A DNA stretch of 64,000 nucleotides, taken from Salinicoccus carnicancri Crm (GTDB lineage: Bacteria > Bacillota > Bacilli > Staphylococcales > Salinicoccaceae). Positions 1-64,000 of this stretch are shown here, piece by piece. Each line of letters begins with the position of its first letter. Positions within the stretch are counted from its first letter, which is position 1. The position numbers were made by a program, and so were the translations under genes. The stretch spans positions 62,001 to 126,000 of the forward strand of contig NZ_ANAM01000006.1 in the NCBI RefSeq assembly GCF_000330705.1. The letters run 5' to 3'. The notes under the pieces are model-generated. The model worked only from the letters and a program-made list of their open reading frames with translations, was not told the origin of the DNA and searched no databases.

Positions 1-1
1 G

Positions 2-517
2 AACCAGTTCCTCGGATTCTCAGAAAAGCTTTATGATTTCCGGAACAGGCTGCTCGAGCGGACGAAAAAATTCCTTGAAGTCGACTTTCCGTCATGGCTG
101 AAGGCAAACTATGTCGAACTCCTTTTGGGCACAATCGTCCTGTTCTTCATACTGATAGAGTTCAACAACCGCCACGGCGTATTCACAGAAGGATATTTCA
201 GGATTTCGCAGATGAAATACATCTACGAATGGGTGAACCTGTTCCTGGCACTTGCGCTCGCTGCCGCCTATCTGTTCTTTACATTTTTCAATATGACACA
301 GAACAAATTCTATCACAGGCAGATGATCATCATCGTACTCCTGTGGCTGAAGCTCACAACGAGCCTCTTCATCACACTGTTCAATGATGTCGAACTTTCA
401 CTTTTCATCCTGCCGTTCAACATCCTGCTCGTAATGGTGTCGACACCGCTTGTGCTTATCAGCATATTCAAAGACTTTGAAAGGGGTAATGATAATGAAA
501 GGATTAAAGCATCATGA
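2..517 (+). CDS. C-terminal part of an unrecognised membrane protein
   Basis: The reading frame is open from base 2, so the gene begins before the window; 171 residues are visible. A charged stretch (about residues 5-36) is followed by four likely membrane helices (about 40-52, 78-98, 108-122, 126-150) and a short basic tail. No family motif was recognised. The frame ends 23 bases inside the hutG frame, so the two genes overlap and are probably co-transcribed. I infer an integral membrane protein only; its function is unknown. Confidence 0.6.
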   Translation, partial: NQFLGFSEKLYDFRNRLLERTKKFLEVDFPSWLKANYVELLLGTIVLFFILIEFNNRHGVFTEGYFRISQMKYIYEWVNLFLALALAAAYLFFTFFNMTQNKFYHRQMIIIVLLWLKLTTSLFITLFNDVELSLFILPFNILLVMVSTPLVLISIFKDFERGNDNERIKAS

Positions 518-1400
518 ATACAGCGGCCGCGTTGATGATGAAAACAAACCGGAGCGGTTCCACCAGGTGGTAAAACAATGGGCGGAAGGCACCGGGAGCG
601 GCAGACCGGTCTTCATCGGCTTTTGTTCCGAGGAAGGGGTGCGCCGCAACAAGGGACGACCCGGTGCGAAGGGGGGTCCATATAAAGTCAGGGAGAAGAT
701 GGCTTCCCTCCCCTATACAGATACCGTCTTCGACTACGGCAGCATCAGCGCCGAACAGGATCTGGAAGCATCACAGGAGGCGCTCGGTCAATGCGTGGCC
801 GAAGTCTTCGCCAACGGCCAGTTTCCGATGATCGTGGGCGGTGGGCATGAGACTCTGTATGGCCATTATCTTGGCGTGCGCAGACATTATCCGGATGCCA
901 GGGTCGCCGTCGTGAATCTGGATGCACATTTCGATATGCGGGATGAAGCCCCGTCTTCAGGCACTATGTTCCATCAGATACTGACCGGGGATGAAAACAT
1001 CGACTATTTCGTGTTTGGCATCCAGTCCGGAGCGAATACAAAAACTTTATTCGACGCTGCAGATGCATTCGGTGTCAAATATGCACTGATCGAAGAAATG
1101 AGAAATACCGGGATATTTGAAGAGTCGCTTGAATCACTTGGGGAATATGACGCTGTATTTGCAACTCTGTGCATGGATTCCGTGCAGCAGGGAGTGGCTC
1201 CCGGGACGAGCGCGCCATCACCGAACGGCTTTACAGCGTCGGAAGTGCACGAGTTGGTCGGGAACCTTGCGAAACTTCCGAACATCGTGAGTTTCGACAT
1301 CAGCGAAGTGGCACCACGGCTTGATATAGATGAACGTACCAGCGGACTGGCAGCCAGCCTGTTCCACAGGTTCATGATAGAAAAGGAGACTTTCAGATGA
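495..1400 (+). CDS. hutG: Formimidoylglutamase (HutG, ureohydrolase family)
   Basis: This enzyme would hydrolyse N-formimidoyl-L-glutamate to glutamate and formamide, the last step of histidine utilisation, in the cytoplasm. The 301-residue protein shows the manganese-binding ureohydrolase motifs GGGHET (115-120) and NLDAHFDMR (141-149), and a later SFDISEVAP segment that supplies further metal ligands in this family. The ATG at 495 was chosen because AAAGGGG lies 8 bases upstream; an in-frame ATG at 489 is too close to it. The gene overlaps the membrane protein before it and shares ATGA with the methyltransferase after it. No other hut gene is in the window. HutG is preferred over arginase or agmatinase from overall sequence. 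Confidence 0.85.
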   Translation: MKGLKHHEYSGRVDDENKPERFHQVVKQWAEGTGSGRPVFIGFCSEEGVRRNKGRPGAKGGPYKVREKMASLPYTDTVFDYGSISAEQDLEASQEALGQCVAEVFANGQFPMIVGGGHETLYGHYLGVRRHYPDARVAVVNLDAHFDMRDEAPSSGTMFHQILTGDENIDYFVFGIQSGANTKTLFDAADAFGVKYALIEEMRNTGIFEESLESLGEYDAVFATLCMDSVQQGVAPGTSAPSPNGFTASEVHELVGNLAKLPNIVSFDISEVAPRLDIDERTSGLAASLFHRFMIEKETFR

Positions 1401-2569
1401 ATACAGTCCAGCTGAAGCGTGGAATGGAGAAAGCATATGCCAACGGACAGCTCAACATCGAACGTGATGACCTGAGCGATGATACATTTTTAAAGGACGG
1501 GGAAATAGTCAGGGTGACCGATCACTTCGGCAGGCTCATCGGCATCGCCATGATCAGTTTCGAGCAGAAGACGGCCGGCTGGATACTGTCGGACAGGGAG
1601 GAAGCCATTGACCGTGATTTCATAGCAGCAAAGATTGAAGCGGCGATCGGTGCGAGAGGCCCTCTGTTCAACCAGGAGGATACGAATGCTTTCCGCCTGT
1701 TCAATGAAATCGGCGATGGCCTGGGCGGTCTCACAGTCGATTATTACGACAACCATCTGCTCGTGACTTTCTACAGCCGTGGCATCTATAAGATCCGCGA
1801 CCTCATCATAAAGGAACTGATGGTAAGATTAAAACCGGATTCCATTACAGAACAGACCCGGTTCAGTGCGGATGGGCGCATGCAGATAGAAAACCGGCGG
1901 GTGAGCGGCAATGTGGAATTTCCGATTACCGTGCTCGAATCCGGACAGCGCTTTTTTGTCCATCTCGAGGATGGGCCGATGACAAGGCTGTTTCTGGACC
2001 AGCGGGAGACGCGCCGATCACTCATGAAAAACCAGACAGGGGGTCGGACTTTCCTCAATCTTTTCGCCTACAGCGGGACATTTTCAATCTCTGCCGCGCT
2101 TGGCGGCATGGCGACGACGAGCGTCGACCTTGCCAACCGGACGAAGGAACTCGTCACAGATAATTTCAACACCAATAATCTGCCGCTGGATGCGCATAGG
2201 ATATATATAATGGAGACTTTTGAATTCCTGAAGTATGCAGCAAGGAACAACCACAGCTATGATACGATCCTGATCGATCCGCCGAGTTTCTCGAGATACA
2301 AGAAGAAAGTGTTCAAGGTGGACCGCGATTATCCAAAACTTATCATCGAAGCACTCAAAGTGCTTGATTGGGGCGGCACGCTGATTCTCAGCCAGAACCT
2401 AGAGACAGGCACATTGAACCAGTTCAAAAAGCAGATCGGCACCACGCTGGAGAAAGCGGGACGTTCATACACGATCAAGGATGCAAAGGGCCTGCCGAAA
2501 GATTTTGTGACGGTCAAAGGTTACAAAAAGGGGAAATACCTGAAAGTTGTAACGATGAGAGTGGACTGA
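1397..2569 (+). CDS. Class I SAM-dependent rRNA large-subunit methyltransferase (RlmI/YwbD type)
   Basis: This is a 390-residue protein of the COG1092 group, which methylates a cytosine of 23S rRNA in E. coli (RlmI). The N-terminal 70 or so residues look like a PUA RNA-binding domain. The Rossmann methyltransferase domain follows, with the SAM-binding motif NLFAYSGTFS (221-230), an acidic turn SVDLA near 242-246 and the DPPSF motif (294-298). The length is normal. Its ATG overlaps the hutG stop (ATGA), indicating translational coupling. The family assignment is firm; the exact target base is inferred from the family. Confidence 0.85.
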   Translation: MNTVQLKRGMEKAYANGQLNIERDDLSDDTFLKDGEIVRVTDHFGRLIGIAMISFEQKTAGWILSDREEAIDRDFIAAKIEAAIGARGPLFNQEDTNAFRLFNEIGDGLGGLTVDYYDNHLLVTFYSRGIYKIRDLIIKELMVRLKPDSITEQTRFSADGRMQIENRRVSGNVEFPITVLESGQRFFVHLEDGPMTRLFLDQRETRRSLMKNQTGGRTFLNLFAYSGTFSISAALGGMATTSVDLANRTKELVTDNFNTNNLPLDAHRIYIMETFEFLKYAARNNHSYDTILIDPPSFSRYKKKVFKVDRDYPKLIIEALKVLDWGGTLILSQNLETGTLNQFKKQIGTTLEKAGRSYTIKDAKGLPKDFVTVKGYKKGKYLKVVTMRVD

Positions 2570-2649
2570 AACCGTCAGGTTTAACATTAATATGAAAATG
2601 GGTATATATACGCATGTAACGAAAATTTACAGGCGAAGGAGTTTTGTTC

Positions 2650-3105
2650 ATGAGTGCGTATCCGATGACAGATGCCCAGATATCGGAAAAAGAAAGGGAG
2701 GCGCGTGAACTGGTGAAGCGGAAAGCGCGTTTTTCCTCAATTGCTGCAGCACTGCCCATTCCGTTTCTCGATATCGGCACAGATATGAAACTGATGAATG
2801 ACATAACGGGTGAGATAGAGGAAATATTCGAATTGGATCATAAACAGGTCAGCGGCATGCCGGATGATATGATGAACCGGGCAGCCGTGATGGCAACGAG
2901 CATGGGAAGTGAATTCGTCGGACGTCAGACGACAAAGTTCCTCATAAAAAGAGTCGTGAAAGGATCAAGCAGACGGGCTTTCCGGTTTGTTCCCATCATC
3001 GGACAGGCAGTGGGTGCATTCGTCAGCTATATGATGATGAAGAAGCTCGGGAATGATCATATCCAAAAATGCACCGCTGCTTTAAGGCAGCAGACATTGG
3101 TCTAA
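2650..3105 (+). CDS. Small DUF697/EcsC-like membrane-associated protein
   Basis: This 151-residue protein has a charged N-terminal helix, the segment ALPIPFLDIGTDMKLM (about 33-48), and a hydrophobic C-terminal segment RFVPIIGQAVGAFVSYMMMKK. A Pro-rich helix followed by a small-residue membrane-like helix resembles DUF697/EcsC-type proteins, but the match is loose. The ATG at 2650 was chosen because GAAGGAG lies 8 bases upstream; the in-frame TTG at 2644 is too close to it. The gene stands alone and ends in a terminator. Function unknown. Confidence 0.6.
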   Translation: MSAYPMTDAQISEKEREARELVKRKARFSSIAAALPIPFLDIGTDMKLMNDITGEIEEIFELDHKQVSGMPDDMMNRAAVMATSMGSEFVGRQTTKFLIKRVVKGSSRRAFRFVPIIGQAVGAFVSYMMMKKLGNDHIQKCTAALRQQTLV

Positions 3106-3114
3106 TTTGTGAAA

Positions 3115-3138
3115 GGCATCCCTTCGGGGGTGCCTTTT
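3115..3138 (+). terminator. Rho-independent terminator
   Basis: GGCATCCC and GGGGTGCC pair around a TTCG tetraloop, followed by four T. It closes the DUF697-like gene and separates it from ptsHI. Confidence 0.8.
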
Positions 3139-3231
3139 GTCACCGGATATGATATAAATGGAGTGTGAGTCAAAATACGTCCCGCCAGGGACGGAAATTG
3201 TAAAGTTTATGTATGCAATGTTAGTGGTATA

Positions 3232-3262
3232 TTGGCAATATCGGAATGAAACGTGATAGAAT
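3232..3262 (+). promoter_or_regulatory. Likely ptsHI promoter (extended -10)
   Basis: The sequence TGATAGAAT at 3254-3262 is an extended -10 element. TTGGCA at 3232-3237 is a possible -35 at a loose 19-bp spacing. The same GATAGAAT element recurs before pdhA, the inositol-phosphatase-family gene and ylaN. Confidence 0.55.
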
Positions 3263-3333
3263 ATATGTAATCATGTTTAACAATCATGAACTCACTTTAA
3301 ATAAATCATAGCCAAGCAAAAGGAGACTGCATA

Positions 3334-3600
3334 ATGGAACAAAAATCTTACTTGATCACAGACGAAACGGGAATCCACGCAAGGCCGGCAACAATCCTGG
3401 TACAGACAGCATCCAAATTCGATTCTGATATCCAGCTTGAATACAATGCCAAAAAGGTGAACCTCAAGTCCATCATGGGTGTAATGTCACTCGGCGTCGG
3501 GAAAGACTCTGAAGTCACTGTCTATGCTGAAGGGAAAGACGAAGCGGAGGCACTTGAAGCAATCACTGAAACTCTTTCTAAAGAAGGACTGACTGAATAA
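3334..3600 (+). CDS. ptsH: Phosphocarrier protein HPr
   Basis: HPr relays phosphate from Enzyme I to sugar-specific EIIA proteins of the PTS. The 88-residue protein has the active-site His15 in IHARP (14-18) and the regulatory Ser46 in KSIMGVMSL (45-53). Ser46 is the HPr kinase target that creates the CcpA co-repressor in Firmicutes, which matters here because cre-like sites occur elsewhere in the window. AAAGGAG lies just before the ATG. The stop overlaps the ptsI start by one base. Confidence 0.97.
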
Positions 3601-5327
3601 TGTCTAAAATTCTCAAAGGGATTGGAGCAAGTGATGGCGTAGCGATCGCTGCGGCGTATTCACTTGAGGAACCGGACCTGACGATTCAGGAGACTTCCAT
3701 TGAAGCCTCCCGGGCGGATCAGGAAGTTGAGCGTTTTAAAGGCGCTTTCAACCAATCCAAGGTTGAAGTAACCAAGATAAGAAATCATGCAGAGGAAGCG
3801 GTCGGCCCTGAGCATGCGGCGATTTTTGATGCGCACCTGCTCGTTCTGGACGATCCTGAATTTCTCGGACCGATTGAAGATGGCATCCGCAGCGAAAATA
3901 AAAGCGCTGCGCAGTCACTTGTTGACACACGTGACCAGTTTGTGGCCATTTTCGAAGGCATGGATAACGAATACATGAAGGAAAGGGCGGCGGACATAAA
4001 AGACGTGTCCAAGCGTGTCCTTGCCCATATTCTCGGCAAACAACTGCCGGATCCGAGCAATATCGACAAACCGGTTGTCATCGTGGCTGAAGATCTGACA
4101 CCTTCAGATACAGCCCAGCTCGACAAGAAGTTCGTCAAAGGCTTTGTCACAAATATCGGCGGCCGAACCTCCCATTCCGCAATTATGTCACGTTCACTTG
4201 AAATCCCTGCAGTGGTGGGGACTAAGGAAGTTACTGAAGCTGTCAAAGTAGGTGATCAGATCATCGTTGACGGCAGTGCGGGTGACGTCATCGTGGAACC
4301 GTCTGAAAAGGAGATCAAGGCCTACGAAGAGAAAGCGGCTAAAGTAGAGGAAGAGAAAGCCGAGCTGCTGAAGCTGGTCGATGAACCATCCAAAACAATG
4401 GACGGCGTCGAAGTTGAGCTTGCAGCAAACATCGGGACACCGGATGACCTGGAAGGTGTCATTGCGAACGGTGGAGAAGGCATCGGACTGTACCGTACCG
4501 AATTCCTGTATATGGGCAGAAATGAAATCCCGAGTGAAGAGGAACAATATGAAGCCTACAAAAAAGTGCTGGAAGGCATGGACGGAAATCCCGTCGTTGT
4601 CCGTACGCTTGACGTAGGCGGGGACAAAGAGCTTCCTTACCTGGACCTGCCCAAGGAAATGAACCCGTTCCTCGGTTACCGTGCAGTGCGCATGACACTG
4701 GATAATCAGGAACTGTTCAGAACCCAGCTCCGGGCACTGCTGCGTGCAAGTGCGCACGGCAATCTGAAGATCATGTTCCCGATGATCGCTACAATCGATG
4801 AGTTCAACCGTGCGAAAGCACTCCTCATCGAAGAGAAAGAAAAACTCGTATCGGAAGGTACAGCTGTAAAAGAAGATATCGAAGTTGGTATCATGATTGA
4901 GATACCTTCTGCTGCAATCATTGCGGACCAGTTCGCGAAAGTTGTGGACTTCTTCTCCATTGGTACAAATGACCTCATCCAGTATACAATGGCGGCAGAC
5001 CGCATGAACGAAGCAGTCAGCTACCTGTACCAGCCATATCATCCGGCACTTCTGCGACTGATCCAGATGGTGGTTAATGCAGCCCATAAAGAAGGAAAAT
5101 GGGCAGGCATGTGCGGCGAAATGGCTGGGGATGAAAAAGCAATTCCATTGCTGCTCGGACTCGGCCTGGATGAATTCTCCATGAGCGCATCATCCATATT
5201 GAAAGCGCGCAAACAGATTTCCGGCCTCAAGAAAACAGACATGGAGCAGCTTGCGCTGTCTGCAGTTGAGTGTGCAGAGACAGACGAAGTGCTCGCGCTT
5301 GTCGAAGAGTATACAAACAGGGCATAA
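3600..5327 (+). CDS. ptsI: PTS Enzyme I (phosphoenolpyruvate-protein phosphotransferase)
   Basis: Enzyme I takes phosphate from PEP, releasing pyruvate, and passes it to HPr. The 575-residue length is typical. The phosphohistidine is His192 in [13 protein letters not shown]. The C-terminal PEP-binding TIM barrel shows [14 protein letters not shown] and the signature [14 protein letters not shown]; the conserved catalytic cysteine sits in [10 protein letters not shown]. The start overlaps ptsH by one base, so the two form one operon ended by a clear terminator. Confidence 0.97.
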
Positions 5328-5334
5328 CTGAATG

Positions 5335-5367
5335 AAAGACTCCCGTACCGATGGTGCGGGAGTCTTT
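5335..5367 (+). terminator. Rho-independent terminator of ptsHI
   Basis: GACTCCCG (5338-5345) pairs with CGGGAGTC (5357-5364), flanked by AAA and TTT. Confidence 0.8.
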
Positions 5368-5485
5368 GCGTGCTAGGGTATATCATCTTTGTCCAATCTA
5401 TGATAGGAGGAGTGTCTTGCTTCGGTTCGCCACGGCAGTCCGGAATCTACTTATACAACAGCCTGCATACTCGAATACCGCAATC

Positions 5486-5494
5486 TGATATAAT
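5486..5494 (+). promoter_or_regulatory. Extended -10 element before the MFS gene
   Basis: TGATATAAT is a perfect -10 hexamer with the TG extension, 24 bases before the proposed start codon. No good -35 is visible. Confidence 0.5.
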
Positions 5495-5518
5495 TAAAAG
5501 AAAAGTGAGGTGGCCGGT

Positions 5519-6820
5519 TTGAAAGATCAGTCCCGCAGTCCGATCCAGCTGTATCTTACTCTGCCGATCCTGGCATGGGCACTGTTTGATTTTGCGAATA
5601 CGATTTTCAGTGCGAACATCGTGACTCTGTTTTTTCCTCAATACATAACTGAGACGGTGGGGACGGACCCGCGTCTTGAACAGATTGCTTCAACCATTAT
5701 TGCATACGCCAACGCAGTATCTGCGGTGCTGCTCATTTTATTCTCGCCTCTTTACGGTGTGACGATGGACCGCACGGGCAGGCGGAAGAAGTATGTCATG
5801 ATTTTCACTCTGATGTGTGTGGCTGCGACGATTATGATGGGAATTTTCGGCGGCATGGACTCGGGTACATGGTTCCGTCTGCCGAACGGGCTTGTGCTGA
5901 CGATCATACTTTTCGTATTCGCCAAGTTCTGCTTCAGCTCGGGCAATGTATTCTATGATGGAATGCTGTCTGGGCTCGGCACCAAACGTGAGATTCCGCT
6001 CATTTCGGGATTCGGCGTCGCACTGGGCTATCTGGGGACTCTGTTCGGCATCTTCGCAGTCATCCTGATCATCGGTGACTCACCGACGTACCACACGTTC
6101 TGGCTGTCGGGAATCCTGTTCCTGATATTTGCGCTGCCAATATTCCTTGTCAATAAAGACCGCAAAATTGCCCCGGAGCCGAAACAGCCGTTTTTGAAGG
6201 GGTACAGGGATATCTATCATACTTTTCGTGAGGCGCGCCGGTACCCTTCGATATTCTTTTTCATGGTTGCATACTTTTTCGTCAATGATGCGCTGGCGAC
6301 GGCGATTGCGATGATGCAGCCGTATGCGACGACTGTTGTCGGTTTTGAACCCGGCGCTTTCCTCGTGATCTTCATGGTGGCAACAGCCTTCAGCATCATC
6401 GGTGCCATCGTCTTCAGCTTCATCAACCGGAAGATCGGATCCAAGAAGACGTTCCTTTCAATCTCTGTTCTGCTTGCTGCGGCCATATTGATTGCAGCAG
6501 TGCCGCTGCCGATGTGGACATTCTGGATCGCTGCGTGCCTGTTCGGAATCGCGATGGGGTCAACCTGGGTGGTCAGCCGGACCATGATCATAGAACTGGC
6601 GCCGCCGGGCAGGGAAGGGCAGTTTTTCGGCCTGTTCGCCTTCAGTGCAAAGATGAGTGCAATCATGGGACCATTCATTTACGGTTCCATTATTCTGCTG
6701 CTCGCCGATTACGGAACCATCGCCTCCAGGATGGCAATCACGAGTCTGATGGTCATGATACTCATCGGTGTCTTTTTTCACATGAAAGTGAAGGAGACGC
6801 CGCCTGAGGCTGCTGAATGA
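5519..6820 (+). CDS. MFS transporter, UMF1 (Atg22-like) family
   Basis: This integral membrane protein of about 433 residues has some twelve hydrophobic helices. The first contains WALFDFANTIFSANI, a hallmark of the UMF1 family, and the MFS loop motif appears as GVTMDRTGRRKK. Bacterial members have no firmly known substrate. The TTG at 5519 is preferred because GAGGTGG lies six bases before it; the in-frame GTG at 5510 lies inside that ribosome binding site. It is a single-gene unit between two terminator or promoter regions. Confidence 0.8.
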   Translation: MKDQSRSPIQLYLTLPILAWALFDFANTIFSANIVTLFFPQYITETVGTDPRLEQIASTIIAYANAVSAVLLILFSPLYGVTMDRTGRRKKYVMIFTLMCVAATIMMGIFGGMDSGTWFRLPNGLVLTIILFVFAKFCFSSGNVFYDGMLSGLGTKREIPLISGFGVALGYLGTLFGIFAVILIIGDSPTYHTFWLSGILFLIFALPIFLVNKDRKIAPEPKQPFLKGYRDIYHTFREARRYPSIFFFMVAYFFVNDALATAIAMMQPYATTVVGFEPGAFLVIFMVATAFSIIGAIVFSFINRKIGSKKTFLSISVLLAAAILIAAVPLPMWTFWIAACLFGIAMGSTWVVSRTMIIELAPPGREGQFFGLFAFSAKMSAIMGPFIYGSIILLLADYGTIASRMAITSLMVMILIGVFFHMKVKETPPEAAE

Positions 6821-6892
6821 GGGATGAGATTTATTGTCCGTGAAAATTGATAATTATTTCACAAAATTGTCATGGAAAACATATAGTTCTTA

Positions 6893-6922
6893 TTATCAAT
6901 GGGCCGGCTTACGGTCTATAAT
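6893..6922 (+). promoter_or_regulatory. Likely cydAB promoter
   Basis: TTATCA (6893-6898) and a perfect TATAAT (6917-6922) are 18 bp apart, 31 bases before the cydA start codon. A loose dyad GTGAAA-N11-TTTCAC lies just upstream at 6840-6862. Confidence 0.55.
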
Positions 6923-6952
6923 TAGGGGTAAGTTATTAGAGAGGTGATCTTG

Positions 6953-8302
6953 ATGGATGATGTTATACTTGGGCGCGTACTGACAGCGACAACACTGGGC
7001 TTCCACATCATATTTGCAACTATAGGCGTCGGTATGCCAATCGTCTTCATGGTGCTTGAATTCCTCGGCATCAGGAAGAAGGATACGGATTACCTGACCA
7101 TGGCACGCCGTATCGCAAAAGGATATACGGTTACTGTCGCAGTGGGGGTTGTGACCGGCACCATCATCGGTCTGCAACTGTCACTCATATGGCCTGATTT
7201 CATGAGGCTCGGCGGCCAGATCATTGCGCTGCCTCTGTTTATGGAAACATTCGCTTTCTTCTTCGAAGCGATTTTCCTCGGGATTTTCCTGTATACATGG
7301 GACCGTTTTAAAAATCCGTGGCATCACTGGCTCCTGAACATCCCGATTGTCATCGGTTCTTCGTTGTCCGCGGTGTTCATCACAACGGTGAACTCATTCA
7401 TGAACACACCGGCGGGTTTTGATCTGGTGGACGGCGAACTGATCAACATTGACCCGCTGGCTGCGATGTTCAACCCGTCGACATGGGTGAGGGTGTTCCA
7501 CGTCGTTGTGACTGCATATACAACGGCCATCTTCATCATTGCCGCAATCGGCGCATTCAAACTGCTCCGTTCCAAATTCGGTGAAGACCGTGAATACCAT
7601 AAGAAAGGCCTCAAGGCGATGATGGTCGTCGGGCTTATCATGGCTGCACTGACTGCACTGGCAGGGGATTTTTCAGCAAAATTCCTGCATGAGCATCAGC
7701 CGGAAAAACTCGCTGCGATGGAGTGGCATTTTGAAACTGAGGAGAGTGCGGACCTCGTCCTTTTCGGTATGCTGGACGAGGATACCCAGGAAGTTAAGTA
7801 TGAACTCAGGATACCCGGGTTCCTGAGCTTCCTTGCAGGCAACTCATTCGATACTGAAGTCACCGGATTGAACGATATACCGGAGGATGAACACCCGCCG
7901 CTTGTGATCCACTACTTCTTTGACATCATGGTGTTCTTCGGCATGTATGCACTCGGCATATCAGCCCTTTACTTCATAGCGAAGTTCACGAAACTGAATG
8001 AACACCATCCGGCGCTGCTTTACGCCTATGTGCTGACCGGGCCGCTGACTATGGCTTCGATCGAGGCCGGCTGGTTCCTTGCTGAGATGGGCCGCCAGCC
8101 ATGGATCCTGCGCGGATATATGAGAGTCTCGGAAGCCGTCACCAACGCCGACGGCCTCGGCATCACGCTGATTGCATTCGCTGCCCTTTACGCGGTGCTC
8201 GGCTTTACATGCACCTATGTGCTCCTCAGGATGTTCAAGGGAAAAAGCGCCCAGCAGGAACGCTTCGACCTTTACGGCGAGCGCTATGGAGGAGGGATGT
8301 AA
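6953..8302 (+). CDS. cydA: Cytochrome bd quinol oxidase subunit I
   Basis: CydA oxidises menaquinol and carries hemes b558, b595 and d in the cell membrane; the enzyme works at low oxygen. The 449-residue protein has the conserved heme-ligand His18 in TLGFHIIFA, the SLIWPDFMR segment, and the WFLAEMGRQPW motif. The Q-loop is the short Firmicutes form. The ATG at 6953 was chosen because GAGGTGAT lies five bases upstream; the in-frame GTG at 6944 is within that site. The stop overlaps the cydB start by one base. Confidence 0.95.
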   Translation: MDDVILGRVLTATTLGFHIIFATIGVGMPIVFMVLEFLGIRKKDTDYLTMARRIAKGYTVTVAVGVVTGTIIGLQLSLIWPDFMRLGGQIIALPLFMETFAFFFEAIFLGIFLYTWDRFKNPWHHWLLNIPIVIGSSLSAVFITTVNSFMNTPAGFDLVDGELINIDPLAAMFNPSTWVRVFHVVVTAYTTAIFIIAAIGAFKLLRSKFGEDREYHKKGLKAMMVVGLIMAALTALAGDFSAKFLHEHQPEKLAAMEWHFETEESADLVLFGMLDEDTQEVKYELRIPGFLSFLAGNSFDTEVTGLNDIPEDEHPPLVIHYFFDIMVFFGMYALGISALYFIAKFTKLNEHHPALLYAYVLTGPLTMASIEAGWFLAEMGRQPWILRGYMRVSEAVTNADGLGITLIAFAALYAVLGFTCTYVLLRMFKGKSAQQERFDLYGERYGGGM

Positions 8303-9327
8303 TGAACTATGAAATCATCGGTGTCACAGTACTCTGGACGTTCCTGTACGGCTATATCATCATTGCGTCAATCGACTTCGGTGCGGGATTCTTCAACTTC
8401 TACAGCAAGATGACAGGGACGGATAATATCATCAGCCCGATCATCGGACGCTACCTGAATCCGGTATGGGAAGTGACGAACGTATTCTTCGTCTTCTTCT
8501 TCGTCGGGATTGTCGGATTCTATCCGGATACGGCGTATTATTACGGGACAGCACTACTGATTCCGGCAAGCATCGCACTGATACTGCTTTCCATACGGGG
8601 AAGCTACTACGCTTTCAATTCCTATAACAGGGAACAGAAAATGTCATGGGCGTTCCTCTACGGTGTAACGGGTCTGCTCATCCCGGCTTCGCTGTCGGTT
8701 GCCCTCGTCATCTCTGAAGGCGGTTATATCATTGAAGACGCGGACGGCATCCAGCTCAATCTTGAGGAACTGCTGTTCAGCACATATTCCTGGTCGGTCG
8801 TCTTTCTGGCTATCATCACTGTGCTTTATGTTTCAAGCGCGTTCCTGACATTCTATGCAAACCGGGCGCGGGCCAAAGAGGCGACGGAACTGACTCGGCG
8901 CTGGTTCCTCATCTGGACGCTGCCGATGCTTGTCATCACACAGTTCGTCTTCCTCGGGCTCCGCGACCATAACTATGAGCATTTCATGAATGCCCAGAAT
9001 GTCTGGTACATGTTCGGTCTGAGCCTTGTATTTATGGGTATCGCCGTGTATATGATCTATAGGCGCATCAACTACGGGCTTGCTTTCATAATGATCATGC
9101 TGCAGTACGGTTTTGCATTTTTCGGCTACGGAATCAGCAAGATGCCCTACATTCTGTACCCTTATGTGGAAATAGACACTTCAGTCGTCAACGATGCGAT
9201 GGCCATGTCGCTGACGGTGGTGTTCATACTCGGCCTGTTCATGCTCATACCGAGTCTCGGCCTTCTGCTCAGACTTTTCCTGTTCGATAAGGATTATGTA
9301 CAGGGCAGAGATAAAAACAAGTACTAG
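8302..9327 (+). CDS. cydB: Cytochrome bd oxidase subunit II
   Basis: This structural subunit of cytochrome bd has 341 residues and about nine membrane helices. It shares its first base with the cydA stop codon, with GGAGGAGGG upstream inside cydA. SIDFGAGFFNFY near residue 25 is typical of CydB. Only 39 bases separate it from ktrC, so ktrC may be read on the same transcript. The order cydA-cydB-ktrC-rnjA matches S. aureus. Confidence 0.93.
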   Translation: MNYEIIGVTVLWTFLYGYIIIASIDFGAGFFNFYSKMTGTDNIISPIIGRYLNPVWEVTNVFFVFFFVGIVGFYPDTAYYYGTALLIPASIALILLSIRGSYYAFNSYNREQKMSWAFLYGVTGLLIPASLSVALVISEGGYIIEDADGIQLNLEELLFSTYSWSVVFLAIITVLYVSSAFLTFYANRARAKEATELTRRWFLIWTLPMLVITQFVFLGLRDHNYEHFMNAQNVWYMFGLSLVFMGIAVYMIYRRINYGLAFIMIMLQYGFAFFGYGISKMPYILYPYVEIDTSVVNDAMAMSLTVVFILGLFMLIPSLGLLLRLFLFDKDYVQGRDKNKY

Positions 9328-9366
9328 AGTCATTCAATCTGACAAGTCATGAAGGGGAAATGAACG

Positions 9367-10029
9367 ATGAATAAAGAATTTGCAGTAATCGGCCTGGGGC
9401 GTTTCGGCGGCAGTATTGTCAAAGAACTGAGAGAGCTGGAAACGGATGTCCTGGCCATAGATGTCGATGAGGAACGTGTGAATGAGTTTGCGGATATTGC
9501 CACTGAGACTGTGATCGGCAACACCACTGACGAAGCTGTGCTCAAAAACCTGGGTCTCCGTAATTTTGACAATGTCATCGTCGCAATCGGGGACAATATC
9601 CAGTCGAGTATACTGACGACCCTGCTGCTCAAGGATCTCGGAGTGAAAAAAGTGACCGTGAAGGCACAGAGTGATTATCATGCAAGGGTTCTCGATAAGA
9701 TCGGTGCCGACGTGGTTGTCCATCCCGAGAGGGACATGGGCCGCCGCATCGCACACCGTCTGGTCTCTTCATCTGTACTCGATTACCTCGAGCTTTCCGA
9801 TGAGCATTCCATCGTGGAGATATACGCCACTGAAAAGCTGTCTGGACAGTCTCTGCTCGACCTCGACATCAGAGCTGAATATGGTGTGAGCGTCATTGCC
9901 ATCAAGCGGGGGGCTGACATCATCGTCAGCCCCGATCCGACGGTCAATATCAAGGATACCGACGTACTCATCGTCATCGGCAAGGATAATGATCTGAACA
10001 GGTTTGAAAAACTGCTCAATAGAGAATGA
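9367..10029 (+). CDS. ktrC: Potassium uptake regulatory subunit (RCK domain, KtrA/KtrC type)
   Basis: This cytoplasmic ring-forming gating subunit works with a KtrB/KtrD membrane channel. The 220-residue protein has the nucleotide-binding GLGRFGG (9-15) and Asp32 at the end of the second strand (LAIDVD), then a C-terminal TrkA_C domain from about 135. In Gram-positive relatives KtrC binds c-di-AMP in this C-terminal domain, which is established for the family. The position between cydB and rnjA is that of S. aureus ktrC. No channel gene is in the window. Confidence 0.9.
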   Translation: MNKEFAVIGLGRFGGSIVKELRELETDVLAIDVDEERVNEFADIATETVIGNTTDEAVLKNLGLRNFDNVIVAIGDNIQSSILTTLLLKDLGVKKVTVKAQSDYHARVLDKIGADVVVHPERDMGRRIAHRLVSSSVLDYLELSDEHSIVEIYATEKLSGQSLLDLDIRAEYGVSVIAIKRGADIIVSPDPTVNIKDTDVLIVIGKDNDLNRFEKLLNRE

Positions 10030-10035
10030 TGGACA

Positions 10036-10075
10036 GCAAAAACCTCCCCCGTCTTCGTGACGGGGGAGGTTTTCT
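10036..10075. terminator. Bidirectional terminator between ktrC and rnjA
   Basis: A perfect 13-bp stem, 10041-10053 with 10059-10071, has A-rich and T-rich flanks, so it can end both the plus-strand ktrC transcript and the minus-strand rnjA transcript. Confidence 0.9.
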
Positions 10076-10082
10076 GGTTCAT

Positions 10083-11777
10083 TTACTTTTTGACTGCGCC
10101 TGTTTCCTGGTCGACTCTCATGATCATTGGCAGGATCATCGGTCTTCTGCGCGTCTTCCTGTACAGATGATTGCTCAGTTCTTCGATGATAAGCTGCTTC
10201 ACATGGTACCACTGTGCATTTTCCTTGGTGTTCAGAAGGTTGATCACATCGCCTTTGATTTTCTTTTCGGCACTGCGGATCAGACCGTAGGATTCTCTCA
10301 TATACACAAAACCGCGTGAGATGATGTCCGGTCCGCTGAGCAGTTCGCCGGTCTTGAAATCGATGGAGACGACTACGATTGCGAGTCCTTCCTCGGAAAG
10401 ATCCTTCCTGTCGCGGAGCACGATGTTTCCGATGTCGCCGATGCCGATCCCGTCCACGAATACCGTACCGGCCTGGATGCGGCCGAAATGTCTTGCACTG
10501 TCTTTCTTCAGTGCAAGCACGTCGCCGATTTCCATCAGGAAGATGTTCTCTGGATCCATGCCGGTGTTGACGGCAAGCTCCTTATGAAGATGGAGCATGC
10601 GGTATTCACCGTGGATAGGCATGAAATACTTCGGCTTGATCAGTCTCAGCATGAGTTTCTGCTCTTCCTGGGAACCATGCCCCGAAGTATGGATATTTGA
10701 CAGTCTGCCGTGAATGACATCAGCGCCGGCTTTATACAGAGCGTTGATTGTACGGTTTACGCTCAGCGTGTTCCCCGGGATGGGGGAGGAGCTGAAGACG
10801 ACGGTGTCATCTGGGATGATGCTGATCTGCCGGTGGGTACCGTTTGCGATCCTTGACAGGGCCGCCATCGGTTCGCCCTGGGAGCCGGTACAGAGTATCA
10901 TGACCTTATGCTTTTCAATCTTATTGATCATTTTCGGTTCAATGAACGTTTCCGGCGGTGCCTTGATGTAGCCGAGCTCTGTGCCGATGCGGATATTGTT
11001 TTCCATGCTGCGGCCGAAGATGCAGATCTTACGGTCGAACTTTACTGCAGCATCAATCGCCTGCTGCACACGGTAGATGTTTGAAGCAAACGTTGCAAAG
11101 ATGATCCTGCCTGCACACTTCCTGAAAATGTCTTCCACATTCTGCCCGACAGCTTTTTCACTGATCGTGAAGTTTGGTACTGTGGCGTTTGTGGAGTCGG
11201 AGAGCAGGCACAGGACACCCTCTTCACCGAGGCGGGCCATCTTAGCGATGTTGGCGGGTGCACCGACCGGTGTGAAGTCGAACTTGAAGTCGCCCGTATG
11301 GACGATATTGCCTTCCGGTGTCTTTACCACGACACCGTATGCTTCCGGTATGGAGTGGGTCGTGAGGTAGAATTCAACAGACATATGTTTGAATTTGAGC
11401 ACCGTATCTTCCTCTATTGGGTTGAGTTGTGCAGTTCTCAGGAGGTGGTGCTCCTCCAGTTTATTGCGGATGAGTCCCAGTGCGAGCGGCCCGGAATATA
11501 TCGGTACGTTGATTTCCTTGAGAAGGAATGGTATGCCGCCGATATGATCCTCGTGGCCGTGGGTGATGATCAGTGCGCTGATTCGCTCCTGGTTCTCTTT
11601 CAGATAGGTGTAGTCCGGAATGACGTAGTCGATACCGAGCTGTTCATCATCCGGGAACTTGATTCCGGCGTCGATGACGATAATTTCATCCTTATATTCA
11701 ATGCAGTAGGTGTTCTTGCCGATTTCCCCGAGTCCCCCGAGGGCGAATACACCCACTTCACCTTTTTCAAGATTCAT
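10083..11777 (-). CDS. rnjA: Ribonuclease J1
   Basis: RNase J1 is a metallo-beta-lactamase/beta-CASP nuclease with 5'-3' exonuclease and endonuclease activity, central to mRNA decay and rRNA maturation. The 564-residue protein has the zinc motif HGHEDH (73-78), later HTGDFKFD, and the beta-CASP segment with SGHGSQEEQ. It is close to S. aureus RNase J1 throughout. Its ATG overlaps the rpoY stop by one base, so the two are translated together, as in Staphylococcus and Bacillus. Confidence 0.96.
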
Positions 11778-11992
11778 CAGACATTCTCCACATTGAAGTC
11801 AGCGTTGTTCTCACGTTCGTATGCCAGGTGATCGGGACTCAGTTCCTGTACGAATTCAATGTTGTAGCCGCTGTCCTTCAGCGACTGTCTGACCTCTGTT
11901 TCGGACGCCGCTTCAAAGTAGCGGGTCATTGTATCCTCGCGGATGATTCTGTTATCCAGTGACTCCTGGAAAAATACTTTAAAAACTCCCAT
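11777..11992 (-). CDS. rpoY: RNA polymerase epsilon subunit
   Basis: The 71-residue RpoY (formerly DUF1447) is a small accessory subunit of Firmicutes RNA polymerase that binds near the beta' jaw. The sequence begins [11 protein letters not shown] and has the family pattern [18 protein letters not shown]; the position immediately before rnjA is diagnostic. AAAGGAG precedes the ATG on the minus strand. One transcript with rnjA is likely. Confidence 0.93.
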
Positions 11993-12056
11993 TTGTTATT
12001 GACTCCTTTATAATATCTGTATAGTTTTCTTAAAATGAAGGGGTAATCCCCGCAAT

Positions 12057-12086
12057 AAAAAAATGTGTGCTGCTCTGGACAGCACA
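12057..12086 (-). terminator. Terminator of the small basic peptide gene
   Basis: On the minus strand TGTGCTG pairs with CAGCACA around a 7-base loop (12066-12086), followed by a run of seven T after CA. It lies 12 bases past the stop of the 32-residue open frame at 12099-12197. Confidence 0.75.
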
Positions 12087-12098
12087 AGGGCAGAGGAC

Positions 12099-12197
12099 CT
12101 ATTCGTCCTTCTTCATATATTCGTTGTTCAACAACCCTTTTCTACCGAGAATGCGTTTAAGTTTCTGCTTCAGCTTTTTTCGTAAACGTCTAAGCAT
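12099..12197 (-). CDS. Very basic 32-residue peptide, unrecognised
   Basis: A complete short open frame begins ATG at 12197 and ends TAG at 12099. The peptide starts MLRRLRKKLKQKLKRILGRK and ends LLNNEYMKKDE: 13 of the first 20 residues are Arg or Lys, in an amphipathic-helix pattern, followed by an acidic end. A purine-rich stretch GAGGGATG lies upstream at slightly long spacing. It lies between rpoY and def with its own terminator, which supports a real transcript. An RNA- or membrane-binding role is guesswork; a leader peptide or chance frame is possible. Confidence 0.5.
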   Translation of the reverse strand: MLRRLRKKLKQKLKRILGRKGLLNNEYMKKDE

Positions 12198-12292
12198 ACA
12201 GACCACATCCCTCATTCAGCTTAAGTTTATTTTACATTATAGACGTATGACATGCAAAGACTTTATAATAGAAGAAAGTGGAGGGATGGAAT

Positions 12293-12556
12293 ATGAAAGA
12301 AAAGCGTATCCTCGAGACAATCCTGCTGGAGCGGGAAAGGCAGGACCGCAGCATGGTGAGGCTCGAATTCAATGTGCACCCCGATGTCGTCGTCATGAAC
12401 TTCATCTATGAAGATCCGGCGGATGATGGGGATGTACATAAGCAGCGTCATAACCATGATCCGGAACTGCTTGATGAAGAGACGTTTGAAGCACTCAAGA
12501 AAGAATTGTATGAACGGAGTATACCATTCAAACAAAGACGCGACGAGTTCATGTGA
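12293..12556 (+). CDS. Small conserved-type hypothetical protein
   Basis: This 87-residue, highly charged soluble protein has a central stretch RLEFNVHPDVVVMNFIYEDP that looks like two beta strands, and a helical, charged C-terminus. I do not recognise the family. The ATG at 12293 has GTGGAGGG seven bases upstream; an in-frame GTG at 12278 overlaps that site. TATAAT at 12264-12269 is a plausible -10. It is a single gene convergent with def, with a shared terminator. Confidence 0.6.
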   Translation: MKEKRILETILLERERQDRSMVRLEFNVHPDVVVMNFIYEDPADDGDVHKQRHNHDPELLDEETFEALKKELYERSIPFKQRRDEFM

Positions 12557-12574
12557 ACCCGCCGCGTCTTTTTC
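12534..12574. terminator. Shared terminator of the small gene and def
   Basis: AAAGACGCG (12534-12542) pairs perfectly with CGCGTCTTT (12563-12571) followed by further T. It overlaps the end of the plus-strand gene and lies just downstream of def on the minus strand. Confidence 0.75.
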
Positions 12575-12584
12575 ATCTGGTGCT

Positions 12585-13139
12585 TCAGAATTCAACCGGC
12601 CGTGCGCCGATTTTGGGCTCCATCGGCATATCTTCATCGATCCTGTCATAGAACATGATGCCGTCCAGGTGGTCGAGTTCATGCTGGAGCACGACTGCGA
12701 GGTGCCCTTTCGCCTTGATTTCAACCGGCTTGCCCTCTGTGTCGAGCGCCTTGATCCTTATGCGCTGGTAGCGGTGCACCAGACCGGGGATATCTTCATC
12801 GACACTCAGGCAGCCTTCGCCGCCCGGGAGATAGGTTTCTGTCACGGAATGGCTTTTTACTTTCGGATTGATGAGCATATAGTCGTGTTCAGCCACGCCG
12901 TCCTCATTTTCCATATAGACGGCAAGCATCCTTTTGTCCAGGCCGATCTGGGGTGCGGCCAGGCCGACTCCGGGCCTGAGTCCGTATTTTTCGGCAGTCT
13001 CCTCATTTTGGGAGTTTACGAGGTAATCCCTCATTTCTTTGAGCTGGTTTACAGTCTCATCATCTATTTCTTCTATTTCCCCGACTTTCTTCCTGAGAAT
13101 CGGATCCGGGTCGCGGACGATATCTTTTGCTGTGAGCAT
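12585..13139 (-). CDS. def: Peptide deformylase
   Basis: Def removes the formyl group from the N-terminal methionine of new proteins. The 184-residue protein carries the three motifs GVGLAAPQ (57-64), EGCLSV with metal ligand Cys110, and QHELDH with His153 and His157 binding iron or zinc and Glu154 as catalyst. The insertions and Ala-Lys-Asp-Ile start match the type 2 deformylase of S. aureus. CAGGAGGG precedes the ATG on the minus strand. Confidence 0.96.
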   Translation of the reverse strand: MLTAKDIVRDPDPILRKKVGEIEEIDDETVNQLKEMRDYLVNSQNEETAEKYGLRPGVGLAAPQIGLDKRMLAVYMENEDGVAEHDYMLINPKVKSHSVTETYLPGGEGCLSVDEDIPGLVHRYQRIRIKALDTEGKPVEIKAKGHLAVVLQHELDHLDGIMFYDRIDEDMPMEPKIGARPVEF

Positions 13140-13252
13140 TCTTAACCCTCCTGTTTCATAAATACCCTCATTTATTATACTATAATATACGAGGGATTGT
13201 TATATTCACAAATTATTAATATTCAATCCAATTAATCTTTGGAGGTTGAAGT

Positions 13253-13879
13253 ATGCGAAAAATGATAGCGGGTCTGGGGCTGACGGTTCTGTTCATCGCC
13301 GGTTGCTCTTCTGACGAAGACGAACTTCTGGATTTCTATAATGCGTTTCAAGAGACGGTTGAGGTGGAAAAGGAGATTGAGACGGTTTCCGAGGAGTTCA
13401 ATTCCCTGGAGAGTGAGAAAGGGGAACTTCAGGAATCACTTCAGGATGCATCGAGGGAGGAACTGCCTGAAATCAGCTCAGAGCTCGTGGAAAACACCGA
13501 AGCCCGCATCGATCAGCTGGATGCCGAAGCCGGCGTAATGGGGGACAGCAGAAGTCGTATGGAAACGTCCACTCAATATATAGAGGAGATTTCCAATGAA
13601 ACCAACAGGGACAAAGCGGAATCGCTTGTGGAAGCGATGGAGGCAAGATATCAGGCCCATGGCGATATGATTGAGAGCTACAAGTCTGTCCTGGAAAATG
13701 AGAAGGAGATTTTTGAATACCTCGGAGAGGAGGACGTTTCACAGGATGAAGTGGATGAACGCCTGAACGGATTGAACGAGCAATACCAGGAAGTTGAAGA
13801 TACAGGGGCCGCATTCAGTGAAGAGACGGAGAAAGTGAACGAGCTGAAAAAAGAGATTCAGGATGTGATTGAAGGGTAA
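13253..13879 (+). CDS. ykyA: YkyA-family lipoprotein
   Basis: This 208-residue protein has a lipoprotein signal with the lipobox IAGC (Cys at residue 18), so it is anchored outside the membrane. The remainder is acidic and heptad-like, predicted as long coiled coils. It matches the YkyA family (putative cell-wall-binding lipoprotein), which also precedes pdhA in Bacillus subtilis. GGAGG precedes the ATG. The role is unknown. A separate promoter region lies between it and pdhA. Confidence 0.8.
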   Translation: MRKMIAGLGLTVLFIAGCSSDEDELLDFYNAFQETVEVEKEIETVSEEFNSLESEKGELQESLQDASREELPEISSELVENTEARIDQLDAEAGVMGDSRSRMETSTQYIEEISNETNRDKAESLVEAMEARYQAHGDMIESYKSVLENEKEIFEYLGEEDVSQDEVDERLNGLNEQYQEVEDTGAAFSEETEKVNELKKEIQDVIEG

Positions 13880-13902
13880 TGAATGAAAGCGCTGTATTAT
13901 AC

Positions 13903-13940
13903 AACAGATTTCTCTGTTATATCACAGTTTATCCTGTTAA
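13903..13940 (+). promoter_or_regulatory. Two phased dyads upstream of pdhA (candidate operator)
   Basis: Two copies of ACAG-N6-CTGT lie at 13904-13917 and 13924-13937, so half-sites alternate every 10 bp on one face of the helix. Further CTGT or ACAG elements occur at 13892, 13959 and 13990. The array lies about 75-115 bp before the expected transcription start of pdhA. The protein that binds is unknown. Confidence 0.4.
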
Positions 13941-13977
13941 ATCAACGTTTTAAAGGGCCTGTTATAGTAGCGGTCAT

Positions 13978-14006
13978 TTTACTAATGTAACAGCATATGA
14001 TAGAAT
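13978..14006 (+). promoter_or_regulatory. Likely pdhABCD promoter
   Basis: TTTACT (13978-13983) and the extended -10 TGATAGAAT (13998-14006; hexamer TAGAAT at 14001-14006) are separated by 17 bp, 42 bases before the pdhA ATG. Confidence 0.6.
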
Positions 14007-14021
14007 ATGGTTAATCAATGA

Positions 14022-15155
<1,134 letters not shown>

Positions 15156-15158
15156 TCA

Positions 15159-16136
15159 ATGGCACAGATGACAATGATTCAGGCAATCACTGATGCGATG
15201 GCCACTGAATTGAAAAATGACGAGAACGTCCTCGTCTTCGGTGAAGACGTCGGTGTGAACGGTGGTGTGTTCCGTGCTACTGAAGGCCTTCAAAAAGAAT
15301 TCGGGGAAGATCGCGTATTCGATACACCGCTTGCAGAAAGCGGACTGACTTCCCTGGGGCTCGGGGTTACGCTGGAGGGCTACCGTCCGGTTGTCGAAAT
15401 CCAGTTCTTCGGCTTCCTTTTCGAGGCAATGGACGGCGTAGCCGGTCAGATTGCCCGTCACAGAGCACGTTCCGGGGCGTCCAAGGAAACGCCTGTAGTA
15501 ATCCGTGCGCCATTCGGCGGCGGGGTTCACACACCTGAACTCCATGCTGACTCACTGGAAGGCCTCATGGCCCAGACGCCGGGCCTCAAAGTAGTCATCC
15601 CTTCCAATCCGGCGGATGCAAAAGGGCTGCTGATCGAAGCGATCCGCTCCAATGATCCGGTTGTATTCCTTGAGCACATGAAGCTCTACCGTTCGTTCCG
15701 TGAAGATGTACCGGATGAAGAGTACACAGTGGAAATCGGCAAGGCGAATGTCAAACAGGAAGGCGACGACATCACACTGATCGCGTACGGTGCAATGGTA
15801 CAGGAAGCGATGAAAGCAGCTGAAGCCCTTGCAGAAGAGGACATCTCGGCTGAAGTCATCGACCTGAGGACCGTATCGCCGGTTGATTATGAAACGCTGG
15901 TCAAATCCGTTGAAAAGACGAACCGTGCGGTTGTCATCCAGGAAGCACAGCGCCAGGCGGGAGTTGCTGCGAACGTGGCATCAGAACTCTCAGAACGCGC
16001 CATACTGAGTCTGGAAGCACCGATCATGCGTGTCACAGCACCTGATACTGTCTATCCGTTCACACAGGCGGAAAGCATCTGGCTTCCGAACAAGGACGAT
16101 ATCATAGAGCGTGCTAAACAGGTAATGGATTTTTAA
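15159..16136 (+). CDS. pdhB: Pyruvate dehydrogenase E1 component, beta subunit
   Basis: This 325-residue partner of PdhA has the E1-beta start [15 protein letters not shown], the [15 protein letters not shown] motif and the C-terminal transketolase domain with [10 protein letters not shown] and [10 protein letters not shown]. Length and sequence are typical. AAGGAG at the end of pdhA acts as ribosome binding site. It lies in the pdh operon, 24 bases before pdhC. Confidence 0.96.
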
Positions 16137-16160
16137 TCACTACTAAAGGAGGAAGTTACT

Positions 16161-17465
16161 GTGGCATTTGAATTTAAACTGCCTGATATCGGTGAAGGTA
16201 TCCACGAAGGTGAGATCGTAAAATGGTTCATCTCAGAAGGCGAAGAAATCAAAGAAGACGATGTGCTTGCAGAAGTACAGAACGACAAAGCTGTTGTTGA
16301 AATCCCGTCCCCGGTTGATGGTACAGTCAAGAAGCTTCATGTTGAAGAGGGTACTGTCACTACTGTCGGTGAAACGATTGTAACGATTGACGACGGTTCT
16401 GAAGGCAGCGGTGATGAAGGATCATCCGACGACAAGTCAGAAGAGAAACAGGAAGACTCTCAAAAAGAGGGGGCCGGTTCTGAAGAAGAGAAGAAAGAGG
16501 ATACTTCAGAAGATAAGGAATCTGCCAAAAAAGAAACTTCCGGAGAGCGCGTCATAGCGATGCCTTCCGTACGCAAGTTTGCCCGCGACAATGACGTTGA
16601 CATCAGCGAAGTGTCCGGCAGCGGCAAGAACGGCCGTGTGCTGAAAGAGGATGTTGAAGCGTTCAAGAATGGTGAACAGCCTTCTGGAACTGCAGAAGCA
16701 GAAGAAGCGGCACAGGAAGCACCAGCTTCCAAAGAGGCAAAACAGGCAGTGCCTGAAGGCCAGTATCCGGAAACACGCGAGAAGATGAGTGGCATGAGAA
16801 AAGCGATTGCCAAGGCAATGGTCAACTCCAAGCAGACGTCACCTCACGTAACACATCTGGATGAAGTGGAAGTGGAAGCGCTCTGGAACCACAGGAAGAG
16901 ATTCAAGGATGTGGCAGCTGAACAGGGTGTCAAACTGACCTTCCTTCCGTATGTGGTGAAAGCGCTCGTATCCATGCTCAAGAAGTTCCCTGAGATGAAT
17001 ACTTCAATCGATAATGAAACATTTGAAGTAATCCAGAAACATTATTATAATGTTGGTATTGCTGCCGATACAGAAAAAGGTCTCGTTGTACCTGTAGTCA
17101 AAGATGCGGACAAGAAATCAATGTTCGAGATTTCTGATGAAATCAATCAGCTTGCCGGCAAAGCACGGGACGGCAAATTGAGCGGCGAGGAAATGAAAGG
17201 CGGATCCATGACGATTTCCAACCTTGGATCAGCAGGTGGACAATGGTTCACACCGGTTATCAACCAACCTGAAGTTGCAATTCTCGGCATAGGCCGTATT
17301 GAACAGAAACCAATGGTTGTAGATGGTGAAATCGTTGCTAAACCAGTTCTTGCACTTTCTATGAGCTACGACCACAGACAGATTGACGGTATGACAGCAC
17401 AGAATGCATTGAACCATGTTAAGCGTCTGCTTAACAATCCGGAATTATTACTGATGGAGGGATAA
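16161..17465 (+). CDS. pdhC: Pyruvate dehydrogenase E2, dihydrolipoamide acetyltransferase
   Basis: E2 is the structural core that moves acetyl groups to CoA. The 434-residue protein has one lipoyl domain with the modified Lys43 in QNDKAVVEI, then an acidic Glu/Ser-rich linker (about 78-127), an E3-binding domain (about 131-170, [10 protein letters not shown]) and a second Ala/Glu linker. The C-terminal catalytic domain ends with the active-site DHRQIDG. Start is GTG with AAAGGAGGA eight bases upstream. Only one lipoyl domain, as in other Firmicutes. Confidence 0.96.
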
Positions 17466-17471
17466 GAGCAT

Positions 17472-18878
17472 ATGGTAGTTGGAGATTTTCCTATTGAAAC
17501 TGATACTGTAGTAGTTGGCGCCGGTCCGGGCGGATATGTTGCAGCAATCCGTGCAGCACAGCTTGGCCAGAAAGTGACGATTGTCGAGAAAGGCGATCTT
17601 GGCGGTGTATGTCTGAACGTCGGATGTATTCCTTCCAAAGCAATGATCGCTTCCTCGCACCGCTTCCATCAGGCTCAGCACTCTGAGGACATGGGTGTTG
17701 TGACTGATGGCGTCAAACTGGACTTCTCAAAAGTGCAGTCGTTCAAAGACAGCGTAGTGAAGAAACTCGTTGGCGGGGTTGAAGGGCTGCTCAAAGGCAA
17801 CAAAGTGGAAATCGTAAAAGGCGAAGCGTACTTCGTCGACTCTAACAAGATGAAAGTCATGGATGAAAAACAGTCCCAGACTTATGAATTCAAAAATGCA
17901 ATTATCGCTACAGGTTCACGTCCGATTGAAATCCCAGGATTCAAATTCGGCAAGCGTGTGCTGGATTCCACAGGAGCGCTTGCTCTTGAGGAAAAACCTG
18001 AAAAGCTTGTCGTAATCGGCGGCGGCTACATCGGCTCAGAGCTTGGTACAGCCTATGCAAACTTCGGTACTGAAGTGACTATTCTCGAAGGTGCCAAAGA
18101 CATCCTCGGCGGTTTCGAAAAACAGATGACCCAGGTTGTCAAAAAGAACCTCAAGAAAAAAGGCGTTACAGTCGAAACCGAAGCGATGGCACAATCTGCT
18201 GAGGAAACAGACAATGGCGTCAAAGTCACTTATGAAGTCAAAGGTGAAACGAAAGAACTCGAAGCTGACTATGTACTCGTCACTGTCGGACGCCGTCCTA
18301 ACACGGACGAACTCGGTCTTGAAGAGCTTGGCATCAAGATGACTGACAAAGGTCTCGTGGAAGTGGACAAACAATCCAGGACTTCCATCGACAATATCTT
18401 TGCTATTGGTGATATCGTTCCAGGCCTCCCACTTGCACATAAGGCGAGCTATGAAGCCAAAGTTGCAGCAGAAGCGATTTCCGGTGAAAAATCCGAAGTG
18501 GACTACCTCGGGATTCCGGCTGTATGCTTCACTGAACCGGAACTTGCCACTGTCGGCCACAATGAAGCCAGTGCCAAAGAGGCAGGATTCGAAGTCAAAA
18601 CAGGCAAATTCCCGTTCGCAGCCAACGGCCGCGCACTGGGCCTCAATGAAACAGACGGCTTCGTAAAACTTGTTTCCCGCAAAGAAGATGGACTTCTCAT
18701 CGGTGCCCAGGTGGCAGGCACAGGAGCTTCAGATGTCATCGCCGAACTCGGCCTTGCTGTTGAGACGGGCATGACTGCGGAAGACATTTCCCTGACAATC
18801 CATGCGCATCCGACGCTCGGTGAAATTCCAATGGAGGCTGCAGATGTCCTCCTTGGCAAGCCGGTACACACTATGTAA
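17472..18878 (+). CDS. pdhD: Dihydrolipoyl dehydrogenase (E3)
   Basis: E3 reoxidises the lipoyl groups of PDH using FAD and NAD+. The 468-residue flavoprotein has the FAD-binding [10 protein letters not shown] (16-25), redox-active Cys47 and Cys52 in [13 protein letters not shown], the NAD-binding [10 protein letters not shown], a second FAD segment FAIGDIVPG, and the catalytic HAHPTLGE near the C-terminus. The pdhC stop lies 6 bases upstream with GGAGGG as ribosome binding site. Last gene of the operon, followed by a strong terminator. Confidence 0.97.
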
Positions 18879-18895
18879 TCGTAAAATCATGAATC

Positions 18896-18925
18896 AGGCG
18901 TCCTTTCATAAGGGCGCCTTTTTTC
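18896..18925 (+). terminator. Terminator of pdhABCD
   Basis: A 10-bp stem AGGCGTCCTT / AAGGGCGCCT around TCAT is followed by six T. Confidence 0.9.
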
Positions 18926-18944
18926 ATACTGGAGTGATGAATAG

Positions 18945-19220
18945 ATGGCAGAAGAATACAGTTATCCGATCGATGCCGACTGGACGACCGAAGAAGTGAT
19001 TGATGTCGTTGAGTTCTTTGAAGCAGTGGAAGCTGCTTTCGATAAAGGGGTAGACTCCCGTGTTCTTAAAGAGAGGTATGACAGATTTAAAAACGTGGTG
19101 CCCTCCAAGGCGGAAGAGAAGACGATATTCCGCGACTTTAAACAAAGCAGCGGCATGGAGGCATACCGGGCTGTGAAGCAGCTGAAGGATTTGGAGGAGG
19201 ATGTGACGATAAAAGTCTGA
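18945..19220 (+). CDS. UPF0223 family protein
   Basis: This 91-residue acidic, helical protein matches UPF0223 (B. subtilis YktA) in SYPIDADWTTEEVIDVVEFF and the KNVVPSKAEEKTIFRDF segment. It directly follows pdhD in staphylococci. The function is not known. GGAGTGATGA lies upstream of the ATG. It has its own downstream terminator and must be read by readthrough of the pdh terminator or from a weak promoter not identified here. Confidence 0.85.
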   Translation: MAEEYSYPIDADWTTEEVIDVVEFFEAVEAAFDKGVDSRVLKERYDRFKNVVPSKAEEKTIFRDFKQSSGMEAYRAVKQLKDLEEDVTIKV

Positions 19221-19225
19221 TCCGG

Positions 19226-19252
19226 CAGGCTGTGAAAAACACAGCCTGTTAT
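19226..19252 (+). terminator. Terminator of the UPF0223 gene
   Basis: CAGGCTGTG (19226-19234) pairs perfectly with CACAGCCTG (19240-19248), followed by TTATT. Confidence 0.8.
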
Positions 19253-19300
19253 TACATATCATACTCTTCATGGAATTTTACCAGATCGTATTAAGTATGT

Positions 19301-19330
19301 TTGATTAAAATATGACCTGTAGGGTATTAT
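19301..19330 (+). promoter_or_regulatory. Likely promoter of the DUF4064 gene
   Basis: TTGATT (19301-19306) and TATTAT (19325-19330) are 18 bp apart, 33 bases before the start codon. Confidence 0.45.
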
Positions 19331-19363
19331 TCACTATGAAGGCATAAATATTTGGAGGATAAT

Positions 19364-20407
19364 ATGGCTAAAAAACACTACACACAAACTGTAGAACCTG
19401 TCAGCCGGATAGCTGAAAGAATTTTTGGCTGGCTGGCATGGATAGCACTGCTTGCGATTACAGGTCTAATTCTATTCTTTTCCCTTGTAATGGTGAATGA
19501 CCCTGCAATCATCGAAACAGTCAGAATGCAGGTACAGGATGCAGTTGCGCAGCAGGGGTCGGGCGATCTCTCAGCTGACCAGATGACTGATGCAGTACTC
19601 AGCATGCTCAACAGTTCATGGATGGTTGCACTCTACCTTGCAGTGCCTCTGATCATCGGACTGTTTGGACTGCTTACTCTCAGACGGAGGATACTGTCCG
19701 GCTTCCTGCTGCTCATAGCAGGGGTGCTGACAGCACCGCTGGTATTTGCAGTCATTACGGGTCTCATCCCGTTGTTCTTCGTCATTGCAGCCATTCTGCT
19801 CTTTGTCCGCAAGGATCGCGTCATCACACACGATGATGGCTATCCTGCCGGAGAGGAAAGGAGACGGGAACGATTTGCGGAAGACCGCCGTACTCCAGAA
19901 TCGGACAGGACGGCAGGCACTGGCTCACTGCGTGACCATGACCAGGATGACGTGAAAACCTATGAACGTGAACCGCAAAACCGCGACCGTTCATATGGGG
20001 AGGATGATCTGGAGTCGACCCGTCAGTACCGCGCGATCGATGATGAGACCGAGCGTGAATACAGGGACCGGCAAAAAGACGGTACAGCCGGACTGTCAGC
20101 ATATGATGATGAACGTTCTGAGCGTGGTGATGACCGCTATGTGGATGAAGACAATATCGGCGGGGAACCGGACCGTTATGTCGATGGAAACATTGATTCC
20201 CAGGAAGCCACGGAACCAGTGACAGAGGAAGAATATACGAGACGTGGCGGCACGGGTCGCTTTAATGACGGAGTATCCGGGGATGATGGTGAAACTCCTG
20301 ATGATACAGATGAAAAACGCCGCGGCTCCTTGAAGAACAGTGAATATGATTATGATGCTTCACGTGAAAGAAGGAATAACCTGGACCGTCGCAACAACGG
20401 TGAATAG
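19364..20407 (+). CDS. DUF4064-type membrane protein with long charged tail
   Basis: The 347-residue protein has four hydrophobic helices in its first 155 residues (about 19-43, 84-102, 109-130, 134-149), with the loop segment MNSSWMVALYLA-like pattern of DUF4064 proteins. The remaining 190 residues are hydrophilic, rich in Asp, Glu, Arg and Tyr, with repeated DDRYVD/PDRYVD units near 255-275, and are probably disordered in the cytoplasm. The ATG at 19364 has GGAGG six bases upstream. Function unknown. It stands alone between terminators. Confidence 0.65.
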   Translation: MAKKHYTQTVEPVSRIAERIFGWLAWIALLAITGLILFFSLVMVNDPAIIETVRMQVQDAVAQQGSGDLSADQMTDAVLSMLNSSWMVALYLAVPLIIGLFGLLTLRRRILSGFLLLIAGVLTAPLVFAVITGLIPLFFVIAAILLFVRKDRVITHDDGYPAGEERRRERFAEDRRTPESDRTAGTGSLRDHDQDDVKTYEREPQNRDRSYGEDDLESTRQYRAIDDETEREYRDRQKDGTAGLSAYDDERSERGDDRYVDEDNIGGEPDRYVDGNIDSQEATEPVTEEEYTRRGGTGRFNDGVSGDDGETPDDTDEKRRGSLKNSEYDYDASRERRNNLDRRNNGE

Positions 20408-20419
20408 CAGCAGATGAAA

Positions 20420-20457
20420 GCGGCACCCGGCCTGATTCAGGCCGGGTGCCGCTTTTT
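20420..20457. terminator. Strong terminator between the DUF4064 gene and tetR
   Basis: A stem of about 15 bp, GCGGCACCCGGCCTG with its complement ending at 20452, is followed by five T. The TetR stop codon on the minus strand overlaps the T tract, so the hairpin may also lie in that transcript's 3' end. Confidence 0.85.
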
Positions 20458-21094
20458 ACTGCTGGGGCTTTAAATATTCGAGGTATATCCTGCTCACGGT
20501 TTCCAGCTGGTTTTCAGCTGACAGGCCACCGCTTAGATCGACGATTGGATGACTCATCGCAAGTTTTTGTGTATAGATGCTGAAATTATTGAGTATCGGC
20601 AGCATGATTTTTCTGCAGCACCTCTCAGAATGCAGTGAGCCGTCCTCTTTTCCCATATCGATCAGTTCCATGAAGTGGTCTGCAATCCGTCTGCGTGCGT
20701 TGAAGTAGGGGAGCATGTTGTCCATCGGATCCAATACATTGTCCGCGTAGACCAGGAAAGCACTATTGAATTTGGATTTCTTTGCTCCGGGGTGATTCTT
20801 TGAGTCTTTCATATATTTAAAGCAGTCTTCAAGCTTCTCGTATGCTGTACGGCCGGGCTGGTCCAATATATTTTTGAAAGCATCTGCTTCTGATTCCATT
20901 ATTGAAGTCGCTACTGCTAAAATCAGCTGCTTCTTTTTAGGAAAGTACCGGAATAACGTGGCGATTCCAATACCTTCGGCATCGGCAATATCCTGCATAT
21001 GCACTGCGTTGAAGCCCTTTTTTATGAAAAGTTCTTCGGCAGTACTGATTATGCCGGAACGACGACGCTCTTTATTAGCTTCGCGTAATCCCAT
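20456..21094 (-). CDS. TetR/AcrR family transcriptional regulator
   Basis: This 212-residue protein has an N-terminal helix-turn-helix of the TetR type: ISTAEELFIKKGFNAVHMQDIADAEG and GIATLFRYFPKKKQLILA (about 14-60), followed by an all-helical ligand-binding domain. The ATG at 21094 has AAAAGGAG nine bases upstream; in-frame starts further upstream are out of line with the family. It is divergent from the BASS transporter and ilvD, so control of that unit and of itself is the natural inference. A 13-bp palindrome lies in its promoter region. The ligand is unknown. Confidence 0.85.
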   Translation of the reverse strand: MGLREANKERRRSGIISTAEELFIKKGFNAVHMQDIADAEGIGIATLFRYFPKKKQLILAVATSIMESEADAFKNILDQPGRTAYEKLEDCFKYMKDSKNHPGAKKSKFNSAFLVYADNVLDPMDNMLPYFNARRRIADHFMELIDMGKEDGSLHSERCCRKIMLPILNNFSIYTQKLAMSHPIVDLSGGLSAENQLETVSRIYLEYLKPQQ

Positions 21095-21117
21095 TCTGCT
21101 GTCTCCTTTTAATAATC

Positions 21118-21130
21118 TATAATCATTATA
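21118..21130. promoter_or_regulatory. Palindrome in the tetR promoter (candidate operator)
   Basis: TATAATCATTATA is a perfect 6+1+6 palindrome and contains a TATAAT -10 hexamer on either strand, 24 bases before the tetR start. It could be an autoregulatory TetR site, but AT-rich promoters yield such palindromes by chance. Confidence 0.35.
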
Positions 21131-21182
21131 ATATAAAACCCGGAATTTATATATCAAAATCATATAGTTTTTTGTGACCGTT

Positions 21183-21196
21183 TGTAAGCGATGCCA
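21183..21196. promoter_or_regulatory. cre-like site (CcpA) upstream of the transporter-ilvD unit
   Basis: TGTAAGCGATGCCA fits the pattern TGWAANCGNTNWCA with one mismatch. It lies in the divergent region, about 120 bp before the probable start of the transporter transcript (extended -10 TGCTAATAT at 21296-21304). Confidence 0.45.
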
Positions 21197-21363
21197 AAGC
21201 AAGGGGAGTTATTGATCATCCCCCTCCAGCAGTCCTTGCGTATTTAAAAGATTCGAAAGATTTTAACTAAACATCTAGGATAATTTTGAATTATCTGCTA
21301 ATATACTCTTTATAGTTTCAAGCGAAACTGAATGAACTTCTGTCCAATGAAGGAGGGCCTGTA

Positions 21364-22344
21364 ATGAATGCTGTATCCAGATTCAGCCAGTTTGTGGGAA
21401 ACACTTTCGCAGTCTGGGTGATTTTATTTGCAGTAGTATCGTTTTTATTCCCCGGAGGATTTACATGGATTGGTGCCTATATCAATCTGCTTCTCGGGAT
21501 CATAATGTTCGGTATGGGGCTTACATTGAAGCCTGGGGATTTCAAAAGGGTGTTGAATGCCCCGAAAATCGTATTTATCGTGGTCATTGCCCAATATACG
21601 ATCATGCCGATCATTGCACTTGGGCTCGTCATGCTGTTCCAGCTTCCGCCTGAAATCGCGGTGGGTGTAATCCTGGTCGGGTGCACACCGGGAGGGACGT
21701 CCTCCAATGTCATGACATATCTTGCGAAAGGGAATACGGCACTGTCCGTCACGGCCACGGCTGTATCCACTGTACTTGCCCCGGTGCTGACCCCGGCGCT
21801 CACACTGATCCTTGCCAGTGCATGGCTGCCTGTATCTTTCATGGATCTGTTCGTATCCATCGTCCAGATTGTCCTGGTTCCTGTCATTCTGGGGCTTGTC
21901 GTGAGGTACCTTGCAGGTGACCGCATTGAAAAAGGCATTGCAATATTGCCGCTCATATCAGTGATCGGCATCGTCGGTGTTGTCGCAGCAGTCGTTTCAG
22001 CCAACACTGATGCGATCGTCCAATCCGGGCTTCTCATATTCCTGGTTGTGATACTGCATAATATGGTCGGGTATACCGTCGGATTCCTGGCTGCCAGAGT
22101 ATCGGGTCTGAAACTTGCGGATCAGAAAGCGACCTCGATAGAAGTCGGCATGCAGAACTCCGGCCTTGCCGCTGCTTTGTCAGCAGCACATTTCTCACCG
22201 CTGTCCGCAGTGCCGGCGGCACTGTTCAGTGTCTGGCATAATATTTCAGGTTCGCTGATTGCCACCTGGATGAGTAAAAAGACTGACGGCAGTGAAGAGG
22301 CTGGAGTGACACAGGAGCCGAAAGCGGACAGAGTACGCACATAA
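21364..22344 (+). CDS. BASS-family sodium-dependent transporter
   Basis: This is a 326-residue membrane protein of the bile acid:sodium symporter superfamily with about ten helices. Two characteristic crossover regions are visible: GCTPGGTSSNVMTYLAKGN and EVGMQNSGLAAALSAAHF. Bacterial members include PanS, which carries ketopantoate/pantoate, and others of unknown substrate. It is followed after 35 bases by ilvD with no terminator between, so it probably carries an organic acid linked to branched-chain or pantothenate metabolism (inference). GGAGGG precedes the ATG. Confidence 0.8.
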   Translation: MNAVSRFSQFVGNTFAVWVILFAVVSFLFPGGFTWIGAYINLLLGIIMFGMGLTLKPGDFKRVLNAPKIVFIVVIAQYTIMPIIALGLVMLFQLPPEIAVGVILVGCTPGGTSSNVMTYLAKGNTALSVTATAVSTVLAPVLTPALTLILASAWLPVSFMDLFVSIVQIVLVPVILGLVVRYLAGDRIEKGIAILPLISVIGIVGVVAAVVSANTDAIVQSGLLIFLVVILHNMVGYTVGFLAARVSGLKLADQKATSIEVGMQNSGLAAALSAAHFSPLSAVPAALFSVWHNISGSLIATWMSKKTDGSEEAGVTQEPKADRVRT

Positions 22345-22379
22345 AAAGAGATGAAGGTAAATGAAAGGTGGTCCACAGT

Positions 22380-24083
22380 ATGTCTACTGAGGGAAAAACA
22401 AAAAAAGATCTACGGATCAAAAGCCATGTCTATACTGAAAGCAACGTGAAAGCGCCGAACCGGGCGATGCTCCGGGCGGTTGGATTGACTGATGAAAGTT
22501 TTACAAAGCCGCAGATTGGCGTTGCGAGTACATGGGCGGAAGTGACGCCCTGCAACATACATCTGAACGACCTTGCACTTGAAGCCAAGAAAGGGGCACA
22601 GGAGGCAGGCGGTGTACCGCTTCAGTTCAACACGATCACAGTATCTGACGGAATCTCCATGGGTACGCAGGGCATGCGCTATTCACTGCCGTCCCGTGAT
22701 CTGATCGCGGATTCCATCGAGACGGTCGTCGGTGCGGAGAACCTGGACGGACTTGTTGCCATCGGAGCGTGCGACAAGAACATACCCGGCTGTGCAATTG
22801 CGATTGCGAATGCTGAAGTGCCTGCCGTATTCGCCTACGGCGGCACCATTGCGCCGGGGAACCTGCGCGGTACTGACATCGATCTGGTTTCAGTTTTTGA
22901 AGGTGTCGGCAAGCACAATAACGGTGATATCGACGACAAAGAGCTGAATGCCATAGAGTGCAGTGCCTGTCCGGGAGCCGGTGCCTGCGGCGGCATGTAT
23001 ACTGCGAATACCATGGCTTCCGCGATGGAGGCGATGGGGATGAGCCTGCCCGGCAGTGCCTCCAACCCTGCTGAGTCCAAAGCGAAAGCCGAGGATCTAA
23101 AAGCAGCCGGTGAAGCGGTATACAATCTGCTTGAGAAGGAAATATATCCAAAAGATATCATGACAAAAGAAGCGTTTGAAAACGCAATTACTGTCGTCAT
23201 GGCACTTGGCGGCTCAACGAATGCCATCCTCCATATCCTTGCGATTGCACATGCGGCTGAAGTGGACGTTACAATCGACGATTTCAACCGTCTGCAGGAG
23301 AGTGTGCCTCATCTGGCAGACCTGAAGCCGAGCGGCCGCTATGTAATGCAGGATCTGTATAAGGCGGGCGGTGTACAAGGCGTCATGAAAATGCTTCACA
23401 GGGAAGGTTACATCCACGGCGGCTGCATGACAGTTACAGGCAGGACGGTTGCCGAGAACCTGGCGGAAGTGGACGACCTTAAAGAGGGTCAGGATGTCAT
23501 CATGCCGCTTGACAATCCGAAACGCGCAGACGGACCGCTGATCGTGCTGAAAGGGAACCTTTCACCGACAGGGGCAGTGGCGAAAGTTTCCGGTGTCAAA
23601 GTGAAACATCACCAGGGACCGGCGCGGGTTTTCGATAACGAAAAAGAGGCGACAGATGCGGTACTCAACAATGAAATCAAGGAAGGGGACGTACTTGTCA
23701 TCCGCTATGTCGGACCAAAAGGCGGACCGGGGATGCCTGAGATGCTTTCCGTATCCAGTCTGCTCGTCGGCAAAGGCATGGGGGAGAAGGTGGCACTTCT
23801 GACAGACGGCCGGTTCTCCGGCGGGACACATGGACTTGTAGTGGGGCACATCTCACCTGAAGCGCAGGCCGGCGGTCCGATCGCCTTCCTCCGTGAAGGT
23901 GATCTCGTCACTGTGGATTCCGACAAAAAGGAAATATCATTCGATGTAACTGATGAGGAGATCGACAGGCGCAGAAAAGAATGGAAAGCACCTGAACTGT
24001 ATAAAAAAGGTGTGCTGGGGAAATATGCACATAATGTGACGTGCTCTTCCCAGGGTGCTGTTACTGATTTCCTCACAAAATAA
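22380..24083 (+). CDS. ilvD: Dihydroxy-acid dehydratase
   Basis: IlvD dehydrates 2,3-dihydroxy-isovalerate and -methylvalerate to the keto acids of valine and isoleucine. The 567-residue iron-sulfur enzyme has cluster cysteines in ACDKNIPG and [20 protein letters not shown], and the C-terminal [17 protein letters not shown] motif. The ATG at 22380 has AAAGGTGG eight bases upstream; the in-frame GTG at 22368 lies inside that site. Unlike the usual arrangement, a terminator and a T-box leader separate it from ilvB, so it belongs to the transporter's transcript. Confidence 0.96.
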
Positions 24084-24094
24084 AGCATGATGGG

Positions 24095-24126
24095 AACCTC
24101 TCCGGAACTTTCGGGGAGGTTTTTCT
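24095..24126 (+). terminator. Terminator of the transporter-ilvD unit
   Basis: AACCTCTCC (24095-24103) pairs with GGGGAGGTT (24113-24121) with one G-U pair, followed by T-rich sequence. Confidence 0.8.
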
Positions 24127-24183
24127 ATTGAAAGCAAAAATATTTAAGAAAAATTGTTTTTTTCTAAACCTTGATATGTAGCC

Positions 24184-24201
24184 AATGTAAGCGATAACAA
24201 A
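24184..24201. promoter_or_regulatory. cre site (CcpA) upstream of the ilvB promoter
   Basis: TGTAAGCGATAACA with AA on each flank fits the full consensus WWTGNAARCGNWWWCAWW. Its centre is about 88 bp before the expected ilvB transcription start. In B. subtilis CcpA activates ilv-leu from a cre site at a very similar distance, so an activating role is likely. Confidence 0.7.
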
Positions 24202-24244
24202 ATCAGAAATATCAGACGATTTAAAATAATTTAATATTTAGGTG

Positions 24245-24273
24245 TTGATTTCTTATTCCAAACGTTATAAGAT
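24245..24273 (+). promoter_or_regulatory. Likely ilvB operon promoter
   Basis: TTGATT (24245-24250) and TAAGAT (24268-24273) are 17 bp apart, placed between the cre site and the T-box leader. Confidence 0.5.
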
Positions 24274-24289
24274 TACTTTCAATATCACA

Positions 24290-24307
24290 TATCAGAAATG
24301 TCTGATA
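24290..24307. promoter_or_regulatory. Dyad TATCAGA-N4-TCTGATA at the ilvB transcript start
   Basis: A perfect 7-bp inverted repeat with a 4-base centre lies just after the promoter. Two more ATCAGA units lie upstream of the promoter (24202-24207 and 24211-24216). It could bind a repressor or form a small hairpin at the start of the leader RNA. Confidence 0.35.
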
Positions 24308-24319
24308 GCTTTTCGGATA

Positions 24320-24630
24320 CACATACAGGAAAACGACGATGGGACATTATGATTACAAGTGACATTTACCAGAGACCCGGGAGCTGCTGGAACCCGGGAA
24401 TGTCAGAATCATGATTCTCGACCCTGAGTGCCGGACTGAAAGATGAGTTCATCGAATAGGCCGAGCCGGGTGCAGGGCACCCGTTACCAAAAAGGACTGC
24501 CGTCGGCAGTCCAGGAGGCATCCACCGTAAGGTGAATGCAGATTTGGGTGGTACCGTGAAAAAGGACTCTTTTCTCCCCATGCTGATACTTATTTCAAAT
24601 AGGTGTCTTCAGGGAGGAAAGAGTCTTTTA
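24320..24630 (+). promoter_or_regulatory. T-box leader controlling ilvBN-ilvC-leuABCD
   Basis: The leader has the highly conserved T-box GGGTGGTACCGTG (24546-24558) and Stem I features (AGAGA at 24371-24375, GCTGCTGG in the distal loop). A terminator pairs 24565-24579 with 24612-24625 before a T run. T-boxes sense uncharged tRNA and then form the antiterminator. Stem I pairs TGACATT with AATGTCA and ATTATGAT with ATCATGAT. The most likely specifier is ATC (Ile) at 24408-24410; CTC (Leu) at 24417-24419 cannot be excluded by eye. Low charged-tRNA levels would switch on the operon. Confidence 0.88.
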
Positions 24631-24688
24631 TTATTACAAAGCTTTCACAGGAACCTTTCCAGTGTGAAATACAAGGAGGTAAGTGGTA

Positions 24689-26415
24689 ATGAGAACTCAG
24701 ACAAAGAGTGAAATGAAAATTGAAGCGCAGGAGCAGAAGCTAAGGACGGGCGCAGACCTGTTCATCGAGTCGCTGGTTGAACAGGGTGTCGATACAGTAT
24801 TCGGTTATCCGGGTGGTGCTGTACTTCCAATATACGATGCGCTGCACCGTGCGGAAGCGCCGTTCCAGCATATACTGTGCAGACATGAACAGGGGCTCAT
24901 CCATGCAGCAGAGGGATATGCAAGGGTTACAGGTAAGCCGGGCGTCGTCATTGCCACTTCCGGTCCGGGGGCGACCAACCTGGTCACAGGCATTACAGAT
25001 GCGATGATGGATTCGCTGCCGGTGGTTGTCTTCACCGGTCAGGTATCCACGGCAGTCATCGGTTCTGATGCTTTCCAGGAAGCGGATGTCATCGGGGTGA
25101 CGACACCGATCACGAAACATAACTATCAGGTTACGGACCTCAAGGAACTCCCGCGGATCATAAACGCTGCATTCCATATCGCGACGACGGGAAGACCCGG
25201 CCCGGTTGTTGTGGATATACCCAAAAACATTGCACAGGAAATTTCCGGAGAAACTTTCAGCGGTGATTTCCATCTGCCGGGGTATCAGCCGACATACAGG
25301 CCGAACCCGCTGCAGATCAGAAGGCTGGCTGATGCACTTGCATCGGCGAAGCGGCCGGTCCTGCTGGCAGGAGCCGGCGTGAATTTTTCCGGGGCAGACG
25401 GGGAGCTGCTCGAATTTGCAGAAAAGCACAGACTCCCGGTAACGACCACGCTGCTCGGAATCGGCAGCTTCCCGGGCGGCCACAGACAGGCGCTCGGCAT
25501 GGCGGGTATGCATGGGTCGTACGCCGCCAATATGGCAATCTATGAGGCGGATCTGCTCATCAATATCGGAGCAAGATTCGACGATCGCCTGACCGGTGCA
25601 CTGCAGCATTTTGCTCCGGAGGCGAAAGTTGCCCATGTCGATATCGACCCGGCCGAGATCGGCAAAAATGTCGAAACGGACATCCCGGTGGTCGGAGATG
25701 CCAAAGAGGCACTTCAGGGATTGCTTGAAACGCACATTGAAAAAGCGGACTGTACGGAGTGGTACAGTCGTGTAATGGATAATAAAGACAGCAGCCCATT
25801 CTGGTTCGAACGTTCGGATGAGCTGATTTCACCGCAGTGGCTGATCGAGGAGCTGCATCGCGAAACAGACGGTCAGGCCATCGTGACAACGGATGTCGGA
25901 CAGCACCAGATGTGGGCGGCGCAGTTCTATCAGTTCAATGAACCCCATAAATGGGTGACTTCGGGCGGACTGGGGACGATGGGATTCGGCTTGCCGGCAG
26001 CCATCGGTGCACAGCTCGGCCGTCCCCGGGAGACGGTGGTCTCAATCGTAGGGGATGGTGGTTTCCAGATGACGATGCAGGAACTTGCGGTCATCAAACA
26101 GCACCGGCTGCCAATCAAAGTCATCATTGTCAATAATGAAGCACTCGGTATGGTAAGGCAGTGGCAGGAGAAGTTTTATGAAGAACGGTATTCCTCATCG
26201 CTGATGACTGAAAACCCGGACTTCGTCAAACTGGCCGAAGGGTTCGGCATCAGAGGAATAAGGGTTTCGAATGAAGCGGAGGTTCCTGCGGTGGTGAATG
26301 AAATCTTCTCTTATGACGGGCCGGTGCTGGTAGACGCCAGAGTGCAGAAATTGGATAAGGTATTCCCGATGGTTGCACCGGGCAAGGGCAACCACGAAAT
26401 GCTGGGGGTGAGAAG

Positions 26416-26428
<13 letters not shown>
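24689..26428 (+). CDS. ilvB: Acetolactate synthase large (catalytic) subunit
   Basis: IlvB condenses two pyruvates to acetolactate, or pyruvate with 2-ketobutyrate, using thiamine diphosphate, FAD and Mg2+. The 579-residue protein shows the N-terminal [11 protein letters not shown] with the catalytic Glu in [14 protein letters not shown], and the C-terminal cofactor motif [12 protein letters not shown] to [10 protein letters not shown]. It is the anabolic type, because it pairs with a regulatory subunit. The ATG at 24689 has AAGGAGGT eight bases upstream. First gene behind the T-box leader; its end overlaps ilvN by 13 bases. Confidence 0.96.
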
Positions 26429-29576
<3,148 letters not shown>

Positions 29577-29599
29577 AATTTTAGGATGGAGGGGTTCGG

Positions 29600-30706
29600 A
29601 TGAAAAAGCAGATTATAATGTTGCCGGGTGACGGCGTCGGGAAAGAAATAATGGAAGGTGCCAGAGCAGTGCTCAATGCTGTGGCGGGTGAACACCATCA
29701 CGAATTCATCTTCCATGAACATGCGATCGGCGGAAGTGCAATCGACCGCTATGGTACACCGCTTCCTGAAGAAACTGTAAAGGCATGCAGCAGTGCGGAT
29801 TCTGTGCTGCTCGGTGCGGTCGGAGGTCCGAAATGGGATCATGTGGAAGCGTCGAAAAGACCTGAACGAGGCTTGCTCGGAATACGCAAGTCACTCGGAC
29901 TCTTTGCGAATCTGCGTCCCGTGACAGGATTCAGTTCCCTCGTACATTCCTCTCCATTAAAAACTGAAATCGTTGACGGCTGTGACATCCTGATTGTACG
30001 CGAACTGACCGGCGGACTCTATTTCGGCAAACCAAGCGAAAGAAGGGAAGGCGGCCGGACGGTTATAGATACTCTCAAGTATACCCGTGAGGAAATGGAG
30101 CGAATTGTTGACAAAGGGTTTGAGTCGGCCAAAATGAGACGCGGGAAACTCACATCCGTGGACAAGGCAAATGTCCTTGAATCCAGCCGGATGTGGAGGG
30201 AAGTGGTCGATGAGAAAGCCCGTGACCATCCGGAGGTGGAAGTTGAACACCTGCTTGTTGATGCAGCTGCCATGAAGCTGATCATAAACCCGAGACAGTT
30301 CGATGTCATTGTGACAGAAAATCTCTTCGGTGACATACTGAGTGATGAGGCCTCGGTATTGACGGGATCGCTCGGTATGCTGCCATCGGCGAGCATCCGC
30401 ACAGACGGTATCGGATTGTATGAACCTGTGCACGGGTCTGCCCCCGACATCGCCGGCCAGGATATCGCAAATCCGCTAGGCATGATACTTTCAGCGGCAA
30501 TGATGCTCCGGCATTCATTTGGGATGGAAGACGAGGCGGATGAAATAGAACGTGCAGTCAGTGACACGCTTGAGGGCGGATACCATACAGCCGACCTGGA
30601 TATAGAAGGCGGCCGCATAGTCGGCACCCGTGAGATGGTGGAAAAGGTGATCGAGAATCTTTCGACCAAAAGCATTTCGAATGCAATTTGCAGCTCATAT
30701 ATGTAA
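29600..30706 (+). CDS. leuB: 3-Isopropylmalate dehydrogenase
   Basis: LeuB oxidatively decarboxylates 3-isopropylmalate using NAD+. The 368-residue protein has the start [14 protein letters not shown], substrate-binding [10 protein letters not shown], and the metal-binding and NAD segments [13 protein letters not shown] and [12 protein letters not shown]. The C-terminus runs about 12-14 residues beyond the usual end, finishing in [10 protein letters not shown], which looks like recently gained coding sequence and probably has no effect. GGAGG precedes the ATG. Confidence 0.95.
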
Positions 30707-30723
30707 GGAAAAGGTGTATTGAT

Positions 30724-32127
30724 ATGGGAAAAACAATTATTGAAAAAATCTGGGAAAATCATATAGTGCATTCAGAGGCAGATAAGCCGGATCTGATTTA
30801 TATCGATCAGCACCTTGTCCATGAAGTGACTTCACCGCAGGCTTTTGAAGGGCTGCGTCTGAATGATCGCAAAGTCCGCCGGCCTGATCTGACATATGCC
30901 ACGATGGACCATAACGTTCCAACCCGGGACAGGGATGTCATCAAGGATGAAATATCGAAGAAACAGATGGAGACGCTCAGGAAAAATTGTGCGGACTTCG
31001 GTATCAGGCTTGCTGATATGTATCATCCCGACCAGGGCATCGTCCACGTCATCGGGCCGCAGCTCGGACTCACCCAGCCGGGCAAGACAATCGTTTGCGG
31101 TGACAGCCACACTTCCACGCACGGTGCCTTTGGTGCCCTGGCATTCGGCATCGGTACAAGTGAAGTGGAGCATGTACTCGCCACTCAGACCTTGATGCAG
31201 TCCGAACCGAAGACGATGAATGTCAGGGTGAATGGTAATCTTGAAGCGGGTGTGACTGCGAAAGACCTGATTCTGGCGATCATTGCAAAATTCGGAGTGA
31301 AATTCGGCACCGGCCACGTCATTGAATATACGGGGGAAGCAATCCGGAACCTGTCAATGGAAGGACGCATGACGGTCTGCAACATGTCCATCGAAGGCGG
31401 TGCCCGTGCGGGGCTGATCAGTCCCGATGCGACAACGGTGGAATTCCTGAGGGGACGGGAATATGTGCCCGAAGGGGAGGCATTTGACTCGCTGGCCGGG
31501 AAATGGCTGGAGCTGGCAACGGATGAAGATGCAGAGTACGATGTCACTCTTGAAATCGATGCTGCCGAAGTCGAACCCCAGGTATCATGGGGGACGAATC
31601 CAGGCATGGTCGTGCCTATCAGTGCGGCGACGCCTAAAATTTCCAATGTTGAGAACAAGGATGAAGTCAGAAGAGCTCTTGAATATATGGGGCTCGGGGA
31701 GGATCAGCCGATTACTTCCATTGAAATCGATCATGTGTTCATCGGCTCCTGTACGAACTCCAGACTTCCGGATCTTCAGAATGCAGCGGATATCGTGAAG
31801 GGCCACCGTGTCAAAGAGGGGGTCCGGGCGATTGTTGTTCCGGGGTCGTTCAGCGTCAAGATGCAGGCGGAAGAACTGGGCTTGGACAGAATATTCAAGG
31901 ATGCCGGATTCGAATGGAGGGAATCAGGGTGCAGCATGTGCCTTGCGATGAACGATGATATCGTTCCTTCGGGCGGGCGCTGTGCATCCACTTCAAACCG
32001 CAACTTTGAAGGCAGACAGGGATCGGGTGCACGCACGCACCTTGTCAGCCCGGAAATGGCTGCTGTTGCTGCCATTGAAGGAACTTTCACGGATGTAAGA
32101 AAATTCACAGCCGGTGTGCCAAGTTAG
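30724..32127 (+). CDS. leuC: 3-Isopropylmalate dehydratase large subunit
   Basis: With LeuD it isomerises 2- to 3-isopropylmalate through an aconitase-type [4Fe-4S] cluster. The 467-residue protein has [33 protein letters not shown], and cluster cysteines in GSCTNSR and [11 protein letters not shown]. The ATG at 30724 has AAAAGGTG upstream; the open frame extends to an ATG at 30688 within leuB but without a ribosome binding site there. Confidence 0.96.
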
Positions 32128-32138
32128 GAGAAGATAAT

Positions 32139-32762
32139 ATGGAAGCAATCAGTGAACATAGAGGAAAGGTGTTCCCTCTTGAAAGAAGCAATGTGGATAC
32201 GGACCAGATTATTCCGAAACAGTTTCTGAAACGGGTTGAAAGGACCGGATTCGGACAGTTTGTATTTCACAACTGGCGTTTCGATGAGGACGGAAACAGA
32301 CGCGATGGTTTTGAACTGGATGAAGCGAAGTTCGAAGGTGCATCCGTTCTCCTCGCGGGCGAAAACTTCGGCTGCGGGTCTTCCCGTGAGCACGCCCCGT
32401 GGGCGCTCCTGGATTATGGATTCAGAGTGATCATTGCACCAAGCTATGCGGATATCTTCTACAATAATGCATTCAAGAACGGCATCATCCTCATCAAGGC
32501 GGATGAGGATAAGGTCTGGGATTGGATGCAGAAATCGGAGGATGGCACATACAACATCCATGTAGACCTGAAACAGCAGAAAATTACAGATGATGATGGA
32601 ATTGCCGTACCTTTTGATATCCCGGGTTACCATAAGGAGAAACTTCTGAACGGCTGGGATGACATCGCATTGACCTTACTGCTCGACGAGAAAATCAAAG
32701 AATACGAGGGCAAGCAGCCCAAAGCTGTGACACCCCTCGCCAACGATGGGATTTTTAAATGA
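32139..32762 (+). CDS. leuD: 3-Isopropylmalate dehydratase small subunit
   Basis: This 207-residue swivelling domain completes the LeuCD isomerase. It has the typical NVDTDQIIPKQFLK start region and the substrate-binding GENFGCGSSREHAPWAL motif. AGGAG precedes the ATG, 11 bases after leuC. It is followed by the threonine dehydratase gene without a terminator. Confidence 0.96.
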   Translation: MEAISEHRGKVFPLERSNVDTDQIIPKQFLKRVERTGFGQFVFHNWRFDEDGNRRDGFELDEAKFEGASVLLAGENFGCGSSREHAPWALLDYGFRVIIAPSYADIFYNNAFKNGIILIKADEDKVWDWMQKSEDGTYNIHVDLKQQKITDDDGIAVPFDIPGYHKEKLLNGWDDIALTLLLDEKIKEYEGKQPKAVTPLANDGIFK

Positions 32763-32853
32763 TATAAATTTAAATCCAAAATAACTGATCAAGGAGAGTG
32801 ACTTACATGGGGATTTCCTGACTGGTGGATTAGTCCATGACGCCTGGAAGCGT

Positions 32854-33813
32854 TTGGACCCTGTAGTCCATCAAACACCGATACGCACATCAGCTACTAC
32901 GAATCTGCGCACTGGCAAAAACATCTATTTCAAAATGGAGAACCAGCAAAAAACCGGGGCTTTTAAATTCAGGGGCGCCAGCTACAAGCTTATGCGCCTC
33001 TCCCCGAAAGAACTTGACCGCGGCGTAATCACTGCGTCAGCAGGCAATCACGCCCAGGGGCTTGCCCTTGCTGCATATAAACTGGGTGTGAAAGCAACGA
33101 TCTATATGGCAGAGGCAACACCCGAAGCAAAAGTAGAAGCAACAAGAGGATATGGTGCCGAAGTCGTACTCACCGGCGAAAGTTTCCAGGAGGCTTTTGA
33201 AGCTTCGCTGAAGCAGCAGGAAAGATGCGGTGCCACATATGTCCATCCCTTTGACGACTATGACATCATGGCGGGCCAGGGGACGATTGCCCTCGAGCTG
33301 CTCGAGCAGGTAAATACGATTGATACCATCGTTGTGCCTATCGGAGGCGGCGGTCTCATCAGCGGTATCGCTGTCGGTGCCAAATCGGTGAATCCGGATA
33401 TAAAAGTCATCGGAGTGCAGGCAAAAGCTGCACCTGCAATGCATACCGCTTATCACCGAGGTGTCGTCAAAAAGCTGGATAAAGTCTCTACGATTGCCGA
33501 GGGCATCGCTGTAAAACAGCCTGGCGAAAATACACTGCCGCTCATCAACAATTATGTTGATGACATAATAACGGTGAGTGAAGAGGAAATTGCAGACGCC
33601 ATAGTGAATATGCTCGAACGTGGCAAATCATTGGTTGAAGGCGCAGGTGCAGCTGCATTCGCGGGATTATTGTCACACAATGATCAGATCGATTCCAGGC
33701 ATTGTGGAGTAATCGTCAGCGGCGGCAATTTTGATATCAGCCGTATGGCCGAGATACAGTCGCTCGCAAATCAGTTGAAACCCGAACAGTCCCATGCAGC
33801 CCTCTCATTCTAA
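32854..33813 (+). CDS. Threonine dehydratase, short form without ACT domain; 5' end appears frameshifted
   Basis: This PLP enzyme deaminates threonine (and often serine) to 2-ketobutyrate, the isoleucine precursor. The PLP lysine lies in KTGAFKFRGAS; GGGGLISG binds the phosphate; SGGNFD is near the end. The protein ends at about 320 residues, as in TdcB-type enzymes, with no C-terminal regulatory ACT domain. The intact frame has only a weak TTG start at 32854. The same frame is open further upstream and encodes the expected helix before the family's TP motif. A good ribosome binding site AAGGAG serves the ATG at 32807, which is one base out of frame and meets a TGA after four codons. One missing G after that ATG would explain it. 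Confidence 0.8.
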   Translation: MDPVVHQTPIRTSATTNLRTGKNIYFKMENQQKTGAFKFRGASYKLMRLSPKELDRGVITASAGNHAQGLALAAYKLGVKATIYMAEATPEAKVEATRGYGAEVVLTGESFQEAFEASLKQQERCGATYVHPFDDYDIMAGQGTIALELLEQVNTIDTIVVPIGGGGLISGIAVGAKSVNPDIKVIGVQAKAAPAMHTAYHRGVVKKLDKVSTIAEGIAVKQPGENTLPLINNYVDDIITVSEEEIADAIVNMLERGKSLVEGAGAAAFAGLLSHNDQIDSRHCGVIVSGGNFDISRMAEIQSLANQLKPEQSHAALSF

Positions 33814-33847
33814 ATTCTGCAATATGCGGAAGCTGCAAGGATCCATG

Positions 33848-33875
33848 CCCGCCACTCAGTGTGGCGGGTTATTTT
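33848..33875 (+). terminator. Terminator of the ilv-leu operon
   Basis: CCCGCCAC (33848-33855) pairs perfectly with GTGGCGGG (33861-33868), followed by TTATTTTT. Confidence 0.8.
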
Positions 33876-33880
33876 TACAT

Positions 33881-33918
33881 ATATGAACCGGATCGACCAA
33901 TTCCGATCCGGTTCATAT
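33881..33918. repeat. 15-bp perfect inverted repeat between convergent genes
   Basis: Positions 33881-33895 are exactly complementary to 33904-33918 with an 8-base loop. It lies just past the stop of the minus-strand DUF1054 gene. No T run follows on either strand, so it is a hairpin of uncertain use, perhaps a 3'-end stabiliser or weak terminator. Confidence 0.6.
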
Positions 33919-33922
33919 ATCA

Positions 33923-34531
33923 TCAGTATATCCTGACAAGCTTGTCCATCACCGCTTCCAGGTCTTTGATGAATGTTTCGTCACTTCCAAATGCTTCATC
34001 ATCCGGACGATATACTTTTCCGACCAGAAACTCACCTTTTTTGACATTTTTCAGTCGGAGCAGACCAGATTCAAGATCTTCATCACTCATCTCGGAAAGG
34101 GCTGTCTTCTCCGGTTTCATGTGGTCGAGGGACACTTGATAACTCTGCGGGAAATCACGGAAAACCTCGAAGTCATCAAGCCACTTGTCTGCAGCAGCCT
34201 TTTTGTCCGGAGATTCGTATATGACCCCGTACATGCAGAAAGCGTGGTCGCCGAACAGTCCGATCTGGAAGTGCGGCATCATCTTGTAGCCGCGCGGGTT
34301 TGTGCTGAAGCTGACCCATGTGTCATCCGGCGGGTTTACTTTTCTGCGGGCATGTTTTGCCACATGCGCAAATTGTTCCTCCCCCGTGAGTTCTGTCAGA
34401 TATTCACTGAAATGGCTCCCCAGGTTCTCAAGTTTCGGACGGATATTTTCTATAAGAGCCTCCATTCGCGGTTCCAGGCCCTCGATGTTGAATACTTTAA
34501 AATCTTTTTCTGTAAAATGGTAATCTGGCAT
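33923..34531 (-). CDS. UPF0637 (DUF1054) family protein
   Basis: This 202-residue cytoplasmic protein matches UPF0637 (B. subtilis YktB) along its length: start FTEKDFKVFNIEGLEPRMEA, DTWVSFSTNPRGYKMMPHFQIGLF in the middle, and VGKVYRPDDEAF near the end. Its function is unknown. It is divergent from the inositol-monophosphatase-family gene, as in S. aureus. GGAGCCG precedes the ATG on the minus strand. Confidence 0.88.
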   Translation of the reverse strand: MPDYHFTEKDFKVFNIEGLEPRMEALIENIRPKLENLGSHFSEYLTELTGEEQFAHVAKHARRKVNPPDDTWVSFSTNPRGYKMMPHFQIGLFGDHAFCMYGVIYESPDKKAAADKWLDDFEVFRDFPQSYQVSLDHMKPEKTALSEMSDEDLESGLLRLKNVKKGEFLVGKVYRPDDEAFGSDETFIKDLEAVMDKLVRIY

Positions 34532-34542
34532 TATACGGCTCC

Positions 34543-34570
34543 TTTCAAAACATTACTTATATGATAGAAT
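34543..34570 (+). promoter_or_regulatory. Likely promoter of the inositol-phosphatase-family gene
   Basis: TTTCAA (34543-34548) and TGATAGAAT (34562-34570, hexamer TAGAAT at 34565-34570) are 16 bp apart, 38 bases before the start. Confidence 0.5.
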
Positions 34571-34608
34571 AATCGATAACGGCAATCAAACATTTGAGGT
34601 GGACATTT

Positions 34609-35424
34609 ATGGAAATTTACGAGTTTGGAAAAGAACTGATCAGTGAAGCGGGCGATTTCATCAGAGGAAGGATGCTTGAGGATTTCAGGGTTGATGCAAA
34701 GCTGAACCCGAATGACCTGGTTACTGATGTAGATCATGAAACCGAAGCGTTCATATACGAGCGGATACTTGAACACTGGCCGGAGCACAGGATTATAGGC
34801 GAGGAAGGCCACGGCACAGATGTAGAAGATACGCGTGGTGTCCTCTGGATAGTAGATCCGATTGACGGTACACTGAATTTTGTGCACCAGCTTCAGAACT
34901 TCGCCATTTCCATTGGTGTCTATATCGACGGCAAACCATATGCCGGTTTTATCCTTGATGTCATGAATGACAACCTGTACCACGCCTTGGCAGGGCAAGG
35001 GGCATATAAGAATGACGTTCGCCTTGGCAGGGTACAGGGTACACACCTCTCGAAGTCGCTCGTTTCACTCAATTCGAACTGGGTGGTCAAAGAAGGAATC
35101 GGGCATACGTTCACCGAAATTGTGAGAGATGCCCGTAGCACACGATCCTACGGTTCGGCAGCGCTCGATTTCGTAAATACAGCCCAGGGTATAGTAAGCG
35201 CTGCGCTTTTCTTCAGGCTGCATCCATGGGATTACGCAGCAGGTATGATCATTCTGGCTGAGACAGGCGGTGTCATGACAAACCTGCTTGGTGAAGAGAT
35301 CAGTATTCTGAGAAAGGGCAGCGTGCTTGCAGGGAATCCTGAAATCCATGAAGAACTGAAGCAGTATTTCACACGTGATGAGAAGTTCATTGACAGTCAC
35401 CGGAAGGCTCACGGCGAAAAATAA
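34609..35424 (+). CDS. Inositol monophosphatase family protein
   Basis: The 271-residue Mg2+-dependent phosphatase has the family motifs IIGEEGHG, WIVDPIDGTLNFVHQ and HPWDYAAGMIILAETGG, which carry the metal ligands. The substrate may be inositol phosphate, NADP or another small phosphate; the family is broad. The ATG at 34609 has GAGGTGG six bases upstream; an in-frame ATG at 34594 lies before it. Its end overlaps the convergent NERD-fragment gene by 16 bases, and its terminator lies inside that gene. Confidence 0.88.
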   Translation: MEIYEFGKELISEAGDFIRGRMLEDFRVDAKLNPNDLVTDVDHETEAFIYERILEHWPEHRIIGEEGHGTDVEDTRGVLWIVDPIDGTLNFVHQLQNFAISIGVYIDGKPYAGFILDVMNDNLYHALAGQGAYKNDVRLGRVQGTHLSKSLVSLNSNWVVKEGIGHTFTEIVRDARSTRSYGSAALDFVNTAQGIVSAALFFRLHPWDYAAGMIILAETGGVMTNLLGEEISILRKGSVLAGNPEIHEELKQYFTRDEKFIDSHRKAHGEK

Positions 35425-35708
35425 TATATACGTTCCTTATTGTCCAGCTTCCTGAAGCTGGACTTTATTACTTTCTGCAGTGTATATTCGGTGAGACCAA
35501 TATTAATGTGTTCTTTTATGTCCCGCCTTGTATATACTTCATCCGGTATGATTTTCGTATAATTAAGGAAATAGTGCCGGATCTGATTTTCAACCCCAAC
35601 CACAACTCCGCAGTCACTGCACATGAAAAGCCTGCTGCTCAGAATATCCATATCAAATGAATGGCAGTCGGAGCATTTGATACCTTTTCTATAGCTTTCC
35701 ATGTTCAC
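35409..35708 (-). CDS. C-terminal zinc-ribbon part of a split NERD protein
   Basis: The frame from the GTG at 35708 gives 99 residues, but it is open upstream to the slippery site at 35759. It encodes KCSDC and MCSDC (two CxxC pairs of a zinc ribbon) and then a winged-helix-like segment. Staphylococcal NERD-domain proteins end in such a zinc ribbon plus helical domain, so this is the second part of the gene beginning at 36292. No ribosome binding site precedes the GTG at 35708 or the ATG at 35702. Independent translation is therefore doubtful. Confidence 0.6.
   Translation of the reverse strand: MNMESYRKGIKCSDCHSFDMDILSSRLFMCSDCGVVVGVENQIRHYFLNYTKIIPDEVYTRRDIKEHINIGLTEYTLQKVIKSSFRKLDNKERIYYFSP
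35442..35470 (+). terminator. Terminator of the inositol-phosphatase-family gene
   Basis: GTCCAGCTT and AAGCTGGAC pair around CCTG, followed by TTTATT. The hairpin is inside the coding sequence of the convergent minus-strand gene. Confidence 0.7.
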
Positions 35709-35728
35709 AGTGTATTCTCTGCAGCTTT

Positions 35729-36292
35729 TCAGAATTTTGTCGAAGCCGGGTGATGGTTCTTTTTTCTGATCACCGCCGAATGCTCTATCGCTTTCAGGTA
35801 ATACGGCAGGTTCTTCACATCGAGGAACAGGTCGGAACGCCTGCCCTGCAGACCGAATTTGCTGTTCATCATCACATATTTCAAAATGATGGGACGCTGG
35901 TATTTCCCTTCATCGATAAGTTGGGAGCGGAACATTTCATAAATGCGTTCGCTCCTGTTCAAATCAAGCGCCGCTTCATGATTGTCCCTGCAAAGTATGT
36001 TGAATGGGTTGATATAGAACTCACCTGCAAGATCGTGCAGGACGAAGAGGTAGTAGCAGTAATCCGTAACGATGAGCACATTGACGATTTCATAGTCGCT
36101 GTCGATGAGCATTTCCGTGTGCCAGTGTATACTCATGTTCTGCGTTTTGATCCTGGCCAGTTCCCTTTCGAATCTTGCCTCCAGCTTTTCCATGCGCTGC
36201 ATCGCGCGGAATTCCTGCTTTTCCGTATCGGAGAAGGGGAGCCGGTTGTAGAGGAATTCATACACTTTCAGTTTTTCATGCTTTTCTCTCAT
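35729..36292 (-). CDS. NERD-like domain protein, N-terminal part of a split gene
   Basis: The 187-residue product has a charged helical start (about 1-55) and then a region like the NERD (nuclease-related) domain: HWHTEMLIDSDYEIVNVLIVTDY followed by YYLFVLHDLAGEFYI. The usual catalytic ExK of NERD nucleases is replaced by LHD, so nuclease activity is doubtful. The ATG at 36292 has CAGGAG eight bases upstream. The frame stops at 35729, nine codons after an in-phase A_AAA_AAG. A -1 shift there joins it to the zinc-ribbon part and gives a 294-residue protein of normal family length. Confidence 0.65.
   Translation of the reverse strand: MREKHEKLKVYEFLYNRLPFSDTEKQEFRAMQRMEKLEARFERELARIKTQNMSIHWHTEMLIDSDYEIVNVLIVTDYCYYLFVLHDLAGEFYINPFNILCRDNHEAALDLNRSERIYEMFRSQLIDEGKYQRPIILKYVMMNSKFGLQGRRSDLFLDVKNLPYYLKAIEHSAVIRKKNHHPASTKF
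35759..35765 (-). other. Candidate -1 ribosomal frameshift site A_AAA_AAG
   Basis: On the minus strand the zero-frame codons are AGA AAA AAG, exactly the X_XXY_YYZ phase of the E. coli dnaX slippery heptamer. GGCGGTGATC, a 9 of 10 match to a perfect Shine-Dalgarno sequence, lies immediately upstream. The -1 frame is open from here through 35409. No strong downstream hairpin is visible. A simple one-base deletion in the A run is the alternative. Confidence 0.45.
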
Positions 36293-36378
36293 TTCTGTCA
36301 CTCCTGTCAGTTGAATTACAGCTATTGTCGGCTCTGAGTGAATTTTATGCAAAGCGCAGAATTTTGAAAATGGGCATG

Positions 36379-36427
36379 AAAAAAGGAGGGTTTCAGGAAA
36401 ACAGTGACCTGTTTCCCATAATCCTCC
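36379..36427 (-). terminator. Terminator of the small membrane protein gene (minus strand)
   Basis: A long imperfect hairpin (GGAGG...CCCTCC outer stem, GGGAAACAG...CTGTTTTCC inner stem) is followed by six T on the minus strand. Confidence 0.75.
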
Positions 36428-36466
36428 TGTTCAGCGGGCAGAAGCCCGATATTTGCATTTGCAGTG

Positions 36467-36658
36467 CTACAGCCAGCCGTTTTCCCTGTATCTCTTCTTC
36501 AGTGTGAAACCGATGCCGAAGATGGCGATGAACAGTACAACAGACAATATGGCCATGATGGGCATTGCTTCCGCAATGAATACAGAGAAAGCGACCATCA
36601 TCAGGACGGCAAGTGTCGCAAGCACCGCAAAAATCGCTTTCGATTTTTTTTGAGCCAT
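36467..36658 (-). CDS. Small membrane protein, DUF5325 (YlaF) type
   Basis: The 63-residue protein has a basic start MAQKKSKAI, two membrane helices (about 9-29 and 34-52) and a basic C-terminus KKRYRENGW. It resembles the YlaF/DUF5325 family, whose gene neighbours typA in Bacillus. AAAGGG lies ten bases before the ATG. It is divergent from typA. Function unknown. Confidence 0.7.
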   Translation of the reverse strand: MAQKKSKAIFAVLATLAVLMMVAFSVFIAEAMPIMAILSVVLFIAIFGIGFTLKKRYRENGWL

Positions 36659-36820
36659 GCATAAACATCCCTTTCGAAGTGCTTTCAGGCGATATTATAC
36701 CATAATTCCATCCGTATTTATATGGAATCCCCTGTATTTGCAGGGTGTAATTATAGTTCATATTATGATATAATAGTTAAGTTATGAAAGAGTAATTCTA
36801 AAAACGAAGGGAAAGTCCTG

Positions 36821-38662
36821 ATGAATTCCAGAGAAGATATCCGCAATATTGCAATTATTGCACACGTAGACCATGGTAAAACGACACTTGTTGACCAGCT
36901 GCTCAAACAATCCGGTATATTCCGTGAGAATGAGCACGTGGAAGAACGGGCTATGGACTCCAACGATATAGAACGCGAGCGCGGTATTACAATACTTGCG
37001 AAGAACACGGCAATCGATTACAAAGGTACGAGAATAAATATCCTGGATACGCCCGGGCACGCAGACTTCGGCGGTGAAGTGGAGCGTATCATGAAAATGG
37101 TGGATGGTGTCATCCTCGTCGTCGATGCATACGAGGGCACAATGCCGCAGACACGTTTTGTGTTGAAAAAGGCGCTCGAACAGGACCTCAAACCGCTTGT
37201 CGTCCTCAACAAGATCGACAAGGGAACCGCACGCCCGGAGGAAGTCGTCGATGAAGTATTGGAGCTTTTCATCGAACTCGACGCCAACGATGAGCAGCTT
37301 GAATTCCCGGTTGCGTATGCATCGGCAGTGAACGGTACTGCGAGTCTCGATGCAAAAAAACAGGATGAGAACATGCAGTCCATATATGACATGATCGTCG
37401 AGCACATACCGGCCCCTGTCGACAACAGTGATGAGCCATTGCAGTTCCAGATTGCACTGCTCGACTACAATGACTACGTCGGCCGTATAGGTGTCGGACG
37501 CGTATTCCGCGGCGAGATCAAAGTTGGGCAGCACGTATCGCTCATGAAAAAAGACGGCTCCATCAAAAACTTCAGGGTGACCAAGCTGTTCGGTTTCTTC
37601 GGCCTGAACAGGCTGGAAATCGAGAGCGCCAAAGCAGGGGACCTGATTGCTGTCAGCGGCATGGAGGATATCAATGTCGGTGAGACTGTCACGCCTATTG
37701 ACCATCAGGAAGCACTGCCGGTACTGCACATCGATGAACCGACTCTGCAGATGACATTCTCTGTCAACAGTTCACCATTTGCCGGACGCGAGGGGAAATA
37801 TGTGACAGCACGCCAGATTGAGGAACGACTTGCTCAGCAGCTTGAAACCGATGTATCCCTCCGTGTCGACGAGACGGACCGGCCGGATGCGTGGAAAGTC
37901 TCCGGACGCGGCGAACTCCACCTGTCCATCCTTGTGGAGAACATGCGCCGTGAAGGCTATGAGCTCCAGGTCTCAAAACCGGAGGTCATCGTAAAGGAAG
38001 TGGACGGTGTAAAATGCGAGCCATATGAACGTGTACAGGTCGATGTGCCGGAAGAGCACACAGGAAGTGTCATCGAGTCACTCGGGCAGAGAAAAGGCGA
38101 GATGATCGATATGATGAACACCGGCAACGGACAGACACGCATCCAGTTTGATGTGCCCGCCCGCGGTCTTATCGGGTACCGCACCGAGTTCATGTCAATG
38201 ACGCGCGGATATGGTATAATGAACCATACATTCGAAGACTACCGTCCCCTGTTCAAAGGACGCATCGGCGGCCGCCACAACGGTGTGCTGGTATCCATGG
38301 ACAAAGGTGTGGCATCAACATATGCGATACTCCAGCTCGAAGACCGGGGGGAGAACTTCATGGAGCCGGGTACGGAAGTATATGAAGGCATGATCGTCGG
38401 ACAGAATACACGCGATAATGACCTTACTGTCAACATCACCAAGGTCAAAGCGGCAAACAACATCCGCTCTGCGACGAAAGAGCAGACGTCCACGATGAAA
38501 AAGCCGAGAATACTGACACTTGAAGAAGCGCTAGAATTCATCAACGACGATGAACTGGTGGAAGTGACACCGGAAACAGTGCGCCTCAGAAAGCAGATCC
38601 TTGGAAAAAGTGAACGTGAAAAAGCGCAAAAGCAAAATAAGTACAAACTTGAAGCGGAGTGA
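36821..38662 (+). CDS. typA: Ribosome-associated GTPase TypA/BipA
   Basis: BipA is an EF-G-like translational GTPase that assists ribosome assembly, especially in cold or stress. The 613-residue protein has the G1 motif [10 protein letters not shown]2 region ERERGITI, G3 DTPGHADF and G4 NKIDK, followed by EF-G-like domains II, III and V and the BipA-specific C-terminal domain with [11 protein letters not shown]. Length is typical. GAAGGG precedes the ATG. It ends just before the ylaH-like gene, with which it is probably co-transcribed. Confidence 0.96.
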
Positions 38663-38668
38663 GTATAA

Positions 38669-39016
38669 TTGTTTCTCCCAGTCTTGATGAATGTCAGTGT
38701 CACTGAGCGGCTGACATTTTTCGGCAGAATCTACGGTCTGGATACAAACCCCCAGACAGGCATGTGGTATTTATTCATCACAATCTATCTGTTATGCATA
38801 CTTGTGTATGTCCTCGGATTTGCCAGAAAGATAAAACTCTGGCAAAATGTAGTGATTTACATCGTCATGTTCGTCGGCTGCATCATGCTGACGTTTTTTG
38901 GAGCATTCCTGCCGGTGGCCGAAAGTCTGGCCGTTGCAGCAGTCGTACTCGGACTGTACCGCTTCAGGCTTCATCAGGAGAGGAAAGCGGGAAACATCAA
39001 AACCTCCAAAAAATGA
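38669..39016 (+). CDS. ylaH: YlaH-like membrane protein
   Basis: This 115-residue protein has three likely membrane helices (about 33-51, 59-80, 83-98) and a basic end, matching the YlaH family that follows typA in Bacilli. The TTG start at 38669 is supported by GGAGTGAG about six bases upstream, within the last codons of typA. Function unknown. Confidence 0.75.
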   Translation: MFLPVLMNVSVTERLTFFGRIYGLDTNPQTGMWYLFITIYLLCILVYVLGFARKIKLWQNVVIYIVMFVGCIMLTFFGAFLPVAESLAVAAVVLGLYRFRLHQERKAGNIKTSKK

Positions 39017-39030
39017 TATACTGGATTTCG

Positions 39031-39059
39031 GAGCACCCTGCGTGGGGTGCTCTTTTTTT
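39031..39059 (+). terminator. Terminator of typA-ylaH
   Basis: GAGCACCC (39031-39038) pairs with GGGTGCTC (39045-39052), followed by seven T. Confidence 0.88.
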
Positions 39060-39063
39060 GCAC

Positions 39064-39087
39064 AAAAAAAGCAGCCGTTACGGCTGC
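39064..39087 (-). terminator. Terminator of the minus-strand gene at 39090
   Basis: On the minus strand GCAGCCG-TAA-CGGCTGC is followed by seven T. It abuts the plus-strand terminator of ylaH. Confidence 0.85.
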
Positions 39088-39089
39088 GG

Positions 39090-39572
39090 TCAATCGAATT
39101 TGATACCTGTGACATGGATTAGCTTTTCTTTTATCTCCCCGTTTTCGATGACCAGGATATCCACCATGCCATCGTCATAGAGGCGCCTGCCTTCGTGGCT
39201 GAACTGTGCATATATGAGTCGGCGGTCACTGTAGGGGATGATGGATGCGCCTTCGTCATGAGTGAAGGTGATCATGGCATCTTCGCCGCGTTCGGGTTCC
39301 GTATACTCGAAGAACGGTTCCAGGCAGATGATGAATGTCCCTTCGAGAAGATCCTTCTTTTTGAATTTCTTCTCGGATTTGAGAGTCGGCGGCTTGGATG
39401 AACCTTCTATGATCTGACGGTTCCATTCCGTCGAGTCCTCGAACCTGATCTCTTCCTTATCTGACTCTTTTGCCAGCACTTTCTCAAGCTCTTCCTTGCG
39501 GTCGTCAAATATCCATGCGGATGGGTCCAGTGTAATCTGGTAGCGGACATTGCCCAATATTTGTATAATCAT
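39090..39572 (-). CDS. Conserved hypothetical protein of the ylaH-ylaN interval
   Basis: This 160-residue soluble protein starts MIIQILGNVRYQITLDPSAWIFDDR, followed by a charged central region and a beta-rich C-terminal part. The same opening pattern is known from staphylococcal proteins at this locus; no function is established. It is a single minus-strand gene between ylaH and ylaN, with its own terminator. GGAGAG precedes the ATG on the minus strand. Confidence 0.7.
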   Translation of the reverse strand: MIIQILGNVRYQITLDPSAWIFDDRKEELEKVLAKESDKEEIRFEDSTEWNRQIIEGSSKPPTLKSEKKFKKKDLLEGTFIICLEPFFEYTEPERGEDAMITFTHDEGASIIPYSDRRLIYAQFSHEGRRLYDDGMVDILVIENGEIKEKLIHVTGIKFD

Positions 39573-39657
39573 TATCTTCTCTCCTTACACTATAATTATA
39601 ACAGACTTGCAGATTGAAAATAAATGACATTTGCACTTTTATGAGCTCTGTAATTGC

Positions 39658-39686
39658 TTGCTTTTTTGTACTCTGTGAGATAGAAT
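39658..39686 (+). promoter_or_regulatory. Likely ylaN promoter
   Basis: TTGCTT (39658-39663) and TAGAAT (39681-39686) are separated by 17 bp, 33 bases before the GTG start. Confidence 0.6.
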
Positions 39687-39719
39687 TTTATAGAGAGTTC
39701 GAGGAAAGGGGATTTTTTC

Positions 39720-40007
39720 GTGTCCAGTAAAGAAGAATTAAGTAAACAGGCATATGAGCAGCTCGAGAAGGACGCGGAGAAGATTGTCCAGCTCATAGAG
39801 GTTCAGATGGATAATCTGACAATGCCCCAGTGTCCTGTCTATGAAGAGGTTCTAGACACTCAGATGTTCGGCCTGTCCAAGGAAGTGCATTTCGCATCGA
39901 GGCTTGGCCTGATTGATCCGGTAGTTGGACATGAACTTTTGGAACGGCTTGAGCAGGAAGTTTCCAAAGTGCATGATGCATATATGAGAGACGAGAATAG
40001 AGTCTAA
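39720..40007 (+). CDS. ylaN: YlaN family protein (UPF0358)
   Basis: This 95-residue helical protein matches YlaN through [24 protein letters not shown] and the [17 protein letters not shown] end. In Bacillus and Staphylococcus YlaN is linked to iron homeostasis through Fur and is essential under some conditions. Start is GTG at 39720 with GAGGAAAGGGG upstream. A terminator overlaps its stop codon, only 29 bases before ftsW. Confidence 0.9.
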
Positions 40008-40036
40008 AGAGATTTTGATCTTTAGACTTTTTTTAA
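40001..40036 (+). terminator. Terminator between ylaN and ftsW
   Basis: A perfect 10-bp stem AGTCTAAAGA / TCTTTAGACT (40001-40010, 40019-40028) is followed by eight T in all. It includes the ylaN stop codon and ends directly before the ftsW ribosome binding site. Confidence 0.88.
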
Positions 40037-40049
40037 ATGAGGGATTGTT

Positions 40050-41243
40050 TTGACATTCATTAAGGACTTCTTCAACTACGTTAAGGTGTATTCCAAATAC
40101 GTGGATTTCACCATTGTGATTACATATGTTCTGCTCAGCCTGGTCGGGCTGACGATGATATACAGCGCCAGTATGGTGGTTGCATCAAAGAGCGATATCA
40201 CCGGCGGTAATCCGAGCCATTATTATACCAGGCAGATAGTATCCATGATACTGGGTTACGGCATTGTTTTCGTCATGGCGTATTTCATGTCAGGGGAATT
40301 CCTCAGGAATAAATACTTCCAGATGCTCGCGACGGTGGCCATACTGCTTCTGCTGATCGTCACAGTCATTTTCGGTACGGAAGTGAACGGTGAGAAAAAC
40401 TGGATCCGCCTTGCCGGATTCAATTTCCAGACATCCGAGTTCTTCAAAATAGTGACGATATTGTATCTGTCATATATTTATGATCGCAAGAAAGACCGGT
40501 TGAAACGGCTGGAATGGGGGCATCTTGCTCCCGTCGGATTCATAGGCATGTGTACGATGCTCGTCATTTCCAATGACTTCGGCACGGGGCTTGTGATTGT
40601 CGGTATCATCGCGGGCATATTCATCTATTCAGGCATCCCGCTGAGATTCCTGCTGAAAGTCGGCACGGCACTGTCACTCGCCGCCGGCGCTGTTGGTGTA
40701 ATCATCTACCTGATCAAAGGGAGCATCCTGTCTCCGCACCAGTCGGCACGGATTGATACATTCCTGCACCCATTCAACGATCCGACGGGGACAGGATATC
40801 AGCTGACCAATGCACTTGTTTCCATTTCGCACGGAGGGGTTACAGGCACCGGACTCGGGAACGGCATCATGAAGCTTGGCTATCTGCCGGAACCTCACAC
40901 CGACTTCATATTCGCGGTCATCGCTGAAGAGCTCGGTCTGATCGGTGTCATTGTCATACTCGTCCTGTATCTGGTCATCGTCATAAAAGCATTGAGGTAT
41001 GCTGCGATCTCAAAAGATAAATTCTACAGTCTCGTCTGTATGGGTGTCGCAATCTACATCACCTTCCAGCTGTTTGTAAACCTCGGCGGCATTTCCAAGC
41101 TGATACCGCTGACCGGCGTACCGCTGCCGCTGCTGAGCTACGGAGGTTCTTCATTCTTGAGCATATCCATAGCCATCGGACTGCTTGTCATTTCAGCCAA
41201 GCATGTCAAAAAGGAAGAGATTGCGAAAAAAGGGAAGATATAG
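40050..41243 (+). CDS. ftsW: Peptidoglycan glycosyltransferase FtsW
   Basis: FtsW polymerises lipid II at the division septum with its partner class B PBP. The 397-residue SEDS protein has about ten membrane helices, with the family patterns GVNWIRL-like GEKNWIRLAGFNFQTSEFFK, HTDFIFAVIAEELG and PLTGVPLPLLSYGGSS. Start is TTG with GAGGGA five bases upstream. In S. aureus the same gene sits between ylaN and pycA. Only a terminator, no obvious promoter, lies in front of it. Confidence 0.93.
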   Translation: MTFIKDFFNYVKVYSKYVDFTIVITYVLLSLVGLTMIYSASMVVASKSDITGGNPSHYYTRQIVSMILGYGIVFVMAYFMSGEFLRNKYFQMLATVAILLLLIVTVIFGTEVNGEKNWIRLAGFNFQTSEFFKIVTILYLSYIYDRKKDRLKRLEWGHLAPVGFIGMCTMLVISNDFGTGLVIVGIIAGIFIYSGIPLRFLLKVGTALSLAAGAVGVIIYLIKGSILSPHQSARIDTFLHPFNDPTGTGYQLTNALVSISHGGVTGTGLGNGIMKLGYLPEPHTDFIFAVIAEELGLIGVIVILVLYLVIVIKALRYAAISKDKFYSLVCMGVAIYITFQLFVNLGGISKLIPLTGVPLPLLSYGGSSFLSISIAIGLLVISAKHVKKEEIAKKGKI

Positions 41244-41267
41244 AGTCCCGGAACAGAAGGAATATTG

Positions 41268-41297
41268 GACAGTCCACCGCAAGTGGACTGTCTTTTA
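41268..41297 (+). terminator. Terminator of ftsW
   Basis: GACAGTCCAC (41268-41277) pairs perfectly with GTGGACTGTC (41283-41292), followed by TTTTA. Confidence 0.85.
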
Positions 41298-41317
41298 TAT
41301 AGAAGGGGAGTTTTTGG

Positions 41318-42145
41318 ATGGGAATAACAGTACTCGGCAGAAAGCTGCAGATTGACGGAAACAGGGCAGCAGCAGATTATGCTGCATATGAAGATCCTGC
41401 TGCATACCATAAAGGCGGAGATGTGTGGCATTTTGTCGACCTGAAAGATGCAGCCGGGCGCATTGCCCGTATTGCTGTCATACGAAACGGGGGGCTCGAG
41501 GACGGAATGTCTGCAAAGGCTCCCCTTTCCCGGAAAATAATCAAAGATGAAGTCCGGGGTCTTCTGGATGATGAATCTCTTTTGAAAGAACGCTTCCGCA
41601 CCGCCAGGCGGACCCGCGGGCTTTTCCGAACTCTGACTGAAGTGGCGTCACAGGACAGCCGGTACGTGACGCTCAGGGAACATGTTGAAATGATGATGCA
41701 GCTTGAAGGCAAACTTGAGTCGGCACTCGTCATTCTAAAGGGGACGATGGCGGATATAGCTGAAACCGGATCATACGATGAAGAGAAGATGGAGGCTTGT
41801 CTGGATGATTATGTGCGGAACTACCTTTTCCCGCTGGAATATGAAATCCAGGTGAAAGGATATCTTTTGCAGGCGGTCTATTCTGACCTCCACGCCGATC
41901 TCGAAGCGAAAAGATTCAGGCTCGGCCGGTACAGATCAGGCAGGCTGAGGAAGCATGCGGAAATGATGGCGGGACTGGATATGAAAAACACGCCGTGGGT
42001 CACCATACTGGAAGAAAATCTGGAAAAGCCGATGGATGACAACACCGGTGATGAAAAAATGATCGCTGCTCTGAAGAGGCATCTCAAAAGACAGTCAGAA
42101 CTGAAAGCGGAGAGTATCATATACAATGAGGCCGGCTGCATCTGA
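41318..42145 (+). CDS. Unrecognised 275-residue helical protein
   Basis: No known family was recognised. The protein is soluble, without signal peptide or membrane helix, and rich in Arg, Lys, Glu and Asp. The first 60 residues contain two short beta-like segments (ITVLGRKLQID, VWHFVDLKD, IARIAVIRNGG); the rest (75-270) looks all-helical. GAAGGGGAG precedes the ATG. It lies alone between the ftsW and pycA terminators, and its own stop codon lies in the loop of a GC-rich hairpin. Base composition matches the neighbours, so there is no sign of recent transfer. Confidence 0.65.
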   Translation: MGITVLGRKLQIDGNRAAADYAAYEDPAAYHKGGDVWHFVDLKDAAGRIARIAVIRNGGLEDGMSAKAPLSRKIIKDEVRGLLDDESLLKERFRTARRTRGLFRTLTEVASQDSRYVTLREHVEMMMQLEGKLESALVILKGTMADIAETGSYDEEKMEACLDDYVRNYLFPLEYEIQVKGYLLQAVYSDLHADLEAKRFRLGRYRSGRLRKHAEMMAGLDMKNTPWVTILEENLEKPMDDNTGDEKMIAALKRHLKRQSELKAESIIYNEAGCI

Positions 42146-42155
42146 GCAGCCGGCC
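42130..42155 (+). terminator. GC-rich hairpin, probable terminator
   Basis: GGCCGGCTGC (42130-42139) pairs perfectly with GCAGCCGGCC (42146-42155); TATTATA follows, so the T tract is weak. The stop codon of the preceding gene is in the loop. Confidence 0.6.
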
Positions 42156-42195
42156 TATTATAGGATGGACGTGAATCAAGTCATGCCGGCCTTTT

Positions 42196-42209
42196 TGAAA
42201 ACGTTTACA
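42196..42209. promoter_or_regulatory. cre site (CcpA) upstream of pycA
   Basis: TGAAAACGTTTACA with T flanks is a perfect fit to WWTGNAARCGNWWWCAWW. It is centred about 75 bp before the expected pycA transcription start. Confidence 0.75.
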
Positions 42210-42241
42210 TTTGTAAAAAGTAAAAATGGTGGTGAATATTA

Positions 42242-42270
42242 TTGTATATATTCTGAATATTTATTATAAT
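42242..42270 (+). promoter_or_regulatory. Likely pycA promoter
   Basis: TTGTAT (42242-42247) and a perfect TATAAT (42265-42270) are separated by 17 bp, 27 bases before the start codon. Confidence 0.7.
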
Positions 42271-42297
42271 TAGCTATTATGTGGAAGGGGGATTAAC

Positions 42298-45200
42298 ATG
42301 AAAAAGATTAATAAGCTCATGGCGGCAAACCGTGGGGAGATAGCCATCCGGATATTCCGGGCATGTACAGAGCTCGATATCACGACGGTTGCCATCTACA
42401 GTAATGAAGATAAAGGGGCATTACATAGATACAAGGCGGATGAAGCGTATCTGGTCGGGGAGGACCTCTCTCCAACTGAAAGCTACCTCAATATTGAAGC
42501 CATCATCAAGGTCGCAAAAGATGCCGGTGTGGATGCAATCCATCCGGGTTATGGCTTTTTAAGTGAAAACAAGGAGTTTGCAAAGCGGTGTGAAGAGGAG
42601 GGTATCATCTTCGTCGGACCGGAACTCCGTCATCTGGATATGTTCGGTGACAAGGTCAAAGCGCGTGAGACGGCACTGGCTACAGGTCTTCCGGTCATCC
42701 CGGGTACGGACAGTGCAGTCCAATCCTATGAAGAAGTCGAGACATTCATCGAGGAGCATGGCTATCCGATCATCATCAAGGCGATTTCAGGCGGCGGTGG
42801 AAAAGGCATGCGCATCGTAACAGAAGATGACAATCTGAAAGACAGCTACGAGCGTGCCAAAAGTGAAGCCGACAAGTCGTTCGGGAACAGCGATGTCTAT
42901 CTGGAGAAATACATCGACCGTCCGAAGCATATCGAAGTGCAGATCCTTGGCGACAATGAAGGGAATGTTGTCCATCTGTATGAACGCGACTGTTCAGTGC
43001 AGCGCCGCCACCAGAAAGTCGTAGAAGTGGCACCGTCGGTCGGACTGACAAAGACAATGCGCGAGAAAATATGTGAGGCGGCCAAAGACATGTCCCAAAA
43101 GGTCGGATATGTGAACGCCGGTACTGTAGAATTCCTAGTGTCGGGTGATGAGTTCTATTTCATCGAAGTGAACCCAAGGGTACAGGTTGAGCACACGATC
43201 ACCGAGATGGTGACAGGTGTCGATATCGTGCGGACGCAGATTCAGATTGCCGATGGCAACAGCCTGTTTGGCGGTGTCATCAATATGCCTGCACAGGAAG
43301 ATATCCCTCTGATGGGATATGCGGTCCAGTGCCGTATTACGACTGAGGATCCTCTCAACGACTTCATGCCGGATACGGGTGAAATCATGGCGTACCGTTC
43401 CGCAGGCGGCTTCGGTGTGCGTGTCGATGCAGGTGATGGATTCCAGGGTGCGGTCATTTCACCTTACTATGACTCACTGCTTGTAAAACTGTCGACCCAC
43501 GGCCTCACATACAAGGATGCGAATGATAAGATGGCGCGGAGCCTCAAGGAGATGCGTATACGCGGCATCAAGACGAACCTGCAGTTCCTGACAAATGTCA
43601 TCGGCGATGAAAGTTTCCGTAAAGGTGACTATTCCACAAAGTTCATCGATACGACACCGTCCCTTTTCGTGTTTGAAAAGCCGAAGGACAGGGGTACGAA
43701 GACACTGGAGTATATATCAACGATCACAGTGAACGGATTCCCCGGGGTCGATAAACGCGACAAGCCGGTGTTTGAAAAACCGAGAATTCCGGATTTCAAG
43801 CCTGAAGTACAGGATGGCACAAAGCAGATTCTCGACAAGGAAGGACCAAAAGGGCTTGCGAAGTGGCTGAAGGAGCAGGATGATGCGCTGATCACGGATA
43901 CGACGATGCGTGATGCCCATCAGTCCCTGCTGACGACCCGCATGCGCACATATGACATGAAAAAGATTGCACCGTATACCGCACATGATCTGAAAGATGC
44001 CTTCTCACTTGAGATGTGGGGGGGAGCGACATTCGATGTTGCGTACAATTTCCTTAAAGAAGATCCATGGAGACGCCTGGAAACACTCCGGAAGGAAATT
44101 CCGAATGTACTGTTCCAGATGCTGCTCCGCGCTTCAAATGCAGTGGGCTACAAAAATTATCCGGATAATGTGGTCGAGAAATTCGTGAAGGAAAGTGCCG
44201 CATCAGGCATCGATGTGTTCCGGATATTCGATTCACTGAACTGGCTTGAGGCGATGAAGCATCCAATCGAAGCGGTGCTGAAAACAGGCAAGGTGGCAGA
44301 GGGTGCCATCTGTTATACAGGGGATATTCTGGATCCCGGACGCTCAGACATCTATACGCTTGATTACTATAAAAACATGGCGAAGGAATTGGAGGCACAG
44401 GGTGTCCACATCCTTGCCATCAAAGATATGGCGGGGCTGCTCAAACCTGAAGCTGCATACGAACTGGTCGGTGAGCTGAAGGCAACCGTCGATATCCCGA
44501 TCCATCTGCATTCACACGATACGAGCGGCAACGGCATCATGATGTACTCCAAGGCGATCGAAGCCGGAGTGGACGTCGTGGATACGGCTCTTGGTGCGCT
44601 GAGCGGCCTGACCTCCCAGCCGAGTGCGAACAGCCTGTATTACGCCCAGTCCGGCAACGGCAGACAGATACGGGCTGACATTGAAGGACTGGAGAGGCTC
44701 AGTGAGTACTGGGAGGATGTCAGGAAGTACTATACCGATTTTGAAAGCGACATAAAGAGTCCGCATACTGAGATCTACAAGCATGAGATGCCGGGCGGCC
44801 AGTACTCCAACCTTCTCAGCCAGGCGAAATCCATGGGCCTCGGAGACCGTTACGGTGAAGTGAAGAAGATGTATCAGAGAGTCAATATGATGTTTGGCGA
44901 CATAGTCAAAGTGACACCTTCATCCAAAGTGGTCGGTGATATGGCACTGTTCATGGTACAAAACGACCTGGATGAAGAAAGTGTCATCTCACGCGGTCCG
45001 CATCTTGATTTCCCGGATTCCGTGGTCAGCTTCTTCAAAGGTGAGATCGGCAGACCGGTCACAGGGTTCGATGAAGAACTCCAGAAAACGGTGCTGAAAG
45101 GGACGGAACCATTGGCAGAACGTGCCGGTAAAGTGCTGGAACCTGTGGATTTCCTTGAACTCAAGGAAGAGATGTCCCAATTCTGTGAGCATGATATCAC

Positions 45201-45732
45201 GGATAAGGATCTGCTCTCATACGCGCTCTATCCGAAAGTATACAGGGAATTCCTGGCGACAAACCAGAGGTACGGTAACGTGGAAGTTCTTGATACACCG
45301 ACGTTCCTGTTCGGCATGCGGAAGAATGAAATACTTGAGATCGAGATTGACAAAGGCAAGACACTCATCGTGAATCTCCTTTCAATCGGACATGTTCACG
45401 AGGACGGCTACCGCTGGATGTACTTCGAACTCAACGGGTTCCCAAGAAAAGTATATATCAAGGATGAAAATGTCGAGTCCAAAGTGGCAAAACTGAAAAA
45501 GGCGGACCCGACCGACGTCGGCCATATCGGTGCCCAGATGCCGGGTACGGTCAGTGCAATCAAATTCAAGGCAGGAGAGGAATTCAAGAAAGGGGATATC
45601 ATCATCATCACGGAGGCGATGAAGATGGAGAACTCCGTCAAAGCACCATTTGACGGCAAGGTGAGCGAAGTGTTCATTGAAGCCGGGGATGCTGTTGAAT
45701 CCATGGATCTGATGATGACTGTTGAAAAATAG
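42298..45732 (+). CDS. pycA: Pyruvate carboxylase
   Basis: PycA makes oxaloacetate from pyruvate, bicarbonate and ATP to refill the TCA cycle. The 1144-residue polypeptide has all domains in order: biotin carboxylase with KAISGGGGKGMR and the EKYIDRPKHIEVQ segment (1 to about 450), carboxyltransferase with DTTMRDAHQSLLTTRMR and IHLHSHDTSGNG (about 530-1000), and the biotin carrier with biotinylated Lys1109 in EAMKMENS. AAGGGGG precedes the ATG. In this phylum c-di-AMP inhibits some homologues; that is not visible here. Confidence 0.97.
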   Translation: MKKINKLMAANRGEIAIRIFRACTELDITTVAIYSNEDKGALHRYKADEAYLVGEDLSPTESYLNIEAIIKVAKDAGVDAIHPGYGFLSENKEFAKRCEEEGIIFVGPELRHLDMFGDKVKARETALATGLPVIPGTDSAVQSYEEVETFIEEHGYPIIIKAISGGGGKGMRIVTEDDNLKDSYERAKSEADKSFGNSDVYLEKYIDRPKHIEVQILGDNEGNVVHLYERDCSVQRRHQKVVEVAPSVGLTKTMREKICEAAKDMSQKVGYVNAGTVEFLVSGDEFYFIEVNPRVQVEHTITEMVTGVDIVRTQIQIADGNSLFGGVINMPAQEDIPLMGYAVQCRITTEDPLNDFMPDTGEIMAYRSAGGFGVRVDAGDGFQGAVISPYYDSLLVKLSTHGLTYKDANDKMARSLKEMRIRGIKTNLQFLTNVIGDESFRKGDYSTKFIDTTPSLFVFEKPKDRGTKTLEYISTITVNGFPGVDKRDKPVFEKPRIPDFKPEVQDGTKQILDKEGPKGLAKWLKEQDDALITDTTMRDAHQSLLTTRMRTYDMKKIAPYTAHDLKDAFSLEMWGGATFDVAYNFLKEDPWRRLETLRKEIPNVLFQMLLRASNAVGYKNYPDNVVEKFVKESAASGIDVFRIFDSLNWLEAMKHPIEAVLKTGKVAEGAICYTGDILDPGRSDIYTLDYYKNMAKELEAQGVHILAIKDMAGLLKPEAAYELVGELKATVDIPIHLHSHDTSGNGIMMYSKAIEAGVDVVDTALGALSGLTSQPSANSLYYAQSGNGRQIRADIEGLERLSEYWEDVRKYYTDFESDIKSPHTEIYKHEMPGGQYSNLLSQAKSMGLGDRYGEVKKMYQRVNMMFGDIVKVTPSSKVVGDMALFMVQNDLDEESVISRGPHLDFPDSVVSFFKGEIGRPVTGFDEELQKTVLKGTEPLAERAGKVLEPVDFLELKEEMSQFCEHDITDKDLLSYALYPKVYREFLATNQRYGNVEVLDTPTFLFGMRKNEILEIEIDKGKTLIVNLLSIGHVHEDGYRWMYFELNGFPRKVYIKDENVESKVAKLKKADPTDVGHIGAQMPGTVSAIKFKAGEEFKKGDIIIITEAMKMENSVKAPFDGKVSEVFIEAGDAVESMDLMMTVEK

Positions 45733-45735
45733 ATG

Positions 45736-45767
45736 TAAAAAAGCGATCCCGCGGGATCGCTTTTTTT
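45736..45767. terminator. Bidirectional terminator between pycA and ctaA
   Basis: AGCGATCCCG-CGGGATCGCT is a perfect palindrome flanked by A and T runs, so it can serve both convergent genes. Confidence 0.9.
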
Positions 45768-45771
45768 GAGT

Positions 45772-46665
45772 CTACTTTGCCCTTGAAAGCAGCATGATGA
45801 AGTAGCACAGCAGTCCGAAAAGAAGGGTGATGAACAATGCGTGCAGCAGTGCTATGAATATGTTCACCAGTGTGAACACACTGAGCATCCCTGTTGTCGC
45901 CTGCAGCAGCACGAGGATGAAGGCCAGGATCCATCCGTTCCTGATTACCCTGTATCTGCTGTAATGTCTTATCGCATGCAGCATTATGATGAAAATCCAT
46001 ATGACTACTATACCTGCAAGGGCACGGTGGCCCATCTGCACCCACTGGTAGAAGTCCATCGCCCAGAACTGTCCGGGCTGACAGTGCGGCCAGCTCAGAC
46101 AGGCGAGTGAAGATTCGGTATGTCTGACGAGGGCTCCGCTGTAGACCACCAGATATATATATATCGTCAGGAAGATCGTGTTGTACCTGAGGAACGGACC
46201 GAAAGCCATGATTTCTGCTTCAAATTTGGTATCAACTTCAAAGATGAGCAGCGTAAGCAGCAGTACCGCGGCGAAGCTGATGAGTGATATTCCGAAATGT
46301 GCTGCGAGAATGAAATCATTTTGTCCCCACATTACTGCTGCAGCACCAATCAGAGCCTGTGCCAGGATGAAGCCGATGCTGAGTGCGACGAGGAATTTCG
46401 TCTCTCTCTTATGCGGGATGACTTTCAGAACCATGTAGCTCAGCACCCCGACCAGTATTATTGCGATGCCTGATACACCTCTGTGGGCAAGTTCGATGAT
46501 GGTTTCAATCGGCCAGTCGGTCGGTATGAGCTTTCCGTGGCACAGGGGCCAGGATTGACCGCATCCTTCGGCTGACCCCGTCTTGGTGACAAGGGCGCCT
46601 CCGATTTGAACAAAGACCATCATGAGCGTTGTTACCGCAGCCACAATTTTCAAGTTTTTATACAA
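45772..46665 (-). CDS. ctaA: Heme A synthase
   Basis: CtaA oxidises the C8 methyl of heme O to make heme A for aa3-type oxidases. The 297-residue membrane protein has eight helices with the conserved heme-ligand histidines in ELAHRGVSG, AAHFGIS, MGHRALAG and LLHALFI, and the cysteine pairs EGCGQSWPLC and LACLSWPHC. The TTG at 46665 is chosen because GAGGTG lies six bases upstream on the minus strand. It is divergent from ctaB, as in Bacillus and Staphylococcus. Confidence 0.94.
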   Translation of the reverse strand: MYKNLKIVAAVTTLMMVFVQIGGALVTKTGSAEGCGQSWPLCHGKLIPTDWPIETIIELAHRGVSGIAIILVGVLSYMVLKVIPHKRETKFLVALSIGFILAQALIGAAAVMWGQNDFILAAHFGISLISFAAVLLLTLLIFEVDTKFEAEIMAFGPFLRYNTIFLTIYIYLVVYSGALVRHTESSLACLSWPHCQPGQFWAMDFYQWVQMGHRALAGIVVIWIFIIMLHAIRHYSRYRVIRNGWILAFILVLLQATTGMLSVFTLVNIFIALLHALFITLLFGLLCYFIMLLSRAK

Positions 46666-46712
46666 TGGTAACACCTCAATAATTCAAATGCTTTTTGTGG
46701 TATCAGAATTAC

Positions 46713-46741
46713 AATATATATGAAAGAACCCGTCAGAGCAA
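46713..46741 (-). promoter_or_regulatory. Likely ctaA promoter (minus strand)
   Basis: On the minus strand TTGCTC (46741-46736) and TATATT (46718-46713) are 17 bp apart, about 48 bases before the ctaA start codon. The rest of the 309-base ctaA-ctaB interval holds the direct repeat at 46856-46874 and a probable ctaB -10 TGTATAGT at 46903-46910; no further gene is seen. Confidence 0.55.
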
Positions 46742-46855
46742 ATGTTAATCTTCTGAAATGCCCTTAACAATTCTGGAATATATGGTAAAATCGATATGTA
46801 CAGAAGCTCTCTAACAAGTATAAAACAGATTGGCGTTTTCCATGTGGCACATTCA

Positions 46856-46874
46856 TGAACAATTTTTGAACAAT
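46856..46874. promoter_or_regulatory. 11-bp-spaced direct repeat upstream of ctaB
   Basis: TGAACAAT occurs at 46856-46863 and 46867-46874, an exact 11-bp period typical of OmpR/PhoB-family response-regulator sites. It lies about 50 bp upstream of the expected ctaB transcription start. In relatives ResD (B. subtilis) or SrrA (S. aureus) controls this intergenic region. Confidence 0.45.
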
Positions 46875-46974
46875 ATAAAATGTAACGAATTTATTTCAGA
46901 AATGTATAGTAAATGTGACCTTTTTAATTTATTATTAAATATAAATGTGTTTATTGGCGAAAGGAGGCGTATGG

Positions 46975-47895
46975 ATGCAAAGTGATGTATATGGAAATGA
47001 TGTGCATCATGTCGACAAGGAAATAACTTTCAAAGCTGTAAAGACCTTGGTAAAGGAAGGGATCATAAAAGCGAACCTGGTGCCCGCTTTTGCTGCCGGT
47101 TTCCTGGCGGTGATGTATTACGGACAGTCTTTCTTCGCAAATATTCCCATCCTTCTGCTCATGATTCTCGCAACTGCACTGGTCATCGGCGGCGTTGCCG
47201 CACTCAATAATTTCTATGACCGTGATATCGATTCAGTAATGGAATCGAAGCTCGACAGACCGAGTGTCGACGGCACTTTCAGTGTCGGACAGATACTGAA
47301 AACCGGTTTTTCGATGCTGATTGCGGGTGAGATCATTTTGTTCATGATCAATCCGACAGCTGGAACGCTTGGACTGATTGCCGCTTTTGGATATGCAGTC
47401 GTCTACTCGATCTTTGCAAAAAGGCATCTGCTGTCCAATACAGTAATCGGTGCGATTCCCGGAGCGATGCCGCCTTTGATCGGCTGGGCCGTAATCGACC
47501 CGGGCCTGCACATGCTTGCCTGGGCGATGTTCATTGTAATGTTCATATGGCAGCCGCCGCATTTTTATGCGCTGGCCATCAGACGGAGTGATGAATACAG
47601 CGAGGCTGGCGTACCAATGCTTCCTTCCGTAAAAGGAAATCACCGAACACGGGTATCCATCATATCCTGGGTGGCACTTCTTTTGTTCACACCGCTGCTC
47701 ATGATGGAACTCGGCTTGTGGTTTGCCGGGCTTGCCACGCTGCTGAATGCCGCCTGGCTCCTTGTTGCTCTCAACAGGTTCCGCCGCATTGAAGACTATA
47801 ACCGCTATGCCGGTCGGGTATTTGTCTTCTCATTGAACTACATTATCATTTTCTTTGTAATGATCATCATTGCCGGCCTATTATTTAATTTCTAA
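46975..47895 (+). CDS. ctaB: Heme O synthase (protoheme IX farnesyltransferase)
   Basis: CtaB adds a farnesyl group to heme B, giving heme O. The 306-residue membrane protein belongs to the UbiA family; the prenyl-diphosphate and Mg2+ motif appears as NNFYDRDIDSVME, with the conserved WQPPHFYALAI loop and GNHRTR. The ATG at 46975 has AAAGGAGG upstream; an ATG at 46971 is in another frame and stops after four codons. It is followed by ctaCDEF, probably in one operon. Confidence 0.93.
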   Translation: MQSDVYGNDVHHVDKEITFKAVKTLVKEGIIKANLVPAFAAGFLAVMYYGQSFFANIPILLLMILATALVIGGVAALNNFYDRDIDSVMESKLDRPSVDGTFSVGQILKTGFSMLIAGEIILFMINPTAGTLGLIAAFGYAVVYSIFAKRHLLSNTVIGAIPGAMPPLIGWAVIDPGLHMLAWAMFIVMFIWQPPHFYALAIRRSDEYSEAGVPMLPSVKGNHRTRVSIISWVALLLFTPLLMMELGLWFAGLATLLNAAWLLVALNRFRRIEDYNRYAGRVFVFSLNYIIIFFVMIIIAGLLFNF

Positions 47896-47923
47896 AGCTT
47901 AGTATGAAAGAGGGGCTATTTAC

Positions 47924-49069
47924 ATGAAAAATCGTTGGATGAATGCCAAATGGATAGGTCTTTTATCTGTCCTAATGGTGTTTCTGTCGGGTTGTGGTAA
48001 GAATCATCTTAGTACACTGAAGCCTGCTGGTGAGGTTGGGCAGGAACAGTTTAACCTGATGCTTCTGTCAATCATCATCATGATCCTGGTAATCCTGGTT
48101 GTTGTTGTACTCTTTACATTTGCACTGACAAAGAGCCGCAGAAGCAAAGTCGGTGAGGAGTTTGAACCGAAGGATATTGCCGGAAACCACACGCTGGAAG
48201 TAATCTGGACAAGTATCCCTATACTGCTGCTCATCATTCTTGCCATACCTACTATCTACTTTACGTTCAAACAGGCAGATACACAGGCCATGGAAACCGA
48301 AGATGGCGAATTGAACGGGGAAGAAGTTATCGTCAACGTAACAGCGCATCAGTACTGGTGGGAATTCGAGTATCCGAACCAGGAAGTGGTCACTTCCCAG
48401 GAACTTGTAGTACCGACTGATACGAAAGTATACTTCAACCTTCAGGGTGCGGATGTGAAACACTCATTCTGGGTGCCTGCCGCCGGAGGTAAGATGGATA
48501 CGAACATAGACGGAATTAACAGTTTTTACTTAGTCTTTGACGATGACAAGGCGCAGGATTCCAACCGTCTCTTCTACGGTAAATGTGCGGAACTGTGCGG
48601 ACCTTCACACGCATTGATGGATTTCAAGGTCGAAGCGCTTCCTCAGGAAGAATATGAACAGTGGCTTGCCGACATGCAGGCTGTTGAAGAACCTGCACAG
48701 GCATCAACCGAAGACGCAGCCGAAGGACAGGAAATCTTCAATAACTCATGTATCGGATGTCACGCTGTAACACCTCAGGGTGCCGGCGCACAAGGGCCGA
48801 ACCTTGCAAACTTCGGTGACCGGGATCTCATAGCAGGCTATCTTGAACACGACAAGGAGAACCTGGTGGACTGGATCTCCGATCCTGAAAGCCTGAAACC
48901 GGGCAACAAGATGACAGGTGCATATGACCTGTCCGAAGAAGAGATAGATAAAGTCGCTGAATATCTGATGGAACTGAATGTTGAGGAAGGTTCCGGAGAT
49001 GTCAGTACGTTAAAAGAAAATGCTGAAGAATCTTCAGAGGAAGAGTCATCAGAAGAGGGGGGTAACTGA
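47924..49069 (+). CDS. ctaC: Cytochrome c oxidase subunit II with fused cytochrome c (caa3 type)
   Basis: This subunit accepts electrons from cytochrome c. The 381-residue lipoprotein has a signal ending in the lipobox LSGC (Cys24), two membrane helices (about 45-68, 92-112), and an extracellular CuA domain with CAELCGPSHALM. A C-terminal cytochrome c domain has CIGCH (276-280) and Met330 as probable heme ligand. The tail is Ser/Glu-rich. The fused heme domain marks a caa3 oxidase rather than a quinol oxidase. GAAAGAGG precedes the ATG. Confidence 0.95.
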   Translation: MKNRWMNAKWIGLLSVLMVFLSGCGKNHLSTLKPAGEVGQEQFNLMLLSIIIMILVILVVVVLFTFALTKSRRSKVGEEFEPKDIAGNHTLEVIWTSIPILLLIILAIPTIYFTFKQADTQAMETEDGELNGEEVIVNVTAHQYWWEFEYPNQEVVTSQELVVPTDTKVYFNLQGADVKHSFWVPAAGGKMDTNIDGINSFYLVFDDDKAQDSNRLFYGKCAELCGPSHALMDFKVEALPQEEYEQWLADMQAVEEPAQASTEDAAEGQEIFNNSCIGCHAVTPQGAGAQGPNLANFGDRDLIAGYLEHDKENLVDWISDPESLKPGNKMTGAYDLSEEEIDKVAEYLMELNVEEGSGDVSTLKENAEESSEEESSEEGGN

Positions 49070-49071
49070 TA

Positions 49072-50988
49072 ATGGCATCCGCAACTACAAAGAGAAGTGT
49101 CGGTTCTGTAATATGGGATTACATGACTACAGTCGACCATAAAAAAATAGCAATCCTTTATCTGATTGCCGGTGGATTCTTCTTTGCTCTGGGCGGTATA
49201 GAAGCAATGCTGATTCGTATTCAGCTTGCCGTACCAAACAGCGACTTCCTGTCTGCAGGACTGTTCAACGAAGTAATCACCATGCATGGTACAACGATGA
49301 TATTCCTGGCTGCAATGCCGCTTTTGTTCGCGTTCATGAACGCCACGGTGCCATTGCAGATCGGGGCACGTGACGTAGCCTTCCCATTCCTTAACTCACT
49401 GGGTGTCTGGCTGTTCATCTTCGGCGGTATCTTCCTGAACCTTTCATGGTTCATGGGAGGGGCGCCGGACGCAGGCTGGACGAGCTATGCTTCACTTTCA
49501 ATCAATTCACCTGGACATGGTATCGACTTTTACGCAGTCGGGCTTCAGATTGCCGGTGCAGGTACGCTGATTTCAGGTATCAACTTTGTCACTACAATCA
49601 TTTCAATGAGAGCACCGGGTATGACCTACATGAGGATGCCGCTGATGACATGGACAACACTTGTGGCTTCAGTGCTCATCGTATTCGCATTCCCGCCGCT
49701 TACAGTAGGCATTTTCCTGCTTACATTTGACCGTATGTTCGGATCCAGTTTCTTCCTTGTTGAAACCGGGGGCAACACGATCATCTGGGAGCATCTGTTC
49801 TGGATCTTCGGGCACCCTGAAGTTTACATCCTGATCCTGCCGGCATTCGGTATTTTCTCGGAAATATTCGCGACGTTTGCGCGTAAGAGGCTGTTTGGCT
49901 ACTCTGCGATGGTATTTGCGACCGTACTGATCGGCTTCTTCGGGTTCATGGTGTGGGCCCACCACATGTTCACAGTTGGACTCGGGCCGACTGCCAACGC
50001 AATTTTTGCAGTAGCCACAATGGCTATCGCCGTACCAACGGGTATCAAGATCTTCAACTGGATATTCACCATATGGGGCGGCTCGATCGAGTTTACGACC
50101 CCGATGCTCTATGCACTGGCATTCATCCCGTCATTCGTCATGGGCGGGGTTACAGGTATCATGCAGGCAGCTGCACCGGCCGACTATCAGTACCATGACT
50201 CATACTTCATCGTAGCGCACTTCCACTACGTTATCGTTGGCGGTGTAGTCTTTGCACTCCTTGCCGGTCTGCACTACTACTGGCCGTTGATGTTCAGCAC
50301 GATGCTCAGCGAGAAGCTCGGCAAGATTACATTCGTGCTGTTCGTTGCAGGATTCCATGTGACATTCCTGATCCAGCACTTCCTTGGTCTTTGGGGCATG
50401 CCGCGCCGCGTGTTCACTTACCTGGATGGGCAGGGATATAACACCGCGAACTTGATATCCACCGTGGGAGCAATCATGATGGCGGTTGCCGTCATCATCC
50501 TGCTGATCAACATCATCATCACTGTTGCTAAGAACGAAAAAGTCGGGCGCGACCCTTGGGGCGACGGACGTACACTTGAATGGTCCCTTCCACTTCCGGT
50601 TCCGCACTACAATTTTGCACAGACACCGCTTATCCGCGGCCTTGATGCATACTGGATCGAGAAGAAGGAAAACGGCGGCAAGATGATGCCGGCCGAATCC
50701 CTGGAGGACTTCCATATGCCGAATGGTTCCATCATTCCATTCATACTGTCCTTCGGTCTCTTCGTCGCAGGATTTGGTGCACTGCACTTCGCTTCCGGTA
50801 AAGACTGGGCCATCGATGCAGTGGCGGATCTGCCGAATCATCCTTGGGCACTTCCAGTCCTTATCGCGGGCCTCGCGATTGTATTCATCTCAATGGGTGT
50901 CCGTTCCTGGAAGGATGACCTCGGCCACTACGTGAAAAAAGAAGAGGTACTTAAAGATCTTGAAGAACAAGAAAGGGGTGCGAAATAA
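49072..50988 (+). CDS. ctaD: Cytochrome c oxidase subunit I
   Basis: CtaD contains heme a and the heme a3-CuB oxygen-reducing centre and pumps protons. The 638-residue protein has about 14 membrane helices. The CuB ligands and the His-Tyr cross-link site are in FGHPEVYILILP and WAHHMFTVG; heme a3 and heme a ligands are in AHFHYVIVGG. GAGGGGGG precedes the ATG. Its last base is shared with the ctaE start codon. Confidence 0.96.
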   Translation: MASATTKRSVGSVIWDYMTTVDHKKIAILYLIAGGFFFALGGIEAMLIRIQLAVPNSDFLSAGLFNEVITMHGTTMIFLAAMPLLFAFMNATVPLQIGARDVAFPFLNSLGVWLFIFGGIFLNLSWFMGGAPDAGWTSYASLSINSPGHGIDFYAVGLQIAGAGTLISGINFVTTIISMRAPGMTYMRMPLMTWTTLVASVLIVFAFPPLTVGIFLLTFDRMFGSSFFLVETGGNTIIWEHLFWIFGHPEVYILILPAFGIFSEIFATFARKRLFGYSAMVFATVLIGFFGFMVWAHHMFTVGLGPTANAIFAVATMAIAVPTGIKIFNWIFTIWGGSIEFTTPMLYALAFIPSFVMGGVTGIMQAAAPADYQYHDSYFIVAHFHYVIVGGVVFALLAGLHYYWPLMFSTMLSEKLGKITFVLFVAGFHVTFLIQHFLGLWGMPRRVFTYLDGQGYNTANLISTVGAIMMAVAVIILLINIIITVAKNEKVGRDPWGDGRTLEWSLPLPVPHYNFAQTPLIRGLDAYWIEKKENGGKMMPAESLEDFHMPNGSIIPFILSFGLFVAGFGALHFASGKDWAIDAVADLPNHPWALPVLIAGLAIVFISMGVRSWKDDLGHYVKKEEVLKDLEEQERGAK

Positions 50989-51614
50989 TGGCTAACATGG
51001 AATATAATGTGCCGTCAGAAAGATGGCCGGCACACCCGGAAACGGCAACACTTGAAGGTAAAAACAAATTTATCGGTTTCTGGACTTTCCTTGCCGGTGA
51101 GACTGCACTTTTCGCATCTCTCTTTGCAACATACCTTGCACTCAAAGACTCTGTGCCAAGCGACGACCATCTGCTTGCCGCAGACCTGTTCCACCTGGAG
51201 CTCGCATTTGTCATGACGATGTTCCTGTTGACTTCGTCGCTGACAAGTGTCTATGCAGTCTATCACATGAGAAACAACAACTTCTCAAAAATGCAGCTGT
51301 GGCTTGGTGTGACTGTACTGCTCGGGCTTGGGTTCCTGGCACTTGAGATCTATGAGTTCATCGAATACACCCATCTCGGACATACGTTCCGTTCCAGTGC
51401 ATTCGGCAGTGCATTCTATTTCCTGATCGGTACACACGGTTTCCACGTATGTATCGGCCTGGTCTGGATCACGCTCCTCATCCTGCGTAACGCAAAGCGC
51501 GGTCTGTCCGTCTACACTGCAGCGAAAGTGAACACTGCAGCACTGTACTGGCACTTCATCGACGTTGTGTGGGTCTTCATCTTCACAATAGTCTACCTGT
51601 TGGGAGTGATGTAA
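50988..51614 (+). CDS. ctaE: Cytochrome c oxidase subunit III
   Basis: The 208-residue structural subunit has about five membrane helices and conserved segments FWTFLAGETALFASLFATYLAL-like start, GTHGFHVCIGL and the end YWHFIDVVWVFIFTIVYL. GAAAGGGG lies upstream within ctaD, and the start overlaps the ctaD stop by one base. Operon position between subunits I and IV. Confidence 0.94.
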   Translation: MANMEYNVPSERWPAHPETATLEGKNKFIGFWTFLAGETALFASLFATYLALKDSVPSDDHLLAADLFHLELAFVMTMFLLTSSLTSVYAVYHMRNNNFSKMQLWLGVTVLLGLGFLALEIYEFIEYTHLGHTFRSSAFGSAFYFLIGTHGFHVCIGLVWITLLILRNAKRGLSVYTAAKVNTAALYWHFIDVVWVFIFTIVYLLGVM

Positions 51615-51615
51615 T

Positions 51616-51960
51616 ATGGCAGAAATCAAACAAGAAGCGATTTCGCAAAAGAAGCTTGAATACATCAGGCGTGAGCGCACGAAGGAAATGCGTCAGCAGA
51701 TGGTTTCCTTCGCCCTCATGATCTTCCTGACTTTTGTGGCATTCGGTCTGGTGGCGATGGATCTCGATGCATCGTTTGTCATCCCGATTGTAATCGGTAT
51801 GGCATTCCTGCAGGTCATCCTTCAGTTCTATTACTTCATGCACATGAAAGACAAGGGTCATGAATACATCAAACTCATGATGCTTACAGGCATGTTCTTT
51901 GCGATTGCATTCGTAACGACATTCATCTATATCGTATGGATCGGAGCTCCGATCGAGTAG
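51616..51960 (+). CDS. ctaF: Cytochrome c oxidase subunit IV
   Basis: This 114-residue membrane protein has a charged N-terminal part (about 1-30) and three membrane helices. Its central pattern, FLQVILQFYYFMHMKDKGHEYIK, is typical of prokaryotic subunit IV (COX4_pro). It starts one base after the ctaE stop and is the last structural gene of the oxidase, followed by a GC-rich hairpin. Confidence 0.9.
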   Translation: MAEIKQEAISQKKLEYIRRERTKEMRQQMVSFALMIFLTFVAFGLVAMDLDASFVIPIVIGMAFLQVILQFYYFMHMKDKGHEYIKLMMLTGMFFAIAFVTTFIYIVWIGAPIE

Positions 51961-51969
51961 GACAGCAAA

Positions 51970-51999
51970 GAGGCCGGCACATTTGTGCCGGCCTCCTTT
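51970..51999 (+). terminator. Hairpin after ctaF
   Basis: GAGGCCGGCAC pairs with GTGCCGGCCTC, followed by CTTTGT. The T run is weak, so some readthrough into ctaG is likely. Confidence 0.7.
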
Positions 52000-52086
52000 G
52001 TCATCATATTGTCACCTGTAGGCGCTTGATGCGATCGGGGTTTGATTCTATACTTGAAATAAGCGAATTTTTAAAGGATGATCAGT

Positions 52087-53040
52087 TTGGAAAATATATC
52101 GTCTATATCCATATTCGGCTTCGTGGCAAACTGGAGCCCTTATTTCTTCTTGTTCACTGTCCTTTTGACAGTATTCTATTTCCTGATTACTAAAAAGTGG
52201 TACCGGAACTTTGAAGGGGGCAGACCACTCAGAGTGAAAGAAGGTGCCGTCTTCGTCACCAGCATGGTCCTTCTGTACGGTATGTACGGGGCGCCAGTCG
52301 ATATACTGAGCCACATATTGTTCAGTTTCCATATGCTGCAGATGGCGGTTGTATTCCTTCTCATTGCACCGCTGATGTTCTATGCGGTGCCTGAATATAT
52401 ATGGAAAGCTTTTGTGAATCTGCCTGTCGTGAAACAAGTATTCCTGATTACCAAAAAACCGCTTGTGACACTCATCCTGTTCAATGGCGTATTCTCCATC
52501 TACCACCTGCCTGTGGTTCTGGATTTCCTTAAGCAGAGCGGGACGCTGCACTCGGCATTCAATGCGCTTCTGTTCCTGCTTGCGATACTCATGTTCTATC
52601 CGGTATTCAACAAAGTCGAACCGAGGGAGAATCACATGGGCGGCCTGTTCAAGATGCTCTATGTTTTCGGTATCGGAGCGCTGCTCACACCTGCCTGCGG
52701 ACTGATCATTTTCGCCGGAACACCTCTTTATGAGACGTATACGGACGGAGATGCATGGCTGTCGGCGATGGAGCTCTGCGTACCTTCCGGTGTACTTGAC
52801 GGCCTGCGCGGTCAGGGTCTGATTTCAGGACCCGAATACTTTACGGATACGACACCTGTCATGGATCAGCAGACAGGCGGTATCATCATGAAGGTGCTGC
52901 AGGAAGTGTTCTTCGGCTTCATGCTCGGCTTCATCTTCTTCAAGTGGTTCAGGGAAGAGCGCATGGATGAAGAGGAGACGACCAGACGCTCTGTTGAAAA
53001 TGCCCGTATCCAAAAAGAACTATTCAACCAATACAGATAA
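52087..53040 (+). CDS. ctaG: Cytochrome c oxidase assembly factor CtaG
   Basis: Gram-positive CtaG is a membrane protein needed for assembly of the CuB centre of caa3 oxidase. The 317-residue protein has about seven helices, FGFVANWSPYFFLFTV at the start and conserved HMLQMAVVFL and QLLGG-like IFAGTPLYETY regions. The TTG at 52087 is preferred because AAAGGATGATC, a good Shine-Dalgarno match, lies just upstream; the in-frame ATG at 52078 is inside that sequence. It is followed by ctaM after 20 bases. Confidence 0.88.
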   Translation: MENISSISIFGFVANWSPYFFLFTVLLTVFYFLITKKWYRNFEGGRPLRVKEGAVFVTSMVLLYGMYGAPVDILSHILFSFHMLQMAVVFLLIAPLMFYAVPEYIWKAFVNLPVVKQVFLITKKPLVTLILFNGVFSIYHLPVVLDFLKQSGTLHSAFNALLFLLAILMFYPVFNKVEPRENHMGGLFKMLYVFGIGALLTPACGLIIFAGTPLYETYTDGDAWLSAMELCVPSGVLDGLRGQGLISGPEYFTDTTPVMDQQTGGIIMKVLQEVFFGFMLGFIFFKWFREERMDEEETTRRSVENARIQKELFNQYR

Positions 53041-53060
53041 CCAGTAAGGAGAAATACACC

Positions 53061-53519
53061 GTGCATCTATTACCAACAATAAGTACTTTTTTCATTGTGC
53101 TCAGTGCCATCTTCATGGCAGCCGGCATTGTCAGGGTCAAAAAGCACCGGGATATTGGCGGCCATCAGAAAATGATGAAATACGCCGCTGTCAGTGCAAT
53201 CATATTCTTCATAATATATGTATCGCGCACGATATTCATCGGCAACACAGCCTTCGGCGGTCCGGATTATCTGGTGCCGTTCTACACGGTGTTCCTCATC
53301 TTCCACATTGTGCTCGCAACATCGGGCGCTTTCCTGGGCGGGACACAGATCTATTTCGGTGCCAAGGAGAAACTCTCGAAACACAGGAAACTCGCACCGT
53401 GGGCTTCAGTCATCTGGTTCGGCACAGCAGTCACAGGCGTCATGGTTTATGTGCTGCTCTATGTGCTTTATCCGGGCGGCGAAACTACATCGCTGATCAG
53501 GGCGATCCTGCAGAACTGA
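53061..53519 (+). CDS. ctaM: DUF420 membrane protein CtaM
   Basis: The 152-residue protein has four membrane helices with conserved histidines: HRDIGGHQKMMKYA, FHIVLATSGAFLGG and KHRKLAPWA. DUF420 proteins (YozB; CtaM in S. aureus) are needed for active aa3-type terminal oxidases. The start is GTG with TAAGGAG upstream. The position directly after ctaG supports an oxidase-assembly role. Confidence 0.88.
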   Translation: MHLLPTISTFFIVLSAIFMAAGIVRVKKHRDIGGHQKMMKYAAVSAIIFFIIYVSRTIFIGNTAFGGPDYLVPFYTVFLIFHIVLATSGAFLGGTQIYFGAKEKLSKHRKLAPWASVIWFGTAVTGVMVYVLLYVLYPGGETTSLIRAILQN

Positions 53520-53524
53520 TTTTG

Positions 53525-53551
53525 AACGGATCCGTCAGGGTCCGTTTTTTT
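53525..53551 (+). terminator. Terminator of ctaG-ctaM
   Basis: AACGGATCC pairs with GGGTCCGTT around GTCA (one G-U pair), followed by a T run. Confidence 0.85.
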
Positions 53552-53560
53552 ATAGGCAAA

Positions 53561-53586
53561 TAAAAACAGGACACCGTAGTGTCCTG
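53561..53586 (-). terminator. Terminator of the yugN-like gene (minus strand)
   Basis: On the minus strand CAGGACAC-TACG-GTGTCCTG is followed by five T. It lies next to the plus-strand terminator of ctaM. Confidence 0.8.
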
Positions 53587-53602
53587 CAGATGTGTCATCG
53601 TT

Positions 53603-53959
53603 TTAAACGAGCGCTTTCAAGTCCTTGACGACAGCCCTGATCTTCTCGACTGCATGGTCGACGATGCGGTCCGGGAAATGTTCATCCGCACCGTACTCGA
53701 TGCCGGTCGGATAGTAATGTTTACCCATGTAAGGGTCCATAAGCTGGAGGACTGCGTTATTGGCACCCACATCGCCTTCCAGGGTATAGCCTGGAAGACG
53801 TAAGTAGTAGATCCCCTCCGGCACCTCATATTTGAAGTCATAGGTCATCCGTTCATAGTCCCAGGAACCCCCGAGTACGAGACCGTTTTTGTTCATTGTG
53901 TCTTGCAGTATATCCTGAGAAATAACCATCGTCTCAAGACCAGAGTTTTCAAATACCAT
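53603..53959 (-). CDS. YugN-like family protein
   Basis: This 118-residue soluble protein matches the YugN family of Bacilli: MVFENSGLE start, LVLGGSWDYERMTYDFKY and YYLRLPGYTLEGDV in the middle, LMDPYMGKHYYPTGIEY later. Its function is unknown. GGGAGG precedes the ATG on the minus strand. Single gene with its own terminator; the 140 bases upstream towards ylbF hold no other gene. Confidence 0.82.
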   Translation of the reverse strand: MVFENSGLETMVISQDILQDTMNKNGLVLGGSWDYERMTYDFKYEVPEGIYYLRLPGYTLEGDVGANNAVLQLMDPYMGKHYYPTGIEYGADEHFPDRIVDHAVEKIRAVVKDLKALV

Positions 53960-54102
53960 GAAATTTCCTCCCTAAGCATTTTGCATTACTTTAATTTTAA
54001 TCCATATCCATAAGACTTGCAAATGGAATTTAAGCATTTTGGAAAAACCGGTGTAGAAGGGAGGTATTACAGTATGATACCATTGGGGGAGAGGTGATGT
54101 GT

Positions 54103-54546
54103 ATGATAACTGAAAAGGAACTGGAAATCATGGATCAGCTCGATGCCTTGAACAGCAAGGTTATGGAGACTACGGAATACAGGCACTATTGCAAATACAG
54201 GGAACTGCTGGATACTGATCCGGCGGCAGCCGGACTTATATATCGTTTTACAAAAATGAAAGAGGAGTTCGAGGAAGTGCAGAGATTCGGTAAATATCAT
54301 CCGGATTTCAGTACGAAAAGAAGGGAAATCAACCAGTTCAAAAAAGAGCTGGATATGAATCCGGTCGTCATGGAGTACCGGAAAGCGGAGTATCAGCTCC
54401 AGGCGCTCCTTGATGAAATACTCTATCATGTGAGCATCGGCGTGAGCCAAAATGTCAATGTGGTCAGCAGTAATCCGTTCTTCTCTGTCGGAGGGGAGTC
54501 CGGATGCTCGACCGGCGGCAGCTGCGGCTGCCAGACGGCGATATAG
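54103..54546 (+). CDS. ylbF: YlbF/RicF family regulatory protein
   Basis: In B. subtilis YlbF (RicF) forms a complex with YmcA and YaaT that binds Fe-S clusters and directs RNase Y cleavage. The 147-residue protein has a helical YlbF/YmcA domain (about 1-110) and a C-terminal Gly/Ser/Cys tail CSTGGSCGC, where the cluster-binding cysteines lie. The ATG at 54103 has GGAGAGGTGAT upstream; earlier in-frame starts are too close to that site. Confidence 0.85.
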   Translation: MITEKELEIMDQLDALNSKVMETTEYRHYCKYRELLDTDPAAAGLIYRFTKMKEEFEEVQRFGKYHPDFSTKRREINQFKKELDMNPVVMEYRKAEYQLQALLDEILYHVSIGVSQNVNVVSSNPFFSVGGESGCSTGGSCGCQTAI

Positions 54547-54560
54547 AATGAAGACGAATG

Positions 54561-54588
54561 AAGACGGTCCATCGGGCTGTCTTTTTTA
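54561..54588 (+). terminator. Terminator of ylbF
   Basis: AAGACGGTCC pairs with GGGCTGTCTT around ATC (two G-U pairs), followed by T. Confidence 0.75.
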
Positions 54589-54596
54589 TTATGGCA

Positions 54597-54626
54597 AAAT
54601 AAAAGCCCCCCTCACCGGGGGGGGGG
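54597..54626 (-). terminator. Terminator of the GDPD gene with a G10/C10 tract
   Basis: On the minus strand a run of ten C (54626-54617) pairs with GGGGGG and is followed by TTTTATTTT. The homopolymer is longer than the stem needs. Confidence 0.75.
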
Positions 54627-54632
54627 ACAGTA

Positions 54633-55553
54633 TTAATATCTTTCGTTCAGAAGATGATGGCTGATGTCAGGGAAATCGGTCACGATGGAATGGGCGCCTT
54701 TTTGGATGAGTGAATCCATTTCATCCATCTCATTGATCACCCAGTAGCCGACCGCAACGTTCAGACTCTGAAGGTAGTCTATGAAACCTTCGCGGTCAAG
54801 CGGTATATTGTTGTATCTCGGCGGAATCTGGAAAGTATCCGCTTTTGGTGTATACAGGTGTTTGAAGCAGGTTGAATATGCGAGGTACGCATTCCGGACC
54901 TGGTCTTCGCCGGCACCAAGCGCCACATCGTCGCCTGAATAGAGACGGAAGCGCTCAATCTGTTCATCGTGGAAACTTGTCACCAATACACGGTCCACAA
55001 CATCAAGCTCCGTCGTCAGCCTGTACAGAAGGCTCGGCATCAGACTGCCTTCATAGGATTCAGGAGTATCCTTGATATCGATGTTGATGAGCTTATCCGG
55101 GTATTTGCGGATGAGCTCTCTGAGTGTGACGATTTTCGCATCCTCTGATCCCCTGAACGGATGATTGCCTTCGACATCACGGAAGTGGTAGCCGAAGTCG
55201 AGGGCACGCAGTTCGTCGAGTGTCATATTGCTGACACGGCCGGCACCGTTTGACGTCCGGTCGACGTATGCGTCATGGAAGACAACAATTTCTTCATCCT
55301 TGGTCATGCGGACATCAACTTCGAAGCCATCCACATCGAATTCCGATGCTTTGTCGAATGCTGCAACAGTGTGTTCAGGTGCAAGTCCCATTCCTCCGCG
55401 GTGTGCGAAAACATAGGGGGAACGGTGTCTGAAGTAAGGCTTGATATCACGAATCTTCGTTTCGCTCATGAGTTTCGTACCGACCCAAAGACCTCCGATG
55501 ACACCACCGGCAACACCCACGGCTGTTAAAAATCCTTTGAAACACTTGTTCAT
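54633..55553 (-). CDS. Glycerophosphodiester phosphodiesterase family protein
   Basis: The 306-residue protein has an N-terminal membrane anchor or signal (about 7-27) and the GDPD barrel: AHRGGMGLAPEHTVAAF with the catalytic His-Arg and Glu, FEVDVRMTKDEEIVVFHD with metal-binding Glu/Asp and the second catalytic His, and VGYWVINEMDEM near the end. It would hydrolyse glycerophosphodiesters such as phospholipid or teichoic-acid fragments outside the cell (inference). It is alone on the minus strand with a terminator. Confidence 0.9.
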   Translation of the reverse strand: MNKCFKGFLTAVGVAGGVIGGLWVGTKLMSETKIRDIKPYFRHRSPYVFAHRGGMGLAPEHTVAAFDKASEFDVDGFEVDVRMTKDEEIVVFHDAYVDRTSNGAGRVSNMTLDELRALDFGYHFRDVEGNHPFRGSEDAKIVTLRELIRKYPDKLINIDIKDTPESYEGSLMPSLLYRLTTELDVVDRVLVTSFHDEQIERFRLYSGDDVALGAGEDQVRNAYLAYSTCFKHLYTPKADTFQIPPRYNNIPLDREGFIDYLQSLNVAVGYWVINEMDEMDSLIQKGAHSIVTDFPDISHHLLNERY

Positions 55554-55642
55554 AATTCATTGCCTCCAGTAATAGATTCATTTTAAAACTGCTCACTAAC
55601 ATGGTATCATATCTTTATATAAATTTATAAGGTGGGAGTACG

Positions 55643-55906
55643 ATGCTCAAAGCGCGCATTGGCATTTATATATATTTTAAACAAAATAAGTTTATACGAC
55701 AATTGAAACGGCACGGCCACCTCATATACGTGAATAAAGATAAAAAGTACTTACTATTATATATATACGAATCCGAACTTTCTCAAACAATGAAAACACT
55801 GGAACAGCTTAAATACGTCAGGGAAGTCGTCGTAAGTGAATACCCGAATATAAGACGGGAGTACAGTACTGAAAACTATGAGGCGAAGGACTACCGTGTC
55901 ATCTGA
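55643..55906 (+). CDS. ylbG: YlbG family protein (UPF0298/DUF2129)
   Basis: This 87-residue protein starts MLKARIGIYIYFKQNKFIRQLKRHGHLIYVNKD and matches YlbG, which follows ylbF in Bacilli. Function unknown; a ferredoxin-like fold is likely from the alternating strands and helices. GGTGGGAG precedes the ATG. Its stop is three bases from the stop of the convergent minus-strand gene, with no terminator between. Confidence 0.85.
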   Translation: MLKARIGIYIYFKQNKFIRQLKRHGHLIYVNKDKKYLLLYIYESELSQTMKTLEQLKYVREVVVSEYPNIRREYSTENYEAKDYRVI

Positions 55907-55909
55907 GCG

Positions 55910-56278
55910 TCAGAGGGGCGGAATCAGATGGTTCAGCCGCAGTACTCCGGTGATATACTGATAGAACTGTCCACGTTCATAAAAATCTTCGGGGTCCCGT
56001 GTGGAAAATTCGACGACCGGGATATTGGCGGTTTCACACCATCTGCGGATCATCACGTATTTCCCGCCTTCCCCGGCATTGTACCGGATTCCGTTGTAGA
56101 TGGCATAGATGGCCTGGAAATTACCGCGGACCGGCTGCATGACGAGCAGGAATGTGGAAAGTTTCCCCTCTGTATGTAAAAAAATTGCTTTGTCTATGCG
56201 TGTCTGATTGTGGGCAACCAGCGCTTCCAGTTCGAACAGGTCGCCGTACCCTTCACCAAGTGTGATGAATTTTTGCAT
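55910..56278 (-). CDS. Conserved hypothetical protein (DUF7147-like)
   Basis: This 122-residue soluble protein has a typical Bacilli opening MQKFITLGEGYGDLFELEALVAHN and conserved PVRGNFQAIYAIYNGI. Homologues of this kind have at times been mislabelled methylthioribose kinase; no function is established. The ATG at 56278 has GGGAG nine bases upstream on the minus strand; the in-frame TTG at 56287 is directly against that site. It interrupts the ylbG-rsmD order on the opposite strand. Confidence 0.7.
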   Translation of the reverse strand: MQKFITLGEGYGDLFELEALVAHNQTRIDKAIFLHTEGKLSTFLLVMQPVRGNFQAIYAIYNGIRYNAGEGGKYVMIRRWCETANIPVVEFSTRDPEDFYERGQFYQYITGVLRLNHLIPPL

Positions 56279-56338
56279 GCTTATCAACTCCCATCACCAG
56301 TTTAAACCAACCCCGGGAGGAAAGAAAGAGGATTTAGA

Positions 56339-58486
<2,148 letters not shown>

Positions 58487-58623
58487 CTATGAAACTCCTT
58501 TCCTGTGCATCATAATTGTAACAGATGGCAGAGTGGTTATAATGTGTTGTGTTAAGAAAATAACTTGACAGAAGACCTTGTTAACTGTACAATGTTTTTT
58601 GTGCTCATAAGAGGTGAAACTAT

Positions 58624-59145
58624 ATGAGATGGTCATTGACACAGCTGAAAAAGTTCAGTAATGAAAGTATCGCTGTGAACGAAAAAGTCCAGTTCAAAGA
58701 AATAACAGACCGCAAAGATGTGCTCGGCCTCTCCGAGACATCTGTCGAGGGTGAAATGCATGTCGGCGCGAGCCGGATTGGTGCAGATCTCACAATCGAT
58801 ACTGTGGTCCATATGCTCGATAGCCGGACATCGGAGAATATCGAGGTTCCGCTCCACATCGAATCCTATGAGGAATTTGATGAAGAGGCGGAAGAGACCG
58901 ATGAATTGGATGAAAATGTTCATCCGGTGACCCACACTTTGGATTTGGAACCCGTGGTCCGTGAACTTATCGTCGTCAATCTTCCGAATGTTGTGACAGA
59001 AAGTGATGAAGTTCCTGCCGGCGGCAGGAACTGGTCCGTCATGACAGAAGACGAACTGGCGGATGAGGAAGAACAGAAAGTGGATCCAAGATTATCAAAG
59101 CTTAAGTCACTGCTGGAAAGTGACAATGAGAATAAGGAGGATTAA
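58624..59145 (+). CDS. yceD: YceD (DUF177) family protein
   Basis: The 173-residue acidic protein matches YceD/DUF177, which pairs with rpmF in most bacteria and is linked to 23S rRNA accumulation. It starts MRWSLTQLKKF and has ANTLQLPLR-like ENIEVPLHIESYEEF and the conserved DLEPVVRELIVVNLPNV segment. The usual cysteine pair of some homologues is absent. AAGAGGTG precedes the ATG. rpmF begins four bases after its stop. Confidence 0.88.
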   Translation: MRWSLTQLKKFSNESIAVNEKVQFKEITDRKDVLGLSETSVEGEMHVGASRIGADLTIDTVVHMLDSRTSENIEVPLHIESYEEFDEEAEETDELDENVHPVTHTLDLEPVVRELIVVNLPNVVTESDEVPAGGRNWSVMTEDELADEEEQKVDPRLSKLKSLLESDNENKED

Positions 59146-59148
59146 GAC

Positions 59149-59322
59149 ATGGCAGTACCTAAGAGAAGAACCTCAATTACACGTAAAAGAAAACGCCGTA
59201 CGCACCAGAAACTTTCAGTGCCGGGCATGGTGGAATGCCCGAACTGCGGAGAGATGAAGCTTTCCCACCGCGTATGCAAAGAGTGCGGCAGCTATAAAGG
59301 TGAAGATGTCGCAGCCAACTAA
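59149..59322 (+). CDS. rpmF: 50S ribosomal protein L32
   Basis: The 57-residue protein starts [20 protein letters not shown] and has a zinc ribbon with CPNCG and CKECG, so it is the zinc-containing form of L32. AAGGAGG lies eight bases before the ATG, inside the end of yceD. The pair is one operon ended by a long terminator hairpin. Confidence 0.97.
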
Positions 59323-59333
59323 GCGACAGTGGC

Positions 59334-59376
59334 AAAGAGAGCCGTTGATGTTCAACATCAACGGCTCTCTTTTATT
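59334..59376. terminator. Terminator shared by rpmF and the convergent GNAT gene
   Basis: A 17-bp stem (59334-59350 with 59356-59372) has A-rich and T-rich flanks and can act in both directions. Confidence 0.88.
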
Positions 59377-59384
59377 ATGTGCGG

Positions 59385-59852
59385 CTATTGATTCAGTACA
59401 TAGCCTTTCGGGTACCATACGAGTGGATCGTCCGCCATATCGCGTTCAATATCATATTTGAGTGTTTCAAAACCATGCTTCTCAAAGAACGGTCTCGCGT
59501 TCTGACGGCTGATCGCCTTGATGGGCATTTTAAAGCTTTTGGCGTAGTCGATCATTTCACTGCCGAATCCTTTGTCCTGGTACTTTTCAAGGACTTCGAG
59601 CTTCCAGATGACCATGTATTCGTGGGGCGGATCGAAAATCGGCTGGTTGTTATCCTCTTTCGTGTAGAGGCACATGCGGGCGGCAAGATTGTCGCCGACA
59701 TAGATGCCGTAGAAAGGTGAGTTGATATCAGCATCAATCATGTTCCCTTCAAGCTCTTTTGTCATCTGGAGTTCCTGCGCACCATACTCCCTGAATTTCT
59801 TGAAATCTTCCACAGTCTTGTAGTTTATTGCCAAGTTTTTTACTTCTGCCAT
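59385..59852 (-). CDS. GNAT family N-acetyltransferase (YlbP type)
   Basis: This 155-residue protein shows the GNAT fold: a charged N-terminus, IYVGDNLAARMCLY strand, then WKLEVLEKYQDKGFGSEMIDYA, the acetyl-CoA-binding R/QxxGxG/A-type loop here as YQDKGFGS. It resembles YlbP, whose gene follows rpmF in Bacilli; the substrate is unknown. The ATG at 59852 has GGAG nine bases upstream on the minus strand; starts further upstream lack such a site. Confidence 0.85.
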   Translation of the reverse strand: MAEVKNLAINYKTVEDFKKFREYGAQELQMTKELEGNMIDADINSPFYGIYVGDNLAARMCLYTKEDNNQPIFDPPHEYMVIWKLEVLEKYQDKGFGSEMIDYAKSFKMPIKAISRQNARPFFEKHGFETLKYDIERDMADDPLVWYPKGYVLNQ

Positions 59853-59966
59853 TGTTATTCTCTCCTTTGTCATCATTATAGTATAGTTCTCTGAAATCAT
59901 TCAATTGTTTTATAAGCATATAGTATTTATAATTAGATTAGCATATTTTGATGAAGGAGTTTGGTT

Positions 59967-61550
59967 ATGGAGATCGAATGTATGGACTTCCAGCAGGATC
60001 GCTTTACACAGCGTTTCAACGAGGGGGATGAATCCCTGCTTAAATATTACCAGGGCCTCTCCTATGACAAGGAGAGCATCGATACTGTGCTCGGGAGACC
60101 TGTACATAAGCATACAGAGGAGCTTGCCGGCATAATCAGGAGCGAAATGTCGCCATATGGACTGAGCAGGTCCCAGGAAGATAATATAGAAAGACTGGGG
60201 AAAGGGCAGCGTGTGGTCATCGGCGGCCAGCAGGCGGGCCTTTTTATGAGTCCGGCATATATCATCCACAAGATCATCACCCTCCTGGTGCTGGTCGAGG
60301 AAATAAAGAAAGACCATGGCTACGAGGCAGTTCCCGTATTCTGGGTAGCCGGTGAGGACCATGATTTTGAAGAGGTGAACCATACACATATATATGACGG
60401 CGACCACAGAAGGAAGCGCAAAATATCATATAAGCCGAATCTCTCGGTGCCGATGAGCCTCGGGTTCTACAAGTATGATAAGGCCGAGATGAAAAGGGTC
60501 CTGTACAGGATTGCAGAAAGCTGCGGTGATTCAGATTTCCTGAAAGGCAAAAAGGACGAAGTCGAGAGGATGATAGAGTCGAACGACTACTGGACGGAAC
60601 TTTTCCACGCGCTCGTCCATGATACATTCAAAGATGAAGGGCTGCTCATATTCAATGCCCACTCAAAGAAGGTCCGCCAGCTTGAGATTCCCATGTTCGA
60701 GGCGATGATCCAAAGACGCAAGGAGATGGATGCCGCCTTCAGGGAAGGGCAGGCTGCCTTCGACAGGGAAGCGGGCATAGACAGGATGATAGAAACGGAC
60801 ACGAATGTTCACTTGTTCACCGGTTCCGAGTACACTCGTACATTGCTGACATATGAAGAAGGCAGATTCATCTCGGACGAGGCTCCGGCAGACGAGCGGG
60901 AACTTATGAGACGTCTCGGGGAAACGCCGGAAACGTTCAGCAACAATGTTGTGACCCGGCCGCTCATGCAGGAGATGCTCTTCAATACCCTTATTTTTGC
61001 AGGCGGCGGTGCAGAGGTGAAATACTGGGGTGAACTCCATAAAGTGTTTGAAACATTCGATGTGCCGATGCCGATCGTCTTGAAACGTATGGAGATTGTC
61101 CACGAAGACATGCGGATTGAAAAGCTCAAGGACGAGTATGGGCTGGCGCTTTCTGCCGGAATGCCCGATGATATTGGAAGAAGCAAGGAGGCGCTCATCG
61201 AATCGCATACCGACATCGCCTTCCTCGATGAAGTGGAGGAAATCGGGGGAAGGCTGGCCCGGGACTACACCGACCTCAAAGAAAAGGAGGGAGGGCAGTA
61301 CCGGCAGCTTATAGAAGCGAATATGAAGGCGCACCAGAAGCAGCTGGACTACCTCAAAAGGAGATATCAGCTCACAGTCCGACGCAGTCTGCGCCGGCAA
61401 TTGAATGACCTTGACGAAGTGGCGGAGAAACTGATGCCGGGCGGTGCGCTTCAGGAACGTGTGTATCATCCATGGATGTTCCAGGGACACACCCCCACTC
61501 TCCCTCCACTTTCATACACAACGCAGCTTACAGTCATAAAAACATTGTAA
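59967..61550 (+). CDS. bshC: Bacillithiol synthase (putative cysteine-adding enzyme)
   Basis: BshC joins cysteine to glucosaminyl-malate in the last step of bacillithiol synthesis, the main low-molecular-weight thiol of this group. The 527-residue protein has the conserved VVIGGQQAGLFMSPAYIIHK and VPVFWVAGEDHDFEEVNHT segments, and the coiled-coil region with EANMKAHQKQLDYL near 450. The ATG at 59967 has GAAGGAG seven bases upstream. It sits just before mraZ, as in Bacillus and Staphylococcus. Confidence 0.93.
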   Translation: MEIECMDFQQDRFTQRFNEGDESLLKYYQGLSYDKESIDTVLGRPVHKHTEELAGIIRSEMSPYGLSRSQEDNIERLGKGQRVVIGGQQAGLFMSPAYIIHKIITLLVLVEEIKKDHGYEAVPVFWVAGEDHDFEEVNHTHIYDGDHRRKRKISYKPNLSVPMSLGFYKYDKAEMKRVLYRIAESCGDSDFLKGKKDEVERMIESNDYWTELFHALVHDTFKDEGLLIFNAHSKKVRQLEIPMFEAMIQRRKEMDAAFREGQAAFDREAGIDRMIETDTNVHLFTGSEYTRTLLTYEEGRFISDEAPADERELMRRLGETPETFSNNVVTRPLMQEMLFNTLIFAGGGAEVKYWGELHKVFETFDVPMPIVLKRMEIVHEDMRIEKLKDEYGLALSAGMPDDIGRSKEALIESHTDIAFLDEVEEIGGRLARDYTDLKEKEGGQYRQLIEANMKAHQKQLDYLKRRYQLTVRRSLRRQLNDLDEVAEKLMPGGALQERVYHPWMFQGHTPTLPPLSYTTQLTVIKTL

Positions 61551-61561
61551 TGACGGTTGTT

Positions 61562-61601
61562 AAAGACAGTTCTTCCAAAGTCGGAAGAACTGTCTTTTTT
61601 A
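61562..61601 (+). terminator. Terminator of bshC
   Basis: A perfect 15-bp stem, AAAGACAGTTCTTCC with its complement at 61583-61597, is followed by T. Confidence 0.88.
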
Positions 61602-61639
61602 TTGTCTGAGAATAAAATAAGACGAACGGCATAGAAATT

Positions 61640-61669
61640 GTGGTATGAAGTGGGGAGATGTGGTAAATT
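61640..61669 (+). promoter_or_regulatory. MraZ box: three GTGG repeats at 10-bp spacing
   Basis: GTGG starts at 61640, 61650 and 61660, exactly one helical turn apart, 26-55 bases upstream of the mraZ start. MraZ rings bind arrays of such T/GGGG-type direct repeats with 10-bp spacing in their own promoter, so autoregulation is likely. Confidence 0.65.
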
Positions 61670-61694
61670 ATTTATAGAGGCGGAGGTGATGGAC

Positions 61695-62126
61695 ATGTTC
61701 ATGGGAGAATTCAGGCACCAGCTCGATACAAAAGGAAGAATGATTGTTCCGAGCAGGTTCCGTGACGAATTGAAAGAACAGTTCATCATCACTCGTGGTC
61801 TTGATAAATGCCTGTTTGGATATACTATGGATGAATGGGCAAAGATCGAAGAGAAAATGAAGGCATTGCCGCTGACCAAAAAAGACGCAAGAAAATTCAT
61901 GAGGCTGTTCTTTTCGGGTGCAACAGCTGTGGAGCTTGACAAACAGGGCAGGATCAATATCCCCCAGAACCTGAGGGATTACGCAGGATTGACAAAGGAA
62001 TGCACGGTCATCGGCGTTTCCGGACGTATTGAAATCTGGGATTCTGCGGAGTGGGACGCTTTCTATGATGAATCCGAAGAGAATTTTGAAAACATTGCAG
62101 AAGATTTAATCGACTTTGATCTATAG
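61695..62126 (+). CDS. mraZ: Transcriptional regulator MraZ
   Basis: MraZ is a ring-forming AbrB-like DNA-binding protein that controls the dcw cluster. The 143-residue protein starts [23 protein letters not shown] and has the second repeat [21 protein letters not shown] (two SpoVT/AbrB domains). The ATG at 61695 has GGAGGTGAT upstream; in-frame ATGs and earlier codons lie too near to it. First gene of mraZ-rsmH-ftsL-pbp1. Confidence 0.95.
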
Positions 62127-62137
62127 GGTGTGAAAGA

Positions 62138-63067
62138 ATGTTCAGGCACGAAACCGTTCTATTGGAAGAAACAGTGGATGGACTGGATGTACATCCGGAG
62201 GGTATCTATGTGGATGCCACCCTGGGCGGCGGAGGCCACTCCGAATATCTTCTTGACAAGCTGACAACAGGCAGGCTGATTGCATTCGACCAGGATGCGA
62301 CGGCCATAAAGAATGCTGAGGGGAAATTCAGGGGACGGGAAAATCTGACGCTGATCCATTCCAATTTTGAAAATCTGCAGGAAGAACTCGACAGGATAAA
62401 TGTACATAAAATTGATGGTATTTTATACGATCTCGGGGTATCGAGCCCGCAGTTCGATGTAACAGAACGGGGGTTCAGCCATTCCAGGGAAGCGAGGCTG
62501 GATATGAGGATGGACCAGAGCCGTGACCTCGATGCACATGAAATAGTCAACAGCTATTCATATGAACAGCTCGTCAGCATCTTTTTCCGATACGGAGAGG
62601 AGAAGTTCTCCAAAAAGATTGCGAGAGAAATAGAGCGCAGGCGGGCTGAAGCTCCGATTGAGACGACCACAGAGCTGACTGAAATAATCAAATCGCAGAT
62701 TCCGCATAAGTTCAGAAGAACGGGCGGGCATCCTGCCAAACGTGTTTTCCAGGCACTGCGCATTGCAGTGAATGACGAACTCGGTGTGTTTGAACGTTCG
62801 CTTGAACAGGCGATAGAGCTCCTCGATAAAGGCGGAAGGGTCTCTGTCATAACGTTCCATTCGCTGGAAGACAGAATATGCAAACAGATGTTCATGGAAT
62901 ATGAGAAGGGTCCGGATCTGCCAAGGAACATGCCGGTGGTGCCGGAGGAATACCAGCCAATCTTAAAGCGGGTCAACAGAAAGCCGATCACGGCTGAAGC
63001 CGGGGCGGTCGAGGATAATCCGCGTGCAAGAAGCGCGAAGTTGCGAGTAGCAGAGAAACAGAGGTAG
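62138..63067 (+). CDS. rsmH: 16S rRNA (cytosine(1402)-N4)-methyltransferase
   Basis: RsmH (MraW) methylates C1402 of 16S rRNA. The 309-residue protein has the opening [16 protein letters not shown]-binding [28 protein letters not shown], and the C-terminal [14 protein letters not shown] and [14 protein letters not shown]. It starts 11 bases after mraZ. GGGTGTGAAAG serves as a modest ribosome binding site. Confidence 0.96.
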
Positions 63068-63078
63068 GGAGTGTTATC

Positions 63079-63459
63079 ATGGCGGTAGAAAGTTATAGAC
63101 GTAATGTCATGCCTGAGCCCCAGGTTGAACCGAAGACCCGGGAAAAATCCGGCACGAGGACCAGGACACGTGTCGTAAGCCTGAAAAAGGCGGAGACCCT
63201 GGTATATTTGGCACTGTTTGTTTTGATTGCGGCTGCTGCGATTTTTGTGCTATCTTTAAAAATGGAAGCCTATGAGCTGCAGACTGAAAAGGCCCAGCTT
63301 GAAAATGAAATTGCAATCAAGGAAGGCGAGATCAGCGAACTCAGGACGGAAGTGACGGACCTTGCATCCTACGACAGAATATATGAAAAGGCAAATGAAC
63401 TCGGGCTCGATCTGAACAATGGAAATGTAAAGGTTGCTGAGAAGTATGGCAAGGATTAG
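63079..63459 (+). CDS. ftsL: Cell division protein FtsL
   Basis: FtsL is a bitopic divisome protein that works with DivIB/FtsQ and DivIC/FtsB. The 126-residue protein has a basic cytoplasmic part (about 1-38), one membrane helix (about 41-60) and an external coiled coil (about 62-95) with ELQTEKAQLENEI heptads. GGGAG precedes the ATG. Its last 14 bases overlap the pbp1 start. Confidence 0.88.
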   Translation: MAVESYRRNVMPEPQVEPKTREKSGTRTRTRVVSLKKAETLVYLALFVLIAAAAIFVLSLKMEAYELQTEKAQLENEIAIKEGEISELRTEVTDLASYDRIYEKANELGLDLNNGNVKVAEKYGKD

Positions 63460-64000
63460 ATTCAAGCTTGGCGATAAAACAAAAAGACTATCTGTCGGTG
63501 CGCTCCTAATTTATCTTGGTATAGGAGTGCTTTTTGTTTGCATATTTTGGCAATTCAGCTATTTAATGATTGTCAAAACACTGGATGACGAAGATCTGGT
63601 GGCACACGGGCAGGACAAATTTTCACGTTCTGCCGAAATGGAGTCCGAACGCGGACAAATAACCGACAGGGAAGGGAACGTGCTTGCGAGCGACATGGAA
63701 TCCTACCGTCTGGCGCTCATAACAGACTCTGACTATCCGAATCATGTCACGGATCCGGAAAAAGCGGCTGAAACACTTGCCGGTGTGATAGATATGGAAC
63801 AAAAGGATATCGAAGCCCGTATCAAAGAGGGAATTGACAAGGAGCAGTTCCAGGTGGAATTCGGCAGGGAAGGCAGGGACCTTTCCTATAATCAGAAGAA
63901 GACGCTCGAGGAATCCGGGACCGCCGGGCTGGTCTTCGTACCTGAGACGAGGCGTTTCTACCCGAACGGTGACTTTGCCTCCCATCTCATCGGCTACGCT
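63446..64000 (+). CDS. pbp1: Penicillin-binding protein 1 (class B), N-terminal part
   Basis: The frame begins at the ATG at 63446 inside ftsL and stays open to the window end, giving 185 residues. A short basic cytoplasmic stretch MARIRFKLGDKTKR is followed by one membrane helix (about 17-40) and the start of the PBP dimerisation domain, with the conserved ERGQITDREGNVLAS and RRFYPNGDFASHLIGY. This is the septal transpeptidase that pairs with FtsW. The transpeptidase active site lies beyond the window. Confidence 0.92.
   Translation, partial: MARIRFKLGDKTKRLSVGALLIYLGIGVLFVCIFWQFSYLMIVKTLDDEDLVAHGQDKFSRSAEMESERGQITDREGNVLASDMESYRLALITDSDYPNHVTDPEKAAETLAGVIDMEQKDIEARIKEGIDKEQFQVEFGREGRDLSYNQKKTLEESGTAGLVFVPETRRFYPNGDFASHLIGYA

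Follow-up and report, generated by a model that had tools for sequence, protein, structure and literature searches.

What is to be made of a gene whose two halves lie in different reading frames and meet at a slippery sequence? The question is raised by a gene on the reverse strand of the window, the term used here for the whole 64,000-nucleotide stretch of Salinicoccus carnicancri Crm that was analysed (contig NZ_ANAM01000006.1, positions 62,001 to 126,000). An earlier note, made from the sequence alone, had described the two frames as related by a -1 shift at a heptamer in the exact dnaX-type phase, and this layout is confirmed: the zero frame runs from 36292 to 35729, the second frame continues through 35409, and the junction codons in the zero frame are ATC AGA AAA AAG AAC. 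The shifted product, recomputed as 176 + KK + 116, has the 294 residues that had been given for it, and the near-perfect Shine-Dalgarno sequence placed directly upstream is indeed there (GGCGGTGATC at 35777-35768, identical to GGAGGTGATC at 9/10 positions). The -1 frame is open from zero-frame codon 127 on, well upstream of the slip site. The features of the locus, in window coordinates, are the following:

35729..36292, reverse strand: ORF1, zero frame, diverged NERD domain, 187 aa, from ATG at 36292 to TGA at 35731-35729
35409..35765, reverse strand: ORF2, -1 frame, 118 codons including KK, then the stop at 35411-35409
35759..35765, reverse strand: slippery heptamer A_AAA_AAG, in ORF1 phase AGA AAA AAG
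35768..35777, reverse strand: Shine-Dalgarno-like GGCGGTGATC, likely a lineage-specific upstream stimulator
35729..35731, reverse strand: zero-frame stop TGA, 27 nt past the heptamer
35610..35675, reverse strand: zinc ribbon CxxC-14-CxxC within ORF2, with four invariant Cys
35418..35594, reverse strand: winged-helix-like C-terminal domain of ORF2, from the AF2 model and weak Foldseek matches
36299..36305, reverse strand: ORF1 ribosome binding site AGGAGTG, read from the sequence
36342..36370, reverse strand: possible promoter TTTTCA-17-TAAAAT, a 9/12 match to the consensus, the number of such matches not being above chance

Between DUF5325 and the frameshift gene (36372-36450, reverse strand) a strong hairpin is followed by TTTTTT, the whole stretch having an energy of -34.6 kcal/mol, which suggests that the gene has its own transcript. 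At the other end, suhB (end 35424) and ORF2 (end 35409) overlap tail to tail, and the terminator hairpin of suhB (GTCCAGCTTCCTGAAGCTGGAC, then T-rich; 35442-35463, forward strand) lies within the ORF2 coding sequence on the opposite strand. A search of the frameshift-gene region found no known RNA families.

Comparison of the orthologous sequences makes it very probable that the gene is expressed through a conserved programmed -1 ribosomal frameshift of the dnaX kind. Translation without a shift would give a 187-aa protein with the NERD domain only and a short, probably disordered tail, the residues past the slip site being unstructured in the AF2 model (pLDDT 44). Ribosomes that slip on A_AAA_AAG, with tRNA-Lys(UUU) re-pairing in tandem, would make a 294-aa protein with NERD, zinc-ribbon and winged-helix parts. 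The likely stimulator is an upstream GGCGG in the window's clade and a stem-loop just downstream in most relatives. The C-terminal half would most likely enable the long form to bind DNA; the short form may tune or partner the long one, at a ratio set during translation. We infer the slippage itself, its efficiency, the production of two forms and the roles of the isoforms from these features.

The gene has orthologs in 30 of the 33 family genomes, sampled as one genome per species, and in five of the six genera, at protein identities from 97% down to 39%. The locus order DUF1054 - suhB - [gene] - DUF5325 - typA - ylaH is common to the family and Macrococcus, so that the frameshift genes of both are orthologs; the Mammaliicoccus-like matches L049 and L050, paralogs that lack this synteny, were left out. 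The alignment of relatives that the earlier note had proposed as a check gives a uniform picture: all 30 family orthologs, drawn from 30 separate assemblies, share a frame break at one linker, and none has an uninterrupted frame. All 12 genomes of the window's genus have the -1 arrangement, and 24 of the 30 are of this type (Salinicoccus, Jeotgalicoccus, Aliicoccus and genus g6); the remaining six, all Lacicoccus, have a +1 relation. In-phase A_AAA_AAG is kept in 24/24 of the -1 genomes, including genus g6 at 39-40% protein identity, and the zero-frame stop follows the heptamer at 15-27 nt throughout. The persistence of the break in 30/30 relatives argues for a real device that makes two products from one gene, rather than a mutation or a sequencing error.

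The heptamer as such is no rarity here: the window has 31 copies of AAAAAAG, where dinucleotide shuffles predict 10.7. Its presence alone therefore proves nothing, and the evidence lies in its position, phase and conservation. The last of these was measured over 165 ORF1 columns as synonymous identity, the fraction of the sequence pairs agreeing in the residue that agree in the codon too. The slip-site codons reach 0.90 (AGA), 0.84 (AAA) and 1.00 (AAG) against a mean of 0.49, and rank 6th, 8th and 1st of the 165; in this alignment the two genus g6 sequences align one codon off at the slip site. Elsewhere in ORF1, lysine is encoded by AAA 197 times and by AAG 84 times. The only lysine tRNA found in the window's genome is tRNA-Lys(UUU), the slippery lysine tRNA (PMC4066793). 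The run is A6 in 22 of the 24 -1 genomes, as it is in the window, and A8 in the other two (L010 and L017), which keep the same -1 relation.

The stimulators are less constant. The Shine-Dalgarno-like element has a duplex energy of -9.3 kcal/mol in S. carnicancri and the two genomes nearest to it (L007-L009) and is absent in most others; GGCGG lies about 8 nt from the slip site in these three and in no genome outside that clade. This spacing fits the GGNGG rule of PMC4066793, where GGNGG 6-17 nt upstream is listed among the experimentally stimulatory Shine-Dalgarno sequences. A Shine-Dalgarno element as family-wide stimulator was rejected, being strong only in L007-L009. In most -1 genomes a stem-loop is predicted directly after the slip site instead. 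Among Salinicoccus its z score is -5.8 in L018, and it is weak to moderate in L011-L016. The values are -2.3 to -3.5 in eight of nine Jeotgalicoccus (L027 has a different fold), -3.6 in Aliicoccus, and -2.8 and -3.7 in genus g6. Six pairs of the Jeotgalicoccus stem show compensatory changes; the Salinicoccus stem shows one-sided changes only, which is weaker support. For the window's own clade no downstream structure is predicted over 45-130 nt (z 0.4 in the window), so that frameshift efficiency may be low there, and in L010, L017 and L032 neither stem-loop nor Shine-Dalgarno was found. Most -1 genomes thus have a stimulator of one kind or the other, and from the sequences stimulators appear to turn over between lineages while the heptamer stays. 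The earlier proposal of programmed frameshifting is accordingly upheld as regards the conserved break, heptamer and phase and the purifying selection on ORF2, but not as regards the Shine-Dalgarno-like element, whose place is taken in most relatives by the stem-loop.

The six Lacicoccus genomes appear to have replaced the site as well. CCC is the sole proline codon kept in 6/6, followed by AGT or GGC, and the proline codon before it varies (CCA, CCC, CCG). In L019, L022 and L023 the +1 frame is closed by stops upstream, which leaves only the last ORF1 codons for the shift, and the only tRNA-Pro anticodon found in Lacicoccus is UGG. In Listeria phages CCC is known to serve as a +1 site (PMC5009743), and we infer from the codon pattern that it may be the +1 slip site here. 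In the tree the +1 clade forms a single group (100/100) inside the -1 family; six state changes suffice for all 45 sequences, deep placements being unsure. Relatives in more distant Bacilli are fused in one frame, mostly as proteins of 300-348 aa, which indicates that the two halves belong together; fusion in one frame is probably the ancestral state, as judged from these sequences.

In Macrococcus this linker holds an A tract. The relation is -1 with A9 (six genomes) and +1 with A10 or A16 (three genomes), while one genome with A10 and one with A15 have a single frame; the base before the tract differs between lineages, and an ORF2 start is lacking in seven of the nine broken genes. Four orthologs without the tract are in frame, indicating that some lineages can do without two forms. 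At another locus a further A9 tract (CAAAAAAAAAGTCAGACAATCAAYG) is conserved in five Macrococcus species (G050, G052, G054, G055, G056); in the count of A9 tracts in Macrococcus genomes, the pattern was too narrow to serve as background. One assembly (L048, G053) has three copies of the ORF1 segment before the poly-A tract, with unknown bases between them; this probably arose as an artefact when contigs were scaffolded at the homopolymer.

Four other explanations have to be weighed against programmed frameshifting. The simple loss of one A (seven to six), which the earlier note held to be the main alternative, or a sequencing error at that point, would make the locus a pseudogene or a mis-assembly. 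Indel errors most often involve one base of a homopolymer, and the outgroup relatives are fused; still, this explanation can be given practically no credence, as the same break occurs in 30 separate assemblies of five genera, the two A8 lineages keep the -1 relation, and Ka/Ks is far below 1 in both parts (ORF1, 0.02-0.09 in pairs with unsaturated Ks; ORF2, 0.08-0.25 in every compared pair but one, in which Ks is saturated). Both frames are under purifying selection. It is also very improbable that these are two overlapping genes, with ORF2 started by termination-reinitiation coupling at the ORF1 stop. From the slip site to the first CxxC of ORF2 there is no ATG, GTG or TTG in 12 of the 30 genomes (11/24 of the -1 type and 1/6 of the +1 type), where ORF2 must therefore be reached by a shift; in the others starts exist, mostly without a Shine-Dalgarno. 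The -1 frame is moreover conserved right from the slip site (KKEPSPG, KKAxASG), relatives are fused, and coupling would leave the conserved A_AAA_AAG codons and the stem-loops unexplained. What speaks for coupling is local: ATGATG or TTGATG overlaps the ORF1 TGA in the Salinicoccus genomes L011-L014 and L016, which would permit coupled initiation there, and in Jeotgalicoccus meleagridis (L032 / L079) a GTG with an AAAGGA Shine-Dalgarno overlaps the stop. The latter species keeps the -1 relation and the heptamer without a stem-loop, and has perhaps switched to coupled initiation of ORF2.

Transcriptional slippage on the A run, as the source of the shifted product, is improbable to nearly the same degree. 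The Macrococcus tracts, where the frame state follows the tract length, and the A8 runs of L010 and L017 would suit it; however, 22 of the 24 -1 genomes have only A6, in exact ribosomal phase and mostly with downstream stem-loops, and slippage by RNA polymerase is normally tied to longer runs according to the main text of PMC3711429. Runs of about nine or more A or T at the break, the mark of such slippage, occur only in Macrococcus (A9-A16). Appreciably more weight, while still unlikely, falls to a tolerated indel whose full-length product is rescued by slippage, a neutral compensation in which the short form has no role. This explanation concerns the purpose of the arrangement and is compatible with a real frameshift. 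In its favour, one product can be enough, as the several one-frame orthologs of Macrococcus show, and the short form has no known function. Yet one indel in the A tract would mend the frame, and it is mended in none of the 30 family genomes; synonymous conservation at the slip codons is among the highest in the gene, and stimulators (stem-loop, Shine-Dalgarno) accompany them; and Lacicoccus switched the sign to +1 and is still broken.

With a programmed frameshift as the preferred reading, the evidence leans slightly towards a wider one, in which one orthologous gene keeps its output of two isoforms while lineages swap the device: -1 at A_AAA_AAG with a Shine-Dalgarno or stem-loop, +1 at CCC with tRNA-Pro(UGG) only in Lacicoccus, and slippage or phase variation at A9-A16 in Macrococcus. 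If so, selection would act on the ratio of NERD-only to NERD-zinc-ribbon protein and not on any particular signal. Since sister lineages changed stimulator, slip direction or tract and yet stayed broken, the target of selection can be addressed directly.

The NERD/zinc-ribbon identity proposed in the earlier note holds by profile-profile comparison, but neither half of the window's gene reaches the Pfam cut-offs for NERD or zinc ribbon; the best single member, L082, scores 18.9 bits with NERD (PF08378), whose cut-off is 22.1. The ORF1 family profile matches NERD-zinc-ribbon proteins over 166 columns (hhalign probability 99.1, E 4.5e-19), and the ORF2 profile matches their C-terminal part (hhalign E 6e-12). 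The AF2 model of ORF1 (mean pLDDT 82.8) has an alpha/beta nuclease-like fold. In the hhalign alignment the NERD residues QID and ExK are replaced by IVN and VLH, and by this loss the domain is probably without nuclease activity. The model of ORF2 (mean pLDDT 86.5) consists of the zinc ribbon and helices followed by a beta hairpin; C31, C34, C49 and C52 are invariant in 24 aligned sequences, as are five further residues. Foldseek returned no match at E < 0.001 for either ORF. The weak matches of ORF1 include nucleases (Bax1, E 3.6e-3), and the best matches of ORF2 include winged-helix domains with weak E values. No solved relatives were found by sequence for ORF1, and none that were significant for ORF2. 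The modelled ORF2 half is likely nucleic-acid-binding. The window's genome has six further NERD matches, one of which (L002, G000:C2:14715-15035) carries an in-frame TAG and is a pseudogene or another recoding case.

Conserved programmed frameshifting is known from only a handful of non-mobile bacterial genes (dnaX, prfB, copA, chlD, cso2). The gene described here would be a new one, family-wide in staphylococcal relatives, and no prior report of a NERD-zinc-ribbon frameshift gene was found in the literature searched. Annotations of these genomes may show the 294-aa proteins as pairs of short genes or as pseudogenes. The gene also offers a way into the function of NERD proteins, which has been little studied (PMC9040797). 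Bacillales NERD-zinc-ribbon proteins (PF08378, about 300 aa) share its domain order and length; unlike the frameshift clade, which lost both QID and ExK, they keep these residues and are encoded in one frame. SmdA of Staphylococcus aureus is likewise a diverged Staphylococcaceae NERD protein without several conserved NERD residues, but it is membrane-anchored, essential and encoded beside metK, with no zinc ribbon mentioned, and by position it is not the ortholog (PMC9040797).

Among known recoding systems, the GeneTack clusters described in the main text of PMC3711429 (magnesium chelatase, DUF111 and others) are similar in being cellular genes with a conserved break, an A-rich slippery site and fused relatives elsewhere; clusters with long A runs are thought there to slip at transcription. 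That main text names no NERD or staphylococcal case, and an earlier automatic prediction of a NERD cluster in the GeneTack lists is possible. E. coli dnaX shares the heptamer and its phase, an upstream Shine-Dalgarno and/or downstream stem-loop, and two isoforms with a common N-terminal part. In contrast to dnaX, the NERD gene would yield the longer product by frameshifting, encodes an unrelated protein and has stimulators that differ from species to species; candidates reversed in this way are discussed in PMC5009743. The closest parallel to the change of sign between Lacicoccus and its sister genera is provided by the Listeria phages PSA, A118 and A500, in which +1 shifting uses a CCC proline codon and homologous genes of different phages shift in opposite directions, -1 or +1 (PMC5009743), although those are phage structural genes and this is a chromosomal one.
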